This document shows, one piece after another, positions 1 to 64,000 of a DNA stretch of 64,000 nt; position 1 is the first letter of the stretch; every line of letters begins with the position of its first letter. Made by a program: the position numbers and the translations under genes. The stretch spans positions 186,001 to 250,000 of the forward strand of contig NZ_VLNU01000001.1 of assembly GCF_009765165.1 (NCBI RefSeq), in the 5' to 3' direction. Origin of the DNA: Lysobacter panacisoli (GTDB taxonomy: Bacteria > Pseudomonadota > Gammaproteobacteria > Xanthomonadales > Xanthomonadaceae). The notes beneath the pieces were generated by a model. The model was not told the origin of the DNA. It saw only the letters and a program-made list of their open reading frames with translations, and ran no database searches.

Positions 1-393
1 CTGCACCATCTGCACGACCACCGCTGCGGCCTGCTCCAGCATCGCCGCGCGCGGCGCGAAGTCGATGTGTTCCAGGTGGCGCGTCGCCAGCGAGTAGCGG
101 TCGGCGAACTTCTCGACCTGCTTGGGGATCTTGTACAGCGCCGAGCCCAGGGCTTCGATGTCCTCGCGCTCGATCGGCGTGATGAAGCTGTTGACCAGTT
201 CGTGGCTGATCTTGTCGGACGCTTCGCGCTCGCGCTGGCGAGCCAGCTTGAAGGCGTCCAGCGCCGGCTGGCGATCGGCCGTCTTGAGCATCGCGTGCAG
301 CGCCTTGGTGCTGTCGTGCGCGGCGACCGCGGCTTCCTCCAGCAGGGTGTAGAACTGGTTGCCTTGGCCGAAGATGGTTTGCAGGGAGAACAT
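1..393 (-). CDS. DUF47 family protein (PhoU-like), 5' part only
   Basis: The gene runs off the left edge; 131 N-terminal residues are visible, starting MFSLQTIFGQGNQFYTLLEE. The chain is helical, charged and lacks membrane segments, as in DUF47/TIGR00153 PhoU-like proteins, which are normally about 205-210 residues, so about two thirds is present. Family members usually sit directly upstream of a Pit-type phosphate transporter and are thought to modulate it; that partner would lie beyond position 1 and cannot be seen. The ATG at 391-393 is preceded by a GGAG-poor leader, so the start rests on homology of the N-terminus. Family assignment is fairly sure; the phosphate link is inference. Confidence 0.8.
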   Translation of the reverse strand, partial: MFSLQTIFGQGNQFYTLLEEAAVAAHDSTKALHAMLKTADRQPALDAFKLARQREREASDKISHELVNSFITPIEREDIEALGSALYKIPKQVEKFADRYSLATRHLEHIDFAPRAAMLEQAAAVVVQMVQ

Positions 394-645
394 GCGGAGG
401 GTGCCTTGTGGGGCCGGAACACCGGCTCGATGGGGGTCGCAGGGCGGAATTATGACGGTTTGGCGACACCCGCGCCTCCCCGGCCGCAAGGTTGAATCCG
501 GCCGGCCTGCTACCATCGTGAAGACTCACCCCCTCTCCGCACCCCTCCCCTAGATGGACGACGACCCAGAACGGCCGCCCGCCCCCGCTTTCGCGCCCCC
601 TCACGGCGCGTCGACTCCAGCCTGCCATCCTGAGGTACGGACCGC

Positions 646-1980
646 ATGCTGGAACTGCTGATCGTCATTGCCCTGATTGTCCTCAACGCTTTCTTCGCGA
701 TGTCGGAGATGGCGCTGATGACCTCGCGCAAGCTCAGGCTCAAGCAGATGGCCGAGACCAGCCGCGGCGCCAAGATGGCGCTGGAGCTGGCCGAGCATCC
801 GGACAACCTGCTGTCCACGGTGCAGGTGGGCATCACCCTGATCGGCGTCCTCACTGGCGTGTTCGGCGGCGAGGCCATCGGTCTGGCCATCGCCGGCTGG
901 CTGGAAGGCCTGTTCCCCAACGCGCGCGAGTACGCCCGAGGCATCGGCATCGGCACCGCGGTGGGACTGATCACGGCCGCGCAGGTGATCTTCGGCGAGC
1001 TGATCCCCAAGCGTCTTGCGCTGACCAATTCCGAACGCATCGCCTCTGCCGTCGCGATCCCGCTGTACTGGCTCTCGCGCGGCGCTCGTCCGATGGTGGC
1101 CGCGCTGGGCGCGATCAATCGCCTCTTCCTGCGCCTGATCGGGGTGAAGGACGATGCTCGCAGCGCGATCAGCGAAGAAGAGATCCGCCTGCTGGTGACC
1201 GAGAGCCATGAGCAGGGCGTGATCGACGCCGACGAACGCAAGATGATGAACCGCGTGCTCGGCCTGGGCGATCGCACCGCCGAGAGCCTGATGACGCCGC
1301 GCACGCGCATCTCCTGGCTGGATGCATCCGCCGAGTTCGCCGAGAACCTGGCGACGATGCGGCAGACGCAGTTCTCGCGCTATCCGGTCTATCGCGGCAA
1401 CGACAGCGAAGTGGTCGGCATCCTCGAAGTGAAGTCGCTGCTGGACCGCCTCGACGAACGCGCGCCGGACCTGTTCAAGTCGCTGCGCGAGCCGCTGTTC
1501 GTGTCCGAGTCCACGCACGCGATGAAGCTGCTGGAAATCTTCCGCGAGGAGCAGCAGTCGCTCGCGCTGGTGGTGGACGAGTACGGCGACATCAGCGGCA
1601 TGGTCACCATCGCCGACCTGATGGACGCAGTGGTCGGCCGCGTCCACAGCATGGGTGGTGCGGGTGGCGAAACCGAGGACGACGACGCGCCGGTCGTGGA
1701 ACGTGCCGACGGTTCGTTCCTGATCGACGGTGCGTTGCCGGTGGAAGACCTGCGCGAGCTGGTCGGCGGTGGTCGCCTGCCCGACGAGGACGAGCACGAC
1801 TTCCACACCGCCGCGGGCATGGTGATCGCGCACTTCGGCCGCATCCCCTACGTCGGCGAATACTTCGACTGGGGCCTGTGGCGCATCGAAGTCGTCGATC
1901 TCGACGGTCCACGCATCGACAAACTGCTGCTGTACAAGCGGCCGGAGCAGGAGCCCGCGACGGATGAAACCTCGGGCTGA
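646..1980 (+). CDS. CNNM/CorC-HlyC family membrane protein with CBS pair
   Basis: A 444-residue inner-membrane protein of the HlyC/CorC (CNNM, DUF21) family, often linked to Mg2+/Co2+ efflux. Residues 1-20, about 60-88 and 98-118 are hydrophobic and form the DUF21 membrane domain, including the FGELIPKRLAL signature near 116-126. A CBS-pair region follows from about 214 (SLMTPRTRISWLD), and the C-terminal CorC_HlyC domain begins near 350 (ERADGSFLIDGALPVEDL). A GAGG ribosome-binding site lies shortly upstream. The stop overlaps the next gene by 17 bases, suggesting cotranscription with the ExoD-like gene. Transported ion is not determinable from sequence. Confidence 0.9.
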   Translation: MLELLIVIALIVLNAFFAMSEMALMTSRKLRLKQMAETSRGAKMALELAEHPDNLLSTVQVGITLIGVLTGVFGGEAIGLAIAGWLEGLFPNAREYARGIGIGTAVGLITAAQVIFGELIPKRLALTNSERIASAVAIPLYWLSRGARPMVAALGAINRLFLRLIGVKDDARSAISEEEIRLLVTESHEQGVIDADERKMMNRVLGLGDRTAESLMTPRTRISWLDASAEFAENLATMRQTQFSRYPVYRGNDSEVVGILEVKSLLDRLDERAPDLFKSLREPLFVSESTHAMKLLEIFREEQQSLALVVDEYGDISGMVTIADLMDAVVGRVHSMGGAGGETEDDDAPVVERADGSFLIDGALPVEDLRELVGGGRLPDEDEHDFHTAAGMVIAHFGRIPYVGEYFDWGLWRIEVVDLDGPRIDKLLLYKRPEQEPATDETSG

Positions 1981-2593
1981 CGCTCCCCGCGAGGCCGGCA
2001 CGCGCGCCCTGCTGGACGTGTTCGCCGCGGGCGATCCGGACGAGCAGCTGCGCATGGGCGACGTGCTGCACGGCCTGGGCGACCGCTCCTTCGGCATGCT
2101 GCTGTTCGTCTCGACAATCCCGGCGTTCATTCCGATTCCCGGCGTCGGCGGCGCGGTCAGCGGCCCGCTGGTGATCCTGATCGGCTTGCAGTTGCTGATC
2201 GGACTACGCCAGCCGTGGCTGCCGCAGTTCCTCGCGCGACGCGGCCCGCACCGGCACGCAATGGCGCGCTTCCGCGACCTGATCTCGCCGTGGCTGGTAC
2301 GTCTGGAAAAGCTGGTTCGTCCGCGAGCGACGGTGCTGCTCGACCATCGCCTCGCCGATTTCTTCACCGGCCTGTTATTGGTGTTGCTCGGACTGCTACT
2401 GTCGCTGCCGATTCCGTTCACCAACTACCTGTTCGGCGGCCTGCTGCTGTTGTTCGCACTGGCGCTGCTAGAGCGCGACGGCTGGCTGCTCGGCGCGGCG
2501 TGGGCCGCCGGCAGCATCGCCATCGCGGTGTTCGGCGTGTTGTCGGGACACCTCGCGGGCGTGGCGGCGCGCTGGATCGACATGCTCGCCTGA
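1964..2593 (+). CDS. ExoD family membrane protein
   Basis: A 209-residue protein matching the ExoD (exopolysaccharide synthesis) family by its central stretch GDRSFGMLLFVSTIPAFIPI followed by a Pro/Gly-rich segment and hydrophobic helices near residues 60-80, 130-150 and 165-195. ExoD was named from Rhizobium mutants with altered exopolysaccharide and alkali sensitivity; its biochemical role is unknown. The start lies 17 bases inside the preceding CNNM gene, so translation is probably coupled. A strong hairpin follows 60 bases after the stop. Confidence 0.85.
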   Translation: MKPRADAPREAGTRALLDVFAAGDPDEQLRMGDVLHGLGDRSFGMLLFVSTIPAFIPIPGVGGAVSGPLVILIGLQLLIGLRQPWLPQFLARRGPHRHAMARFRDLISPWLVRLEKLVRPRATVLLDHRLADFFTGLLLVLLGLLLSLPIPFTNYLFGGLLLLFALALLERDGWLLGAAWAAGSIAIAVFGVLSGHLAGVAARWIDMLA

Positions 2594-2650
2594 TTCGCGT
2601 CGCCTGCCCTGCGTTCACGCGGCGAACCCGACAGCACGCCTGCAAACAAA

Positions 2651-2673
2651 AAGGCCCCGCATTGCGGGGCCTT
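2651..2673. terminator. Bidirectional rho-independent terminator
   Basis: A perfect 10-base stem, AAGGCCCCGC/GCGGGGCCTT with an ATT loop, is flanked by A-rich sequence on the left and TTTTCTTT on the right. It lies between the convergent exoD-like and purA genes and can terminate both. Confidence 0.9.
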
Positions 2674-2697
2674 TTCTTTATCGAAGTCGTGCGCGGG

Positions 2698-4104
<1,407 letters not shown>

Positions 4105-4200
4105 TTATCCGGGTTTTGGGTGGGCGGGACCACCCCGCCAGGCCAATCCGATGCGCTTCGGCCCGATCCGGTCAGGTCTGGGCAGCGGATGTGAAGACCG

Positions 4201-4386
4201 TCAGGTCCGTACCCACCACAGCGACAGCAGGCCGATCCCCACCACGATCCCGCCGACCACGCGCAAATGGCGGTCAGGCAAGGCGTGCAATTGTTCGGCG
4301 GCCCGCTTCCAGCCGCGCGGAGCCACGAACAGGAACAGTCCCTCCAACACCGCGACCAGGCACAGGGCCGACAACAGCTCGCTCAT
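4201..4386 (-). CDS. DUF2065 family small membrane protein (YjeT-like)
   Basis: A 61-residue protein with two hydrophobic helices (about 3-22 and 42-58) joined by a basic loop containing PRGWKRA. The size, two-helix layout and position between hflC and purA all match E. coli YjeT. Its function is not known; the long-conserved location next to the FtsH regulators HflK/HflC suggests a role at that membrane complex, which is inference. It starts 18 bases after the hflC stop. Confidence 0.88.
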   Translation of the reverse strand: MSELLSALCLVAVLEGLFLFVAPRGWKRAAEQLHALPDRHLRVVGGIVVGIGLLSLWWVRT

Positions 4387-4404
4387 CGTGGTCGCGGCGC
4401 GGGA

Positions 4405-5268
4405 TCAGCGGTCCGAACGCAGGTACTGCAGGAACGGATCGTCCTTGTCGAGGACGATCACGCCCTCGCCGTCCGCGAACGCCTTGCGATAGGCATCCAG
4501 GCTGCGCTGGAACGCGTAGAAGCCCGGGTCCTTGTTCGCGGCCAGCGCGTACAGGCGCGTGGCCTCGGCATCGCCTTCGCCGCGCAGCTTCTGCGCGTCG
4601 CGTTCGGCTTCGGCCACGATCACCGTCTGCTGGCGATCGGCGTCGGCACGGATGGTCTGGGCCTGCTCGGCGCCCTCTGCGCGGAGCTTGCTGGCGACCT
4701 GCTGGCGCTGTGCGCTCATGCGCTTGTAGACGTCGTTGATGACCTGGCTGTCGGTGGGCAGCTCGATCTGCTTGATACGCAGGTCGATGATGCGCACGCC
4801 GACCGTCGCCGCGCCGCGATTGATCGCATCCAGCTGGGCGCTGATGACTTCCGAGCGGCTGCCCGACACCACCTGTTGCAGCGTCCGCGCGTTGATCTCA
4901 TCGCGCAGCGACGCCTTGATGATGGGCGCCAGGCGATTGATGGCCACGTCTTCCTGGCCGCCGGTGGCGCGGTAGAACGCGCGCACGTCGGAAATCTGCC
5001 CCACCGCGAAGAAGTCGACGCTGACGTCCTTGCGTTCGGAAGTCAGCGTGCGCTCCGGCGCGGCATCGAGCACCTGGAAACGGCGGTCGAACACCAGTCG
5101 CGTTTCCACCAGCGGCCACTTGAAGTGCAGGCCCGGGCCGATATCGCTGCGCACGACGCGGCCGAGGTTGAGCACCATGCCGGTCTGGCCTTCGCTCACC
5201 ACGAACACCGATCCCATCAACGCCAGCAGCGCGGCCACGGCCAGCGCGATCCACATGGAGAATCTCAT
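4405..5268 (-). CDS. hflC: HflC, FtsH protease modulator subunit
   Basis: A 287-residue SPFH-domain protein with one N-terminal membrane helix (residues 5-25) and a periplasmic band-7 domain, followed by a charged helical region rich in Ala/Glu/Arg (about 190-240). HflC pairs with HflK in a large ring that surrounds hexameric FtsH and modulates degradation of membrane proteins. It overlaps hflK by four bases (ATGA), so the two subunits are translationally coupled. FtsH itself lies 6 kb upstream on the same strand in this window. Confidence 0.96.
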   Translation of the reverse strand: MRFSMWIALAVAALLALMGSVFVVSEGQTGMVLNLGRVVRSDIGPGLHFKWPLVETRLVFDRRFQVLDAAPERTLTSERKDVSVDFFAVGQISDVRAFYRATGGQEDVAINRLAPIIKASLRDEINARTLQQVVSGSRSEVISAQLDAINRGAATVGVRIIDLRIKQIELPTDSQVINDVYKRMSAQRQQVASKLRAEGAEQAQTIRADADRQQTVIVAEAERDAQKLRGEGDAEATRLYALAANKDPGFYAFQRSLDAYRKAFADGEGVIVLDKDDPFLQYLRSDR

Positions 5269-6377
5269 CGCGTCACCTCCTCGCGACCGGTGGGACGGGA
5301 CGAACGACTGGGCCGGACGCCACCAGACGTGTCGGGGGTGATGCTGGGCGTCAACAGTTCGGGCGTGAGCAGCGGCGTCGACGTGTCGGTGCGCGGCGCG
5401 CGGCCGTCATCCATCGGCACGTAGAGCAACTGGCGCGAATCGCCACCGACGATCTTGCGGTTGCCGGCCAGCACGTCCTGCACGGTATCGAGCCACATGC
5501 GCTTGCGCGTGACGTCGGGGGCGCTCTTGTATTGCTCGACCAGCAGCGAGAAGCGGTTGGCGTCGCCTTCCGCGCGCGCGATCGTCGCGCTCTTGTAGCC
5601 CTCGGCGACCGTGCGCACGCGCGCGGCCTGGCCTCGCGACTCGGGCACGATCTTCGCGGCGTAGGCGCGCGCTTCGCTGATCAGGCGGTCCTTGTCCTGC
5701 TGCGCACTGTTCACGTCGTCGAAGGCCGGTTTGACCTGCTCCGGCGGACGCGCGTTGGCGAGGTTGAGTTCGGTCACCACCAGGCCGGTGCGGTAGGCCT
5801 CGAGCGACTTCTGCAGGTTGGTGAGCGAGGCGCCTGCCAGCGCGACGCGCGCGCCGAGGACGGTGTCCAGGGTGGAACGCCCGACCTGCTCGCGCACCGC
5901 GCTCAGCGCGGCCTGCTGCAGGATCTGGTCGGCGTCGCGGGTGCCGAACATGTACAGACGCACGTCGCCGATGCGGTACTGCACGTTCACTTCGACCTGG
6001 ACGATGTTCTCGTCGGAGGTCAGCACCGGGACGTTCTCGCTGAAGGTCTTGATCTGGGTCGCGTTGATCTTGGTCACGCGCTCGATCGGCCACGGCGCCT
6101 TGAGGTGCGGGCCTGGCTGCAACACGCGCGAGAACTGGCCGAAGCGCAGTACGACGCCGCGCTCCTGTTCGGTCACCAGCACGAAGCAGTTGAACACCAG
6201 CCACAGGCCGAGGACCAGGCCGACCCAGCGCAGGATGCCACCGCCACCACCGCCGCCGAACAGGCCGCGCAGGGGTTCGAGCAGGGCGTCCAGGCCGCGG
6301 CCGTCGGGTCTGCGTTGCCGCGGGGTTCGTCCGTTCGAACCGCCGGAATTGTCACTGCCAGGGGTGTTCCAGGCCAT
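5265..6377 (-). CDS. hflK: HflK, FtsH protease modulator subunit
   Basis: The 370-residue partner of HflC. A soluble N-terminus rich in Gly/Pro/Arg includes a run of seven glycines (about 41-47), then one membrane helix (50-67) and the SPFH domain with an Arg/Ala/Glu-rich coiled region (about 235-290). The C-terminal tail is Pro/Thr/Ser-rich and disordered. The ATG at 6377 follows a GGAG-type site (CTCCAGGAG read on this strand). About 100 bases separate it from the hflX stop. Confidence 0.96.
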   Translation of the reverse strand: MAWNTPGSDNSGGSNGRTPRQRRPDGRGLDALLEPLRGLFGGGGGGGILRWVGLVLGLWLVFNCFVLVTEQERGVVLRFGQFSRVLQPGPHLKAPWPIERVTKINATQIKTFSENVPVLTSDENIVQVEVNVQYRIGDVRLYMFGTRDADQILQQAALSAVREQVGRSTLDTVLGARVALAGASLTNLQKSLEAYRTGLVVTELNLANARPPEQVKPAFDDVNSAQQDKDRLISEARAYAAKIVPESRGQAARVRTVAEGYKSATIARAEGDANRFSLLVEQYKSAPDVTRKRMWLDTVQDVLAGNRKIVGGDSRQLLYVPMDDGRAPRTDTSTPLLTPELLTPSITPDTSGGVRPSRSSRPTGREEVTR

Positions 6378-6478
6378 GCCTGCTCCAGGAGATGGATCCG
6401 CGTCCGCATTCAGCTGCGCGAACGTGCGTCGATTCTAGGTGGGGGTGACGCGTGCCTCAAGCAAGGCGCCGACGCGGT

Positions 6479-7852
6479 TCAGGCCGCGTCTTCGTCCTCC
6501 GGCTCCGGCAGCAGCGCTCGCAGCGCCTCGCCGTGGGCCTGCACGAACAGGCGCTGCGCGTCTGCCAGGGGCAGATCGACGCGGATGCGCCAGCCGTGCT
6601 CGTCGTGATCCTCGCCGCGAACGGCGCCGAGGTCGTGCAGCTTCGCACGAAGCTTCGCGGCCTGCGGCGGCACGCGCACTTCGCCGACGACGTGGCGCAG
6701 GTCCAGCGATTCGGCCAGGGCCTGGCGCAGCAGGTCCAGGCCGCGCCCGTCCCGTGCCGACAGCCAGACGCGGTTGCGACCCTCGGCGGGACGGTCCAGT
6801 CGCGGCTGCGCGGTCTCGCCGTTGTCGAGCTTGTCGATCTTGTTGAACACCAGCAGCTGCGGCAGGTCGCCGGCGCCGATGTCCTTGAGCACTTCGTCGA
6901 CCTGGGCGATGCGCTCGTCGCGCAGCGGATCGGCCGCGTCGACGACGTGCAGCAGCAGGTCGGCCTCGCGCGCTTCCGACAGGGTGGAACGGAACGCGGC
7001 GACGAGTTCGTGCGGCAGGTCGCGCACGAAGCCGACCGTGTCGGCCAGCACCACGCTGCCGCCGGACAGTTCGATGCGGCGCACCGTCGGGTCCAGCGTC
7101 GCGAACAACTGGTCGGCCGCGTACGCGTCCGCACCGGTCATCGCATTGAACAACGTCGACTTGCCGGCGTTGGTGTAGCCCACCAGCGCCACGCGCGGCA
7201 GCTCGCTGCGCACGCGCGCGCGACGCATCTGCGTGCGCTGCACTTCGACCTTGTCCAGTCGCTTCTGCAACTGTTCCAGGCGCTTCTGCAGCAGGCGGCG
7301 GTCGGTTTCCAGCTGGGTTTCGCCGGGACCGCGCAGACCGATGGAACCACCGCGCTGGCGCTCCAGGTGGGTCCAGCCGCGCACCAGGCGCGTGGCCATG
7401 TGCTTGAGCTGGGCCAGTTCGACCTGCAGCTTGCCGTCGTGGCTGTGCGCACGCTGGGCAAAGATGTCCAGGATCAGTCCGGTGCGGTCGACCACACGGC
7501 GCTGCAATGCGCGCTCGAGGTTGCGTTCCTGGCCCGGACTGAGCGGATGGTTGATGAGGATGAGGTCGGCGCCGGTGGCGTCGGCCGCGGCCTTCACCTC
7601 CTCCAGCTTGCCGCTGCCGATCAGCATCGCCGCGTTGGGGCGGTCGATGCGCGCGGTCAGCACGGCCGCGATCGTCGCGCCGGCGGAGCGGGCCAGGTCG
7701 GCGAACTCCTCCAGCAGATCCTCGTCCGGCGGGCCGCCGGCATGGGGTTGGATCAGCAGCGCGTGTTCGCCTTTGCGGGATCTTTCGAACAAACCGGGTC
7801 GAGCCTGTGGGGGATCAGTCGACAAGATGGGCACGGACCCGCGGCCACGCAA
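6479..7852 (-). CDS. hflX: GTPase HflX
   Basis: A ribosome-associated P-loop GTPase able to split stalled ribosomes. An N-terminal glycine-rich HflX domain is followed by a coiled region (LLQKRLEQLQKRLDKVE) and a G domain with GYTNAGKST (G1), DTVGFV (G3) and NKID (G4). No ATG is available at the 5' end: candidates are TTG 7852 (457 residues), GTG 7834 and TTG 7792 (437 residues, LFERSRKGEHALL). The last agrees best with related HflX N-termini as I remember them, so the true gene may be 60 bases shorter than listed. It follows hfq, as in E. coli. Confidence 0.93.
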   Translation of the reverse strand: MRGRGSVPILSTDPPQARPGLFERSRKGEHALLIQPHAGGPPDEDLLEEFADLARSAGATIAAVLTARIDRPNAAMLIGSGKLEEVKAAADATGADLILINHPLSPGQERNLERALQRRVVDRTGLILDIFAQRAHSHDGKLQVELAQLKHMATRLVRGWTHLERQRGGSIGLRGPGETQLETDRRLLQKRLEQLQKRLDKVEVQRTQMRRARVRSELPRVALVGYTNAGKSTLFNAMTGADAYAADQLFATLDPTVRRIELSGGSVVLADTVGFVRDLPHELVAAFRSTLSEAREADLLLHVVDAADPLRDERIAQVDEVLKDIGAGDLPQLLVFNKIDKLDNGETAQPRLDRPAEGRNRVWLSARDGRGLDLLRQALAESLDLRHVVGEVRVPPQAAKLRAKLHDLGAVRGEDHDEHGWRIRVDLPLADAQRLFVQAHGEALRALLPEPEDEDAA

Positions 7853-7909
7853 GGGCCGCAGGTCGTGTATTTCGCCGCGGTCCGGGATTCCGGACCGCCG
7901 TGGCGGGCC

Positions 7910-8191
7910 TTACTCGACCTCGGCTTCTTCGCCGCCCTCGCCGCTGCCGTCGGCGGACTGCACGTAGCCGCCACCCGGTCCCACGCGCACGTTGCGCGCC
8001 GGAACCACGGTGGAAATGGCGTGCTTGTAGACCATCTGGCTGACGGTGTTGCGCAGGAGCACGACGAACTGGTCGAAGGATTCGATGGTGCCCTGCAGCT
8101 TGATGCCGTTGACCAGGTAGACCGAAACCGGCACGCGTTCGCGCCGCAGCGCATTCAGGAAAGGATCCTGCAAAGACTGTCCCTTGGACAT
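7910..8191 (-). CDS. hfq: RNA chaperone Hfq
   Basis: A 93-residue Sm-like protein that pairs small RNAs with mRNAs. It has the Sm1 stretch ([20 protein letters not shown]) and the Sm2 hallmark YKHAIST, then a short acidic Gly/Glu tail ([12 protein letters not shown]) without the long disordered tail of E. coli Hfq. ATG 8191 gives the canonical MSKGQSLQ start with a GGGGA site upstream; the frame is open five codons further. It lies between miaA and hflX in the conserved order, 57 bases before the most upstream hflX start. Confidence 0.98.
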
Positions 8192-8312
8192 GACGTTGTT
8201 CCCCAACTCGTTCTAGTTATAAGGGCGGCGCAAGCCGCATCGCCGTTCCCTGTCCCCACAGCGGCGACGGCCCGATGGTAGCGCAAAGATCCGCGTCGCA
8301 CGCGTACCCGGC

Positions 8313-9290
8313 TCAGCCGCTCGCGGTACCGTGCGCGCCGTCCATGAAACGCGCCCTCGCCGCCTCCAGCGCGGCGGCCTCGCGCTGCGGATCGAACCAC
8401 TGCGCGTCGAGTTCGCCGCGCAGCCAGGTCAGCTGGCGCTTGGCGAGCTGGCGCGTGGCATATACCCCGCGATCGCGGAATTCGGCGGCGCCGGTGGCAC
8501 CGTCGAGGTGCTCCCACGCCTGGCGGTACCCGACCGCGCGCAGGGCCGGCAGTTCGAGCGGTGCCGGATGGTCGCGCAGTTCCGGCATGGCGCGCAGCGC
8601 GCGGACCTCGTCGAGAAAACCTTCGGCGAGCATCCGGTCGAAGCGATATTCGATGCGCTCATGCAGCACCGCGCGATCCTGCGGTGCCAAGACGAGGCGC
8701 AGCACGCGCACCGGCAGGGCCGGCGCGGCGGGAGCCTCGCGCCGCCAGTCGCTGATGGTGCGTCCGGAGAGGCGGTAGACCTCCAGCGCGCGCTGGATGC
8801 GCTGGGCATCGGTGGCGTGGATGCGCGCGGCCGCCTCAGGGTCGATCCGCAGCAGATCGGCATGCAATGCGGCCCAGCCGCGTTCGGCGGCCTCGCGCTC
8901 CAGGCTCGCCCGCGTCGCCGGATCGGCCTCCGGCATCGGCGACAGCCCGTGCAGCAGCGCGTGGAAGTACAGGCCGGTGCCGCCCGCCAGGATCGGCAGC
9001 CGTCCGCGCGCGAGCACGTCGTCCAGCGCGCGACGCGCATCAACCGCGAACTCCGCCGCCGAGTACGGCTGCCACGGTTCGCGCAGGTCGAGCAGATGGT
9101 GCGGCACGCGTTCGCGTTCCTGTGCCGTCGGCTTGGCCGAGCCGATGTCGAGGTGGCGGTACACCAGCGCCGAGTCGACGCTGAGGATCTCGCCGCCGAA
9201 GCGTTCGGCCCAGTCGAGCGCGAGCGCGGTCTTGCCCGACGCGGTCGGGCCCATCAGGGCAATCGCGATGGGGCGCGTATCGACGGGCAT
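8313..9290 (-). CDS. miaA: tRNA dimethylallyltransferase
   Basis: Adds a dimethylallyl group to N6 of A37 in tRNAs reading UNN codons, the first step of ms2i6A formation. The 325-residue product carries the P-loop GPTASGKT at residues 14-21, the [16 protein letters not shown] substrate segment and [11 protein letters not shown] 9290 ([14 protein letters not shown]) fits family length; the frame continues 19 codons upstream into non-conserved sequence. It begins the miaA-hfq-hflX block. Directly upstream lies the DnaA-box-like repeat region, so its promoter must be in or next to those repeats. Confidence 0.97.
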
Positions 9291-9365
9291 GTTCGGCGGG
9301 CATGGACGGAGCACAGGGGCCGGGCGCGTAGCCTCGCACAGGCGCACGCGCCGGGGAACCGCGCG

Positions 9366-9467
9366 CTTTCCACAGACGCTGTGGAGAACCGCTGGGGCAA
9401 GGCTGTTGATAAGCGCCTGCGCCCCAGGCGTGGCAAGGCCCGCAGCAGGTTTGGCGATAATTTGGCC
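9366..9467. repeat. DnaA-box-like repeat unit 1
   Basis: Inverted boxes CTTTCCACA (9366-9374) and TGTGGAGAA (9380-9388, complement TTCTCCACA) are separated by 5 bp. A third box, TGTTGATAA at 9404-9412 (complement TTATCAACA, one base from TTATCCACA), begins 24 bp after the start of the second. The AT-rich tail GGTTTGGCGATAATTTGGCC spans 9448-9467. This is the most diverged unit. Confidence 0.7.
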
Positions 9468-9479
9468 AGTCGGGGACGA

Positions 9480-9582
9480 CTATCCACACCACCTGTGGAC
9501 AAGCCTGCGGACAGATGTGTGCAGAACCGTCGCATCGCCTGCAACGACGCGGGGCACGCCAAACATGGTCATAAATTCACCA
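9480..9582. repeat. DnaA-box-like repeat unit 2
   Basis: Inverted boxes CTATCCACA (9480-9488) and TGTGGACAA (9494-9502, complement TTGTCCACA) with a 5-bp spacer. A third degenerate box TGCGGACA begins at 9506, 12 bp after the second box. The AT-rich tail, ATGGTCATAAATTCACC, lies at about 9565-9582. Confidence 0.78.
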
Positions 9583-9658
9583 GCGGCCCGTCGCGGCCCG
9601 CGACGGATTTCCGTCGCCTTCGATCCACGCCGACGTGCGCGCCAACCGCGAACCGCGA

Positions 9659-9760
9659 CTATCCACACAACCTGTGGACAAACCTGCGGACAGAAATGTG
9701 GAGACAGGCCTGCACGCCTTGCCGCACAAGGAGCGCAAGAGGTTTGGCGAAAAATTGACC
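9659..9760. repeat. DnaA-box-like repeat unit 3
   Basis: Inverted boxes CTATCCACA (9659-9667) and TGTGGACAA (9673-9681) with a 5-bp spacer, and a third box TGCGGACA at 9685-9692. The AT-rich tail GGTTTGGCGAAAAATTGACC at 9741-9760 is nearly identical to that of unit 1. A further A-rich stretch follows. Confidence 0.78.
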
Positions 9761-9818
9761 GCAAAAATCGTTTGACATTCGCGTCGCTTGCACTCGACGA
9801 CGACACGCGCTGCCGCGA

Positions 9819-9919
9819 TTGTCCACAGCGCTTGTGGACAAGCATGCGGACATCCATGTGCGCATCACGCTGCAGCGCTTGCGGTGCAAGGGCTGCAGGA
9901 ATGTGGTCAATATTTGTCC
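9819..9919. repeat. DnaA-box-like repeat unit 4
   Basis: Perfect inverted pair TTGTCCACA (9819-9827) and TGTGGACAA (9833-9841), again with a 5-bp spacer, then TGCGGACA at 9845-9852. The AT-rich tail ATGTGGTCAATATTTGTCC (9901-9919) ends just before the folP stop codon. Confidence 0.78.
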
Positions 9920-9922
9920 AGC

Positions 9923-10822
9923 TTACTCGTCGTCGGGCCAGCGCGGCATCGCGGGGCCTGACTTCGCGCGCGGCATCGCCTGCGAGGCCACCGCGCTCCA
10001 TACCTTCAACGCATCGACCGTCGCCGCGACATCGTGCACGCGCAGCAGCTTCGCGCCGCGCTGTGCGGCGATGAGATGCGCGGCGACCGATCCGCTCGCG
10101 CGTTCGCGCGGATCGTCGCGCCCGGTGATCTCGCCGATCGTGCGCTTGCGCGACAGGCCCGCGAGCACCGGCACACCAAGTTCACCGAAACGTTCCAGCT
10201 GCGCGAGCAGCACCAGGTTGTGTTCCGTGTTCTTGCCGAAGCCGAAACCCGGATCGACGACGATCTTCTTCTTCGCGATGCCGGCCATCTCCGCGGCGAA
10301 GATGCGTTCGGCGAGGAAGCGGTGCACCTGCGCGACGACGTCGTCGTACTGCGGCGCCTGCTGCATCGAACGCGGCTCGCCCTGCATGTGCATCAGCACC
10401 ACCGGAACGCCGAGCGACGCCGCAGCATCGAGTGCGCCCTCGCGCCGCAGACCGTAGACGTCGTTGATCATGCCGGCGCCGGCCTGCACGGCGGCGCGCA
10501 TCACCTCGGGCTTGGACGTGTCGATGCTGATTGGCAACGAGGTTTCTTTCGCCAGCCGCTCGATCACCGGAATCGTGCGGCGCAGTTCTTCCTCGACCGG
10601 GACATCCGCCGCGCCGGGGCGCGTCGACTCGCCGCCGATGTCGAGGATATCGGCGCCCTCCTCCGCCAGCCGCAACCCGTGCGCCACCGCGGCTTCGAGC
10701 GTGTCGTGCGCGCCGCCATCGGAGAACGAGTCGGGCGTGACGTTGACGATGCCCATCACGCGTGGACGGTCGAGGATCAGCGGCCGTCCGTTGCAGTCGA
10801 GGATGAGCGTGGTGTCGAACAT
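9923..10822 (-). CDS. folP: Dihydropteroate synthase
   Basis: Condenses p-aminobenzoate with hydroxymethyl-dihydropterin diphosphate in folate synthesis; the target of sulfonamides. The 299-residue product has the pterin loop NVTPDSFSDGG at residues 27-37, the second signature DIGGESTRPGA, and the late RKRTIGEITGR segment. ATG 10822 (MFDTTLILDCNGRPL) fits the family; ATG 10855 and longer starts are possible, and none has a clear Shine-Dalgarno. It follows ftsH as in E. coli, but glmM, the usual next gene, is absent and the DnaA-box-like region follows instead. Confidence 0.97.
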   Translation of the reverse strand: MFDTTLILDCNGRPLILDRPRVMGIVNVTPDSFSDGGAHDTLEAAVAHGLRLAEEGADILDIGGESTRPGAADVPVEEELRRTIPVIERLAKETSLPISIDTSKPEVMRAAVQAGAGMINDVYGLRREGALDAAASLGVPVVLMHMQGEPRSMQQAPQYDDVVAQVHRFLAERIFAAEMAGIAKKKIVVDPGFGFGKNTEHNLVLLAQLERFGELGVPVLAGLSRKRTIGEITGRDDPRERASGSVAAHLIAAQRGAKLLRVHDVAATVDALKVWSAVASQAMPRAKSGPAMPRWPDDE

Positions 10823-10890
10823 GATCGTGGCCGTCGTCGTGGTGCGATGAAACATCTTACGGTCCGGCGCGACCGGCGGACGACAGGCAC

Positions 10891-10916
10891 AAAAAAGCCG
10901 GCACGGGACCGGCTTC
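10891..10916 (-). terminator. Terminator after ftsH
   Basis: On the minus strand GCCGGTCCCGTGCCGGC forms a hairpin followed by TTTTTT. It lies 25 bases after the ftsH stop and upstream of folP, so folP probably has its own promoter or depends on readthrough. Confidence 0.88.
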
Positions 10917-10940
10917 TTCGTCGTTCGATGGACGCGTGGA

Positions 10941-12842
<1,902 letters not shown>

Positions 12843-12947
12843 CTATTTCCTACCTGTGCCAAAGGCGCATTACAGCGCGGCGCATTGCAACGGGGGCGGC
12901 GCCATGCGGATGACCGCAGTCGCCGTACAACGGGTATCTCACGAACC

Positions 12948-13595
12948 TTACTTCATAACCGCGCGCTTGCCCTGTGCCAGCGCGTACACCTCGGGCGACC
13001 GCTTGCGCGACGCCTCCGGCTTGCGGATGACCACCCTGTCGTAGCGGCGGCGCAGTTCCTTCACGTACTCGTCGAAGCCCACGCCCTGGAACAGCTTGAT
13101 CAGGAAGTTGCCCCCGGTACGCAGGTGCTGGTCGGCGAAGTCCATCGCCAGCTCGGACAAGTACATCGCCCGGGGCATGTCGACCGCATCCACACCGCTC
13201 TTATTGGGGGCCATGTCGGAGAGGACAAGGTCCACCTTCTGCCCCCCGAGGGAAGCCACCAGACCGGATAGGACCGCATCCTCCCTGAAATCCCCATGAA
13301 GGAATTCCACCCCGGCCAGGGATGGCATTTCCAGGATGTCCAGGGCGATGACCCGGCCCGGACGGGCCGCATCCATACGGTCCAGTTCCTGCCGGACCCA
13401 CTGGGACCAGCCGCCGGGGGCGGCGCCGAGGTCGACCACGACCATGCCCGGCTTGAGCAGCCGGTCGCGTTCGACCAGCTCCTCCAGTTTGTAGGCCGCA
13501 CGCGAGCGCAGGCCTTCCGCCTTGGCCTTCTTCACGAAGGGATCGGAGAAGTGTTCCTTGAGCCAGCGCTGGCTGGATTTGCTGCGGGTCGCCAT
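12948..13595 (-). CDS. rlmE: 23S rRNA 2'-O-methyltransferase (FtsJ/RrmJ)
   Basis: Methylates U2552 of 23S rRNA late in 50S assembly. The 215-residue Rossmann enzyme has the SAM motif [15 protein letters not shown] near 53-67 and the K-D-K-E catalytic tetrad visible as AAYKL (K36), [15 protein letters not shown] and the Glu of RKRSPEVY. It lies about 105 bases ahead of ftsH and is divergent from yhbY, as in enterobacteria. Confidence 0.97.
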
Positions 13596-13663
13596 CGCGC
13601 GTGAGGGTGCCGGGGGCGCTCATGATACCCTGCGCGCCCCCGCCCGATTCCCGTGATTTCCAA

Positions 13664-13969
13664 ATGCAGACCGTCCTGACCTCAGCCCAGACCCGCTTCC
13701 TGCGGGGCCAGGCCCACGATCTGAAGGCGATGCTGCAGGTGGGTGGCAAGGGCGTGACCGAGGCGCTGGTGGCCGAGATCGACCTGGCCCTGGAACACCA
13801 CGAGCTGATCAAGGTGAAGGTCGGCGCCGAGGACCGCGACGCCCGCGACGCGATGATCGGCGATATCGCCGAACGCACCGGCGCCGCGCTGGTCCAGCGC
13901 ATCGGCCATACCGCCGTGCTGTACCGCCCGAGCAAGGAACGGCGCCAGATCGTCCTGCCCCGCGCCTGA
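13664..13969 (+). CDS. yhbY: YhbY-type CRM-domain RNA-binding protein
   Basis: A 101-residue single CRS1/YhbY domain protein that binds pre-50S ribosomal particles. It has the expected GGKG loop (VGGKGVTEALV) and the following amphipathic helix with LIKVKV. ATG 13664 (MQTVLTSAQTRFLRG) gives the family length; upstream in-frame starts would overlap the rlmE promoter. Only 68 bases separate it from the divergent rlmE start, so the two share a promoter region. Confidence 0.92.
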   Translation: MQTVLTSAQTRFLRGQAHDLKAMLQVGGKGVTEALVAEIDLALEHHELIKVKVGAEDRDARDAMIGDIAERTGAALVQRIGHTAVLYRPSKERRQIVLPRA

Positions 13970-14019
13970 TTCGACCGGGCTCGCCTTCCATTCCGGCGAG
14001 CCGTCCCCATCACGGGCCC

Positions 14020-14394
14020 ATGCAGCTCAATCTCGAACACCCCGACCACGAGTTCTACCTGCGCGCCGCGGACGGCTCCTCGGCCCGGGTGAACGATCGC
14101 CTGCTCGACGCGAGCTTCGTCCTGTCGCCGAACCGGCTGATCGAAGACTGGCCCGTGCGCGACGTGAAGGCGATGACGCCACACGACCTCGAACCGGTAC
14201 TGGCGCTGGAGCCGGAAGTGATCCTGCTCGGCAGCGGCGCCGCCCAGGTGTTCCCGCCAGCGGCCGTGCTCGCCGCCTGCCTGGGGCGCGGCGTCGGCCT
14301 GGAAACCATGACCAACGCGGCGGCCGCGCGCACCTACAACGTGCTCGCCAGCGAAGGCCGTCGGGTGGTTGCGGCGTTCGTGCTCGGCGGCTGA
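14020..14394 (+). CDS. Mth938-like (DUF498/NDUFAF3-type) protein
   Basis: A 124-residue protein of the Mth938-like fold: ADGSSARVNDRLLDASFVLS, then a central VILLGSG motif near residue 68 and the conserved METMTNAAAARTYNVLASEGR-like segment. Eukaryotic relatives (NDUFAF3) act in complex I assembly; the bacterial role is not established. It lies 50 bases after yhbY on the same strand, and the two may be cotranscribed. Confidence 0.82.
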   Translation: MQLNLEHPDHEFYLRAADGSSARVNDRLLDASFVLSPNRLIEDWPVRDVKAMTPHDLEPVLALEPEVILLGSGAAQVFPPAAVLAACLGRGVGLETMTNAAAARTYNVLASEGRRVVAAFVLGG

Positions 14395-14416
14395 ACCGCG
14401 TTCGCGGCGAGGTCGC

Positions 14417-15298
14417 TCAGCGGCTTCGCAGGCGCACCCACAGTCCGAAGTGATCCGATGCCCACGTGCCATCGGCGGCGGGCTGCACGAACAAGCGGCG
14501 CGATTCCAACGGCACGAACGCATCGGCCTGCGCGAACACGTGGTCGATCCGCTGCGGTGCATGGCCCAACGCGTGGTTGAGCGTGGTGTGCGCCGGCGCG
14601 TCGACATCGTCGCCGGCATGCGTCGCGGCGTAGCCATCGAGATACGACGCGCGCAGCGGTGCGAACTCTGGACCATCGGCACGCGCGTTGAAATCGCCGC
14701 CGATCACCACGTCCGCATCACCCCGCGTCGCCGCGACCAGATCCAGCACGCCGCCGATCTGCCGTGCGCGCGTGGCGCCGCTGGCGTCGGTGAAGTTGAG
14801 GTGCACGACGTAGATCGCGAGCGGTCGTCCGCGCAGCTCGATGCGCGCCCAGCCGGCAATCCGGTAGTCATCGGACGGCTGCAAGGCGCGTGAACCGCGC
14901 TGCGTCATCGGCTCGCGCGTGAGGATCGCGTTGCCGTAACGGCGTGCGCGTTCGGGTGCGTCCACCGAAACGAAATGCCAGTGGTAGCCCAGTTGCGATG
15001 CGAGCGCCTGCGCCTGGTTTGGCAGGCCTTCGTCCTGCAGCACTTCCTGCAACAGGATCACGTCGGGCGACAGGCGCCGCAGTTCGTCGACGATCATCGA
15101 CTGCCGGCGCGGCCAATCGTCGCGGTCATGCCAGAGGTTGAGCGTCACCACGTCGATTGGCGCATCGTCGTCTGCGGGCGCGACGCGCGCATCGTCCGTC
15201 GTCGTACGGCATGCGACCAGCGATGCGAACAGGCATAGCAGCGCGAATCGCAGCCAGAGCGGCACCGGCCCGCCGCATCGTGCGGGCCGCGCGGTCAT
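14417..15298 (-). CDS. Endonuclease/exonuclease/phosphatase-family lipoprotein
   Basis: A 293-residue protein of the DNase I-like fold with an export signal ending in a lipobox-like LVAC, so probably membrane-tethered outside the cytoplasm. Catalytic landmarks are TLNLW, LLQEVL, GGDFNAR, RIDHVF and the C-terminal SDHFGLWV. The substrate could be a nucleic acid, a phosphoinositide-like lipid or another phosphodiester. The ATG at 15298 overlaps the nlpD stop by four bases (ATGA), so it is the last gene of the surE-pcm-yqaA-nlpD operon, in the place rpoS has in E. coli. Confidence 0.88.
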   Translation of the reverse strand: MTARPARCGGPVPLWLRFALLCLFASLVACRTTTDDARVAPADDDAPIDVVTLNLWHDRDDWPRRQSMIVDELRRLSPDVILLQEVLQDEGLPNQAQALASQLGYHWHFVSVDAPERARRYGNAILTREPMTQRGSRALQPSDDYRIAGWARIELRGRPLAIYVVHLNFTDASGATRARQIGGVLDLVAATRGDADVVIGGDFNARADGPEFAPLRASYLDGYAATHAGDDVDAPAHTTLNHALGHAPQRIDHVFAQADAFVPLESRRLFVQPAADGTWASDHFGLWVRLRSR

Positions 15299-16074
15299 TG
15301 CTTCGGCAGGTACAGCAGTGGATCGACCGGCTTGCCGTTGTAGCGGACTTCGAAGTGCAGCATCTCGCGCGGCGCGCCGCTGCGACCCATCTCGGCGATC
15401 TGCTGGCCCGAACGCACGAGCTGGCCTTCGTTGACCAGTCGGTTGCGGTTGTGGCCGTAGGCCGACAGCCACTGGTCGTTGTGCTTGATGATGATCAGCT
15501 CGCCATAGCCGACCAGGCCCGAACCCGAGTACACGACCACGCCGTCGGCGGCAGCGCGCACCGGCGCACCGCTGTTGCCGGCGATGTCGATGCCCTGCTT
15601 GGTCGGTTCGCCCGCGACATAGCGACCGATCAGCTGGCCGTCGGCCGGCCAGCGCCATTTGATGTCGCTGACCGCCGGCGTGGGCGCGGCTGGCTTGGGT
15701 GCGGTCGGCGTCGGCGTGGTGGGCGCCGTGGTCGTCGGCTTCGTCGTGCCTGTCGGCGGACGCGTCGTGGTGGCGGTGCCGCTGCGGCTGCCCGGGTACA
15801 GGCGCAGGCGCTGGCCCGGATAGATCGTGTACGGCGGATCGATGCCATTCCACGCCGCCAGGTCCGGCGCACGGATGCCATTGCGCGAGGCGATGCTGAA
15901 CAACGTGTCGCCGCGCTTCACCGTGGTGGTCACGCCGTATTTCGGCTTCGACGGCGCGGACGACGACGCGCCCGGCTCGCGGTACACCTTGGAGCTCGCG
16001 CAGCCGGCCGCGAGCACGGCGACGAACGCGGCGGCGATGACGATTCGCGATGTACCGGCCATGCGCCCTCTCAT
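15295..16074 (-). CDS. nlpD: NlpD-like LysM/M23 lipoprotein
   Basis: A 259-residue outer-membrane lipoprotein (lipobox LAAGC near residue 24) with one LysM domain (about 44-88, ending PGQRLRL), a long Thr/Pro linker, and a C-terminal LytM/M23 domain. The catalytic zinc ligand of true M23 enzymes is replaced (KQGIDIAG rather than HxGxD), as in E. coli NlpD, which activates the amidase AmiC during cell separation instead of cutting wall itself. ATG 16074 overlaps the yqaA stop by four bases; ATG 16062 is an alternative. Confidence 0.93.
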   Translation of the reverse strand: MRGRMAGTSRIVIAAAFVAVLAAGCASSKVYREPGASSSAPSKPKYGVTTTVKRGDTLFSIASRNGIRAPDLAAWNGIDPPYTIYPGQRLRLYPGSRSGTATTTRPPTGTTKPTTTAPTTPTPTAPKPAAPTPAVSDIKWRWPADGQLIGRYVAGEPTKQGIDIAGNSGAPVRAAADGVVVYSGSGLVGYGELIIIKHNDQWLSAYGHNRNRLVNEGQLVRSGQQIAEMGRSGAPREMLHFEVRYNGKPVDPLLYLPKQ

Positions 16075-16685
16075 CCGAACTGTGCCTTCCAGACCAGCCA
16101 CGCCAGCGCTGCCACCAGCAGCACCGACGAAATCCAGCCGATCGGCTCGATGTAACGCCGCAGCGCCGCTTCGGCGCGCACGCCGCCAAGACGAATGGCC
16201 AGCGCGATCAGGTACACGCGCTTGCCACGGCCGATGAACATGCTGGCGACGAACGGTGCCAGCGGGACGCCGACGATGCCCGACGCCCAGGTGAATATCT
16301 TCAGCGGAATCGGCGTGAACCCAGCGAGAACCAGCAGCCAGAACGCCTGCCACGGCGAATGCGCGGCGATGTCGCGCAACTGCGTGACCTGCGCGTCGAT
16401 GCGCTCCATCCAGCCCAGCGCGACCAGCGCCGGCTTGACCAGCTCGTAGGCGAAGTGGCCCAGCGCATAGCCCACCACCGCGCCGAACAGCGAACCGATG
16501 AGGCTCAGGGTCGCGAACCAGAAGCCACGCCGGGGCTGGGCCAGGCACATCGGCGCCAGCATCACTTCCGGCGGGACGGGGAACACGACCGCTTCGGCGA
16601 AGCTCAATCCGGTCAGGTAGGTCGGCGCATGCCGGTGGCGCGCCCAGGTGATGGTGCGCTCGTACAACGGTCCAAAGATCTTCAA
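16071..16685 (-). CDS. YqaA/DedA-like membrane protein
   Basis: A 204-residue inner-membrane protein of the SNARE-associated (DedA/YqaA) superfamily with the motif SFAEAVVFPVPPEVMLAP near the N-terminus and hydrophobic helices around residues 55-80, 115-140 and 175-198. DedA-type proteins are implicated in lipid flipping and proton-dependent envelope homeostasis. I chose TTG 16685 because it has an AGGGGCG site and gives the family-like start (M)KIFGPLYERTITWA; no ATG exists at this end. It sits between pcm and nlpD, an insertion relative to the E. coli order. Confidence 0.85.
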   Translation of the reverse strand: MKIFGPLYERTITWARHRHAPTYLTGLSFAEAVVFPVPPEVMLAPMCLAQPRRGFWFATLSLIGSLFGAVVGYALGHFAYELVKPALVALGWMERIDAQVTQLRDIAAHSPWQAFWLLVLAGFTPIPLKIFTWASGIVGVPLAPFVASMFIGRGKRVYLIALAIRLGGVRAEAALRRYIEPIGWISSVLLVAALAWLVWKAQFG

Positions 16686-16722
16686 CGCCCGCCCCTGTTC
16701 CTGTGCTGGTTTTCGGTAGTGC

Positions 16723-17400
16723 TCAATCGACCATGCCCGACAACAGCGGCACGAACACGACCGGAGCCAGCGTCTGCTGCGAGATCGCACCGTCGGCGTC
16801 CTTGCTCAGGCGCAGCAGCGACTGCGCGCCCGCGCCACCGACCGGTGCGATCAGCGTGCCGCCGGCGGCGAGCTGATCGGTCAGGGCGTCCACCAGCGCC
16901 GGTGCGGCGGCGGTGACGATGATGGCGTCGAACGGGCCGTTCTCCGGCCAGCCGATGCGGCCGTCGTCGTGCTTGCTGCGCACGTTCATGCCGAGCTGGC
17001 GGAAGCGCTTGCGTGCGGTGCGCAGCAGTTCGCCGATGCGCTCGACGGTGTGCACTTCCAGTCCGAGCGCGGCGAGCACCGCGGCCTGGTAACCCGAACC
17101 GGTGCCGATCTCCAGCACCTTCTTCGGTTCACCTTCGAGCAGCGCTTCGGTCATCTTGGCGACGACCCACGGCTGCGAGATGGTCTGGCCGTGGCCGATC
17201 GGTAGTGCGGTGTCCTCGTACGCGCGCGTGGCGAGCGCCTCGTCGACGAACAGGTGGCGCGGCACGGTGCGGATCGCGTTGAGCACGCGCTCGTCGCGGA
17301 TGCCGTTGTCGCGCAGGCGATCGACCAGCCGGTCGCGCACGCGCTGCGAGGTCATGCCCGAGCCGATCGCTTCGGGCTGAAGGCGCATGCGCAGGGTCAC
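16723..17400 (-). CDS. pcm: Protein-L-isoaspartate O-methyltransferase
   Basis: Repairs isoaspartyl residues in aged proteins with SAM. The 225-residue enzyme has [16 protein letters not shown] and the SAM motif [16 protein letters not shown]. Start GTG 17400 is preferred over ATG 17388 because it overlaps the surE stop as GTGA and gives [20 protein letters not shown], the length usual in related species. Cotranscription with surE is conserved in many gammaproteobacteria. Confidence 0.96.
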
Positions 17401-18188
17401 GCCACGCGCTCCCGGCCGCGCCCCAGCGAAACCGCCAGGCCATCGACCCAGCTCGCGACCTGGTCGAGCGCGTGGTAGCGGGTCAGGTCGACCTGGATCG
17501 GCGTGATCGAGATGTTGCCCGTGCGGACGGCGTGGAAATCCGTGCCCGGACCGGCGTCCTGCTCGGCGCCGGCCGGACCGATCCACCACCACTGGCGGCC
17601 ACGCGGGTCCTGTTGCGGGATGCAGGCCTCGGCGCGATGGCGGTTGCCCAGGCGGGTGACCTCGAAGCCGCGGATTTCGTCCCACGGCAGATCGGGCACG
17701 TTGACGTTGAGAATGGTGTCGGCGGGCAGCGGATCGATGCGCAGGCGGGCGATGATCTCCGCCGCGGCGCGCGCGGCGGTCTCGTAATGCTTGCCGGTGT
17801 GGTCGACCGTCTGCAGCGACATCGCCACCGCGGGCAGGCCGAGGAACCGGCCTTCCATCGCCGCGGCGACGGTACCCGAATAGATCACGTCGTCGCCGAG
17901 GTTGGCGGTGTTGTTGATACCCGACACGACGATGTCCGGCTCCGCTTCGAGCATGCCGGTGATGGCCACGTGCACGCAGTCGGTCGGCGTGCCGTACACG
18001 CGCCAGGTGGAAGCGTCGAGCTGCTGCACGCGCACCGGCGCATCCAGGGTGAGCGAGTTGCTGGCGCCGGAGCGGTCCCGATCGGGCGCCACCACCAGCA
18101 CTTCATGGCCGGCGGCACGCAGGCCTTCGGCGAGGACGCGGATACCGGGGGCGTCGACGCCGTCGTCGTTGCTGACCAGAACTCGCAT
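17397..18188 (-). CDS. surE: 5'/3'-nucleotidase SurE
   Basis: A metal-dependent survival phosphatase acting on nucleoside monophosphates and short polyphosphate. The 263-residue product begins [15 protein letters not shown], carrying the DD metal site at residues 8-9, and has [10 protein letters not shown] and [12 protein letters not shown] in the expected order. ATG 18188 is the family start although the frame stays open 35 codons further. It heads the surE-pcm-yqaA-nlpD group and is divergent from the Smr gene 140 bases away. Confidence 0.97.
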
Positions 18189-18330
18189 GGACTCCCTTGT
18201 TGCTGAACTGCCGAATCGTGGGGACGCCGTCCGTCGAACGGCGAGGGACCCATGATAGCCGATGAATCCGACGCGTCCGGCGACCGGCGCCACGGCTTGC
18301 GCGAACCGTCCGCGTCGCTAGGCTGGCGGC

Positions 18331-18894
18331 ATGGCCGACCCGCGCGACGACGACGAAGACGACAGCGAACTGTTCCGTGCCGCGATCGGCCCGGTGCGGC
18401 GCCTGCCCGAGGCGACGGCGCCGCCCGGCAAGCCGCGACCGCGACCGCGTGCGCGCATGGCCGAGCGCGACGAGGCGCACGCGCGGGAGGAGTTCCGCCA
18501 CGCCCTCGACGCCAGCCTGCTCGAGGCCGGCGATGCGCTGAGCTACCGCCGCGACGAGGTGTCGCCGCGGCTGCTGCAGAAGTTACGGCGCGGGGAGATC
18601 GCGGTGCAGGAAGAGCTCGACCTGCACGGCGCCGACACGCGCGAGGCCGAACAGCTGCTGCGCGCGTTCCTGCACGATGCCCGCCAGCACGGCGTCGGCT
18701 GCGTGCGGATCATTCACGGAAAGGGATTGCACGGAGCCGCATCGGTGGCGTCGAGCGGAATGCCCGTGCTGAAGAACCTGGTCGATCGCATGCTGCGCCA
18801 TCGCGCGGATGTGATCGCCTTCCACTCCGCGCCGCCGGCGCAGGGCGGCACCGGAGCGGTACTGGTACTGCTCGCGCCCCGCCGTCTCCGCTAG
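18331..18894 (+). CDS. Smr-domain protein
   Basis: A 187-residue protein with an acidic, Pro/Arg-rich N-terminal half and a C-terminal Smr domain (about 95-187) containing the LDLHGADTREAEQLL motif and a nuclease-type HGKGLHG loop followed by VAFHSAPPAQGGTGAVLVLL-like sequence. Stand-alone Smr proteins cut branched DNA or, as in SmrA/SmrB, cleave mRNA at collided ribosomes; the choice cannot be made here. It lies on the plus strand inside an otherwise minus-strand block, splitting truD from surE. Confidence 0.88.
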   Translation: MADPRDDDEDDSELFRAAIGPVRRLPEATAPPGKPRPRPRARMAERDEAHAREEFRHALDASLLEAGDALSYRRDEVSPRLLQKLRRGEIAVQEELDLHGADTREAEQLLRAFLHDARQHGVGCVRIIHGKGLHGAASVASSGMPVLKNLVDRMLRHRADVIAFHSAPPAQGGTGAVLVLLAPRRLR

Positions 18895-18942
18895 AACGCC
18901 TGGCGACGTCCCTGGAAGCCGGAGGGGGCGACGAGCAGGGGC

Positions 18943-19182
18943 TTACCGGTCGGGCTTGTGCGCGGCCAGCTCGAGTTCGCGCCTGGTCGGCGGATTGACC
19001 CAGTTGACCTCGACGCCGCGACGGCGAGCGACTTCCTCGACGTAACCGACGTACTCGGAGTCCTGGTCGATGAGCGACGGCTGGCGCTCTGGTGCATTGG
19101 CGCTGCGGGTCTCCATTCCGGCGCAGGCCGACAGGCCGAGCACCGCCAACGACAGCACGGCCATGCGTAAGGATGCTTTCAT
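18943..19182 (-). CDS. Small lipoprotein of unknown function
   Basis: A 79-residue protein with a signal peptide ending in the lipobox LSAC (Cys20), followed by a charged, soluble tail containing SLIDQDSEYVGYVEEVARRRGVEV. The remaining sequence resembles no family I can name. It lies between truD and surE on the same strand, convergent with the Smr gene. The EYVGYVEEVARRRGVEV stretch is well suited to an amphipathic helix. It could be an envelope accessory protein; no function is claimed. Confidence 0.75.
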   Translation of the reverse strand: MKASLRMAVLSLAVLGLSACAGMETRSANAPERQPSLIDQDSEYVGYVEEVARRRGVEVNWVNPPTRRELELAAHKPDR

Positions 19183-19336
19183 GACGGCATCTCCATGACG
19201 TGATCGCCGCAACCTGTGGATGCGGCGGCAGCAGGCATCGCGCCCCTGCAATTCCGGTATACGCCCGCTCGTCGGGCGCACCAGTGCCGGTGGGTGCTTT
19301 CCGACAGACGGTTTCGCGGACCGTTGCCGCGTGCCT

Positions 19337-20395
19337 TCAGCCTTCGCGGCCGAGTGCGCGGACGTCGCCGAGTTCGCCCAGCACGACCGTCGCGTACGCG
19401 CCGGGCGGGAGTGCGAAGGCGATCTCCAGCGCGCCGTCGTCACGCCAGCTCCACGCGAGGTCCGCCGGTCGCAGGCGCAGCGCGCGGCGCTCCTGCTTGA
19501 GGCCTTCGGCTTCCAGCCCGGCGCGCAACGCGAGCGCGTCCTCGTCGCCCAGCGCCCCCAACTCGCAGGCCGCGGCCGCGCCGGTGGAGCGCAGCTCGCC
19601 GCGTCCCCACAGCGGGCCGGTCGGATGGATGTCGAATGCGGCCAGGCGTTGTTCCAGCGTTTCGTCCAGCGGCTGCGGGCCGAACACGCTGCGGCTGCCG
19701 TCGAGCATCCAGACCTCGCCGTCGAGCGGGCGATCCCAGCAGCCTGCGCGCACGCGCGCGGCGAGCACGCGGTTGAACATTTCCGACCGCGCCGCCGACA
19801 GCAGCATCGTGCGCTGGTCGCGACGCACGCGGCGTCCGCCGAACATCGCCAGCGCCGCCTTGACGTTGTCGCCTTCGCGGCCGAAGCGCTGTTCGCCGAA
19901 GTAATTGGGCACGCCGCGCTCGGCGATGGCGCGAAGTCGCGCATCGACAGCGTCGCGTTCGCCGTTCGCATCGCGCAGCACGAGTACGAAACGATTGCCG
20001 GCCAGCGCGCCGCGCGGAAGCTTCTTCGCATGCCAGGCATGTTCGACGACGCGCAGCGCTTCGCCCTCGCCTTCCAGTGCGAGTGTCGCCAGGTCGGGAG
20101 CGACGCGCTTGGGCAGGTGCACGGTGAAGCGCTGGCGCGTGACCGCGTTGCGATCCTTCAGCCCCGCGTATCCGATCGCGACTTCGCCCACGCCCGCCCA
20201 TTGCGCGATGCGCTTGGCGGCGAAGGCGGTGTTCATGCCGCGCTTCTCGATCGTCAGCAGCAGGTGTTCGCCGCTGCCGCTCGGCTCGAAGCCGGACAGT
20301 TCCTCGACGAAGAAATCCTCGGGCGTGGTGCGCATGTGCGCGCTGAGCACGGGCTCGCCGTGCGCGCGCGGCAGGACCTCGACGTTCGGATTCAT
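19337..20395 (-). CDS. truD: tRNA pseudouridine(13) synthase TruD
   Basis: Forms pseudouridine 13 in tRNA-Glu. The 352-residue protein has the catalytic motif [16 protein letters not shown], in which the Asp is the nucleophile, then the [10 protein letters not shown] segment and the TRUD insertion domain in the second half. ATG 20395 overlaps the ispF stop by four bases, so it is coupled to the isoprenoid genes as in E. coli. Confidence 0.96.
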
Positions 20396-20877
20396 GCGCG
20401 TTCCAGCAGACACACCGCCATCGCGGCGATGCCTTCGCCACGACCGGTGAAGCCGAGCTTCTCGCTGGTGGTCGCCTTCACGCTCACCGCATCGAGCGCG
20501 ATACCGAGGTCTTCGGCCATCACCTCGCGCATCGTCGCGGCGTGCGGACCGACCTTGGGACGCTCGCAGATCACCGTGACGTCGGCATTGCCCACGCGCC
20601 ATCCACGCTCCGCGATCAGCGCGTTGCAGTGGCGCAGGAACGCTCGACTGTCAGCGTCTTTCCAGCGCGCGTCGCTGGGCGGGAAATGCTGGCCGATGTC
20701 CCCCAGCGCGAGCGCGCCGAGCATCGCATCGCACAGCGCGTGGATGACCACGTCGCCGTCGGAATGCGCGATCACCCCGCGATCGTGCGGCACGCGCACG
20801 CCGCCGAGCACGACGTGGTCGCCCTCGCCGAACGCGTGCACGTCGTAGCCCTGGCCGATGCGGACGTTCGCGCTCAT
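20392..20877 (-). CDS. ispF: 2-C-methyl-D-erythritol 2,4-cyclodiphosphate synthase
   Basis: Fifth enzyme of the MEP isoprenoid pathway. The 161-residue protein shows GQGYDVHAF (metal Asp and His), [18 protein letters not shown] and the late [18 protein letters not shown] motif. ATG 20877 ([16 protein letters not shown]) overlaps the ispD stop by four bases. Length is typical. Confidence 0.97.
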
Positions 20878-21557
20878 CGTTGCCTCAACAGGTAATCGGC
20901 CAACGCGAGGTCGGCCGGAGTGGTGACTTTCAGGTTGTCTTCGCGGCCTTCGACCAGCGTCGGATGCAGGCCGGCGCGTTCGACCGCCATCGCTTCGTCG
21001 GTCACGACGACGCCATCGCGAGCTGCAGCTTCCAGCGCATGCGTGAGCACGTCGCGACGGAACGCCTGCGGCGTGAACGCGCGCCACAGCGCCGAACGCG
21101 GTTCGGTCGCGGCGATGCGCCGTGTGTCGTCGGCGCGCTTGAGCGTGTCGCGAACGGGCGCGCCAAGGATCGCGCCCTCGGCGTGTTCACTGGCGGCCGC
21201 AATCAGGCGGTCGATGTCCTGCGCGCGCAGGTTCGGTCGCGCGGCATCGTGGACCAGCACCAGCGTGTCGTCGGCGAGTGCGGACGGCAACGCGCGCAAT
21301 GCGGCGAGCACGGAGTCCGCGCGTTCGCCGCCGCCCACGCAGCGCAACACGGGCTTGCCGTGGCGCTCGCTCCAGCCGGGCCAGCGTGTGTCGTCGGCCG
21401 ACAGCGCAACCATCGCACCGGCGATGCGCGGGTGCGACAGCAACGCGTCGAGCGCGTGCGCGATCAGCGGCTGGCCGGCGACTTCGAGGTACTGCTTGGG
21501 CACCTCGCCGCCGAAGCGCGTTCCGCGACCGGCGGCGGGAATGACGGCCCAGATCAT
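20874..21557 (-). CDS. ispD: 2-C-methyl-D-erythritol 4-phosphate cytidylyltransferase
   Basis: Third enzyme of the MEP pathway, coupling MEP to CTP. The 227-residue protein opens with the nucleotide-binding motif [19 protein letters not shown] and has VHDAARPNL and the [12 protein letters not shown] region. ATG 21557 overlaps the ftsB stop by one base (TGATG); GTG 21560 is an in-frame alternative one codon earlier with a GTGA overlap. CTP supply comes from pyrG further upstream in the same strand block. Confidence 0.96.
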
Positions 21558-21916
21558 CACGGTTCCCGCGGCGCGATCCCGGACTCGTCCTGCGACGCAT
21601 CGTCCGTCGCGGGCGCGGGAGACGGCGCGCCGCCGTCGGGTTCGACCACGCGATAGAACGTTTCGCCGGGCTTGATCATGCCCAGCTCGCTGCGTGCGCG
21701 CTCCTCGACCGCGGCCTCGCCGGACTTGAGGTCCTCGACTTCCGCGGCGAGTGCATCGTTGCGCTGCTGCAAACCCGCGTTCTCGCGGGTCTGCTGTTGG
21801 ACCTGCTGTTCCAGGCGTGCGACCGAGCGGCTACCGCCCTCGCCCACCCACAGCCGGTACTGGAGGAAGACCAGCACGCCGGCCAGCACCACCAGCAGCA
21901 GTCGCAACCAGCGCAC
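21557..21916 (-). CDS. ftsB: Cell division protein FtsB
   Basis: A 119-residue bitopic divisome protein that bridges FtsQ and FtsL. One N-terminal membrane helix (about 2-20, WLRLLLVVLAGVLVFLQYRLW) leads into a heptad-rich coiled coil (SVARLEQQVQQQTRENAGLQ onward) and a Pro/Ala/Asp-rich tail. The start is GTG 21916, with GGAG just upstream; no ATG fits. It follows eno by 14 bases, the order conserved across gammaproteobacteria. Confidence 0.93.
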   Translation of the reverse strand: MRWLRLLLVVLAGVLVFLQYRLWVGEGGSRSVARLEQQVQQQTRENAGLQQRNDALAAEVEDLKSGEAAVEERARSELGMIKPGETFYRVVEPDGGAPSPAPATDDASQDESGIAPREP

Positions 21917-21930
21917 GGAGGCTCCGTGGC

Positions 21931-24160
<2,230 letters not shown>

Positions 24161-24207
24161 GCTTCGCCGCTCTTTGAACCCGTCCCGTGTCGGGGCGGGT
24201 GATGTGG

Positions 24208-24258
24208 AAGGGATGGGCTTTCCAACATGGTGGCGGTGGAGGGGAAACCCATCCCCTC
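24208..24258. repeat. Inverted repeat in the pyrG-kdsA spacer
   Basis: Left arm AAGGGATGGGCTTTCC and right arm GGGGAAACCCATCCCCTCC are almost complementary and can fold into a 14-16 bp stem with a loop of about 20 bases. There is no T-run, so a processing or mRNA-stabilising element is as likely as a terminator. Confidence 0.6.
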
Positions 24259-24269
24259 CTCCGCCCGCA

Positions 24270-25976
<1,707 letters not shown>

Positions 25977-26028
25977 TTACGGCCGCGACCTTGACGCGGA
26001 ACAGCGTGTTCATTCTGCCTCTGCGCGA

Positions 26029-26052
26029 ACGCCCCGGCGGCGGCCGGGGCGT
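26029..26052 (-). terminator. GC-rich hairpin after the Ala/Gly-rich gene
   Basis: ACGCCCCGG and CCGGGGCGT form a 9-bp stem with a six-base loop 45 bases after the stop of the gene ending at 26096. No T-run follows, so termination strength is uncertain. Confidence 0.5.
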
Positions 26053-26095
26053 CCGGAATGCCGGTCATCGCCGGCCGTCGCGTGAGCGCTGCGGA

Positions 26096-26596
26096 TCAGC
26101 GCTCGCGACGGTCGCGACGGCTGTTCTTTTCGGGGGCCGGGCGGGTCGTCTCGCCGCTGACGGCGGCATCGGCGGCCGCATCGACCTTGCCCGACACCGC
26201 GGGCGGGCTTCCGACCTGCGTGCCCGCGCGCCCGGCCGCATCGACGCTGGCGTCGACCCGACCCGCCGCGGAATTCGCGGTACCGACCGCACCGTTCGCC
26301 ACACCATTGGCGGTATCGACGCCGCCGCGCACCGTGTCGCGAGCGCGCGACTGCGTGGTGCCGACCGTATCGCGCGCATCGCGGGCGGCCTGGCCGACCG
26401 CGTCGGTGCGCACGCCTGCATCGGCACCCGCACGGACACCGGCGTTCGCGCCCACGTTCACCGGCCCGGCCTGCACGCCTGCGCCACCATTACCGCCGAC
26501 GTCCACCGCGCCGCCCAATACCTGCGCGAACGCCACGGGCGTCGCCAGCGCCATCGCAACCGCAACCGCAACCGCAATCACCTTGCCCTGCTTCAT
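26096..26596 (-). CDS. Exported Ala/Gly/Val-rich repetitive protein, unknown
   Basis: A 166-residue protein with a signal peptide cleaved after AFA (residues 1-24). The first half of the mature chain alternates Gly/Ala/Val (GGAVDVGGNGGAGVQAGPVN, then GVRAGADAGVR). The second half has loosely repeated 11-residue-like helices of the form AxGxVDAxxDAA with TANG, SRARDTV and GKVDAAADAA, resembling LEA-like or apolipoprotein-like amphipathic repeats. It ends in a basic tail, KNSRRDRRER. I cannot assign a family. Likely periplasmic. Confidence 0.75.
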   Translation of the reverse strand: MKQGKVIAVAVAVAMALATPVAFAQVLGGAVDVGGNGGAGVQAGPVNVGANAGVRAGADAGVRTDAVGQAARDARDTVGTTQSRARDTVRGGVDTANGVANGAVGTANSAAGRVDASVDAAGRAGTQVGSPPAVSGKVDAAADAAVSGETTRPAPEKNSRRDRRER

Positions 26597-26779
26597 GTGC
26601 GTCTCCGTCTCTCGTTTCGGGATTGCCGCATTGCTGCGACGTTCCGACCGTAGAGAGCCCGACCCGGATCGCGGCTGAACCCGTCCGGCCACCGGCCACG
26701 CGGGTCAGCGGGGATTCGAGGATGTGTTCGCGTCTACACGCGCAAGGGCGACGCCGGTCACGCGCCTGCACGAAACGAC

Positions 26780-26803
26780 GACGCCCCGGCGGACCGGGGC
26801 GTC
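26780..26803 (-). terminator. Hairpin after the small charged secreted-protein gene
   Basis: GACGCCCCGG and CCGGGGCGTC pair in a perfect 10-bp stem with a four-base loop, 25 bases after the stop at 26829. A weak T-containing stretch (GTCGTTTCG) follows on the minus strand. Confidence 0.6.
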
Positions 26804-26828
26804 GAGGAACGGCTTGAAGCGCGAGGAC

Positions 26829-27074
26829 TCAGCGCTCGTCTTCTTCCTCGAGCTCGCGCTCGGGATGGTGCTTGGCCTTGTCCTTCTTGCTGGCCTCGGC
26901 CTTCGCCTTGTCGTCCTGGGCGGTCGACTTCTGGGCGGCCTGGCGCGACTGCTGCTGTGCCTGCGCGGATTCCTGCTTCGACTTCGCGTCGGCCTGGGTG
27001 TCCTGCGCGAACGCGGACGGCGCGACCAGCGCGGACGCGATGGCGATCGGGAGCACGAGCTTGCGGATCTTCAT
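26829..27074 (-). CDS. Small exported charged protein, unknown
   Basis: An 81-residue protein: signal peptide MKIRKLVLPIAIASALVAPS ending SAFAQ, then a mature part of about 57 residues made almost only of Gln, Ala, Lys, Ser, Asp and Glu. It moves from Gln/Ala-rich, through Lys-rich (KAKAEASKKDKAKHH), to an acidic end, ELEEEDER. It is predicted disordered or a single charged helix. GGAGGC lies just upstream of the ATG. It is divergent from parE, with 295 bases between the starts that hold no other gene. Function unknown. Confidence 0.75.
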   Translation of the reverse strand: MKIRKLVLPIAIASALVAPSAFAQDTQADAKSKQESAQAQQQSRQAAQKSTAQDDKAKAEASKKDKAKHHPERELEEEDER

Positions 27075-27369
27075 GGGGTACAGCCTCCTGTCACGGAACA
27101 ACACGCATCGGGCCGGGGCATCCTGGGACGATCCCGCGGCGAGCCGGCGACCCGGGCGGCATCCTGGCGACGATACGCCGAGCCGGCCCTGAACGGCGTC
27201 GCCAGCCTCCCAGATGGGGGCGCAGCGCGCTCCATCAAGGCGTGCGGGGGCCGGCATGCGCGCCGTGTGTGCACGCCGGATGGACCGGTCGCACCGTATG
27301 CGACGGCCGCGGTTGACCTTATGCCGCCACCCGCCGACCATCCCCGCTCCCGCCCCACGCCGTGCACGA

Positions 27370-29277
27370 ATGACTTCCCGTTACAACGCCGCCGATATCG
27401 AAGTCCTCTCCGGCCTGGATCCGGTCAAACGCCGCCCCGGCATGTACACCGACACTTCGCGCCCGAACCATCTGGCGCAGGAGGTCATCGACAACGCCGT
27501 CGACGAGGCATTGGCCGGCCACGCCCGCAGCATCGAAGTGACGCTGCACGCCGACGGAAGCGCCTCGGTCGCCGACGACGGTCGCGGCATGCCCGTGGAC
27601 ATCCACCCGGAGGAGAAGATCCCCGGCGTCGAGCTGATCCTCACGCGCCTGCACGCGGGCGGCAAGTTCAACAACAAGAACTACACCTTCTCCGGCGGCC
27701 TGCACGGCGTCGGCGTGAGCGTGGTGAACGCGCTGTCCAGGCACGTCGAAGTGCGGATCAAGCGCGACGGCAACGAATACCGCATGACCTTCAAGGACGG
27801 CGACCGCGACTCGCCGCTGGAAGTGGTCGGCACCGTCGGCAAGAAGAACACCGGCACGCGCGTGCAGTTCTGGCCGGATGCGAAGTACTTCGACACGCCG
27901 AAGTTCAACCTGCGCGCGCTGCGCCACCTGCTGCGCGCCAAGGCCGTGCTGTGCCCGGGCCTGACGGTGAAGCTGCACGACGAGGCCAGCGACGAGCGCA
28001 ACGAGTGGTATTACGAGGACGGCCTGCGCGATTACCTGCGCGGCGAACTCGCCGAGCGCGAACTGCTGCCGCCGGACCTGTTCGTCGGCAAGCTCAGCAA
28101 GGACACCGAGACCGCCGACTGGGCGGTGGCATGGGTGCCCGATGGCGAGCTGGTCCAGGAAAGCTACGTCAACCTGATCCCGACCGCGCAGCACGGCACG
28201 CACGTCAACGGCCTGCGCACCGGCTTCACCGACGCGCTGCGCGAGTTCTGCGATTTCCGCAACCTGCTGCCGCGCGGCGTGAAGCTGGCGCCGGAAGACG
28301 TGTGGGATCGCGTCGCCTTCGTGCTCAGCATCAAGATGACCGACCCGCAGTTCAGCGGCCAGACCAAGGAACGTCTGTCCTCGCGTCAGGCCGCGGGCTT
28401 CGTCGAAGGCGCGGCGCACGACGCGTTCTCGCTGTGGCTCAACCAGCACGTCGAGCTCGGCGAGAAGATCGCGCAACTCGCCATCGAACGCGCCGCCGCG
28501 CGCCTGAAGACCGAGAAGCAGGTCGTCCGCAAGAAGGTCACGCAGGGCCCTGCCCTGCCCGGCAAGCTCGCCGACTGCACCAGCCAGGACCTGTCGCGCA
28601 CCGAGCTGTTCCTGGTCGAAGGCGACTCCGCCGGCGGCAGCGCGCGTCAGGCGCGCGACAAGGATTTCCAGGCGATCCTGCCGCTGCGCGGCAAGATCCT
28701 CAACACCTGGGAAGTCGCGTCCGGCAGCGTGCTCGCGTCGCAGGAAGTGCACGACCTCGCCGTCGCCATCGGTTGCGATCCGGGCAAGGACGACCTGTCC
28801 GGCCTGCGCTACGGCAAGGTCATCATCCTCGCCGACGCCGACTCCGACGGCCTGCACATCGCCACGCTGTTGAGCGCGCTGTTCCTCAAGCATTTCCCGT
28901 CGCTCGTGTCGGCCGGCCACGTGTTCGTGGCGATGCCGCCGCTGTTCCGCGTCGACGTGGGCAAGCAGGTGTTCTACGCGCTGGACGAAGAAGAGAAGCG
29001 GATCCTGCTGGAGAAGATCGAGCGCGAGAAGAGCGATCGCAAGAAGGGTTTCAGCGGGCAGGTGAACGTCACCCGCTTCAAGGGCCTGGGCGAGATGAAC
29101 CCGTCGCAGCTGCGCGAATCGACCATCCATCCGGACACGCGCCGCCTCGTCCAGCTCACGGTGGACGACGACACGCAGACGCATTCGCTGATGGACATGC
29201 TGCTGGCGAAGAAGCGCGCCGGCGACCGCAAGCAGTGGCTGGAGAGCAAGGGAGACCTCGCCACGCTGGAAGTCTGA
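27370..29277 (+). CDS. parE: DNA topoisomerase IV subunit B
   Basis: ATPase subunit of the decatenase that separates daughter chromosomes; a fluoroquinolone and novobiocin target. The 635-residue protein has the GHKL ATP site (EVIDNAVDEALAG and DDGRGMPVD), the GGLHGVGVSVVNALS lid, and a TOPRIM domain with EGDSAGGSA and DADSDGLH. ILNTWEV in TOPRIM, together with the short length, favours ParE over GyrB. ATG 27370 (MTSRYNAADIEVL) is the homologous start. No parC is in the window. Confidence 0.96.
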   Translation: MTSRYNAADIEVLSGLDPVKRRPGMYTDTSRPNHLAQEVIDNAVDEALAGHARSIEVTLHADGSASVADDGRGMPVDIHPEEKIPGVELILTRLHAGGKFNNKNYTFSGGLHGVGVSVVNALSRHVEVRIKRDGNEYRMTFKDGDRDSPLEVVGTVGKKNTGTRVQFWPDAKYFDTPKFNLRALRHLLRAKAVLCPGLTVKLHDEASDERNEWYYEDGLRDYLRGELAERELLPPDLFVGKLSKDTETADWAVAWVPDGELVQESYVNLIPTAQHGTHVNGLRTGFTDALREFCDFRNLLPRGVKLAPEDVWDRVAFVLSIKMTDPQFSGQTKERLSSRQAAGFVEGAAHDAFSLWLNQHVELGEKIAQLAIERAAARLKTEKQVVRKKVTQGPALPGKLADCTSQDLSRTELFLVEGDSAGGSARQARDKDFQAILPLRGKILNTWEVASGSVLASQEVHDLAVAIGCDPGKDDLSGLRYGKVIILADADSDGLHIATLLSALFLKHFPSLVSAGHVFVAMPPLFRVDVGKQVFYALDEEEKRILLEKIEREKSDRKKGFSGQVNVTRFKGLGEMNPSQLRESTIHPDTRRLVQLTVDDDTQTHSLMDMLLAKKRAGDRKQWLESKGDLATLEV

Positions 29278-29365
29278 GGCACCGGTTTCAAGGCAGGGCT
29301 GGGGAGCCCTGCCGCGTTACCCGCCGGCATGACGCCAAGCGGGCCATGAGAGCAAGGGGGAGCTT

Positions 29366-31024
29366 GTGATCTTGAAGAAGGCAGTGGCGACGCTGTGCGT
29401 CGCGGTATCGCTCGTGGGCTGCGGTGGAGGCGGCGGCGGCGGTGGGGACGGAGGCAGTGCAGCGGGTACGGGCGGAAGCGGATCCAATCCGCCGCCTTCG
29501 GGAGGCGGCACGCCGCCGGCATCGGTGACGATCACCGTGAACTCGCCGCCCGCGAACGTCCAGGTCCCCTATGGAATCCCGTACAGCACGGAGGTAGCGG
29601 GCAACTGGAGCGGCACCAACCTCGGTAGCGCCACGGTCTACCTGCAGGTCGTCGACAGCAACAACACCTTCGCGGTGCCGGCGGTCGCGGCGGCCAGCGG
29701 CAACACGTTCCGCTACACGCTCGGGCCCGGCGTCGGCACGCTGGCCGGCGATCGCACCGGCACGCTGACCGTCAACGCGTGCAAGGACCCGGCCTGCGCG
29801 CAGCGCTTCGATGGCCCGTCCGGCAGCGTGAGCTACCGCGTGCAGATCACCCCCCTGGGCGAATGGGAAACCGTGCAGCGCGATGCGTCGCACACCGGTT
29901 ACGTGCCTATCATCGTGGACCCCACGCGCCTGACCAAGGCCTGGGAATGGACGTTCCCGCAGGACCCGACCGCAGCCAGTTCCTACGTGCTCAGGCCGGC
30001 GACCGGCGGCGGCATGATGTACGCGGTGGGCATCAACAGGACCAGTGCCCAGGCCTCGTTCAACCAGATGTTTTCTTCGGTCGACGAAGCCACCGGTACG
30101 CTCCGCTGGTCGCAGCAGATTGCCGGCAATGTGCACGTCCTCGGCCCGGCGGCGTACGGCGGACTCGCCTACGTGCCCACCATCGGCGCCGACAGGCTGC
30201 TCACTGCATACGACGGCACGACGGGCAGCATGAAGTTCCGCTACGGACAGACGACCGATCCGCTCGCGTCCACGCTGGCGCCGACGTTCCACCAGACGAC
30301 CGCCTACTTCTTCGGCGGCCACCTCGGCGAGGAACTGCACGCGGTCGATGCCGCGACCGGCACGCTGCTGTGGGCGAAGGCGCGTCGCGATTACCAGAAC
30401 ACGACACCGGCCGTGGACGACAGCTACATCTACTACCCGTCGAACCGTGCGCTGGAGATCCTCGACCGCCGGACCGGCAACACCGTGGCCAGCATCACGA
30501 ATCCCGTGTCGGACTCGCAGCACGCCAGCGCGATCGTCCCGATGCTGGGCTCGCGCGGCAACGTGATCGTCAACTCGTACTCGGCCACCAACCGCACCGC
30601 CAAGCTGTCGAGCTTCGACATCGCAGGGCTTCGCTGGGAATGGGCGACCCAGTACTCGTACAACCCACTGCCCGCGCTCGCCAACGGCGTGATCTACGCC
30701 ACCCGCAGCGATGGCGCGCCGACCCTCGATGCGATCGACGAGGTCACAGGCAACGTGCTGTGGAGCTGGAACCCGCCGGCGAGCGATAACCAGTCCCGGG
30801 TGGTCGAGAACATCGCCGCGACGAAGAACCTCGTGTTCGTGAGCACCACCGGCAACATCGTCGGCTCCGGCTACGTGTGGGCGATCGACGTGAACACCCG
30901 CCAGGCCGTGTGGCGTTACCCAGCCAACGGTTACTCGGTGATCAGCGGCCGCGGCACGCTCTACATCCTCAATGGCAGTCCATCGCTGCCAGCCAGGAAG
31001 GTCATCGCGATCCGCCTGCGTTGA
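29366..31024 (+). CDS. PQQ-type beta-propeller lipoprotein
   Basis: A 552-residue lipoprotein: GTG start with a GGGGGAGC site, signal peptide and lipobox LVGC (Cys19), then a run of glycines and a Gly/Ser/Pro linker as far as residue 55. An Ig-like stretch (about 55-155) precedes a propeller of PQQ-like blades marked by ATGTLRWSQQ, ATGTLLWAKA, RTGNTVASI, VTGNVLWSWN and NTRQAVWRYP. Such proteins are usually periplasmic scaffolds or BamB-like; no cofactor ligands can be seen. It stands alone between parE and a peptidase gene. Confidence 0.85.
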   Translation: MILKKAVATLCVAVSLVGCGGGGGGGGDGGSAAGTGGSGSNPPPSGGGTPPASVTITVNSPPANVQVPYGIPYSTEVAGNWSGTNLGSATVYLQVVDSNNTFAVPAVAAASGNTFRYTLGPGVGTLAGDRTGTLTVNACKDPACAQRFDGPSGSVSYRVQITPLGEWETVQRDASHTGYVPIIVDPTRLTKAWEWTFPQDPTAASSYVLRPATGGGMMYAVGINRTSAQASFNQMFSSVDEATGTLRWSQQIAGNVHVLGPAAYGGLAYVPTIGADRLLTAYDGTTGSMKFRYGQTTDPLASTLAPTFHQTTAYFFGGHLGEELHAVDAATGTLLWAKARRDYQNTTPAVDDSYIYYPSNRALEILDRRTGNTVASITNPVSDSQHASAIVPMLGSRGNVIVNSYSATNRTAKLSSFDIAGLRWEWATQYSYNPLPALANGVIYATRSDGAPTLDAIDEVTGNVLWSWNPPASDNQSRVVENIAATKNLVFVSTTGNIVGSGYVWAIDVNTRQAVWRYPANGYSVISGRGTLYILNGSPSLPARKVIAIRLR

Positions 31025-31138
31025 CGCCACGGACCTCGGTGCCGCCCCGGGCGGGCACCCTGACCCGCAAAGACAATCCGGCACGGCCGCGGCTATGCTG
31101 CGGCCACACCATCCGAGGCCTTGGGGAGGGCCAGCACG

Positions 31139-33121
31139 ATGAAACACGCACGAATCCGGCTGTTCGCCGCGTTGTTCGCGGCAGCGCCTGCATTGCTTCC
31201 GGCGCAGGTCATTCCCGCCGAGGATTTCTCGCGGCATAGCGAAGTCAGCGAAGTGGCCATGTCGCCCGACGGCCGGCACGTGGCGATGGCGGTGCCGACC
31301 GCCGACGGACTGGAGACGCAACTGCACATCGTCCCGCTCGACAACAGCGGCAAGGTGCAGGTGCTGCGTTTCAGCAAACAGCAGCATGTGTCCGACATCG
31401 TGTGGACCGCCGACGACCAGGTCGTGGTCGCGCGGGCCAAGGTCGATCCGCTCGAAACCGAGCCCAAGAGCTACGGCGAACTGCTCGCGTCGAACATCAC
31501 CGGCAAGGACCAGGAAGTCCTGTTCGCCTACATCCCGGACGACGGCACCAAGGCCGGCCGGCGCAAGGACGAAGGCTTCGCCTCGATCGTCGACCGGGTC
31601 GACGACAAGGCGGGCATCGCGCTGGTGGATTTCACCCGCTGGTTCACCATCCTCGACCAGAAATCGCCCACCACCATCTTCCGCGTGAACACGCGCACCG
31701 GCGAGCGCACGCAGGAGGAATTCCATCCGTACTCGGCGTCGTTCGCGTTCGATTCGCACCACAAGGCCCGGGTGCGTGTGAGCTGGTCGGAACAGACCGG
31801 CGCGCCGATCCTCGCCTATCGCCCACGCCCTGCCGACGACTGGAAGCCGGTGCCGGCGAAGGTCGCCGGTTACTCGATGCAGCTGCTGCACGTGGCCGAC
31901 GACGACGACACCGCGCTGGCGCTGATTTCCGACAAGGGCGAACCGGCGCAGCTGTACCGCCTCAGCCTCGCCAACGGCACGCGCGAACGCGTGGCCGGTC
32001 GCGACGACATGGACGTGGCGGGCGTGCTGTACGGCGGCTACCGCGGCGCACCATTCGGAGTGCTGTTCAACGCCGGCAAGCCGTCCGTGCAGTACCTGGA
32101 CCCGAAATCGGAATGGGCCGGCCTGCACGCGGGCCTGATGAAGGCGTTCCCGGGCCAGCTGGTGTGGCTGCGCAGCTTCAGCCGCGACAATCGCAAGGTG
32201 CTGTTCACGACGAGTGGCGACCGAACGCCCGGCGCGTATTACGTGTTCGATCGCGACAGCAACCAGGTCCAGCTGATCAACGAGGCACAGCCCTGGATCA
32301 AGTCAGAGCGGTTGGCGCCGATGACGCCGGTGAGCTTCCAGACCCGCGACGGCCTCACGCTGCACGGCCTGTACACGGCGCCGGCCGGCGCCAAGGGTCC
32401 GCTGCCGATGATCGTGATGCCGCACGGCGGACCGCACGGGCCGTACGACGCCTGGGGCTACAACCGCGACGCGCAGTTCCTCGCCAGTCGCGGCTATGCG
32501 GTGCTGCAGGTCAACTTCCGCGGCTCCGGTGGGCGCGGCTGGGCCTTCGAGTACTCCGGCTACGGCGAATGGGGCGGCAAGATGATGGACGACATCGCCG
32601 ACGGCGTGCGCTGGGCGATCGACAACGGCCGTGCCGATGCCAGCCGCATCTGCACCTACGGCGCCAGCTTCGGCGGCTATGCCGCGCTGATGAACCCCAT
32701 CCGCTATCCCGAGCTGTACCGCTGCGCGGTCGGCTACGTCGGCGTGTACGACCTGCCGCTGATGAAGAAGGTCGGCGACCCGCAGCGCGGACGCGGCAAC
32801 CGCAACTACCTGGATCGCGCGCTCGGCACGGACGAGGCGGTGATGATTGCCAACTCTCCTGCGCGCAACGCGACGAAGATCAAAGTGCCGGTGATGCTGG
32901 TGCAGGGTTCGGCCGATACACGCGTGCCTATGGACCAGTTCGACGCGATGGTGACGGGCTTCCGCAAGGCCGGCGTCTCGGTCGAGACGATGGTGGTGAA
33001 GGGCGAAGGCCACGGCTTCTACAAGCCGGAAAACCGCGCCGAACTCTATCGCCGCCTCGAAGCGTTCCTCGCGCGCAACCTTGGCCCCGGTGCAGGCGCC
33101 GCGCCGGCAACGGCGAAGTAA
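31139..33121 (+). CDS. S9-family prolyl oligopeptidase-like peptidase
   Basis: A 660-residue exported serine peptidase. A signal peptide (about residues 1-22, ending LPAQ) is followed by a beta-propeller-like N-terminal region and an alpha/beta-hydrolase domain from about 420. The catalytic triad is visible: Ser in YGASFGGYAAL, Asp in QGSADTRVPM and His in GEGHGFYKPEN; NFRGSGGRG forms the oxyanion area. ATG 31139 follows GGGGAGGG. Members cleave short peptides and are numerous in Xanthomonadaceae. Confidence 0.92.
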   Translation: MKHARIRLFAALFAAAPALLPAQVIPAEDFSRHSEVSEVAMSPDGRHVAMAVPTADGLETQLHIVPLDNSGKVQVLRFSKQQHVSDIVWTADDQVVVARAKVDPLETEPKSYGELLASNITGKDQEVLFAYIPDDGTKAGRRKDEGFASIVDRVDDKAGIALVDFTRWFTILDQKSPTTIFRVNTRTGERTQEEFHPYSASFAFDSHHKARVRVSWSEQTGAPILAYRPRPADDWKPVPAKVAGYSMQLLHVADDDDTALALISDKGEPAQLYRLSLANGTRERVAGRDDMDVAGVLYGGYRGAPFGVLFNAGKPSVQYLDPKSEWAGLHAGLMKAFPGQLVWLRSFSRDNRKVLFTTSGDRTPGAYYVFDRDSNQVQLINEAQPWIKSERLAPMTPVSFQTRDGLTLHGLYTAPAGAKGPLPMIVMPHGGPHGPYDAWGYNRDAQFLASRGYAVLQVNFRGSGGRGWAFEYSGYGEWGGKMMDDIADGVRWAIDNGRADASRICTYGASFGGYAALMNPIRYPELYRCAVGYVGVYDLPLMKKVGDPQRGRGNRNYLDRALGTDEAVMIANSPARNATKIKVPVMLVQGSADTRVPMDQFDAMVTGFRKAGVSVETMVVKGEGHGFYKPENRAELYRRLEAFLARNLGPGAGAAPATAK

Positions 33122-33155
33122 GCCTGCTTCAACGTGGCGCCGCCGGCGCCACGTC

Positions 33156-34412
33156 CTACGGGCGCAGCACTGCCAGCTGCGTCCGCACCAGCCTGGCGAA
33201 CGACGCCGGCCGCACGCGGCCGAGCGTCACGCGCGGCGTGCCGTGCCAGCGCGCGCAGTCGTCGATGGCGCGTGCGACGTGGACGGCCAGTGCGTCGTCG
33301 GCGTCGATGCCCTCCTCCACGTACAGCGCCTTGACCTCGAACACGCCCTCGCGGCGATGCGCTTTCGCGTCCAGCCGTCCGACCAGGCGCGATCCGACCA
33401 GGATCGGCAGCACGAAATAGCCGTAGCGGCGCTTCGGCTCGGGCGTGTAGCACTCGAGCGTGTAGTCGAAACCGAACAGTTCGCTGGCGCGCTCGCGATC
33501 CCACACCACCGGATCGAACGGCGACAGCAGCGTCGCGTGACTGGCTCGCAAGCGTCCCGCGGCTGCCAGCGCGAGTTGCGGCGCGAAGTCGCGATGCACG
33601 TAGCCCGGTACGTCCCAGCCTTTCACCTCGACGCGCAACAGCGCGCCCTCCTCCACCAGCGGCGCCAGGTCCGCATCACGCACGCGCGGGCGCAGGCGGA
33701 AGTAGTCGGCGACCCAGCGCGCCTGCGTCACGCCGAGCGCGCGCACCGACTTCAACAGGATCTCGCGCCGCGACGCGTCGTCCGGGATCGATGCGTTCTC
33801 CCAGTCCGGCTGCACCGCACCGATCACGCGACTGGGCAGGTCGTAGACGCGGTGGAAGTTCTCGCGCCGGGCCACCATCAGTTCGCCCAGCGCGAAGGCG
33901 GTTTCGAGCCAGGTCTTCTCGTCCTTCCATTGCCACCAGCCGCCGCCCGCATTGCCGGCAGGACGCTCGAAATCGGCCGCCTTGACCGCGCCCCGCTCGC
34001 GCACGTGTTCGATGAGGCGATCGATCTGCGGTCCATGCGCCTCGCGACGACGACGCGCACCGCGGATCGCCCAGTGGTGCGCGCGGTGTTCGATGGCGCT
34101 GCGATGCAGCTTGTAGTCGGCGGCCGGGGCGAAGCAGGCTTCGTGCGCCCAGGTCTCGAAGATCGCACGACGTTCGAGCAAGCCATCGAGCCACGACGCC
34201 GGATAGCCGCCAACGCGCGAGAACAGCACCAGGTACGGACTGCGCGCAACGACGTGGATGGTGTCGATCTGCAATAGCTGCATGCGCGCGATCGCAGCGA
34301 GCAGGTCGTCCTGCCGTACCGTGCGTTTCGGGCGCGCCGCCAGTCCCTGCGCAGCCAGGTGCAGCGTGCGCGCCTGGGTGAGCGTAAGCGTCGGCGTCGT
34401 CCGTTCCGCCAT
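33156..34412 (-). CDS. YcaQ/AlkX-type DNA glycosylase (HTH_42 family)
   Basis: A 418-residue winged-helix glycosylase of the HTH_42 family. The early segment MQLLQIDTIHVVARSPYLVL contains Gln48-Ile49-Asp50, the Q-x-D arrangement of the YcaQ/AlkX branch, which unhooks DNA interstrand crosslinks; the AlkZ branch has Q-x-Q. WAHEACFAP follows in the usual place, and the C-terminal half holds PLVEEGALLRVEVKGWD and LLSPFDPVVWDRERASELFG. It precedes, by seven bases, nothing obviously related: the hutG-like gene lies just upstream on the same strand. Confidence 0.88.
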   Translation of the reverse strand: MAERTTPTLTLTQARTLHLAAQGLAARPKRTVRQDDLLAAIARMQLLQIDTIHVVARSPYLVLFSRVGGYPASWLDGLLERRAIFETWAHEACFAPAADYKLHRSAIEHRAHHWAIRGARRRREAHGPQIDRLIEHVRERGAVKAADFERPAGNAGGGWWQWKDEKTWLETAFALGELMVARRENFHRVYDLPSRVIGAVQPDWENASIPDDASRREILLKSVRALGVTQARWVADYFRLRPRVRDADLAPLVEEGALLRVEVKGWDVPGYVHRDFAPQLALAAAGRLRASHATLLSPFDPVVWDRERASELFGFDYTLECYTPEPKRRYGYFVLPILVGSRLVGRLDAKAHRREGVFEVKALYVEEGIDADDALAVHVARAIDDCARWHGTPRVTLGRVRPASFARLVRTQLAVLRP

Positions 34413-34419
34413 GCGCGGC

Positions 34420-35220
34420 TCAGCGCTGCAACGCGGCCGTCAGCAGCGCGCGGATCACCGACTGCAGCCGTGCGGCCTTGGCCGCCAGATAGGCGAAACT
34501 GTCCTCGTCCATGTAGTTGCGCTGGCTGATCTCCAGCTGCACCGCCTCGACGCCGCGTGCCGGCTCGCCGTAGTGGCGCGTGATGTAGCCACCCTTGAAG
34601 CGGCCGTTGACGACGTGGTCGTAGTCGCCCTGCCCTCCCAGCACGGCTTCCAGCCGCTGCTGCAGCGCGGGCGAACAGCTCGCACCGCTGGACGTGCCGA
34701 GGTTGAGATCCGGCAGACGGCCTTCGAACAGGAACGGCAGGTCGCTGCCGCGGATCGAGTGGCCTTCCCACAACACGACGCCTCCGTGCGCGTCGCGGAT
34801 GCGCTCGATCTCCGCGCGCAGCGCGTCGTGGTACGGACGCCAGTACTGATCGACGCGCGAAGCGATGTCCTCCGGCGTCGGCGCCTGGCCGTCGAGGTAC
34901 ACCGGTTCGCCGCTGAACTGCACCGCCGGGCACAGGCCGGTGGTGTTCTGGCCCGGATACAGCGAGGTGTCGTCCGGCGGGCGGTTGAGGTCGACGACGT
35001 AGCGCGAATGGCGCGGCACGATGACCGACGCGCCCAGTTCGCGAGCGAAGTCGTACAGGATCGACACGTGCCAGTCGGTGTCGGGCGCGCGTCGCGCCGA
35101 CGGCAGCATGCGCGCGGCCAGTTCGTCGGGAATGTGACTGCCGTCGTGCGGCAGGCTCACGAACAGCGGCGCGGTGCCGCGGTGCAGCGTGTAGATGTCG
35201 TGTTCGATCGGGACGTTCAT
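34420..35220 (-). CDS. hutG: N-formylglutamate amidohydrolase
   Basis: A 266-residue hydrolase matching N-formylglutamate deformylase, the last step of the five-step histidine degradation route. Signatures are LFVSLPHDGSHIPDEL, RYVVDLNRPPDD, VLWEGHSIRG, GGYITRHYGEPARGVEAVQL and the SQRNYMDE end. No other hut genes are in the window, so it may serve a distant pathway or general formyl-amino-acid clearance. It lies between gorA and the ycaQ-like gene on the same strand. Confidence 0.9.
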   Translation of the reverse strand: MNVPIEHDIYTLHRGTAPLFVSLPHDGSHIPDELAARMLPSARRAPDTDWHVSILYDFARELGASVIVPRHSRYVVDLNRPPDDTSLYPGQNTTGLCPAVQFSGEPVYLDGQAPTPEDIASRVDQYWRPYHDALRAEIERIRDAHGGVVLWEGHSIRGSDLPFLFEGRLPDLNLGTSSGASCSPALQQRLEAVLGGQGDYDHVVNGRFKGGYITRHYGEPARGVEAVQLEISQRNYMDEDSFAYLAAKAARLQSVIRALLTAALQR

Positions 35221-35230
35221 GTCATGGAGC

Positions 35231-36592
35231 TCATCGCATCAGCACCACTTCTTCGGCGCTGGTCGGGTGGATCGCCACGGTATCGCGCAGGTCGTCCAGC
35301 GTGATCCCGCGCTTGAGCGCGACGGCGAAGCCCTGCAGGATCTCGTCGGCCGCCTCGCCCAGCAGATGGATGCCGACGACGCGGCGTTCCTCGCCCACAC
35401 ACACCAGCTTGAACAGGCTGTGCTGGGGTACGTCGGCCAGTGCGTACAGCATCGGCCGGAATCCCGCGCGATACACGTGCACCGCTTCGTCGCCATGCAC
35501 GCGGCGCGCGTCCGCTTCGGTCAATCCCACCTGCCCGAGCGGCGGATGCGAGAACACCACGGTCGGGATGTCGTTGGGATCGAGCAGCGCGGTGGCGTTG
35601 CCGTACACGCGATCCATCAGCCGGCGCGCGGCGGCGATGGCGACCGGCGTCAGCGGCGGGTTCGGGGTGATGTCGCCGACCGCGAAGATGTGCTCGACGC
35701 TGGTCGTGTGCCGCTCGTCGACGACGACGTGGCCTTGCGCGTCGATGGCGACGCCGACGCGCTCCAGCGCGAGGCGTTCGCTGTTGGGCCGGCGGCCGGT
35801 CGCGAACAGTAGCGCGTCGAAACGTCCGCACTCCGAGCCGTCCATGCCGCGCAGGCGCACGCCACCATCGTCGCGTTCGACCGCGGCGAGGTCGTAACCG
35901 AAGTGCAGGTGGATGCCGGCCTGCCGGTAATCCTCGGCCAGCTGGTCGGCGAGTTCGTGGTCGAATTCGCGCAGCAGCCGATCGCCGCGCACGAACAGCT
36001 CCACGCGGCTTCCCAGCGCCTGCAGCATGCCGGCCAGTTCGACCGCGATGTAACCGCCGCCGACGATCGCCACGCACTCCGGCGCGGCGCGCCACTGGAA
36101 GAACGTGTCGGAATCGCCGCCGAGATCCGCTCCCGGAATGGCGGGCCGCACGGGACGGCCGCCGGTGGCGATCAGGAAACGTTCGGCGCGCAGGTGCGTG
36201 CCGTTCTCGCATTCGACCGTGTGCGGATCCAGGAAACCCGCGTGGCTCGGGAGCAGCGCGATGCCTGCCGCATCGAGGCGACGTCGATAGCTGGCGTGGA
36301 TGTTGGCGATGTAGCGCTCGCGATGGACGATGAACTCGCACCAGTCCAGCGGTGCCGGCGTCACCGGGAAACCGAGCGTGCGCGCGAGGTTCAATCGTCC
36401 CGCCACGTCCGCCGCCAGCCACATCGCCTTCTTGGGCACGCAACCGACGTTGACGCAGGTGCCGCCAAGCAGGTGCGGTTCGAGCAGGGCGACGCGCGCA
36501 CCGTGTTCGGCCGCACGGAACGCACCGGCCAGCCCGCCCGAGCCGCCGCCGATGACGATCAGGTCGAACTCGGGTGCGTTGGCGGCGTTCAT
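35231..36592 (-). CDS. gorA: Glutathione-disulfide reductase
   Basis: An FAD-dependent NADPH:GSSG oxidoreductase, 453 residues. It has the N-terminal FAD motif VIGGGSGGLAGA, redox cysteines Cys46 and Cys51 in GGTCVNVGCVPKK, the NAD(P)-binding GGGYIAVELAG in the middle, and the C-terminal dimer interface with HPTSAEEVV, which supplies the active-site His. The start overlaps the end of the dadA-like gene by four bases (ATGA), so both redox genes are cotranscribed. Confidence 0.94.
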   Translation of the reverse strand: MNAANAPEFDLIVIGGGSGGLAGAFRAAEHGARVALLEPHLLGGTCVNVGCVPKKAMWLAADVAGRLNLARTLGFPVTPAPLDWCEFIVHRERYIANIHASYRRRLDAAGIALLPSHAGFLDPHTVECENGTHLRAERFLIATGGRPVRPAIPGADLGGDSDTFFQWRAAPECVAIVGGGYIAVELAGMLQALGSRVELFVRGDRLLREFDHELADQLAEDYRQAGIHLHFGYDLAAVERDDGGVRLRGMDGSECGRFDALLFATGRRPNSERLALERVGVAIDAQGHVVVDERHTTSVEHIFAVGDITPNPPLTPVAIAAARRLMDRVYGNATALLDPNDIPTVVFSHPPLGQVGLTEADARRVHGDEAVHVYRAGFRPMLYALADVPQHSLFKLVCVGEERRVVGIHLLGEAADEILQGFAVALKRGITLDDLRDTVAIHPTSAEEVVLMR

Positions 36593-37845
36593 TCGAATCG
36601 CTCGATGGCGTACGGCGCCGCGTCGATCGCCGGCGTGCGTCGCGTGATCAGGTCCGCGACCAGCTGCCCGGTCGCGGCGCTCATGCTCACGCCCATCATG
36701 CCGTGCCCGGTGGCGACGAGCACGCGTTCATTGCCCGGCACGCGACCGATGATCGGAACGTCGTCGCAGCTCATCGGCCGCCAGCCGTACCACTCTTCCT
36801 GCTTCTGCGCGCCGTAGGGTTCGTGCAGGTATTCGCGGGCACCGCGCTCCAGCGCGGCGAGGCGGCGCGGATTCAGGCTTTCGTCGTAACCGCTGAATTC
36901 CATCGTGCTGCCAAGGCGGAAGCCGCTGTCGAACGCCGTCACGCAGACCTGGCGTTCGCGCAGCACCAGCGGTCGGCGCGGCACGAGGTTCGGGCTCGAA
37001 TAGGTGATGGAATAGCCCTTGCCCGGCTGGATCGCGGCCTTCAATACCGGCGCGCCGATCGCATCGGCGAGCTTCGGCGACCACGCGCCCAGTGCCATCA
37101 CCAGTTCGCGCGCCTCGCGCTCACCCTGCGCGGTACGGATACGCACGCGCTCGCCTTCGGTCGTCGCGCCTTCGAAAGCGCAATGTTCGACGATGGTGCC
37201 GCCGCGCGCGCGCACGACGCGAGCGAGTTCGGCGACGTAACGATCCGGGCGCAACACCGCATCGCCGTCGAAGCGGATCGCGCCGGCGAGCCCCGGCTTG
37301 AGCGCCGGCTCCATGCGTTCGTAGGTCGGACCGTCGACGACGTCGACGCGCACGCCCAGTTCGCGCAGGAAATCGATCTCCTCGCGGCTGTGCTCGAACT
37401 CGCGCGGATCGCGGTACACGTAGTCCTCACCGGACGGCGCGAACTCGCAGTTCAGGCCGTAGTCGCGCACCCATTCGGCCAGGCGCACGCGCGAATCGTT
37501 GAGGATTTCGGACTTGGCGCGCGCACTGCTGCGCCAGTCGCGGTCGTTGCAGCGCGCGGCGAAGCGCAGCAGCCACGACCACAGGCGCAGGTCCAGTCGC
37601 GGCGCGACGTACAGCGGCGCGTCCGGCGTCAGCATCCAGCGCAGCGCCTTGATCACCACACCGGGCGCCGCCAGCGGCGGTGCGTGGCTCGGCGTGATCG
37701 TGCCGCAGTTGCCGTGCGAGCTGCCGCCACCGACGCGGCCGGCGTCGATCACGCGGACGCTCCGCCCGGTTTCGAGCAGAGCCAGGGCGCTGGCCAGACC
37801 GATCACGCCTGCGCCGACGATCACCACATCTTCGCGCTGTTCCAT
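36589..37845 (-). CDS. DadA-like FAD-dependent amino-acid dehydrogenase
   Basis: A 418-residue DAO-family flavoprotein with VVIVGAGVIGLASALALLE at residues 7-25, a GGGSSHGNCGTITPSHA loop and the C-terminal GHGMMGVSMSAATGQLVADL. It resembles D-amino acid dehydrogenase (DadA), which oxidises D-amino acids and feeds electrons to quinone; related enzymes use hydroxyproline or other secondary amines. No alanine racemase neighbour is present, so substrate remains open. It overlaps gorA by four bases. Confidence 0.85.
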   Translation of the reverse strand: MEQREDVVIVGAGVIGLASALALLETGRSVRVIDAGRVGGGSSHGNCGTITPSHAPPLAAPGVVIKALRWMLTPDAPLYVAPRLDLRLWSWLLRFAARCNDRDWRSSARAKSEILNDSRVRLAEWVRDYGLNCEFAPSGEDYVYRDPREFEHSREEIDFLRELGVRVDVVDGPTYERMEPALKPGLAGAIRFDGDAVLRPDRYVAELARVVRARGGTIVEHCAFEGATTEGERVRIRTAQGEREARELVMALGAWSPKLADAIGAPVLKAAIQPGKGYSITYSSPNLVPRRPLVLRERQVCVTAFDSGFRLGSTMEFSGYDESLNPRRLAALERGAREYLHEPYGAQKQEEWYGWRPMSCDDVPIIGRVPGNERVLVATGHGMMGVSMSAATGQLVADLITRRTPAIDAAPYAIERFE

Positions 37846-37855
37846 GCCGTCAAGT

Positions 37856-39154
37856 TTAGGGGTTGTGGGCGGCCGCGGGCCGCATCGGCGGAAACCGCCC
37901 GTACGTGCAAGCCCGCCACAGCCATTCCACCGGCCCTTGGCGGAAACGCTCCAGCCACCAGCGACTGAAGACCACCTGCAGCGCGAACACCACCAGCACG
38001 CCGAGCAGCTGCCAGCGTCGCGGCACCTGGCCCCACAGTCCCAGGCCGTAGCCGTAGAAGATCCAGGTACCGATGAGCGACTGCACCAGGTAGTTCGTCA
38101 GCGCCATGCGCCCGGCCGGCGCCAGCACGCCGAACACGCGCTGTCCGCGCGTCGTCTGCAGCGCGCCGATGACCAGCGCCAGGTAGCCCAGGCTCAGCAG
38201 CGGGCTGGCGAGCAGCATCAACGCCGCGGCGAACATCGAACGCGCGCTGTCGTGGACCCAGTCGAACGTGGCCGTGATGGAGCCGCTGGCCACCGCCATC
38301 GCCAAACCGACCGGCAGCGCCCCGTAGCGCAACCAGCGGTACAGCGCCGCATGCCGTTGCGGCTGCGCGATCGCACCGCTGCGCAGCAGCCATGCACCGA
38401 CGAGGAACATGCCGAGCGCGAACACTTCGAATATGAGGGTCTCGCCGATGTTGCCGAGCAGGTAGTCCACGCGCATCCGCGTGGCCTGCCACCAGCTCCC
38501 TTCGGCGTACGCGGCGACCTCGGCCGCACGCGCGGCCTGCATGCGTGCCAGCTCCGCGCCATCGACCAGTCCGCCCTCGTCCAGTCCGGCGACGGCATTG
38601 ATCGCCAGCAGCAGCATCGCGAGCGCGATCATCAACAGCGCCGGCACGCCGAACAGGGCCGCACCCCAGGCGCCCTGCGCCCGCGGCGTCACGTCGCGGA
38701 ACAGCAACAGCAGCAGCGCACCGATCGCGTAGGTGATGAGGATGTCGCCCGACCAGATGAGCACCGCGTGCGCCAGACCGATCGCCAGCAACGCCAGGCT
38801 GCGGCGCAGATAGACCGCGGTGAAGTTGCGTCCGGCCGCGCGGGCGCGCTCGCCCATCAGCGCGAAGCCCATGCCGAACAGCAGCGAGAACAGGATCCAG
38901 AACTTGCCCTGCACGAACACGTAGACCAGCCACGACAGCGCGTGATCGAACGGCGCCTGGTTCGGATCGACGCCCGCGTCGAGGTCGGCCAGCGGCCGCC
39001 CGAAGAACTCCACGTTCATCAGGAGGATGCCGAGCAGCGCGAAGCCGCGCAGCACGTCGAGGTTGTGCAGGCGACGGTCCAGGCGCGTCGGCGCGAGCAT
39101 GGCGTCGTCGCCCAGTTCCGGAGCCACGTCCGGACGTTCCATCGTCATCCGCAT
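37856..39154 (-). CDS. DUF418 multi-pass membrane protein
   Basis: A 432-residue inner-membrane protein. The N-terminus RLHNLDVLRGFALLGILLMN is the hallmark of the DUF418/YeiB group related to acyltransferase-3 membrane proteins, followed by eight to ten hydrophobic helices and the C-terminal DUF418 block (GRMALTNYLVQSLIG and VFSRWWLERFRQGPVEWLWR). Function is not established; an acyl- or group-transfer role at the membrane is inferred from the superfamily. It begins ten bases before the dadA-like gene. Confidence 0.9.
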   Translation of the reverse strand: MRMTMERPDVAPELGDDAMLAPTRLDRRLHNLDVLRGFALLGILLMNVEFFGRPLADLDAGVDPNQAPFDHALSWLVYVFVQGKFWILFSLLFGMGFALMGERARAAGRNFTAVYLRRSLALLAIGLAHAVLIWSGDILITYAIGALLLLLFRDVTPRAQGAWGAALFGVPALLMIALAMLLLAINAVAGLDEGGLVDGAELARMQAARAAEVAAYAEGSWWQATRMRVDYLLGNIGETLIFEVFALGMFLVGAWLLRSGAIAQPQRHAALYRWLRYGALPVGLAMAVASGSITATFDWVHDSARSMFAAALMLLASPLLSLGYLALVIGALQTTRGQRVFGVLAPAGRMALTNYLVQSLIGTWIFYGYGLGLWGQVPRRWQLLGVLVVFALQVVFSRWWLERFRQGPVEWLWRACTYGRFPPMRPAAAHNP

Positions 39155-39245
39155 CCCCCCGTACGCGAAGCGCCGATTAGACCATGCGCGGATCGACGCT
39201 GGCCGTGCCGGCGCGCACGCGGTGCGCGACCCGCCCCAAACGAAA

Positions 39246-39267
39246 ACGGCCCGCTTGCGCGGGCCGT
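39246..39267 (-). terminator. Terminator after slyD
   Basis: ACGGCCCGC and GCGGGCCGT form a 9-bp stem with a TTGC loop, followed on the minus strand by TTTTCG. It lies 23 bases after the slyD stop. Confidence 0.85.
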
Positions 39268-39289
39268 CGGTATCGCGGTGAGCGATGGC

Positions 39290-39769
39290 TCAGTGGTGGT
39301 GGCCACCGTCGCCGTGCACGTGGCCGTGCTCGATCTCTTCCGCCGAAGCTTCGCGCACGTCGACGATCTCGATGGCGAAGTGCAGGTCCTTGCCAGCCAT
39401 CGGATGGTTGAGGTCGACGTCGACCACGCTCATGCCGACCTTCTGGATGGTCACGGCGCGCGGACCGAAGTTGGTCGGCAGCACGGCCTGCATGCCCGGC
39501 TCCAGGCGTGCGCCCTTGAAGTGCTTCTTCGGCACGCGCTGGGTCAGACCCTCGCGGCGCTCGCCGTAGGCTTCGGCGGCGACCACGTCGACGTCGAACT
39601 TCTCGCCCGCCTCGCGGCCTTCCATTGCCTTCTCCAGGCCCGGGATGATGTTGCCGTGGCCGATCAGGATCGCCAGCGGCTCGCGGCCCTCGGAGGTTTC
39701 CATCGGTTCCTGCCCGGCTTCGGACACGGTGTAGTGGAAGCGGACGACGCGGTCTTTCTCGATTTTCAT
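39290..39769 (-). CDS. slyD: FKBP-type peptidyl-prolyl isomerase SlyD
   Basis: A 159-residue cytoplasmic chaperone and prolyl isomerase with an FKBP domain split by the insert-in-flap domain (about 70-125, AEAYGERREGLTQRVPKKHF). The short His-rich tail (HGHVHGDGGHHH) can bind Ni2+ and Zn2+; it is much shorter than in E. coli and lacks cysteines. The frame is open upstream, but ATG 39769 (MKIEKDRVVRFHYTV) is the conserved start. It is divergent from the NlpC/P60 gene. Confidence 0.94.
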   Translation of the reverse strand: MKIEKDRVVRFHYTVSEAGQEPMETSEGREPLAILIGHGNIIPGLEKAMEGREAGEKFDVDVVAAEAYGERREGLTQRVPKKHFKGARLEPGMQAVLPTNFGPRAVTIQKVGMSVVDVDLNHPMAGKDLHFAIEIVDVREASAEEIEHGHVHGDGGHHH

Positions 39770-39858
39770 TGCAGGACTCGGCTGGATGCCGCCTCGGGGC
39801 AGCAAGGGGGCGGCGACAGGCTTGCCGCCGACGACATGAACGGCCAATCTAGCGGCCG

Positions 39859-40416
39859 ATGAGAGCCCGGCATTATCCCGGCAAGCCCGCCCCCGCGCCA
39901 GCGCGCGGCCTCCTGCGTTTCCTGTTCGTGCTGCTGTGCGCGGCAGGCCTCGCCGCATGCGGCGGTGGCAAGCAGGTCGTGCGCCAGGCCGCGCCGCCGT
40001 CCAAGCGCGCGTGGCCCGTGGTCCAGCCGGAAAACCCCGACGCCGCCAACGCCGTGCTGATGCGCGCCATCAGCCTGGTCGGCACGCCCTACCGCTACGG
40101 CGGCAACACGCCCGAAGGCGGCTTCGACTGCAGCGGGCTGGTCAACTATGTCTACCGCGACATGCTGTCCCTGAGCCTGCCGCGCACCTCACGCGACCTC
40201 GCCGCCTACCAGGGGCCGCGGATCGTGCCGGACCACCTCGCCGCCGGCGACCTCGTCTTCTTCGGAAGTTCGGGGAACGTCAGCCATGTGGGCATCTACG
40301 TCGGCGAAGGTCGCTTCGTCCACGCGCCCAGCACCGGTGGCACGGTGCGTCTGGACCACCTCGATGGAAGCTATTGGCGCGACCACTACACCGGGGCCAA
40401 GCGCGTCCTGCGGTGA
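39859..40416 (+). CDS. NlpC/P60 cell-wall hydrolase, lipoprotein
   Basis: A 185-residue lipoprotein (signal helix about 18-33, lipobox LAAC) with an NlpC/P60 domain in its C-terminal 125 residues. The catalytic Cys is in FDCSGLVNYVY, the His in GNVSHVGIYVG and the third polar residue is in RFVHAPST. Such enzymes cut D-Glu-DAP type peptide bonds in peptidoglycan. A second NlpC/P60 gene follows 135 bases later with a near-identical core, so the pair likely arose by duplication. Confidence 0.92.
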   Translation: MRARHYPGKPAPAPARGLLRFLFVLLCAAGLAACGGGKQVVRQAAPPSKRAWPVVQPENPDAANAVLMRAISLVGTPYRYGGNTPEGGFDCSGLVNYVYRDMLSLSLPRTSRDLAAYQGPRIVPDHLAAGDLVFFGSSGNVSHVGIYVGEGRFVHAPSTGGTVRLDHLDGSYWRDHYTGAKRVLR

Positions 40417-40458
40417 AGGTCCGGTGAAGCCGATGGCACGATTTGTGACACGGCCCGA

Positions 40459-40491
40459 GTTCAGTTAACGAATAAATAACGAAATCTGAAC
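40459..40491. promoter_or_regulatory. AT-rich imperfect palindrome before second NlpC/P60 gene
   Basis: GTTCAG (40459-40464) and CTGAAC (40486-40491) are complementary ends of a 33-bp element. Inside it, AACGAA occurs twice (40467-40472 and 40478-40483), exactly 11 bp apart. In a GC-rich genome this AT-rich block, 60-90 bases before the start, is a likely promoter with operator; the regulator is unknown. Confidence 0.5.
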
Positions 40492-40550
40492 CTAATCCGT
40501 CGCCCGTGAAGGCATCATCCACGGCGATTCGATCTTGTGACGACCGCGTG

Positions 40551-41231
40551 ATGCCCAATCAGCACCTCGGCCATGATGCCGCCTCGACCCGCCCGAACCG
40601 CACGCCGGTTCGCTTTGTGGTCGCCGCCGCACTGGCCCTGCTGGCCGCTCCCGCCTTCGCACAACAGATGCCGAGCTCCTCGCTGGCCGGCGATTCCGCC
40701 GACGGCCCGGCCCCGGTCGCCAACACCACGCTGCCGGAGGCGATGAGCCTGTCCGACCGCGCGCTTCTGCTGGCCACCGACCTCAATCGCCTGCTGGTGC
40801 CGGCCGCCTCGGCCGGCGATCCGGTGGCGAGCCTGCCGACCGAGCAGCAGGGCAAGATCAAGACCGTCCTGCAGCGCGCGATGGCACTGCTGGGCACGCC
40901 GTACCGCTGGGGCGGCAGCGACCCGGACAAGGGCTTCGACTGCAGCGGCCTGGTCGGTTACGTCTTCCGCAACGCGCTGGGCATCGAACTGCCGCGCGTC
41001 TCCCGCGAGATGGCCAAGAGCGGCGAGCTGGTCAGCGACAAGGCCAAGCTGGCGGCCGGCGACCTGGTGTTCTTCGGCCGTCGCGGCCGCGTCGACCATG
41101 TCGGCATCTACGTCGGCGAAGGCCGCTTCGTCCATGCGCCCAGCCGTGGCAAGGACGTGCAGGTCTCCAGCCTCGACACCGGCTACTGGAGCGGCAAGTT
41201 CATGCAGGCGCGCCGCCTCGACGGCATCTGA
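40551..41231 (+). CDS. NlpC/P60 cell-wall hydrolase, exported
   Basis: A 226-residue secreted peptidase: signal peptide ending AFAQQ (about residue 39), a spacer of about 60 residues, then the NlpC/P60 domain with FDCSGLVGYVF (catalytic Cys), GRVDHVGIYVGEGRFVHAPS (His) and the same end as its upstream neighbour. Unlike that neighbour it has no lipobox. The true start is ATG 40551 or, less likely, GTG 40506. An AT-rich palindrome precedes it and a terminator follows, so it is probably transcribed alone. Confidence 0.9.
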   Translation: MPNQHLGHDAASTRPNRTPVRFVVAAALALLAAPAFAQQMPSSSLAGDSADGPAPVANTTLPEAMSLSDRALLLATDLNRLLVPAASAGDPVASLPTEQQGKIKTVLQRAMALLGTPYRWGGSDPDKGFDCSGLVGYVFRNALGIELPRVSREMAKSGELVSDKAKLAAGDLVFFGRRGRVDHVGIYVGEGRFVHAPSRGKDVQVSSLDTGYWSGKFMQARRLDGI

Positions 41232-41254
41232 TCCGTCGCAGCGTCCAACAAAGA

Positions 41255-41276
41255 AGGCCGCCCCTGGGGCGGCCTT
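41255..41276. terminator. Bidirectional terminator
   Basis: AAGGCCGCC and GGGCGGCCTT pair with a short loop, followed by TTCTGTTT on the plus strand and preceded by AAAG. It separates the NlpC/P60 gene from the convergent thioesterase gene. Confidence 0.88.
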
Positions 41277-41307
41277 TCTGTTTACGGGGCAGGGATCGCC
41301 GGAACGC

Positions 41308-41808
41308 TCACAGGTTCTCGCTGACCGCGCTCAGGCGCTCGACGGTCTGCTCGATGCCCTTGCTCAGCTCCATCACCTTCAGCGCGTACTCGGCCAGGCG
41401 CTTGTCGTCGTCGTTGACCGGCGTCCACACCGGCACCGGCGTCGGCTTGCCCTCGACCGAGTCCATCGCGACGAAGACGATGATGCAGTGCGTGCACAGG
41501 CGGTCCTGCTCCGGCGCCTCCATCGGATCGCGCGCCTTCACGTCGACCGCGAAATGCATGCTGGTGGTGCCGGTGTGGACCAGCTTGGTGTGCACGGTGA
41601 CGAGATCGGAAATCCGGATCGGTGCGACGAAGCGGATGCCGCCGACCGCGACCGTCACCGCGTAGGTGCCGCTCCAGCCGACCGCCGCCGCGTAGCCGGC
41701 CTGGTCGATCCACTTCATCACCATGCCGCCGTGGACCTTGCCGCCGTAATTGACGTCGGTCGGTTCGGCGAGGAAACGCAGGTTGAGTTCGCGCTGTTTG
41801 CCGCTCAT
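41308..41808 (-). CDS. Hotdog-fold acyl-CoA thioesterase (YciA-like)
   Basis: A 166-residue hotdog thioesterase with VNYGGKVHGGMVMKWIDQAGY, the substrate and active-site helix of YciA/BACH-type enzymes, then FVAPIRISDLVTVHTKLVH and a helical C-terminus. It hydrolyses acyl-CoA to free acid and CoA; chain-length preference cannot be read. Its start overlaps the stop of the FMN reductase gene by four bases. Confidence 0.9.
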   Translation of the reverse strand: MSGKQRELNLRFLAEPTDVNYGGKVHGGMVMKWIDQAGYAAAVGWSGTYAVTVAVGGIRFVAPIRISDLVTVHTKLVHTGTTSMHFAVDVKARDPMEAPEQDRLCTHCIIVFVAMDSVEGKPTPVPVWTPVNDDDKRLAEYALKVMELSKGIEQTVERLSAVSENL

Positions 41809-42398
41809 GCCGGTGCTCCCGTAAGTACGCCCAGATGCCGCACCACCGCCGCGCCGACGCCGTGGACCCCGGCGCGCAGGCGGTCGTCGTTGAGTACGCC
41901 GTAGTCGGGCAGTTTGTCTGCCGCCTGGCCGACCGCGACCTGTTGTGGCACCACCAGCAGGCCCAGCTTGGCCAACGCGTCGCGCAACACCAGCAGTGAA
42001 CGCAGTCCACCGAGCGGACCGGGCGAGGCCGAGACGATGCCGGCGACCTTGTCCTGGAACAGGCCGACGCCGGAACGCCCCGATTCGGTCGGCCGCGAGA
42101 TCCAGTCCAGCGTGTTCTTCACCAGCGCGGGCATCGAGCCGTTGTACTCCGGCGTGCTGATCAGCAGCCCGTCGTGTTCGGCCATCAGCGCCTGCAACCG
42201 CCGCACCTCCGCAGGCGCGCCCGAGGCCTCGATGTCGCCGTCGTAGATCGGCAGCGGATGGTCGCGCAGCTCGATCAGGGTGACCTCCGCGCCGGCGGCG
42301 CGCGCGCCTTCGGCCAGCACGTGGATCAGCCGGCGGTTGTAGGAACCTTCGCGCAGGCTTCCGGCGAAGGCGAGCAGGCGCGGCCTGTGGTCGGGCAT
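41805..42398 (-). CDS. NAD(P)H-dependent FMN reductase
   Basis: A 197-residue flavodoxin-like reductase with the FMN phosphate loop GSLREGSYNRRL and the PEYNGSMPALVKNTLDWISR signature of the YieF/ChrR group, which reduce quinones and metals with two electrons. ATG 42398 is preferred since TATGGAG lies seven bases before it; ATG 42410 is in frame. It is translationally coupled to the thioesterase gene. Confidence 0.9.
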   Translation of the reverse strand: MPDHRPRLLAFAGSLREGSYNRRLIHVLAEGARAAGAEVTLIELRDHPLPIYDGDIEASGAPAEVRRLQALMAEHDGLLISTPEYNGSMPALVKNTLDWISRPTESGRSGVGLFQDKVAGIVSASPGPLGGLRSLLVLRDALAKLGLLVVPQQVAVGQAADKLPDYGVLNDDRLRAGVHGVGAAVVRHLGVLTGAPA

Positions 42399-42515
42399 CG
42401 GCGACTCCATATGGGGGATGCCGGGATTATGCGCGCCGATGCGACGTCGGCGGCAACGCTTGCGGTGCGCGTTCGCGCGCGCGATGCTCGCGCCACGCGA
42501 AGGGAGGGAGCGGTG

Positions 42516-42941
42516 ATGGGCAGGACGATCCTGGGCATGCTGGTCGGCGTGGTGGTTGCGGTCGTAGTGATCGCGGCCGTGGAGGTGATCGGCCACGGTT
42601 TCTATCCGCCGCCGGCGGGGCTCGACCCGCTCGACCCGGCCAATGAAGCCGCATTCGCCGCATTCGTCGCCGCGATGCCCTTCATGGGAAAACTCATCGT
42701 CCTGCTGGCGTGGGTCCTGGGCACGTTCGCCGGTGCGCTGGCGGCGGCGAAAATCGCGCGCCACCAGACCGCAGCCGCACTGCTGGTCGCGCTGGTGATC
42801 GTCACCCTCGTCATCACCATGATCACGAAGATCCCGCACCCGACCTGGCTGTCGATCGGCGGCGTGCTGCTGCCGATCCCGATCGCGCTGCTTGCCGTGC
42901 GGCTGGTCTACCGCCGCACCACGCTGCCGCGCGTGCCGTAA
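42516..42941 (+). CDS. Small four-helix membrane protein, unknown
   Basis: A 141-residue hydrophobic protein with four predicted membrane helices (about 5-25, 55-80, 85-105 and 112-132) and a short soluble loop with HGFYPPPAGLDPLDPANEAA. AGGGAGGGAG lies six bases before the ATG. The pattern MGRTILGMLVGVVVAVVVIA plus GFYPPP recurs in unassigned gammaproteobacterial proteins; no function is known to me. It stands alone between the divergent reductase and the metallo-beta-lactamase-like gene. Confidence 0.75.
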   Translation: MGRTILGMLVGVVVAVVVIAAVEVIGHGFYPPPAGLDPLDPANEAAFAAFVAAMPFMGKLIVLLAWVLGTFAGALAAAKIARHQTAAALLVALVIVTLVITMITKIPHPTWLSIGGVLLPIPIALLAVRLVYRRTTLPRVP

Positions 42942-43915
<974 letters not shown>

Positions 43916-43916
<1 letters not shown>

Positions 43917-44404
43917 TGCCGTACACGCCCATCGTCGCCACGCTCGGCTACGTGCTTTCGCCCGACGGGCGCGAAGTGCTGATGGTCCACCGCAACGCAC
44001 GACCCGACGACCACCAGCTCGGCAAGTACAACGGACTGGGCGGCAAGCTCGAACCCGACGAGGACGTCGTCGCCGGCATGCGCCGCGAACTCCTTGAGGA
44101 AGCCGGCATCGAATGCGATGCGATGCAGCTGCGCGGCACCATCAGCTGGCCCGGTTTCGGCAAGCACGGCGAGGACTGGCTCGGCTTCGTGTTCGTGGTC
44201 ACGTCGTTCCGCGGCACGCCGCATTCGAGCAATCCCGAAGGCACGCTGGAATGGGTGCCGGTGGACCGCCTCGACGAACTGCCGATGTGGGAAGGCGACC
44301 GCAACTTCCTGCCGCTGGTGTTCGACGGCGACCCGCGCCCGTTCCACGGCGTGATGCCCTATCGCGACGGGCGCATGGTGTCGTGGTCTTACTCGCGCGT
44401 GTGA
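43916..44404 (+). CDS. Nudix hydrolase (MutT-like)
   Basis: A 162-residue Nudix protein with a full Nudix box, GKLEPDEDVVAGMRREL followed by LEEAGI (G-x5-E-x7-REL-x-EE-x-G). The N-terminus MPYTPIVATLGYVLSPDGRE and the following WPGFGKHGEDW resemble 8-oxo-dGTP diphosphatases, which clear oxidised nucleotides. The start overlaps the end of the metallo-beta-lactamase-like gene by one base. Confidence 0.9.
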
Positions 44405-44411
44405 CGCGCGC

Positions 44412-44990
44412 TTACTGCGACATGCGCACGCTGCCGCGTCCGTCCTTCTGTTCGAACACGAAGCGGTAGGTGAGGCTGACGGCCTGCGGGATTTCGCGAT
44501 ACCCGCCGCAGCTGCCCACGGTCTGCTCTTTCGTCTTCGCATCGGGAAACACGCAGCGCAGTCCCGGTTCGTAATGCCACTGCGCGACCGCGTGCGCAAC
44601 CGCATCGAAGAACGCCGTATCGGCCGCGTCAAGCGCGGGGCATTCGGGCGGCTGCACTGCCGGCGTCGACGACATCACCGTGCCGGCTTCGTCGATCGCC
44701 ACGCGCACGCACACCGCCTGTGACGGCAACTGCTGCGCGAGCAGCGCCGTCGGATACGCAGGCGACGGATTGGCTTCGTCTTCCAGCGGCACCAGGAAGG
44801 ATTCGTTGTCGGCCAGCGTCATGCGCTGCGCCTGCGCGAACGCGCCGCTGATCTCGCGCATGCCGACCTGGCCTGAACGTGCGACGGACTCATCGGAAGC
44901 GACGGGTGCGCGCGTTGCGCAGCCGGCGAGCAGGAAAACAGCCACGATCCAGCCCCGGCGCATCGTCCTCATCCCTGAAGTGGCGGTCAT
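44412..44990 (-). CDS. Lipoprotein with TonB-C-terminal-like domain
   Basis: A 192-residue lipoprotein (signal helix about 12-22, lipobox LAGC). The stretch AYPTALLAQQLPSQAVCVRV, then DEAGTVMSSTPA, LDAADTAFFDAVAHAVAQWHYEPG follows the TonB/TolA C-terminal pattern (YP...G-x-V...S...LD-x-A...A...W-x-F-x-P), but the Pro-rich periplasmic stalk is missing. It probably packs in the periplasm rather than energising a receptor. ATG 44990 overlaps the GNAT stop by four bases; ATG 44972 or 44963 are alternatives. Confidence 0.78.
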   Translation of the reverse strand: MTATSGMRTMRRGWIVAVFLLAGCATRAPVASDESVARSGQVGMREISGAFAQAQRMTLADNESFLVPLEDEANPSPAYPTALLAQQLPSQAVCVRVAIDEAGTVMSSTPAVQPPECPALDAADTAFFDAVAHAVAQWHYEPGLRCVFPDAKTKEQTVGSCGGYREIPQAVSLTYRFVFEQKDGRGSVRMSQ

Positions 44991-45403
44991 TCGACCTGGT
45001 ATTCCATGTTCACCGAATGCGGTGTCGTCTCGACGAATCCGTACTTCGCGTACAGATGCCTCGCGTCGCCGTCGGCGACCAGCGACACCACCGCCGAGGA
45101 CGGCGCGTTCGTGCGAAGCCAAGCCATCAGCGCGCCCATGATGCGCTTGCCCAGGCCGCGCCCTTGCCACTTCGGATCGACGGCGATGTCGCTGACGATG
45201 AAGAAGCAGCCGCCATCGCCGATCACACGGCCCATCCCGACCACCGCGCCTTCGTGCAGCAGGCTCACGCCATGCAGCGTGTTCGCCAGTCCGCGTCGCG
45301 CGGCCTCGAGGCTGCGCGGCGCCATCCCGGCCTCGCTACGCAACCGGCAATAGTCCAACGGATCGGGAAAGCGCTCGACCAGCTCGATCGACGCGACGTC
45401 CAC
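44987..45403 (-). CDS. GNAT-family N-acetyltransferase
   Basis: A 138-residue acetyltransferase. The acetyl-CoA loop is VDPKWQGRGLGKRIMGALM (Q-x-x-G-x-G/A), preceded by the beta strand FFIVSDIAV, and the C-terminus has LYAKYGFVETTPHSVNMEYQ. It resembles the group of small GNATs acting on amino compounds; substrate unknown. Its start is immediately next to the symporter stop at 45404 and its end overlaps the TonB-like lipoprotein gene. Confidence 0.87.
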   Translation of the reverse strand: MDVASIELVERFPDPLDYCRLRSEAGMAPRSLEAARRGLANTLHGVSLLHEGAVVGMGRVIGDGGCFFIVSDIAVDPKWQGRGLGKRIMGALMAWLRTNAPSSAVVSLVADGDARHLYAKYGFVETTPHSVNMEYQVE

Positions 45404-46696
45404 TCAGCCGCGCGCCTGGCCGACCTCGGCCTTCTCGCCTTCCGCGATGCCGAGGTTGCTCGAAGCGGCCTCGTACACATCGCGGTCGAGCAGTCCGGTT
45501 TCCTTCGCCACGATGACCGGTATCGCCATCTGGCCGGTGACGTTGGTCATCGTGCGCATCATGTCGAGCACGCGATCGATCGCGACGAGATAACCGATAC
45601 CTTCCAGCGGCAGGCCCGCCGCCGAGAGCACCAGCGTCACCATCACGATCGCCGTACCGGGCACGCCGGCGGTGCCGAAGCTGCCGAGCACCGAGGCGAG
45701 CAGGATCGTGAAGTACTGGCTCGGCTCCAGGTGCAGGCCGAAGTACTGCGCGACGAACATCGACGTCAGCGCGGGATAGATCGCGCCGCAGCCGTCCATC
45801 TTGATGCTCGCACCCAGCGGCACGGCGAAGGCGGCGTAGTCCTTGTCCACGCCAAGGTTGTGCGTGACCGAGCGGATCGCCGCCGGCATCGCCGCGAAAC
45901 TGGACGAGGCCACGAACGCGACCTGCATGCCCGGCGCGGCGCCGCGGAAGAACTTGAGCGGATTGAGTCCGTGCAGCGAGATGAGGCTGCCGTACACGAA
46001 GACGATGTGGATCGCGCACGCCAGGTACAGCGCCAACACGAACGTGCCCAGCGGCAGCAGCTTCTCGAACCCGTACGCGCCGACCAGCGAGGCGATCAGG
46101 CCGAACGTGCCCAGCGGGGTCATCTCCAGAACGAAGCGCGTGACCTGCACCATCGTGTCGCTGGCTTCGCCGACCAGCTTGCGCAGGCCCGCGACGCGCT
46201 CGCCGAGCTTGACCAGCGCGAACCCGACCAGTCCCGCGAACACGATCACCTGCAGGATCTTGCCTTCACTCAGTGCCTTGAACGGATTGGTCGGCACGAC
46301 GTCCAGCAGCACCTGCAATGGCGAGGGCAGTTGCCGCACCGTGTAGTCCGGCGCCATCGTCAGTCCGCTCAATCCGCGACCGGGCTGCAGCACCCAGCCG
46401 ACCAGCAGGCCGACGCCCACCGCCAGCGCAGCAGTGATCGCGAACCACACGAAGGTGCGTCCGCCCAGCGCGGCCACCGACTTCTGCCCGTGCAGGCTGC
46501 CGATCGCGTTCATCACCGCGAAGAACACCAGCGGCACGGCGATCATCTTGATCAGGGTGACGTAGATGGTGCCCAGCGGCGCGAACCAGACTTCCGCCGA
46601 ATGGCCGAACACCCAGCCGGCCAGCGCGCCAAGCACGAAGCCCGCCAGCACGCGCTGCCAGAACGGAATGCGGAGCCAGGCCGAAACCAGCTTCAT
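45404..46696 (-). CDS. Dicarboxylate/amino acid:cation symporter (DAACS)
   Basis: A 430-residue transporter of the GltP/DctA family with about eight membrane helices, the serine-rich hairpin VASSSFAAMP and the unwound substrate region FGTAGVPGTAIVM plus NVTGQMAIPVIVA. It imports glutamate, aspartate or C4-dicarboxylates with H+ or Na+. ATG 46696 (MKLVSAWLRIPFWQRVL) is preferred; the frame stays open 38 codons further. It is divergent from the phosphatase gene, 134 bases away. Confidence 0.9.
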   Translation of the reverse strand: MKLVSAWLRIPFWQRVLAGFVLGALAGWVFGHSAEVWFAPLGTIYVTLIKMIAVPLVFFAVMNAIGSLHGQKSVAALGGRTFVWFAITAALAVGVGLLVGWVLQPGRGLSGLTMAPDYTVRQLPSPLQVLLDVVPTNPFKALSEGKILQVIVFAGLVGFALVKLGERVAGLRKLVGEASDTMVQVTRFVLEMTPLGTFGLIASLVGAYGFEKLLPLGTFVLALYLACAIHIVFVYGSLISLHGLNPLKFFRGAAPGMQVAFVASSSFAAMPAAIRSVTHNLGVDKDYAAFAVPLGASIKMDGCGAIYPALTSMFVAQYFGLHLEPSQYFTILLASVLGSFGTAGVPGTAIVMVTLVLSAAGLPLEGIGYLVAIDRVLDMMRTMTNVTGQMAIPVIVAKETGLLDRDVYEAASSNLGIAEGEKAEVGQARG

Positions 46697-46830
46697 GGAA
46701 CCTCTGCGCTTTACCAAACCTGTCGGCTTGGAACGATAGCCCACGGGACCGGGGGGTGCGAGACCGCCAATGCAACACCGGTGTCCCAGAGCTGCAATGA
46801 CGCGGGCCATAATCGCGCTTTGCCTTCGCC

Positions 46831-48552
46831 ATGACGGTCCCGATGTCCCGCCTGCCCCGCGCCAGCCTTCCCCTCGCCATCACGCTGCTCGCCAGCGCCT
46901 GCGCCAGCACCGGCGCGCCACCGGATTCCGCGCATACGCCGCATGCCGTCATCCACGAGGTGGACGTCCCGCAGATCCGTCATCCCGCTGGCGAAACGCC
47001 CGCGTGGTGGTTCCGCGACGGTGCCGCGCAGGCGGCCGAGCGCGGCGCGATGTCGGGCCAGGCGAAGAACGTGATCCTGTTCATCGGCGACGGCATGAGC
47101 CTCACCACCGTCGCGGCCGCACGCATCCTCGACGGCCAGCGCAAGGGCGGCCCGGGCGAGGAGAACCGCCTGAGCTGGGAGCGCTTCCCCGCGACCGCGC
47201 TCAGCAAGACCTACAACACCGATTCGCAGACGCCGGACTCGGCCGGCACGATGAGCGCGATGGCGACCGGCGTGAAGACGCGCGCCGGCGTGCTCAGCAT
47301 CGGTCAGCAGGCCATGCGCAAGGACTGCGCGACCGCGCAGACCGTGCCGATGCTGACGTTGTGGGAGCTCGCCGCCAGCCGCGGTTTCGCCACCGGCGTG
47401 GTCACCACCACGCGCGTCACCCACGCCACGCCGGGCGCGACGTTCACCCATTCGGCCGATCGCAACTGGGAAAACGACACCGAGCTCACCGACGAAGCGA
47501 AGGCCGCCGGTTGCGTCGACATCGCGCGCCAGCTCGTGGAAACGCCGTTCGGCCACGGACCGGACGTGCTAATGGGCGGCGGCCGCAAGAATTTCATGCC
47601 GGCGCAGGAGCGCGATCCGGAATACGACGACAAGGTCGGCGAGCGCCTCGACGGCCGCGATCTCGTCGCGCAATGGAAGCAGCGCCATCCTGACGGCACT
47701 TACGTGTGGAACGCGCGCCAGCTCGCCGATGCGCCGGCGCGCGGACCGCTGCTGGGTCTGTTCGAACCCGACCACATGCAGTTCTCGCACGACCGTCCGC
47801 GCGACGGTGCTGGCGAACCCACGCTCGCGGAGATGACGCGCGCGGCGATCGCGCGGTTGCAGCAGAACCCGAAGGGCTACGTGCTGCTGGTCGAAGGCGG
47901 CCGCATCGACCATGCGCACCACTACGGCAACGCGTACCGTGCGCTCACCGACACCATCGCGCTGAGCGAGGCGGTGCAAGCCGCGGCCGATGCGACGTCC
48001 GCGCAGGACACGCTGATCCTGGTCACCGCCGATCACGCGCACACGCTGAGCTTCGTCGGCTATCCGCGTCGCGGCAATCCGATCTTCGACAAGGTGCGCG
48101 GCAGCAGTGGCGAGGACGGCGAGAACGGCGCGTACGCGCTCGACCAGCTCGGTCTGCCCTACACCACGCTCAGCTACAGCAACGGTCCGGGCTACGTCGG
48201 CGAGAGCGCGCAGCAGCCGGAAGGTCCGAAGCACTTCCTGCACAGCTCGAGCGGCGTGCAGGTGCCGAAGAAGGGCCGCCCCGACCTGCGCAACGTCGAC
48301 ACGCAGGACCCGGATTACCTGCAGGAAGCGTTGGTGCCGACCGCGGCCGAATCGCACGGCGGCGACGACGTCGGCATCTGGGCGCGCGGTCCCGGCAGCG
48401 AGGCGGTGCGTGGCAGCGTCGAGCAGAACACGATCTTCCACTTCCTGCTGCAGGCGATGCCCGCGCTGCGCACCGAGCTGTGCAAGGCCGGCGATTGCGA
48501 AGACGGCGTGCCGGTGACGCTGCCGGATCCGTCGAAGTTCCGGGGTTCGTGA
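46831..48552 (+). CDS. Alkaline phosphatase, PhoA-type lipoprotein
   Basis: A 573-residue alkaline phosphatase. The N-terminus MTVPMSRLPRASLPLAITLL ends in lipobox ASAC (Cys24). Metal and nucleophile sites are FIGDGMS (Asp87) and TPDSAGTMSAMATGVKT (Ser137), with RIDHAHH, VTADHAHT and the late ESHGGDDVGIWARG. It releases phosphate from periplasmic monoesters. ATG 46831 or 46843 may start it. A Pho-type box is not evident in the short divergent promoter region. Confidence 0.93.
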   Translation: MTVPMSRLPRASLPLAITLLASACASTGAPPDSAHTPHAVIHEVDVPQIRHPAGETPAWWFRDGAAQAAERGAMSGQAKNVILFIGDGMSLTTVAAARILDGQRKGGPGEENRLSWERFPATALSKTYNTDSQTPDSAGTMSAMATGVKTRAGVLSIGQQAMRKDCATAQTVPMLTLWELAASRGFATGVVTTTRVTHATPGATFTHSADRNWENDTELTDEAKAAGCVDIARQLVETPFGHGPDVLMGGGRKNFMPAQERDPEYDDKVGERLDGRDLVAQWKQRHPDGTYVWNARQLADAPARGPLLGLFEPDHMQFSHDRPRDGAGEPTLAEMTRAAIARLQQNPKGYVLLVEGGRIDHAHHYGNAYRALTDTIALSEAVQAAADATSAQDTLILVTADHAHTLSFVGYPRRGNPIFDKVRGSSGEDGENGAYALDQLGLPYTTLSYSNGPGYVGESAQQPEGPKHFLHSSSGVQVPKKGRPDLRNVDTQDPDYLQEALVPTAAESHGGDDVGIWARGPGSEAVRGSVEQNTIFHFLLQAMPALRTELCKAGDCEDGVPVTLPDPSKFRGS

Positions 48553-48597
48553 CCGCAAGGGAGCGCCATCCCGCACGGACGGCGCTTCGCTTCAGTT

Positions 48598-48696
48598 GTC
48601 ATCCCCGCGAAGGCGGGGATCACACGTTCCGGCGCCTCACGCTCTCCGGAAAACTTGATTCATGCATGCGTGGATTCCCGCCTTCGCGGGAATGAC
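48598..48696. repeat. REP-like doublet (BIME-type)
   Basis: Two opposed 23-bp palindromic units, GTCATCCCCGCGAAGGCGGG at 48598 onward and its near-complement ending GGGAATGAC at 48696, flank a 53-bp spacer. It fills the gap between two convergent genes. A similar element with the same spacing is found at 62950. Confidence 0.88.
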
Positions 48697-48725
48697 GGCG
48701 AAAAGCGAACCGTCGTTTCGCGAAC

Positions 48726-49178
48726 TCAGAACGGTTTGGCCAGCACCAGGTAGACGATCGCGATCAGCAGGAACACCGGCAGCTCGTTGAACCAGCGCAG
48801 CGCCTTCGACGACGGCAGCGCGCGACCCGCGTCCACACCCTTGAGCCAGCGGCCGCTGACGATGAAATGCGCCAGCATCAGCACGACCAGCAGCAGCTTG
48901 GCGTGCAGCCAGCCGCTGCCCGGCGCGACCATCGTCGGGAACGACGACACCACGCGGTAGCCCAGCCACAGCACCAGCCCGAACGCGAACGCCAGGCCGA
49001 ACATCATGTGGCCGAAGCGGTACAGGCGACGCCCCATCAGCACCAGGCGCGCACGCACGGCAGGTTCGTCGCCGGCCTCGGCGAGGTTGACCAGGATGCG
49101 CGGCAGGTAGAACACGCCACCCATCCACGCCATCACGAACACGACATGGGCGGTCTTGATCCAGAAATAGGCGGTCAT
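48726..49178 (-). CDS. HemJ/CopD-like membrane protein
   Basis: A 150-residue protein with four membrane helices. The N-terminus YFWIKTAHVVFVMAWMGGVF with the following YLPRILVNLAEA is typical of the HemJ/CopD superfamily, and the second helix carries RFGHMMFGLAFAFGL. HemJ proteins are haem-containing protoporphyrinogen IX oxidases in haem synthesis; CopD relatives import copper. The short length and the FYLPR signature favour HemJ. The histidines in helices 1 and 2 would be haem ligands. It is divergent from the methyltransferase gene by 89 bases. Confidence 0.85.
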   Translation of the reverse strand: MTAYFWIKTAHVVFVMAWMGGVFYLPRILVNLAEAGDEPAVRARLVLMGRRLYRFGHMMFGLAFAFGLVLWLGYRVVSSFPTMVAPGSGWLHAKLLLVVLMLAHFIVSGRWLKGVDAGRALPSSKALRWFNELPVFLLIAIVYLVLAKPF

Positions 49179-49267
49179 CGCTGTCCTCGAATGTGTCGGG
49201 CGGTCGTCGTGGCGCGATAGCATGGCACGTCGCGCGCCACGCGCAGAACCGCACGCATCCATCGCCC

Positions 49268-49876
49268 ATGAGCAAACAGTACGACCAGGCCTATTTCGAA
49301 CGCTGGTACCGCGATCCTTCGAAGAAGGACCACGCGGTCGGCAGCAGCGTGCGGCTGACGCGCAAGGTCGCGCTGGCCGTCGCCACCGCGGAGTACTACC
49401 TGGAACGTCCGATCCGCACCGTCCTCGATATCGGTTGCGGCGAAGGCGCATGGCGCGCACCGTTGCTCAAGCTGCGACCGAAGCTGCGCTACCTGGGCTT
49501 CGACAGCAGCGAGTACGCGATCGCGCGTTATGGCGCACGACGCAACCTGCACCGCGCGCCGTTCGCCGACTTCGCCCATCTGCGGCCGTGCCCGCCGGTG
49601 GACCTGCTGGTGTGCAGCGATGTGCTGCATTACCTCGACACGCGCGAGATCGATCGCGGCCTGCCCGGCCTGGCCGAACTCTGCGGTGGTCTCGCGTTCC
49701 TGGAGACCTTCACCCGCGAGGACGAGACCGACGGCGACGACGTCGGCTTCAAGCCGCGCCCTGCGCGCTTCTATCGCCAGCGCTTCGAGGCCGCGGGCTT
49801 CACCCCGCTGGGCTCGCACCTGTGGCTCGCGCCGGGGCTGGAGGATCGCCTCGTCGCGCTGGAACGCCCCGGCTGA
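49268..49876 (+). CDS. Class I SAM-dependent methyltransferase
   Basis: A 202-residue enzyme with the SAM motif VLDIGCGEGAWRAPL near residue 47 and a motif-IV-like VDLLVCSDVLHYLD. The start MSKQYDQAYFERWYRDPSKK is that of a group of unassigned methyltransferases common in proteobacteria. Substrate unknown. The gene is followed 86 bases later by the PHA depolymerase gene on the same strand. Confidence 0.87.
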   Translation: MSKQYDQAYFERWYRDPSKKDHAVGSSVRLTRKVALAVATAEYYLERPIRTVLDIGCGEGAWRAPLLKLRPKLRYLGFDSSEYAIARYGARRNLHRAPFADFAHLRPCPPVDLLVCSDVLHYLDTREIDRGLPGLAELCGGLAFLETFTREDETDGDDVGFKPRPARFYRQRFEAAGFTPLGSHLWLAPGLEDRLVALERPG

Positions 49877-49961
49877 CCCCATTCACCCGCCTGCCCCTCC
49901 CTTCCGCTATGCTGCGGCGCAGCATGCCGCCCACCCCGGGCGCGCACACCGGATCCGACTG

Positions 49962-51227
49962 ATGCTCTATCAGCTGCATGAACTGGGACGCGCATGGATG
50001 GCGCCGATGACGTATTGGGCGGAGGCCAGCGCGAAGATGTTCGGCCAGCAGGGTGGCTGGTTGTCGTCCATGCCCGGCGCGGCGCAGGCGGCCGCGGGCT
50101 GGGAGCTGCTATACCGCATCGGCAAGGACTACGAGAAGCCGGAGTTCGGCATCCACTCCATCGACATCGATGGCGCGGTGTATCCGGTGATCGAGCGCGA
50201 GATGCTGCGCAAGCCGTTCTGCCGGCTGCTGCGTTTCAAGCGCTACACCGACGACGCCGGCAACCTGCGCGATCTGAAGGACGATCCGCCGGTGCTGGTC
50301 GTCGCGCCGCTGTCCGGCCACCACTCCACGCTGCTGCGCGACACCGTGCGCACGCTGCTGCGCGACCACAAGGTCTACATCACCGACTGGGTCGACGCGC
50401 GCATGGTGCCGACGGAGGAAGGCGCGTTCTCGCTCGACGACTACGTCGAGTACGTGCAGGAGTTCATCCGCCTGATCGGTGCCGAATCGCTGCACGTGAT
50501 CAGCGTGTGCCAGCCGACCGTGCCGGTGCTCGCCGCGATCTCGCTGATGGCCGGCCGCGGCGAAGCGACGCCCCGTTCGATGGTGATGATGGGCGGGCCG
50601 ATCGACACGCGCGAGAACCCGACCAAGGTCAACGACCTCGCCACGCACAAGCCGCTGTCGTGGTTCCAGGACCACCTGATCCACCACGTGCCGCCGAACT
50701 ACCCCGGCCACGGCCGTCGCGTTTATCCGGGTTTCCTGCAGCACAGCGGCTTCGTCGCGATGAACCCCGAACGGCATTTCCAGTCGCACTGGGACTTCTA
50801 CCTCGACCTGGTCAAGGGCGACCTCGACGACGCCGCCGCGCACCGCCGCTTCTACGACGAATACAACGCGGTGCTGGACATGCCCGCCGAGTACTACCTC
50901 GACACGGTGCGCATCGTGTTCCAGGAACACCTGCTGCCGCGTGGCCTGTGGGACGTGCGCGGCGAGCGCGTGGACCCGTCGAAGATCCACGGCACCGCGC
51001 TGCTCACCATCGAGGGCGAACTCGACGACATCTCCGGCCAGGGCCAGACCCGCGCCGCGCACGCGCTGTGCAGCGGCATCGCCGAATCCGATCGCGAGCA
51101 CCTCACGGTGAAGGGCGCCGGCCACTACGGCATCTTCAGCGGCCGTCGCTGGCGCACGCAGGTGTATCCGCAGGTGCGCGACTTCATCGCAGGACATGCT
51201 GAACGGAACGACGCACCGCCCGCTTGA
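49962..51227 (+). CDS. phaZ: Intracellular polyhydroxyalkanoate depolymerase (PhaZ)
   Basis: A 421-residue alpha/beta hydrolase of the intracellular PHB depolymerase family. The start MLYQLHELGRAWMAPMTYWA and the catalytic residues are conserved: Cys183 in HVISVCQPTVPVL, Asp355 in EGELDDISGQ and His388 in KGAGHYGIFSG. These match the cysteine-type triad described for Cupriavidus necator PhaZa1 at the same residue numbers. It would break down stored 3-hydroxyalkanoate polymer. No phaC, phaA or phasin gene is within the window, so polymer storage by this organism is unproven here. Confidence 0.9.
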   Translation: MLYQLHELGRAWMAPMTYWAEASAKMFGQQGGWLSSMPGAAQAAAGWELLYRIGKDYEKPEFGIHSIDIDGAVYPVIEREMLRKPFCRLLRFKRYTDDAGNLRDLKDDPPVLVVAPLSGHHSTLLRDTVRTLLRDHKVYITDWVDARMVPTEEGAFSLDDYVEYVQEFIRLIGAESLHVISVCQPTVPVLAAISLMAGRGEATPRSMVMMGGPIDTRENPTKVNDLATHKPLSWFQDHLIHHVPPNYPGHGRRVYPGFLQHSGFVAMNPERHFQSHWDFYLDLVKGDLDDAAAHRRFYDEYNAVLDMPAEYYLDTVRIVFQEHLLPRGLWDVRGERVDPSKIHGTALLTIEGELDDISGQGQTRAAHALCSGIAESDREHLTVKGAGHYGIFSGRRWRTQVYPQVRDFIAGHAERNDAPPA

Positions 51228-51281
51228 TCCCGGACCCGCAACCCCGAGATCATCGGTTCAACCGATGCGAGGAGTTTCATC

Positions 51282-51563
51282 ATGGATTGTCCCGTGTGCC
51301 GCGACGTCAAACTGGCGATGACCGATCGCCAGGGCATCGAGATCGACTACTGCCCGCAATGCCGCGGCGTCTGGCTGGATCGCGGTGAACTCGACAAGCT
51401 GATCGAACGCGCCTCGGCGGAAACACCTCGCGCGGCGCAACCGCCGCCGCCCCCGCCGCAGCGCGATCAGCGACCGCACGATCCGCATCCGCACTACAGC
51501 GCACACGATCCGTACCGGCACAAGAAGAAAAAGAACCTGCTCGGCGAGCTGTTCGATTTCTGA
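51282..51563 (+). CDS. TFIIB-type zinc-ribbon small protein
   Basis: A 93-residue protein. Residues 3-43 form a zf-TFIIB-like zinc ribbon, CPVC...YCPQCRGVWLDRGELDKLIE. Then comes a Pro/Gln/His-rich linker (PPPPPPQRD, HPHYSAHDPY) and a basic end, RHKKKKNLLGELFDF. Proteins of this type are widespread and their role is unknown. It follows phaZ by 55 bases and precedes a strong terminator, so the two may be cotranscribed. Confidence 0.87.
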   Translation: MDCPVCRDVKLAMTDRQGIEIDYCPQCRGVWLDRGELDKLIERASAETPRAAQPPPPPPQRDQRPHDPHPHYSAHDPYRHKKKKNLLGELFDF

Positions 51564-51572
51564 TCCACGAAG

Positions 51573-51600
51573 ACGAAGCCCCGCATGCGCGGGGCTTCGT
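51573..51600. terminator. Bidirectional terminator
   Basis: ACGAAGCCCCGC and GCGGGGCTTCGT form a perfect 12-bp stem closed by AT. It sits between the convergent zinc-ribbon gene and the small exported-protein gene. Confidence 0.87.
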
Positions 51601-51624
51601 CGTTCGATGGCGCCTCGCGATCGC

Positions 51625-51843
51625 TCAGCTCGACGCGCGGCAGCCCTGGATGAACACCTTGTTCGGCGTCTCCACGCCCCAGCGTCCATCGAGTTCGCGG
51701 CAACCCGCCGTCCACGAACCGACGAGCGCACCTTCATCGTCGTAGTACAGCCACGTGCCCTGCCAGCTGGCGGTGGCGCTGAACGAGGTCGACGCCGTCA
51801 TCGCGACGAGGGCGGCCAGTGCGAAGGTCCTGATACGACGCAT
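51625..51843 (-). CDS. Small exported protein, DUF6289-like
   Basis: A 72-residue protein with a signal peptide (about 1-23, ending SFSATA) and a mature part of about 49 residues carrying WLYYDDEGALVGSWTAGC and FIQGC, a pair of cysteines that could form a disulfide. The YYxD...VG...C...G layout resembles small DUF6289-type exported proteins; I hold this only weakly. It is probably transcribed alone. Function unknown. Confidence 0.7.
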   Translation of the reverse strand: MRRIRTFALAALVAMTASTSFSATASWQGTWLYYDDEGALVGSWTAGCRELDGRWGVETPNKVFIQGCRASS

Positions 51844-51968
51844 GTCTCATCTCCTTTGATTGGTCGCGGCAAGCTTCCCGCGACCGAACCGTAGGCGATG
51901 AATCCCGCGCGTTCTGTTAACCAGCCCGCAATCCGCGCGTGAACGTGTCTTCACACGCTCGCCTTCAC

Positions 51969-52898
51969 TCAGCTGTACTGCGCCGACTTCACCAGCATGT
52001 GCTTGGCCAGCAGTCCGTGCAGATGGCCGACCAGGCGCGCGGCGTGCAGCGTGAGGAACAGCAGCACCACGCCGACGACCACCGCGATGGGCAGGATCCA
52101 GGGCTCGCTCACCGGCACGCCGTCGAGGTACAGGTTGCTGCCGAACCCGAACAGCACCGCCAGCGGCGCGGCGATCAGCGACAGCGAGACGGTCAGGCCG
52201 ACCACCGCGACGACGAAGTACACGATGCCCAGCGGCAGCATCATCAGGAAATACAGCTGCGTCGCCCACACGCGCGGATCGGTGAACAGCTCGCCGATGC
52301 GCGTGAGCAGCGGCTGGCCGCGGCTGCTGTAGAGCGGGCGTCGCGGCATGCGTTCGCCGAGCATCGTCTCGACGATGCGGCCTTCGACCAGCGACAGGAT
52401 CCGCACCGATCCGAAGTACAGGATCACGAACGGAATGCCGATGATCAGCACCGCCAGGCCCGCCGACATGGAGATGCCGGTGACGACCCAGGTGAAGTAG
52501 AAGATGCCCGTCGCCAGCGACAGCAGCATGTAGAACAGCGCCGCGTACGTGCGCGGTTCCGCGATCACGCCGAAGAACTTGCCCGCCCACGACTTGCGGG
52601 GCGTCGGCGCCGGTGCACGCAGCGCGGTCTGCACCTTCACTTCGGTGTCGCGGTAGATGTCGGCGACCTCGTCGGGCGCGCCGTAACTGCCGGCGACGGC
52701 GACGATCACTTCGGCTTCGCTGCGGCCCGGATTCTCGGCGAGTTCCGAACGCAGGTATTCCTCGGCGTCGTAGAGTGCGTCCTGCACCAGCGCCGGATCG
52801 GCGCCGGCCAGCGAACGCCGCAGGTGGTCGAGGTATTCGGGGATCGTCGTCGGCAGGCCGGCGCGAGGAGTGGCGTTGCTGGGATCGAACGCGTTCAT
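51969..52898 (-). CDS. HAAS-domain plus sensor-type membrane protein
   Basis: A 309-residue protein. An N-terminal soluble helical domain (about 17-80, IPEYLDHLRRSLAGADPALV, then YDAEEYLRSEL and GAPDEVADIYRD) is a HAAS-like domain that typically accompanies PadR regulators. Six or more membrane helices follow between about 115 and 295, with MSAGLAVLIIGIPFVILYFG typical of the 'putative sensor' family. The ATG overlaps the stop of the upstream PadR gene by four bases, so the pair is one module that probably senses membrane or envelope state. Confidence 0.85.
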   Translation of the reverse strand: MNAFDPSNATPRAGLPTTIPEYLDHLRRSLAGADPALVQDALYDAEEYLRSELAENPGRSEAEVIVAVAGSYGAPDEVADIYRDTEVKVQTALRAPAPTPRKSWAGKFFGVIAEPRTYAALFYMLLSLATGIFYFTWVVTGISMSAGLAVLIIGIPFVILYFGSVRILSLVEGRIVETMLGERMPRRPLYSSRGQPLLTRIGELFTDPRVWATQLYFLMMLPLGIVYFVVAVVGLTVSLSLIAAPLAVLFGFGSNLYLDGVPVSEPWILPIAVVVGVVLLFLTLHAARLVGHLHGLLAKHMLVKSAQYS

Positions 52899-53260
52899 GA
52901 GTGGAGTCCCTGCAGGACGGAATCGACGGAGTCGCGGGTGGCACGCCAGGCATCGGCCCATTGCTGGAGCACGGCCTGGCCGGTATCGGTGATGCGGTAG
53001 TAGCGGCGCGGCGGACCGGACATCGACGGCTCGACGTGGCTGTCGAGCAGGCCCGCGCCTTCCAGGTTGCGCAGGACGGGATACAGCGCGCTCTGCTTGC
53101 CGCTGAGGACGCCGCCGTCGATGCGTTCGAGCTGCTTGGCGATCTGGTAGCCGTACATCGCTTCACCCGTGGATGCCAGTACGGCCAGCAGTGCCAGCGA
53201 GACCGTGCCGGAACTGAGCTCTTTCTGGAATTTGCGCAGCTGGGTATCGAGGTCGGTCAT
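52895..53260 (-). CDS. PadR-family transcriptional regulator
   Basis: A 121-residue winged-helix regulator. The wing-helix region is LLAVLASTGEAMYGYQIAKQLE, then VLSGKQSALYPVLRNLEGAGLLDSHVE, GPPRRYYRITDTGQAVL. The short C-terminal helix provides dimerisation. PadR proteins usually repress neighbouring genes and respond to lipophilic or membrane-active ligands. It is coupled to the HAAS membrane gene, and upstream lies a 160-base region facing the histone-like gene in divergent orientation, where autoregulation is expected. Confidence 0.92.
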   Translation of the reverse strand: MTDLDTQLRKFQKELSSGTVSLALLAVLASTGEAMYGYQIAKQLERIDGGVLSGKQSALYPVLRNLEGAGLLDSHVEPSMSGPPRRYYRITDTGQAVLQQWADAWRATRDSVDSVLQGLHS

Positions 53261-53424
53261 GGCGGTACCGGGGGATCCAGGCGTCCTGCCGCTAGGTTGA
53301 TGATCACACTACTGGCAAGTTCCATATACCGAACCTGCCATTAGTCACGGCCTTGCCGCTGCGTGCACCGCCCGGCTGGTACCAAGCGGGAGCCGTTCCG
53401 GTTTCCGCGGCGAGGAATGCAGTC

Positions 53425-53913
53425 ATGCCCAGAGGCGACAAATCCGCCTACACCGACAAGCAGAAGCGCCAGGCGGAACACATCGAGGACAGCGAGCGCG
53501 AGCAGGGACGGTCCGAAGAGGACGCGGAGCGCATCGCCTGGGCCACGGTCAACAAGCAGGACGGCGGCGGCCTGAAGAAACGGGCGAAGAAGACTGCCAG
53601 AAAGGCGACGAAGGACCGCAAGTCGACGAAGAAGGCTACGAAAAAGGCCGCGAAGAAGGCGACGAATAAGGCTGTCCGCAAGACGGCGAAGAAGGCTGCG
53701 AAGAAGACGGCACGCAAGTCGGCCACGAAGAAGGCCACCAAAAAAGCCACGAAGAACGCCGTCCGCAAGACCGCGAGGAAGGTTGCGAAGAAGACCGCAC
53801 GCAAGGCCACGAAGAAGACCACGAAGAAGGCGGCCCGGAAGACCGTCCGCAAGTCGCCCGCGCGCAGCGCGGCGGCGCGGGCCCGGGCGAAGCGCAATGG
53901 CGCGTCGGCCTGA
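53425..53913 (+). CDS. Histone H1-like Lys/Ala-rich DNA-binding protein
   Basis: A 162-residue protein. Residues 1-50, MPRGDKSAYTDKQKRQAEHI through AWATVNKQDGGG, form a conserved helical module annotated in relatives as plasmid stabilisation-like. The remaining 110 residues are almost only Lys, Ala, Arg and Thr in KKATKK, KKAAKK and ARKTARK repeats, like eukaryotic H1 tails and Chlamydia Hc1. It very likely coats DNA or RNA by charge. The repetitive DNA makes length variation between strains probable. Function beyond nucleic-acid binding is inference. Confidence 0.85.
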   Translation: MPRGDKSAYTDKQKRQAEHIEDSEREQGRSEEDAERIAWATVNKQDGGGLKKRAKKTARKATKDRKSTKKATKKAAKKATNKAVRKTAKKAAKKTARKSATKKATKKATKNAVRKTARKVAKKTARKATKKTTKKAARKTVRKSPARSAAARARAKRNGASA

Positions 53914-54042
53914 CGACGGGTCGCGATGGCCGGTCCCCTGATCGCCGTCACGTTCCCACCGCGGAGGGCTGGTCGCGCGCGCGCGTCCGGGCCAGAATCC
54001 GCCTGTTCATGCAACCGGATCAAGGGGAAATCCGTCGTGTCC

Positions 54043-55065
54043 ATGCCGCGTAAGTGGTCGTCCACCCTGCTCTGCACCGCGCTGCTCGCGACCCTCGGCG
54101 TCGCTCACGCGGCCGGCGAGGATGCGTTGCCCGGCGCCAAGCCGCGCTCCATGCAGGAAATCCTCGACGCCTCCAAGCCGGGCGACTGGCGCACTCCGGA
54201 TGCGAAGAACCTGATCTACCTCGACCTCGACAGCGGTCGCGTGCTGATCGAACTGGCGCCGGCGTTCGCGCCCGCGCACGTCGCCAATATCCGCGCGCTC
54301 GCCAAGAACGGCTACTGGAACGGCATGAGCGTCAACCGCTCGCAGGACAACTTCGTCGTGCAGTGGGGCGATCCGGCGCAGGAAGACAAGGATCGCAAAC
54401 CGCTCGGCCGCGGCACCAAGGCCAAGCTGCCGGCGGAATTCGCGCGCAAGGCGCAGGGACTCGCGTTCGACAAGTTGCCGGACGTGGACGGCTGGGCGCC
54501 GGAAGTCGGCTTCGTCGGCGGCTTCCCCGCCGGCCGCGATCCCGCCGCGGACACCGCCTGGCTCGCGCACTGCTACGGCGCGGTCGGCGCGGGACGCGAC
54601 GTCGCCGCCGATTCCAGCAACGGCACCGAACTCTACGTCGTGACCGGGCAATCGCCGCGCCAGCTCGACCGCAACATCACCGTGGTCGGCCGCGTACTGC
54701 AGGGCATGGAACTGCTGTCCGTGCTGCCGCGCGGCACCGGCCCGCTGGGCTTCTACGAGCAACCGTCGCAGCGCGTGCCGATCAAGTCGATCCGCCTCGC
54801 CTCGGAATTGCCGAAGAAGGAGCGCACGTCGATCGAAGTGCTGCGCACCGACACGCCGCTGTTCAACGAACTGGTCGAAGCGCGGCGCAACCGTCGCGAC
54901 GAGTGGTACAAGCACATGGCCGGCCACATCGACCTGTGCAATGTTCCGCTGCCCACGCGTGCTCCGCCGGCCAAGCCGGTGGCGGAACCGAAGGCCAAGG
55001 CGAAAGCGAAGGCGAAGCCCCGCAGCGCGCGCGCCGGCCGCGCCGGTTCGACTTCGCGGAAGTAA
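54043..55065 (+). CDS. Exported cyclophilin-type peptidyl-prolyl isomerase
   Basis: A 340-residue periplasmic PPIase with a signal peptide ending AHAA (about residue 24) and a cyclophilin domain: [50 protein letters not shown] and [20 protein letters not shown]. Key FxMxxG-type residues of active cyclophilins are partly altered (FVVQWG), so catalysis may be weak. The C-terminus is a Pro/Ala/Lys/Arg-rich tail ([19 protein letters not shown]), similar in composition to the preceding histone-like gene. GTG 54037 is an alternative start. Confidence 0.87.
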
Positions 55066-55071
55066 GCCGCC

Positions 55072-55653
55072 TCAGCGCGGCGCGGTGCGTTCCTCGCCGG
55101 GATCCGGCCGGCGCACCGCGTCGTCGTGCTTCAGCGCCTCGTGCTGGAACAGGCACATGCGCACCACGTCGTGGTAGCGACCGTCGCTGAAGAACTCGTC
55201 GATCAGCACGCCCTCCCGACGGAACCCCGCGTCCTCGTAGATGCGGATCGCGCGCGCGTTGTCGACATCGACCAGCAGGTAGAGCTTGTACAGGTTGAGC
55301 ATGCGGAACGCGTAGTTGATCGCCAGCCGCGTCGCCGCGCGCGCGTAGCCGCGCCCCTGCTGTTCGGGCGAGATCATGATCAGAAACTCCGCACGCCGGT
55401 GCAGCTGATCGATCTCCACCAGCTCGACCAGTCCGACGCGTTCGTGACCGGCGTCCTCGACGATGAAGCGACGTTCCGACTGGTCGTGGATGTGCTTGCG
55501 GTACAGCTCTTCCAGCTCGACGAAGGATTCGTACGGTTCCTCGAACCAGTAGCCCATCACGCTGCGGTTGTTGTTCAGCACGTGCACGAAGTGGAGGTCG
55601 CCGCGTTCGAGCGGACGCAGGCCGACGCCGGGCGAAGTGGTCATCGTGTTCAT
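55072..55653 (-). CDS. speG: Spermidine N1-acetyltransferase
   Basis: A 193-residue GNAT enzyme acetylating spermidine and spermine. It has the strongly diagnostic SpeG stretches [50 protein letters not shown] and [18 protein letters not shown], plus QQGRGYA for acetyl-CoA binding. The tail after residue 175 is longer and basic/acidic, not conserved. It ends seven bases after the convergent cyclophilin gene. Confidence 0.94.
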
Positions 55654-55768
55654 GCGTCCACCCTACTCCGGTGGCATGACAGTGCGCCATGCCGCGCCAT
55701 CACACGGTCTTTCGCGGGCGCTCAATAGCCTGCGGACGAGGCTCCATTCCGCCGAAGAGACCCTTGCC

Positions 55769-56059
55769 ATGCCATTGATGCGCCTTCGAGTGACCGGCAG
55801 CGACGACGATGTCCGCGCCATCGCCAACCTGCTCACCAGTCTGGACGGCATCGAGCACATCGAGGAAGTCGATGACCTGATGCCGCACATGGACGACGAC
55901 GATTCCAGTTCGGCGGGACTCCCCGACGACCAGGGGCCGGGACAGCATTCGCTCGAGATCGACGCGCCCAACCTGGCCACGGCCAACCGCGTGCGCGACG
56001 CGGTGGAAGCGCTGGCCTTCGACCTGGATGTGCTGGTCGAATTCGACAGCGAGGACTGA
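55769..56059 (+). CDS. Small acidic protein, unknown
   Basis: A 96-residue acidic protein: MPLMRLRVTGSDDDVRAIAN, LLTSLDGIEHIEEVDDLMPH, then a run of Asp and Ser (MDDDDSSSAG) and a helical end with NRVRDAVEALAFDLDVLVEF. The alternation of beta and alpha segments suggests a small ferredoxin-like fold; GAAGAGA lies upstream as a ribosome site. No family is recognised. It is transcribed divergently from speG and convergent with the next gene. Confidence 0.65.
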   Translation: MPLMRLRVTGSDDDVRAIANLLTSLDGIEHIEEVDDLMPHMDDDDSSSAGLPDDQGPGQHSLEIDAPNLATANRVRDAVEALAFDLDVLVEFDSED

Positions 56060-56063
56060 TCCG

Positions 56064-56573
56064 CTACAGCAATCCGTACTCGCGCCGCCGCCGGACGCGG
56101 AAACACACGCGCACGTCACCCTGGTCGATCGCCACCAGGTGCATCGCGTAGCCGCCGGCCTGGTCGGTGAGCCAGCTGAACACGGGGAACGTCAGGCCCC
56201 TCAGCGAGACGGCCGGCGGGCCGTGCTCATCGACGAGATCGTGCAAGGGACGCAGGCTGAGTTCGACGGCGCCAACGAGCGTGCCGGCTCCGATCATCAA
56301 CACCATCAATGGCTCGACCAGATCGCGCTCGCCTTCGGGCAGGGCATGCAGCGCGTGGAACTTGTCCGTGCCCGTCGGCGCGAGCGCGACGACGAGACTG
56401 CGTTCGCTGGCATGGCGATGACCGCAGGCAAGGCATTGATGGCGTCGCTGCGTGCCACCGCACATCCACAGCGTACGCATCTCGATGCCACCGCAGCGCG
56501 GGCAGGATCGACGCCTGCCCACATGTCCGATACCCGCCATCGCTTCGCCCCGCACGCTTCTTCGTGAGGGCAT
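56064..56573 (-). CDS. Zinc-ribbon-containing protein, unknown
   Basis: A 169-residue protein. Near the N-terminus two cysteine pairs, CPRCGG and CLACGH, 22 residues apart, form a likely zinc ribbon. The rest, with VEPLMVLMIGAGTLVGAVEL and YAMHLVAIDQGDVRVCFRVR, is predicted mixed alpha/beta. Start ATG 56540 (MAGIGHVGRRRSCPRC, preceded by GGGGCGAAG) is as plausible as 56573. Not recognised; position five bases from the acidic protein's stop is convergent. Confidence 0.6.
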   Translation of the reverse strand: MPSRRSVRGEAMAGIGHVGRRRSCPRCGGIEMRTLWMCGGTQRRHQCLACGHRHASERSLVVALAPTGTDKFHALHALPEGERDLVEPLMVLMIGAGTLVGAVELSLRPLHDLVDEHGPPAVSLRGLTFPVFSWLTDQAGGYAMHLVAIDQGDVRVCFRVRRRREYGLL

Positions 56574-56627
56574 GGTCGGCAGGCGCGGCAGCGCCCGGAA
56601 TCAGATGCGTCCTATTTGTCCCCTCGC

Positions 56628-57563
56628 TCAGGGCAACGCCTTCAACGCCGCGACGACGCCCGGCAAGACCGCGCGCACGCGCTTGTCGTCTGACTGGTCG
56701 GCTTCGACGTACACCGCCTGCAGGAACGCGACCAGATCGTGCCGGCGTGCGAGCCAGCGGGCATCGCGCCAGGCCAGCGCCGGATCGCCCAGGCGCGGCG
56801 ACAGCGCGGCGAACCACGCGGTCCACGCGGCTTCATCGCGGATGCCACGGCGCGCGGCGTTGACGAGCGGCGCCGCAAGCCGCTGCGGCTCGCCGAAGAT
56901 GTACGCCACGCCCGCATCCGGCACCGCCTGCTGCGCGATCGCATCGGCCAGTCGATGCAGTTGCGGGCCATCCAGCGCGGGATTCAGGCTCAGCTGCAGC
57001 AGCCAGTCGGCGCCGTGCGCGACGCCGTGTCGCCAACCGACGTCGGCGTCGAAGCCCCGGTAATCGCGCACCGAATCCAGATACGTGGTGGCGCGCAGCA
57101 CCATCGTCGCGCGCTCGGCCGGTGTCATCCACGGCGCGACGCGATCCGTGCGCGCCACCTCCGACAGCACCAGCGCCGCGAACGGCCACGCGAATCCGTC
57201 CGGATCCGGCTGCGCCAGTCGCGTGTACAGGCGATCGCGCAGCGTGCGCAGGATTTCCGGCGCGAGTTCGCCGCGACGCATCCATGCCGCGAGGCCTTCG
57301 TAGACGACACCGTCGCGCAGGCGCGGATCGGGATCGCCCACACAGCCGGCAAACTCCAGCGCCAGCGTGTCGCGCTGGCCCGCATCGGTGAGGACGAAAT
57401 CGGACTGCTTCAACGCATCGAGCTGTTCCTGCGTCCAGCCCGCGGGCGGGCACGGACCAGCGAACGCCGGCGCGGCGAACGCCAGCAGCAACAGCAGCGC
57501 CGCCAGCGGCTTCGCTGCGGGGCGCATGCGCCAGTTCGTCGTCGTTCGATCCATTCCGCTCAT
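56628..57563 (-). CDS. DUF2785 exported protein
   Basis: A 311-residue protein with a signal peptide (about 15-36, ending AFAG) and a helical-repeat domain containing YRGFDADVGWRHGVAHGADWL, the motif of DUF2785 proteins with its conserved His and Asp residues. The biochemical role is unknown. It is divergent from the molybdopterin oxidoreductase operon, whose start is about 130 bases away, so the two share a promoter region. Confidence 0.83.
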   Translation of the reverse strand: MSGMDRTTTNWRMRPAAKPLAALLLLLAFAAPAFAGPCPPAGWTQEQLDALKQSDFVLTDAGQRDTLALEFAGCVGDPDPRLRDGVVYEGLAAWMRRGELAPEILRTLRDRLYTRLAQPDPDGFAWPFAALVLSEVARTDRVAPWMTPAERATMVLRATTYLDSVRDYRGFDADVGWRHGVAHGADWLLQLSLNPALDGPQLHRLADAIAQQAVPDAGVAYIFGEPQRLAAPLVNAARRGIRDEAAWTAWFAALSPRLGDPALAWRDARWLARRHDLVAFLQAVYVEADQSDDKRVRAVLPGVVAALKALP

Positions 57564-57694
57564 CGGCCACTCCGCGTTTCGACCGCGCGACTATGCCACT
57601 CGCCGACGCGCCTTTCACCCGCCGTCATCGCCGGCCGCGCGATGGAGGCCTATGATTCGCGCTGTCGACCATGCCGGCCGCGCGGCCACCCCTG

Positions 57695-59935
57695 ATGTCC
57701 GAGAAGAAACCCATAGAAGCCTACGAAAAGCCCGCCGGCGGCTGGGATGCGCTGAAGAGTTCCTGGCACGCGTTGCGCGAGCAGGACGTGGTGATGAAGG
57801 GTGCCGGCACGCTGCTGCGCGCCAACCAGCCGCGCGGTTTCGACTGCCCCGGCTGCGCGTGGCCGGACCGCAATCCGCATTCGACCTTCGAGTTCTGCGA
57901 GAACGGCGTCAAGGCCGTCGCCAACGAAGCAACCTCCAAGCGCGTGACCCGCGCTTTCTTCGAAGAGCACAGCGTCGCCGCGCTGTCCACGCAGGACGAC
58001 CATTTCCTCGAAGCGCAGGGCCGTCTCACCGAACCGATGGCCTACGACGCGACCAGCGACCGCTACCGGCCGATCGGATGGGACGAAGCGTTCTCGGCGA
58101 TCGCCGATGCGCTCAACGGCCTCGCCTCACCCGACGAGGCGATCTTCTATACCTCGGGCCGCACCTCGAACGAGGCCGCGTTCCTGTACCAGCTGTTCGT
58201 GCGCGAGTACGGCACCAACAACCTGCCCGACTGCTCGAACATGTGCCACGAAGCCTCGGGCGTGGCGCTGACCGAGCAGCTCGGCAGCGGCAAGGGTTCG
58301 GTCACGCTGGAGGATTTCGAACAGGCGCAGGCGATCTTCATCTTCGGCCAGAACCCCGGCACCAACCATCCGCGCATGCTCGGCGAACTGCGCAACGCGG
58401 CGCGACGCGGCTGTCGCATCGTCGCGTTCAATCCGCTGCGCGAACGCGGCCTGGAACGCTTCGCCGACCCGCAGTCGCCGGCCGAGATGCTCGGCGGCGG
58501 CAGCACGCGCATCGCGTCGGAGTACTACCAGCCGCGCATCGGCGGCGACCTCGCGGTGGCAACGGCGATGTGCAAGGCGGTGGTCGAATCCGGCACGGTC
58601 GACCACGCATTCATCGCGCGCTACACGCACGGCTTCGAGGCATTCGAGCACACCCTTCGCGCAACGCCGTGGGAGGCGCTGGAACGCGATTCGGGCCTGG
58701 ATCGCGCGCAGCTCGAACAGGCCTCGCGCACCTACATCGCCAGCGACGCGACCATCGTGTGCTGGGGCATGGGCATCACCCAGCATGCTCGCAGCGTGGC
58801 GACCATCCAGATGCTCGCCAACCTGCTGCTCCTGCGCGGGAACATCGGCAAACCAGGCGCGGGGCCGTGCCCGGTGCGTGGTCATTCCAACGTGCAGGGC
58901 GACCGCACGATGGGCATCTACGAACAACCCTCGCCGGCGTTCCTCGACCGCCTCAGCGCAGCGTTCGATTTCGCACCGCCACGCGAGCACGGTTACGACA
59001 CCATCGGCGCGATCGAAGCGATGCACGACGGGCGCGGCAAGGTGTTCTTCGCGATGGGCGGCAACTTCGCCGCGGCGACGCCCGACACCGCGCGCGTGCA
59101 CGAAGCGCTGCGCCGTTGCGAACTCACCGTGCACGTGAGCACCAAGCTCAACCGATCGCACCTCGTGCATGGAAAGCGCGCGCTGATCCTGCCCTGCCTC
59201 GGCCGCACCGAGATCGACCTGCAGGCCGGCGGTCCGCAGGCGGTGACGGTGGAGGACTCGATGAGCATGGTGCACCTGTCCAGCGGCATGAACCCGCCGG
59301 CATCGGAACATCTGCTGTCGGAACCGGCGATCGTCGCGCGTCTCGCCGCCGCGACGCTGACGCGCAGCCACACGCCCTGGCTATGGCTGGTGGAGGATTA
59401 CGACCGCATCCGCGAACGCATCGCGCAGGTGATCGACGGTTTCGCCGACTTCAACACGCGCGTGCGCGTGCCGGGCGGCTTCCACCTGCGACATCCGGGC
59501 CGCGAACGCGAGTTCCCGACTGCGAGCGGCAAGGCCGGGTTCTTCGTCCACGCACTCGACGGACATCGCGCCGACGGCGACGTGCTGCGCCTGATGACGA
59601 TGCGTTCGCACGATCAGTACAACACGACGGTGTACGGACTCGACGACCGTTACCGCGGCGTGCACGGCCTGCGCCGGGTGTGTTTCATCTCGCCCCACGA
59701 TCTGCAACGGCTCGGATTCCACGACGGCGATATCGTCGACATCAGCTCGGTGTGGAGCGACGGCGAGCGCACGGTCGAGGGCTTCCGCCTTGTCGAGTAC
59801 GACATTCCGCCGGGCTGCCTTGCCAGCTATTTCCCCGAGACCAATCCGCTGGTGCCACTGGACCACCACGCCGAACGCGCACGCACGCCGGCGTCGAAGT
59901 CGATCCCCGTGCGCCTGCGTCGGAGCGCGTCGTGA
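57695..59935 (+). CDS. FdhF/YdeP-type molybdopterin oxidoreductase
   Basis: A 746-residue formate-dehydrogenase-H-like protein of the YdeP branch. A Cys pair GFDCPGCAWPD sits near residue 50 in the place of the [4Fe-4S] site. The molybdopterin-binding regions are IFIFGQNPGTNHP, GGGSTRIASEYYQP, LLRGNIGKPGAGPCPVRGHS and the C-terminal LMTMRSHDQYNTTVYGLDDR. A conserved Cys in SNMCHEASG could ligate Mo. YdeP is linked to acid resistance in E. coli; the substrate is not certain. ATG 57671 is an alternative start. Coupled to the next two genes. Confidence 0.9.
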   Translation: MSEKKPIEAYEKPAGGWDALKSSWHALREQDVVMKGAGTLLRANQPRGFDCPGCAWPDRNPHSTFEFCENGVKAVANEATSKRVTRAFFEEHSVAALSTQDDHFLEAQGRLTEPMAYDATSDRYRPIGWDEAFSAIADALNGLASPDEAIFYTSGRTSNEAAFLYQLFVREYGTNNLPDCSNMCHEASGVALTEQLGSGKGSVTLEDFEQAQAIFIFGQNPGTNHPRMLGELRNAARRGCRIVAFNPLRERGLERFADPQSPAEMLGGGSTRIASEYYQPRIGGDLAVATAMCKAVVESGTVDHAFIARYTHGFEAFEHTLRATPWEALERDSGLDRAQLEQASRTYIASDATIVCWGMGITQHARSVATIQMLANLLLLRGNIGKPGAGPCPVRGHSNVQGDRTMGIYEQPSPAFLDRLSAAFDFAPPREHGYDTIGAIEAMHDGRGKVFFAMGGNFAAATPDTARVHEALRRCELTVHVSTKLNRSHLVHGKRALILPCLGRTEIDLQAGGPQAVTVEDSMSMVHLSSGMNPPASEHLLSEPAIVARLAAATLTRSHTPWLWLVEDYDRIRERIAQVIDGFADFNTRVRVPGGFHLRHPGREREFPTASGKAGFFVHALDGHRADGDVLRLMTMRSHDQYNTTVYGLDDRYRGVHGLRRVCFISPHDLQRLGFHDGDIVDISSVWSDGERTVEGFRLVEYDIPPGCLASYFPETNPLVPLDHHAERARTPASKSIPVRLRRSAS

Positions 59936-60168
59936 GCGACGACGACGCATTCGCATTGCTGCGGCTACTGCACGAGGAAGACGGCCAGTCGATCCACCGC
60001 GTCGCCAAGCGCATGCACCTGGGGCTGAGCGAACTGCAGCGCCTGCTCGCCGCGCTCGGCGACGATCCGCGCTTCGATGGGCTCGATCTGGTCGAACGGC
60101 GCGAGGATGGCGAACGCGTGCTGCTGTGGCTGACCCCGAAGGGACGCGCACTGGGCGGTGGCGCATGA
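59932..60168 (+). CDS. Small winged-helix-like protein in fdh operon
   Basis: A 78-residue protein starting with GTG 59932, which overlaps the previous stop (GTGA), and ending in TGA 60166-60168 overlapping the fdhD ATG. The sequence SDDDAFALLRLLHEEDGQSI, then KRMHLGLSELQRLLAALGDD, and a hairpin-like LVERREDGERVLLWLTPKGRAL fits a small winged-helix/MarR-like fold. It might be a regulator of this operon, or an accessory binding the oxidoreductase; neither is proven. It is easily missed in annotation because of its size and start codon. Confidence 0.78.
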   Translation: MSDDDAFALLRLLHEEDGQSIHRVAKRMHLGLSELQRLLAALGDDPRFDGLDLVERREDGERVLLWLTPKGRALGGGA

Positions 60169-60962
60169 ACGAGCCGCTGCATTCCGTGAATGCACTGCGT
60201 CTCGATGCCGGCGGACGACGCCCGCACGACGACCGCGTGATCGTCGAAGCGCCGATCGCCCTGCTCTACAACGGCGATTCCTTCGCCGTGATGATGGCAA
60301 CACCCGATTCGCTGGAGGACTTCGCGCTCGGTTTCGCACTGAGCGAAGGCGTGGTGGCCTCACGCGAAGAGTTCCGTCTGGTCGATGTCGTCCGCCATGA
60401 CGAAGGCATCGCACTGCACGCGGCGATCCCGCAGGCGCGGTTCGACGCGCTCGCCGAACGTCGGCGCGGACTCGAAGGCCGCAGCGGCTGTGGCCTGTGC
60501 GGCGTCGAATCGTTGCAGGCCGCGCTGCGCCCGGTGCCTCGGATCGAGACGACAGACAGTGTGCGCGTGGATGCGATCCGCGCGGTACTGGCCGACCTCG
60601 CACATCGGCAGCCACTCAATGCGCTCAGCGGCGGCGTGCATGCGGCCGGCTTCGCGCATGCGGGTGGATTGCTGGTGCGGGAAGACGTCGGCCGCCACAA
60701 CGCGCTGGACAAGGTGCTCGGCGCGATCGCACGCGACGGCATCGATCCTGCGCGCGGCTTCGTCGTGGTCACCTCGCGCGCGTCGTACGAGATCGTGCAC
60801 AAGGCGGCGACGTGCGGCGTGGGCGTGGTGGTGGCGATTTCCGCACCGACCGACTTGGCGATCCGCACAGCCGACGCGGCCGGGCTCACCCTGGCGGCAT
60901 TCGCCCGTGGCGAGTCGCTGAACGTCTATACGCACCCGCATCGGATCGTCCCCGCAACCTGA
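60165..60962 (+). CDS. fdhD: Formate dehydrogenase accessory sulfurtransferase FdhD
   Basis: A 265-residue protein that transfers sulfur from IscS to the molybdenum cofactor of formate-dehydrogenase-like enzymes. The catalytic cysteines are Cys109 and Cys112 in SGCGLCGVES, and it has the FGVGFALSEG-like FALGFALSEG and the AGFAHAGGLLVREDVGRHNA and TSRASYEIVHKA motifs. Its coupling to the oxidoreductase two genes upstream indicates that enzyme needs a sulfurated cofactor, as FDH-H does. Confidence 0.95.
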   Translation: MNEPLHSVNALRLDAGGRRPHDDRVIVEAPIALLYNGDSFAVMMATPDSLEDFALGFALSEGVVASREEFRLVDVVRHDEGIALHAAIPQARFDALAERRRGLEGRSGCGLCGVESLQAALRPVPRIETTDSVRVDAIRAVLADLAHRQPLNALSGGVHAAGFAHAGGLLVREDVGRHNALDKVLGAIARDGIDPARGFVVVTSRASYEIVHKAATCGVGVVVAISAPTDLAIRTADAAGLTLAAFARGESLNVYTHPHRIVPAT

Positions 60963-61081
60963 AGCCGCGATTGGCCACATGCGGCAAGCCGGTGGCGGCC
61001 GGGCACCCCCAACGGCCCATGCCGCCGCGCCGGTGCAGGCGATATCCTCGGCAGATCGTTTCCGTCCCGTGGATGCTGCCC

Positions 61082-62905
61082 ATGCCGTCGTTCCGCCCCA
61101 CCCTCCTCGCCGCCGCCGTGCTCAGCGCCGGACTCGCCGCCTGCCAGCCGCAGACCGCACCCGCGCCCGCCGACACCCAGGCCACCGCCGCCGCACCGGC
61201 GTCGGACGTGGCCATCGACAAGCGCTTCAGCGAAATCTCGCAGCAGTGGCTCGACGGCTGGCTGCGCCTGAACCCGGTGTCCGCCACGCAGATCGGCAAG
61301 CACGACTACGACGGCGAGATCGACGATCTCAGCGCGGCCGGTCGCCAGGCACAGGTGGACTTCAGCAAGAAGATCCTTGCCGAACTCGATGCCATCGATG
61401 CCGCCAAGCTCTCGCGCGAGAACCAGATCGACGCGGCGATCCTGCGCAACCAGGTGCGCGGCGACATCTGGAGCATCGAGACGCTGCAGAGCTGGGCCTG
61501 GGATCCGCAGGTCTACAACAGCCTCGCCGGCGGCTCGATCTACAACCTGATGGCGCGCGAGTTCGCGCCGATGCCGCAGCGCCTGAAATCGGCGACCGCG
61601 CGCATGCAGAAGATCCCCGGCATCTATGCGCAGATGCGCGAGAACCTGGATCCGGCGCGCGTGCCGAAGATCCACGCCGAGACCGTGGCCAAGCAGAACG
61701 CCGGCGTGCTCAGCCTGATCGACACCTTCATCGTGCCCAATGCGGGCCAGCTGCAGGGCGAGGATCGCAAGCAGCTCGACGCCGCCGTCGCCGACCTGCG
61801 CAAGGCCGTGGCCGAACAGCAGCAGTGGCTGGACAAGACGCTGGTGCCGAAAGCCAAGGGCGACTTCCGCATCGGCCAGACGCTGTACGACGAGAAGCTG
61901 CAGTTCTCGCTCAACTCCTCGCTGTCGCGCGCGGAGATCAAGCAGCGTGCCGAAGCCGAACTCAAGCGCGTGCGCGGCGAGATGTACGCCATCGCCCAGA
62001 CCGTGCTGAAGGACAAGCCGAACGCGCCGAAGATGCCGATCGATCCGACGCCGGACCAGCAGCAGAAGGCGATCGAGGCCGCGCTCGAGCTGGCCTACGC
62101 CGACAAGCCGGCGCGCGACCAGGTGGTGGACTTCGCCAAGAAGACGCTGGCGGACGCGACCGATTTCACCCGCAAGCACGATCTGGTCACCGTGCCGGAC
62201 GATCCGGTGAAGATCATCCTGATGCCGGAATTCCAGCGCGGCGTCGCGGTGGCGTACTGCGATTCGCCGGGTCCGCTCGACAAGGGACTGGACACCTACT
62301 ACGCGATCTCGCCGATCCCGGACGACTGGAACGCCGAGCAGGTCGATTCGTTCCTGCGCGAGTACAACAGCCGCATGATCCACCTGCTGTCGATCCACGA
62401 AGCGATGCCGGGCCACTACCTGGAAGGCGCGCATTCGGTGAAGTCGCATTCGACGCTGCGTTCGGTGCTGCGCTCGGGCCTGTTCGCCGAGGGCTGGGCG
62501 GTCTACACCGAGGACATGATGGCCGACGCAGGCTACCTCGATAACGATCCGCTGTTCCGCCTGGTGCAGCTGAAGTTCTACCTGCGCACGATCGCCAACG
62601 CGATCCTCGACCAGGGCGTGCACGTGGACAACTGGACCCGCGAGCAGGCGATGGAGCTGATGACGAAGCAGGCGTTCCAGCAGGAGCGTGAAGCGGCCGG
62701 CAAGTGGGTGCGCGCGCAGCTCACCTCGGCGCAGCTGCCGACCTACTTCGTCGGCGCGCAGGAGCACTTCGACATGCGCAAGGCGGTAATGGCGAAGCTG
62801 GGCGACAAGTTCAACGCCAAGGCCTACCACGACCAGGTGTTGTCGTACGGCGCGCCGCCGGTGCGTTTCGTCCGCGAGATGATGCTGGACGAGCCGATCA
62901 AGTGA
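61082..62905 (+). CDS. DUF885 zinc-peptidase-like lipoprotein
   Basis: A 607-residue lipoprotein (lipobox LAAC, Cys21) with an Ala/Pro/Thr linker and a large alpha-helical DUF885 domain. The metal motif is IHEAMPGHYLEGAH, with the Glu of AEGWAVYTEDMM lying further on, as in M32-like metallopeptidases. Members are thought to be periplasmic peptidases or hydrolases; substrates are unknown. ATG 61073 is also in frame. It begins 120 bases after fdhD. Confidence 0.9.
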   Translation: MPSFRPTLLAAAVLSAGLAACQPQTAPAPADTQATAAAPASDVAIDKRFSEISQQWLDGWLRLNPVSATQIGKHDYDGEIDDLSAAGRQAQVDFSKKILAELDAIDAAKLSRENQIDAAILRNQVRGDIWSIETLQSWAWDPQVYNSLAGGSIYNLMAREFAPMPQRLKSATARMQKIPGIYAQMRENLDPARVPKIHAETVAKQNAGVLSLIDTFIVPNAGQLQGEDRKQLDAAVADLRKAVAEQQQWLDKTLVPKAKGDFRIGQTLYDEKLQFSLNSSLSRAEIKQRAEAELKRVRGEMYAIAQTVLKDKPNAPKMPIDPTPDQQQKAIEAALELAYADKPARDQVVDFAKKTLADATDFTRKHDLVTVPDDPVKIILMPEFQRGVAVAYCDSPGPLDKGLDTYYAISPIPDDWNAEQVDSFLREYNSRMIHLLSIHEAMPGHYLEGAHSVKSHSTLRSVLRSGLFAEGWAVYTEDMMADAGYLDNDPLFRLVQLKFYLRTIANAILDQGVHVDNWTREQAMELMTKQAFQQEREAAGKWVRAQLTSAQLPTYFVGAQEHFDMRKAVMAKLGDKFNAKAYHDQVLSYGAPPVRFVREMMLDEPIK

Positions 62906-62949
62906 CGATCCGGCGCGTGGCCGCATCGCGGCCACGCCTTTGCCGGATC

Positions 62950-63047
62950 GTCATCCCCGCGAAAGCGGGGATCCAACTGTCCGTTCCATCAGGCATTCCG
63001 CAAGCGTGATGTACGGAAACCTGGATTCCCGCCTTCGCGGGAATGAC
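62950..63047. repeat. REP-like doublet (BIME-type)
   Basis: Two opposed palindromic units, GTCATCCCCGCGAAAGCGGG at 62950 onward and the complementary unit ending GGGAATGAC at 63047, are separated by 52 bp. Arms, spacing and setting between convergent genes match the element at 48598. Confidence 0.88.
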
Positions 63048-63088
63048 AGCGAAATGCCAAGCGAAGAAGAAACCTGACCGAGTGTCCG

Positions 63089-63113
63089 CCCCTCTCCCCT
63101 CGCGGGAGAGGGG
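63089..63113. repeat. CCCCTCTCCC/GGGAGAGGGG inverted repeat
   Basis: CCCCTCTCCC and CGGGAGAGGGG form a near-perfect 10-bp stem with a CTCG loop just before the stop of the GFA gene. This hexanucleotide-rich hairpin type is dispersed in many gammaproteobacterial genomes and may double as a terminator. Confidence 0.75.
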
Positions 63114-63125
63114 TTCGGACTGCCC

Positions 63126-63476
63126 TCAGCGCGAACGCCCGTCGAACTGAACCACCTTCAGCGACGACGGCTCCACGCCCTCAAGGCAGCGCGCGTTGAT
63201 CGCGACCATCGACGTCCCGTCGGGCTTCTGGCCTTCGGTAAATGGCGAGCTCCCGCAGGTCTGGCAGAAGTGGTGCTGCAGCCGGTGCGTGTTGAAGGTG
63301 TAGGTGCCGTAGTCGCCTTCCTTCGTCTTCAGCGTGAAAGCCTCGCGCGGCACGAACCACAGCAGGCCGCCGCGTCTGGAACACATCGAGCAGTTGCAGT
63401 CGATCACCTGGTCGATCTCGCCTTCGACGGTGTAGGCGATGCGGCCGCAATGGCAGCCGCCTTCGTAAGTGGCCAT
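63126..63476 (-). CDS. GFA-family (glutathione-dependent formaldehyde-activating-like) protein
   Basis: A 116-residue zinc protein. The zinc site pattern is GGCHCGRIAYTVEGE, CNCSMCSRRGG, and FCQTCGSSPFTEGQ, all at the expected spacing. ATG 63476 (MATYEGGCHCG) is the family start; the open frame upstream is non-conserved. GFA-family proteins bind zinc and may scavenge formaldehyde or, more often, have no known substrate. Confidence 0.9.
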   Translation of the reverse strand: MATYEGGCHCGRIAYTVEGEIDQVIDCNCSMCSRRGGLLWFVPREAFTLKTKEGDYGTYTFNTHRLQHHFCQTCGSSPFTEGQKPDGTSMVAINARCLEGVEPSSLKVVQFDGRSR

Positions 63477-63600
63477 GCGCGATTCCTCGTCGGTGGAATG
63501 CCGGATTGTGCCCCAGGCGCCCGCAGCGCGGATGTGCACAAACCGACGTGGACTTAACCCCAGAGCCCTATCCTGCGCGCCTTCCACCCCGGAGACGGCC

Positions 63601-64000
63601 ATGCCCACCCGCGAAGGCAGCCGCGTGATCCCCACCCTCAACTACCGCAATGCGCCGGCGGCCATCGAATGGCTGTGCCGCGCGTTCGGTTTCGAGAAGC
63701 AGGCGGTCTACATGGACGGCGACGTCGTGCTGCACGCACAACTGACGTTCGGCAGCGGCATGATCATGCTCGGTTCCTCCGGCAAGGACGGCGACTGGGC
63801 GAAGTACATGACGACCCCGGACGAAACCGGCGGACGCGCAACGCACGGCGTATGCGTGATCGTGGACGACGCCGACGCGCACTACGCACGTGCGACGTCC
63901 GCCGGTGCGAAGATCGAGATCGACATCGCCGACCAGCACTACGGCGGTCGCGGTTATGCCTGCCGCGACCTCGAAGGTTATGTATGGTGGTTCGGCAGCT
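63601..64000 (+). CDS. VOC-family (glyoxalase/PhnB-like) protein, 5' part
   Basis: The gene leaves the window on the right after 133 residues. MPTREGSRVIPTLNYRNAPA followed by AIEWLCRAFGFEK and GRGYACRDLEGYVWWFG are the two beta-alpha-beta-beta-beta edges of a VOC domain of the PhnB/glyoxalase type. The missing end is probably short, as family members are about 140-160 residues. The ligand is unknown. Confidence 0.85.
   Translation, partial: MPTREGSRVIPTLNYRNAPAAIEWLCRAFGFEKQAVYMDGDVVLHAQLTFGSGMIMLGSSGKDGDWAKYMTTPDETGGRATHGVCVIVDDADAHYARATSAGAKIEIDIADQHYGGRGYACRDLEGYVWWFGS

Follow-up and report, generated by a model that had tools for sequence, protein, structure and literature searches.

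A candidate array of four DARS-like DnaA-box modules in the folP-miaA spacer of Lysobacter panacisoli

The DnaA-reactivating sequences (DARS) have been characterized in Escherichia coli, where DARS2 needs IHF. A prominent feature of these elements is the pair of opposed boxes I and II carrying DnaA head-to-head, which is described as the means of ADP release in the available portions of PMC8682772 and PMC5742627. Consensus sequences for Fis (GnnYAnnnnnTRnnC) and IHF (TAAnnnnTTGATW) have been published, and the placing of both sites matters in DARS2 according to excerpts of PMC4245941, while DARS1 overlaps the DnaA-repressed uvrB promoter (PMC6015884, in excerpt). DARS-related sites are described in Vibrio cholerae and in E. 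coli-like Gammaproteobacteria (sections of PMC6090056 and PMC4245941), and those of V. cholerae are reported to share the E. coli locations, uvrB and mutH (work cited in the same sections of PMC6090056). In addition, ChIP-seq in E. coli has revealed double DnaA boxes that are 2-3 bp apart (PMC11317965, in part). By our own measurement, DARS1 of E. coli MG1655, located between bioD and uvrB, reads TTATCCACT-N5-TGTGGATAA-N3-TGTGTATTA, and the rppH-mutH region, which holds DARS2, contains two sites with the same I-N5-II-N3-III spacing, one of them with weak outer boxes that were read by eye.

The window analyzed here, a stretch of 64,000 nucleotides from Lysobacter panacisoli, carries the gene order ftsH-folP-spacer-miaA-hfq-hflX on the minus strand. 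The spacer, which runs from the folP stop (9923) to the miaA start (9290) and is non-coding, harbors four TCCACA-N5-TGTGGA pairs with exactly 5 bp between the boxes of every pair (table 1). An initial annotation of this DNA had reported these four inverted pairs and counted eight boxes in 476 bp of non-coding DNA (9366-9841); the coordinates and a shuffle test agree with the former, and the latter was borne out as well. What it had left out is that each pair belongs to a larger unit, which, followed on the minus strand towards miaA, opens with a Fis-like palindrome and, after 38 or 39 bp, continues with boxes IV, III, II and I, separated by 3, 3 and 5 bp in turn. Nor did it contain the near-identity of modules 1 to 3, which share a 49-nt repeat in which two copies are 90% and 76% identical to the third. 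Module 4, adjoining miaA, represents a separate type with TTATCAACA as box IV and a degenerate box III. All three DARS-type core boxes, with I opposed to II and with N5 (I-II) and N3 (II-III) spacing, are thus found in three of the four units of the window, and the fourth comprises the I/II pair and the degenerate box III. From sequence and by analogy, the spacer may be read, with slightly better than even probability, as a tandem array of four DARS-like modules.

Table 1. Elements of the folP-miaA spacer and its two neighboring genes, in window positions
Feature	Position	Strand	Basis
Module 4 (variant type), box I CTTTCCACA 9366-9374, N5, box II TTCTCCACA 9380-9388	9366..9388	-	pair search
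Module 4, weak box III position TTGCCCCAG 9392-9400 and box IV TTATCAACA 9404-9412	9392..9412	-	unit alignment
Module 4, Fis-like palindrome GGCCAAATTATCGCCA, 39 bp past box IV	9452..9467	-	palindrome search
Module 3, box I CTATCCACA 9480-9488, N5, box II TTGTCCACA 9494-9502	9480..9502	-	pair search
Module 3, box III CTGTCCGCA 9506-9514 and weak box IV TTCTGCACA 9518-9526	9506..9526	-	unit alignment
Module 3, Fis-like palindrome GGTGAATTTATGACCA, 39 bp past box IV	9566..9581	-	palindrome search
Module 2, box I CTATCCACA 9659-9667, N5, box II TTGTCCACA 9673-9681	9659..9681	-	pair search
Module 2, box III CTGTCCGCA 9685-9693 and box IV GTCTCCACA 9697-9705	9685..9705	-	unit alignment
Module 2, inverted repeat CTTG-N5-CAAG at constant position, flanked by box IV and Fis-like site	9718..9730	-	pattern search
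Module 2, Fis-like palindrome GGTCAATTTTTCGCCA, 39 bp past box IV	9745..9760	-	palindrome search
Module 1, box I TTGTCCACA 9819-9827, N5, box II TTGTCCACA 9833-9841	9819..9841	-	pair search
Module 1, box III ATGTCCGCA 9845-9853 and weak box IV ATGCGCACA 9857-9865	9845..9865	-	unit alignment
Module 1, Fis-like palindrome GGACAAATATTGACCA, 38 bp past box IV	9904..9919	-	palindrome search
miaA, downstream neighbor, outside element	8313..9290	-	TIGR00174, E 2.8e-90
folP, upstream neighbor, outside element	9923..10909	-	TIGR01496, E 7.4e-100

It is the arrangement of the boxes, rather than their number, that is exceptional in the window. With up to one mismatch allowed, TCCACA-N5-TGTGGA occurs four times, against a mean of 0.06 and a largest value of 1 in 100 dinucleotide shuffles. 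The loose 9-mer YNNTCCACA, by comparison, showed no window-wide enrichment (15 against 10.6 expected), and its count was dropped as evidence. Extending the pair search to the genome (3.88 Mb in two contigs) returned five exact pairs, four in the folP-miaA spacer and the fifth upstream of priA; all five have the N5 spacing, and none with another spacing was found in a scan of spacers from 0 to 15 bp. Similar pairs at many unrelated loci would, by the initial annotation, have refuted its reading, and just one other site exists in the genome. The stricter 9-mer YTRTCCACA is present 34 times in the genome, six of them in the spacer.

The anatomy of the unit was examined on 67 Lysobacter units chosen by the I/II pair with one mismatch allowed per half, so that boxes I, II and the N5 are given by the search, while boxes III, IV and the palindrome are independent of it. 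Removal of identical 47-mers left 65 units for alignment, of which ten are variant units with GCCCC at the place of box III; among the remaining 55 of the main type, box III starts with TGTCC in 53 and equals TGTCCGCA in 44. At an offset of 12 bp, box III was detected with no more than two mismatches in 50 of the 67 units, and at none of ten neighboring offsets. Box IV is weaker (26/67 at the 24-bp offset under the same threshold). The palindrome query GGYCAAWWWTTCGCCA found its best match at a gap of 38-39 bp from box IV in 64 of the 67 units, with 0-5 mismatches as compared with typically 6-7 on shuffled sequence. An exact CTTG-N5-CAAG was also observed in 22 of the 67, at one constant position between box IV and the palindrome, against 0.04 units on average in shuffles. 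In the arrays upstream of miaA, the aligned units point box I at miaA.

The palindrome resembles a Fis site. The published Fis consensus occurs exactly at one place in the spacer, at 9905-9919 in module 1, that is, in one of the four units of the window; at the palindrome place of the 67 Lysobacter units it is exact in 16; tolerating one mismatch raises this to 57, but a different place in the unit then matches in 25/67 as well. A search of the spacer for the IHF consensus gave no match with zero or one mismatch, the best two matches having two mismatches. The genome encodes an Hda homologue as well as a Fis homologue with 46% identity to its E. coli counterpart across residues 22-97.

Compared with the described systems, the array shares with DARS1 and DARS2 of E. 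coli the opposition of boxes I and II at 5 bp, a weak box III in tandem 3 bp from box II, the intergenic location and the distance from oriC, and the I-N5-II-N3-III spacing of DARS1 is that of the Lysobacter unit. It differs from them in having four tandem modules, an extra box IV and a Fis-like site 38-39 bp from box IV, as well as in the lack of a detected IHF site. It also lies at folP-miaA, with a second site at priA, whereas the E. coli elements lie at uvrB or mutH. The core of the priA site in the L. panacisoli genome is close to DARS1. At the position of the accessory palindrome, E. coli DARS1 has only a half-match with four mismatches at a gap of 38, and the equation of this stretch with the palindrome was rejected. 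The available sections of PMC6090056 do not mention arrays for the DARS-like sites of V. cholerae; Lysobacter forms arrays. With datA, the array has in common that both are non-coding DnaA-box clusters away from oriC, but the closest inverted boxes of E. coli datA are 3 bp apart and the I-N5-II-N3-III core is absent there. An identity with datA was rejected on box layout, and the spacer is also devoid of a good IHF match. The tandem boxes II-III and III-IV, 3 bp apart, are reminiscent of the double boxes of E. coli, beyond which the array also has boxes I and II opposed at 5 bp and, at a constant distance, the Fis-like site. The initial annotation had likened the locus to datA/DARS; the DARS half of this interpretation gained support from the core geometry and from the constant distance of the Fis-like partner site, while the datA half was not supported.

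Conservation of the spacer in relatives, which the initial annotation had named as a check, was observed. We inspected 80 named loci around miaA homologues, of which 2.5 kb were seen; in 26 of these folP was not in view, so that the folP-miaA interval is incomplete. Two or more exact pairs (2-10 each) lie upstream of miaA in 14 of the 80, all from Lysobacter, Vulcaniibacterium or a strain named Lysobacteraceae bacterium P. A single pair was found in six loci, exact in two of them and carrying a mismatch in one half in the other four; in 60, no pair was present within the 2.5 kb. The largest array, in L. antibioticus HS124, comprises ten exact pairs over 2.07 kb. In L. enzymogenes and strain yr284, a second four-core array with the same box III is located 58-60 kb from the folP-miaA array (L197 2134-2727; L198 1644-2238). 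Loci with putP between folP and miaA vary: nine keep their units between folP and putP, at a distance from miaA (L051, L052, L057, L066, L108, L110, L111, L113 and L128), with the unit of L113 reversed, whereas units adjoin miaA in L038 and L120, in which putP lies between folP and miaA, and in L047, in which folP is not adjacent. These three loci refuted the assumption that an intervening putP always confines the units to the folP side. No pair was present in 28 named loci with putP. Seven loci from Stenotrophomonas and one from an uncultured member of the Lysobacterales have folP and miaA abutting, without a unit.

The module is also found at other genes. A 47-column sequence model of the unit gave matches with E < 1e-9 in seven of 79 family genomes (4 of 53 genera), and TTGTCCACA-N5-TGTGGA occurs in 33 of the 79, with folP, priA and other genes among its locations and further copies in the vicinity of miaB and of a pssA-like gene (with a score just below the family cut-off). 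Of 34 such elements from beyond the three main array genera, 31 had the best palindrome match at a gap of 37-39, with a shuffle p of at most 0.05 in 26 of these; the better of the two strands was taken per site in this test, which introduces a mild bias. The priA site of the L. panacisoli genome (C1:1190305-1190331, with the exact pair at C1:1190313; about 1806-1832 of L009) reads TTATCCACA-N5-TGTGGATAA-N3-TGTGCATGG and carries the palindrome with two mismatches at a gap of 38 (shuffle p 0.02). In four other Lysobacter genomes, the priA core keeps boxes I-III while the N5 sequence is free, and the palindrome is present in three of the four.

On a broader scale, TNTCCACA-N5-TGTGGANA-N4-TG, a pattern that itself required TG at the start of box III, was found exactly in 80 of 143 genomes covering 142 families of Gammaproteobacteria, and its reversed control in none; three such cores within 400 bp were observed only in the genome of the window. 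We assembled 50 class-wide loci from 27 genomes, ten from the pattern search and 40 hand-picked (large contigs, several per genome), of which 30 have the best palindrome match at a gap of 37-38. The Fis consensus is exact at the palindrome place in 23 of the 50, whereas other places average 0.13 per window. The palindrome is missing from several class-wide cores, for example from all five dispersed cores of one genome (G118, L218-L222). For the flanking genes, 40 further hand-picked loci, partly overlapping the first 40, were included, which gave 49 distinct loci since L284 repeats L187, with flanks of mostly 1-4 kb on each side. In 17 of the 49, the core is no more than 200 bp from priA (L246, L252, L255, L261, L263, L265, L268, L271, L274, L275, L278, L279, L281, L283, L193, L194 and L196), and box I faces priA in all 16 readable cases, one locus matching on both strands.

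Two explanations can be set aside. The cluster combines DnaA boxes with AT-rich stretches, as origins do, and could in principle serve as an auxiliary or plasmid-like replication origin, yet this is highly improbable. The dnaA gene lies 1.28 Mb away at C1:1472209-1473519 with DnaA boxes on either side, and GC skew over 21 sampled stretches switches sign near dnaA and not at the spacer: the nine stretches up to 1.19 Mb are negative, those from 1.8 to 3.2 Mb positive and that at 3.4 Mb negative, with mixed values around the switch (+0.003 at 1.30 Mb, -0.021 at dnaA, +0.001 at 1.60 Mb). A second oriC was ruled out by this skew and by the position, in agreement with the initial annotation, which had placed the chromosomal origin elsewhere. 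Furthermore, no initiator gene is among the identified neighbors, the AT-rich stretches are short Fis-like sites at fixed places and not a long unwinding region, and a dnaA match is absent from the flanks of all 49 class-wide loci. Provided that the 3.73-Mb contig is a circular chromosome, the cluster is located at about 0.68 of the replichore from dnaA; in the relative G065 (one 3.86-Mb contig, dnaA at 149 bp), the unit by miaA at 1.27 Mb is at about 0.66, these two genomes being weak evidence of a conserved chromosomal position. Structured RNA hairpins, in the form of a small RNA array or a leader instead of protein-binding DNA, are just as implausible: each pair is an inverted repeat able to form a 9-bp hairpin, but in 49 aligned units no pair had changes on both sides, the variation following the degeneracy of DnaA boxes instead, and one terminator-like signal was counted against 0.7 expected. 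The absence of covariation and of any Rfam match in the spacer led us to discard hairpin or small RNA candidates.

Two live rivals of a DARS-like role are promoter control and titration. In the former, which the initial annotation had also proposed for miaA-hfq-hflX, the region would be a DnaA- and Fis-responsive promoter that couples expression of the adjacent gene, namely miaA-hfq-hflX at the spacer and priA at the second site, to replication; we regard this as a minority possibility, about one chance in four. What speaks for some promoter role is the uniform orientation of the cores before priA, together with the units next to miaA and the overlap of DARS1 with the uvrB promoter mentioned above; box I faces miaA in the arrays, and units adjoin miaA even where putP or another stretch separates that gene from folP. 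Against a role as promoter only stand L131, from another genus, in which two modules lie between the convergent 3' ends of a transporter-permease-like gene and miaB, and the nine loci with units between folP and putP, away from miaA and in one case reversed. In other genera, the module is found at unrelated genes, and a sigma-70-like scan of the spacer found no promoter, which is weak evidence as such a scan covers one promoter type. The mixed putP layout slightly lowered our estimate for DnaA reactivation and raised that for promoter control. A titration sink, in which the array would lower free DnaA until saturated and would not catalyze nucleotide exchange, appears less probable still. It would agree with dense boxes in a box-poor genome, given the share of YTRTCCACA sites in the spacer, and with a copy number that varies from 2 to 10 exact pairs between species, as expected if site number alone matters. 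However, a sink needs neither fixed N5/N3 spacing nor a Fis-like site at constant distance, both of which are kept in the spacer and in many class-wide loci, and this rigid spacing argues against plain titration; a location some two thirds along the replichore, counted from oriC, would also be poor for a gene-dosage sink.

DnaA reactivation, in turn, is favored by the geometry shared with DARS1 and DARS2, by box III and the palindrome at fixed places, by the exact Fis consensus at the palindrome place in many class-wide cores, by the uniform N5 of all exact pairs in the genome, by the resemblance of the priA core to DARS1 and by the Fis and Hda homologues. It is weakened by the spacer lacking an IHF site and by a locus that is not at uvrB or mutH, by a Fis-like site that is exact in only a minority of the Lysobacter units, by the single orientation at priA and of box I towards miaA, as a promoter element would have, and by the half-match in DARS1 together with the class-wide cores that have no accessory site. 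In such a mechanism, DnaA would bind the strong opposed pair I/II of each module, and the weak boxes III and IV would take up further DnaA, lengthening the complex in tandem, while a Fis-like protein bound some 40 bp beyond, at a constant helical phase, would bend or clamp the assembly. Head-to-head contact on I/II would then cause ADP-DnaA to release its ADP, as described for E. coli DARS, and thus return initiation-competent DnaA to the cell, several tandem modules raising the dose; an effect on the timing of initiation would be expected to follow.

More tentatively, and with somewhat less than even odds in our judgment, the Gammaproteobacteria may share an ancient portable DnaA-reactivation cassette, composed of III-II-N5-I and a Fis-type palindrome about 38 bp away and often placed before priA. 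Such a cassette would have been amplified in Lysobacter into tandem arrays that pace DnaA recharging by copy number, with DARS1 and DARS2 of E. coli as relocated, simplified members. The core is of a known kind (DARS). As far as our searches of the open PMC literature show, the tandem arrays, the four-box form, the class-wide Fis-type site at fixed distance and the priA linkage are new; no paper on such elements in Lysobacteraceae or at priA was found in open PMC full text, a scope outside of which most subscription journals fall. With a class-wide sequence definition (N5/N3 core plus Fis-type site), DnaA recharging could be tested in many bacteria, the arrays constitute natural copy-number variants among relatives, and the recurring link to priA would join replication restart to initiation control.

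Several minor observations accompany these results. The cores of L218 and L219, with the sequence TATGCACAGATTTATCCACA, closely resemble that of the Lysobacter priA site. A core neighbors uvrB, the gene of E. coli DARS1, in L272. In L264 the neighbor is DNA polymerase I, to which proteins encoded in L245 and L270 are related. Finally, the 148-kb second contig of the L. panacisoli genome carries two DnaA-box 9-mers 1.2 kb apart (C2:130491 and 131674), which perhaps belong to a replication control region of its own.
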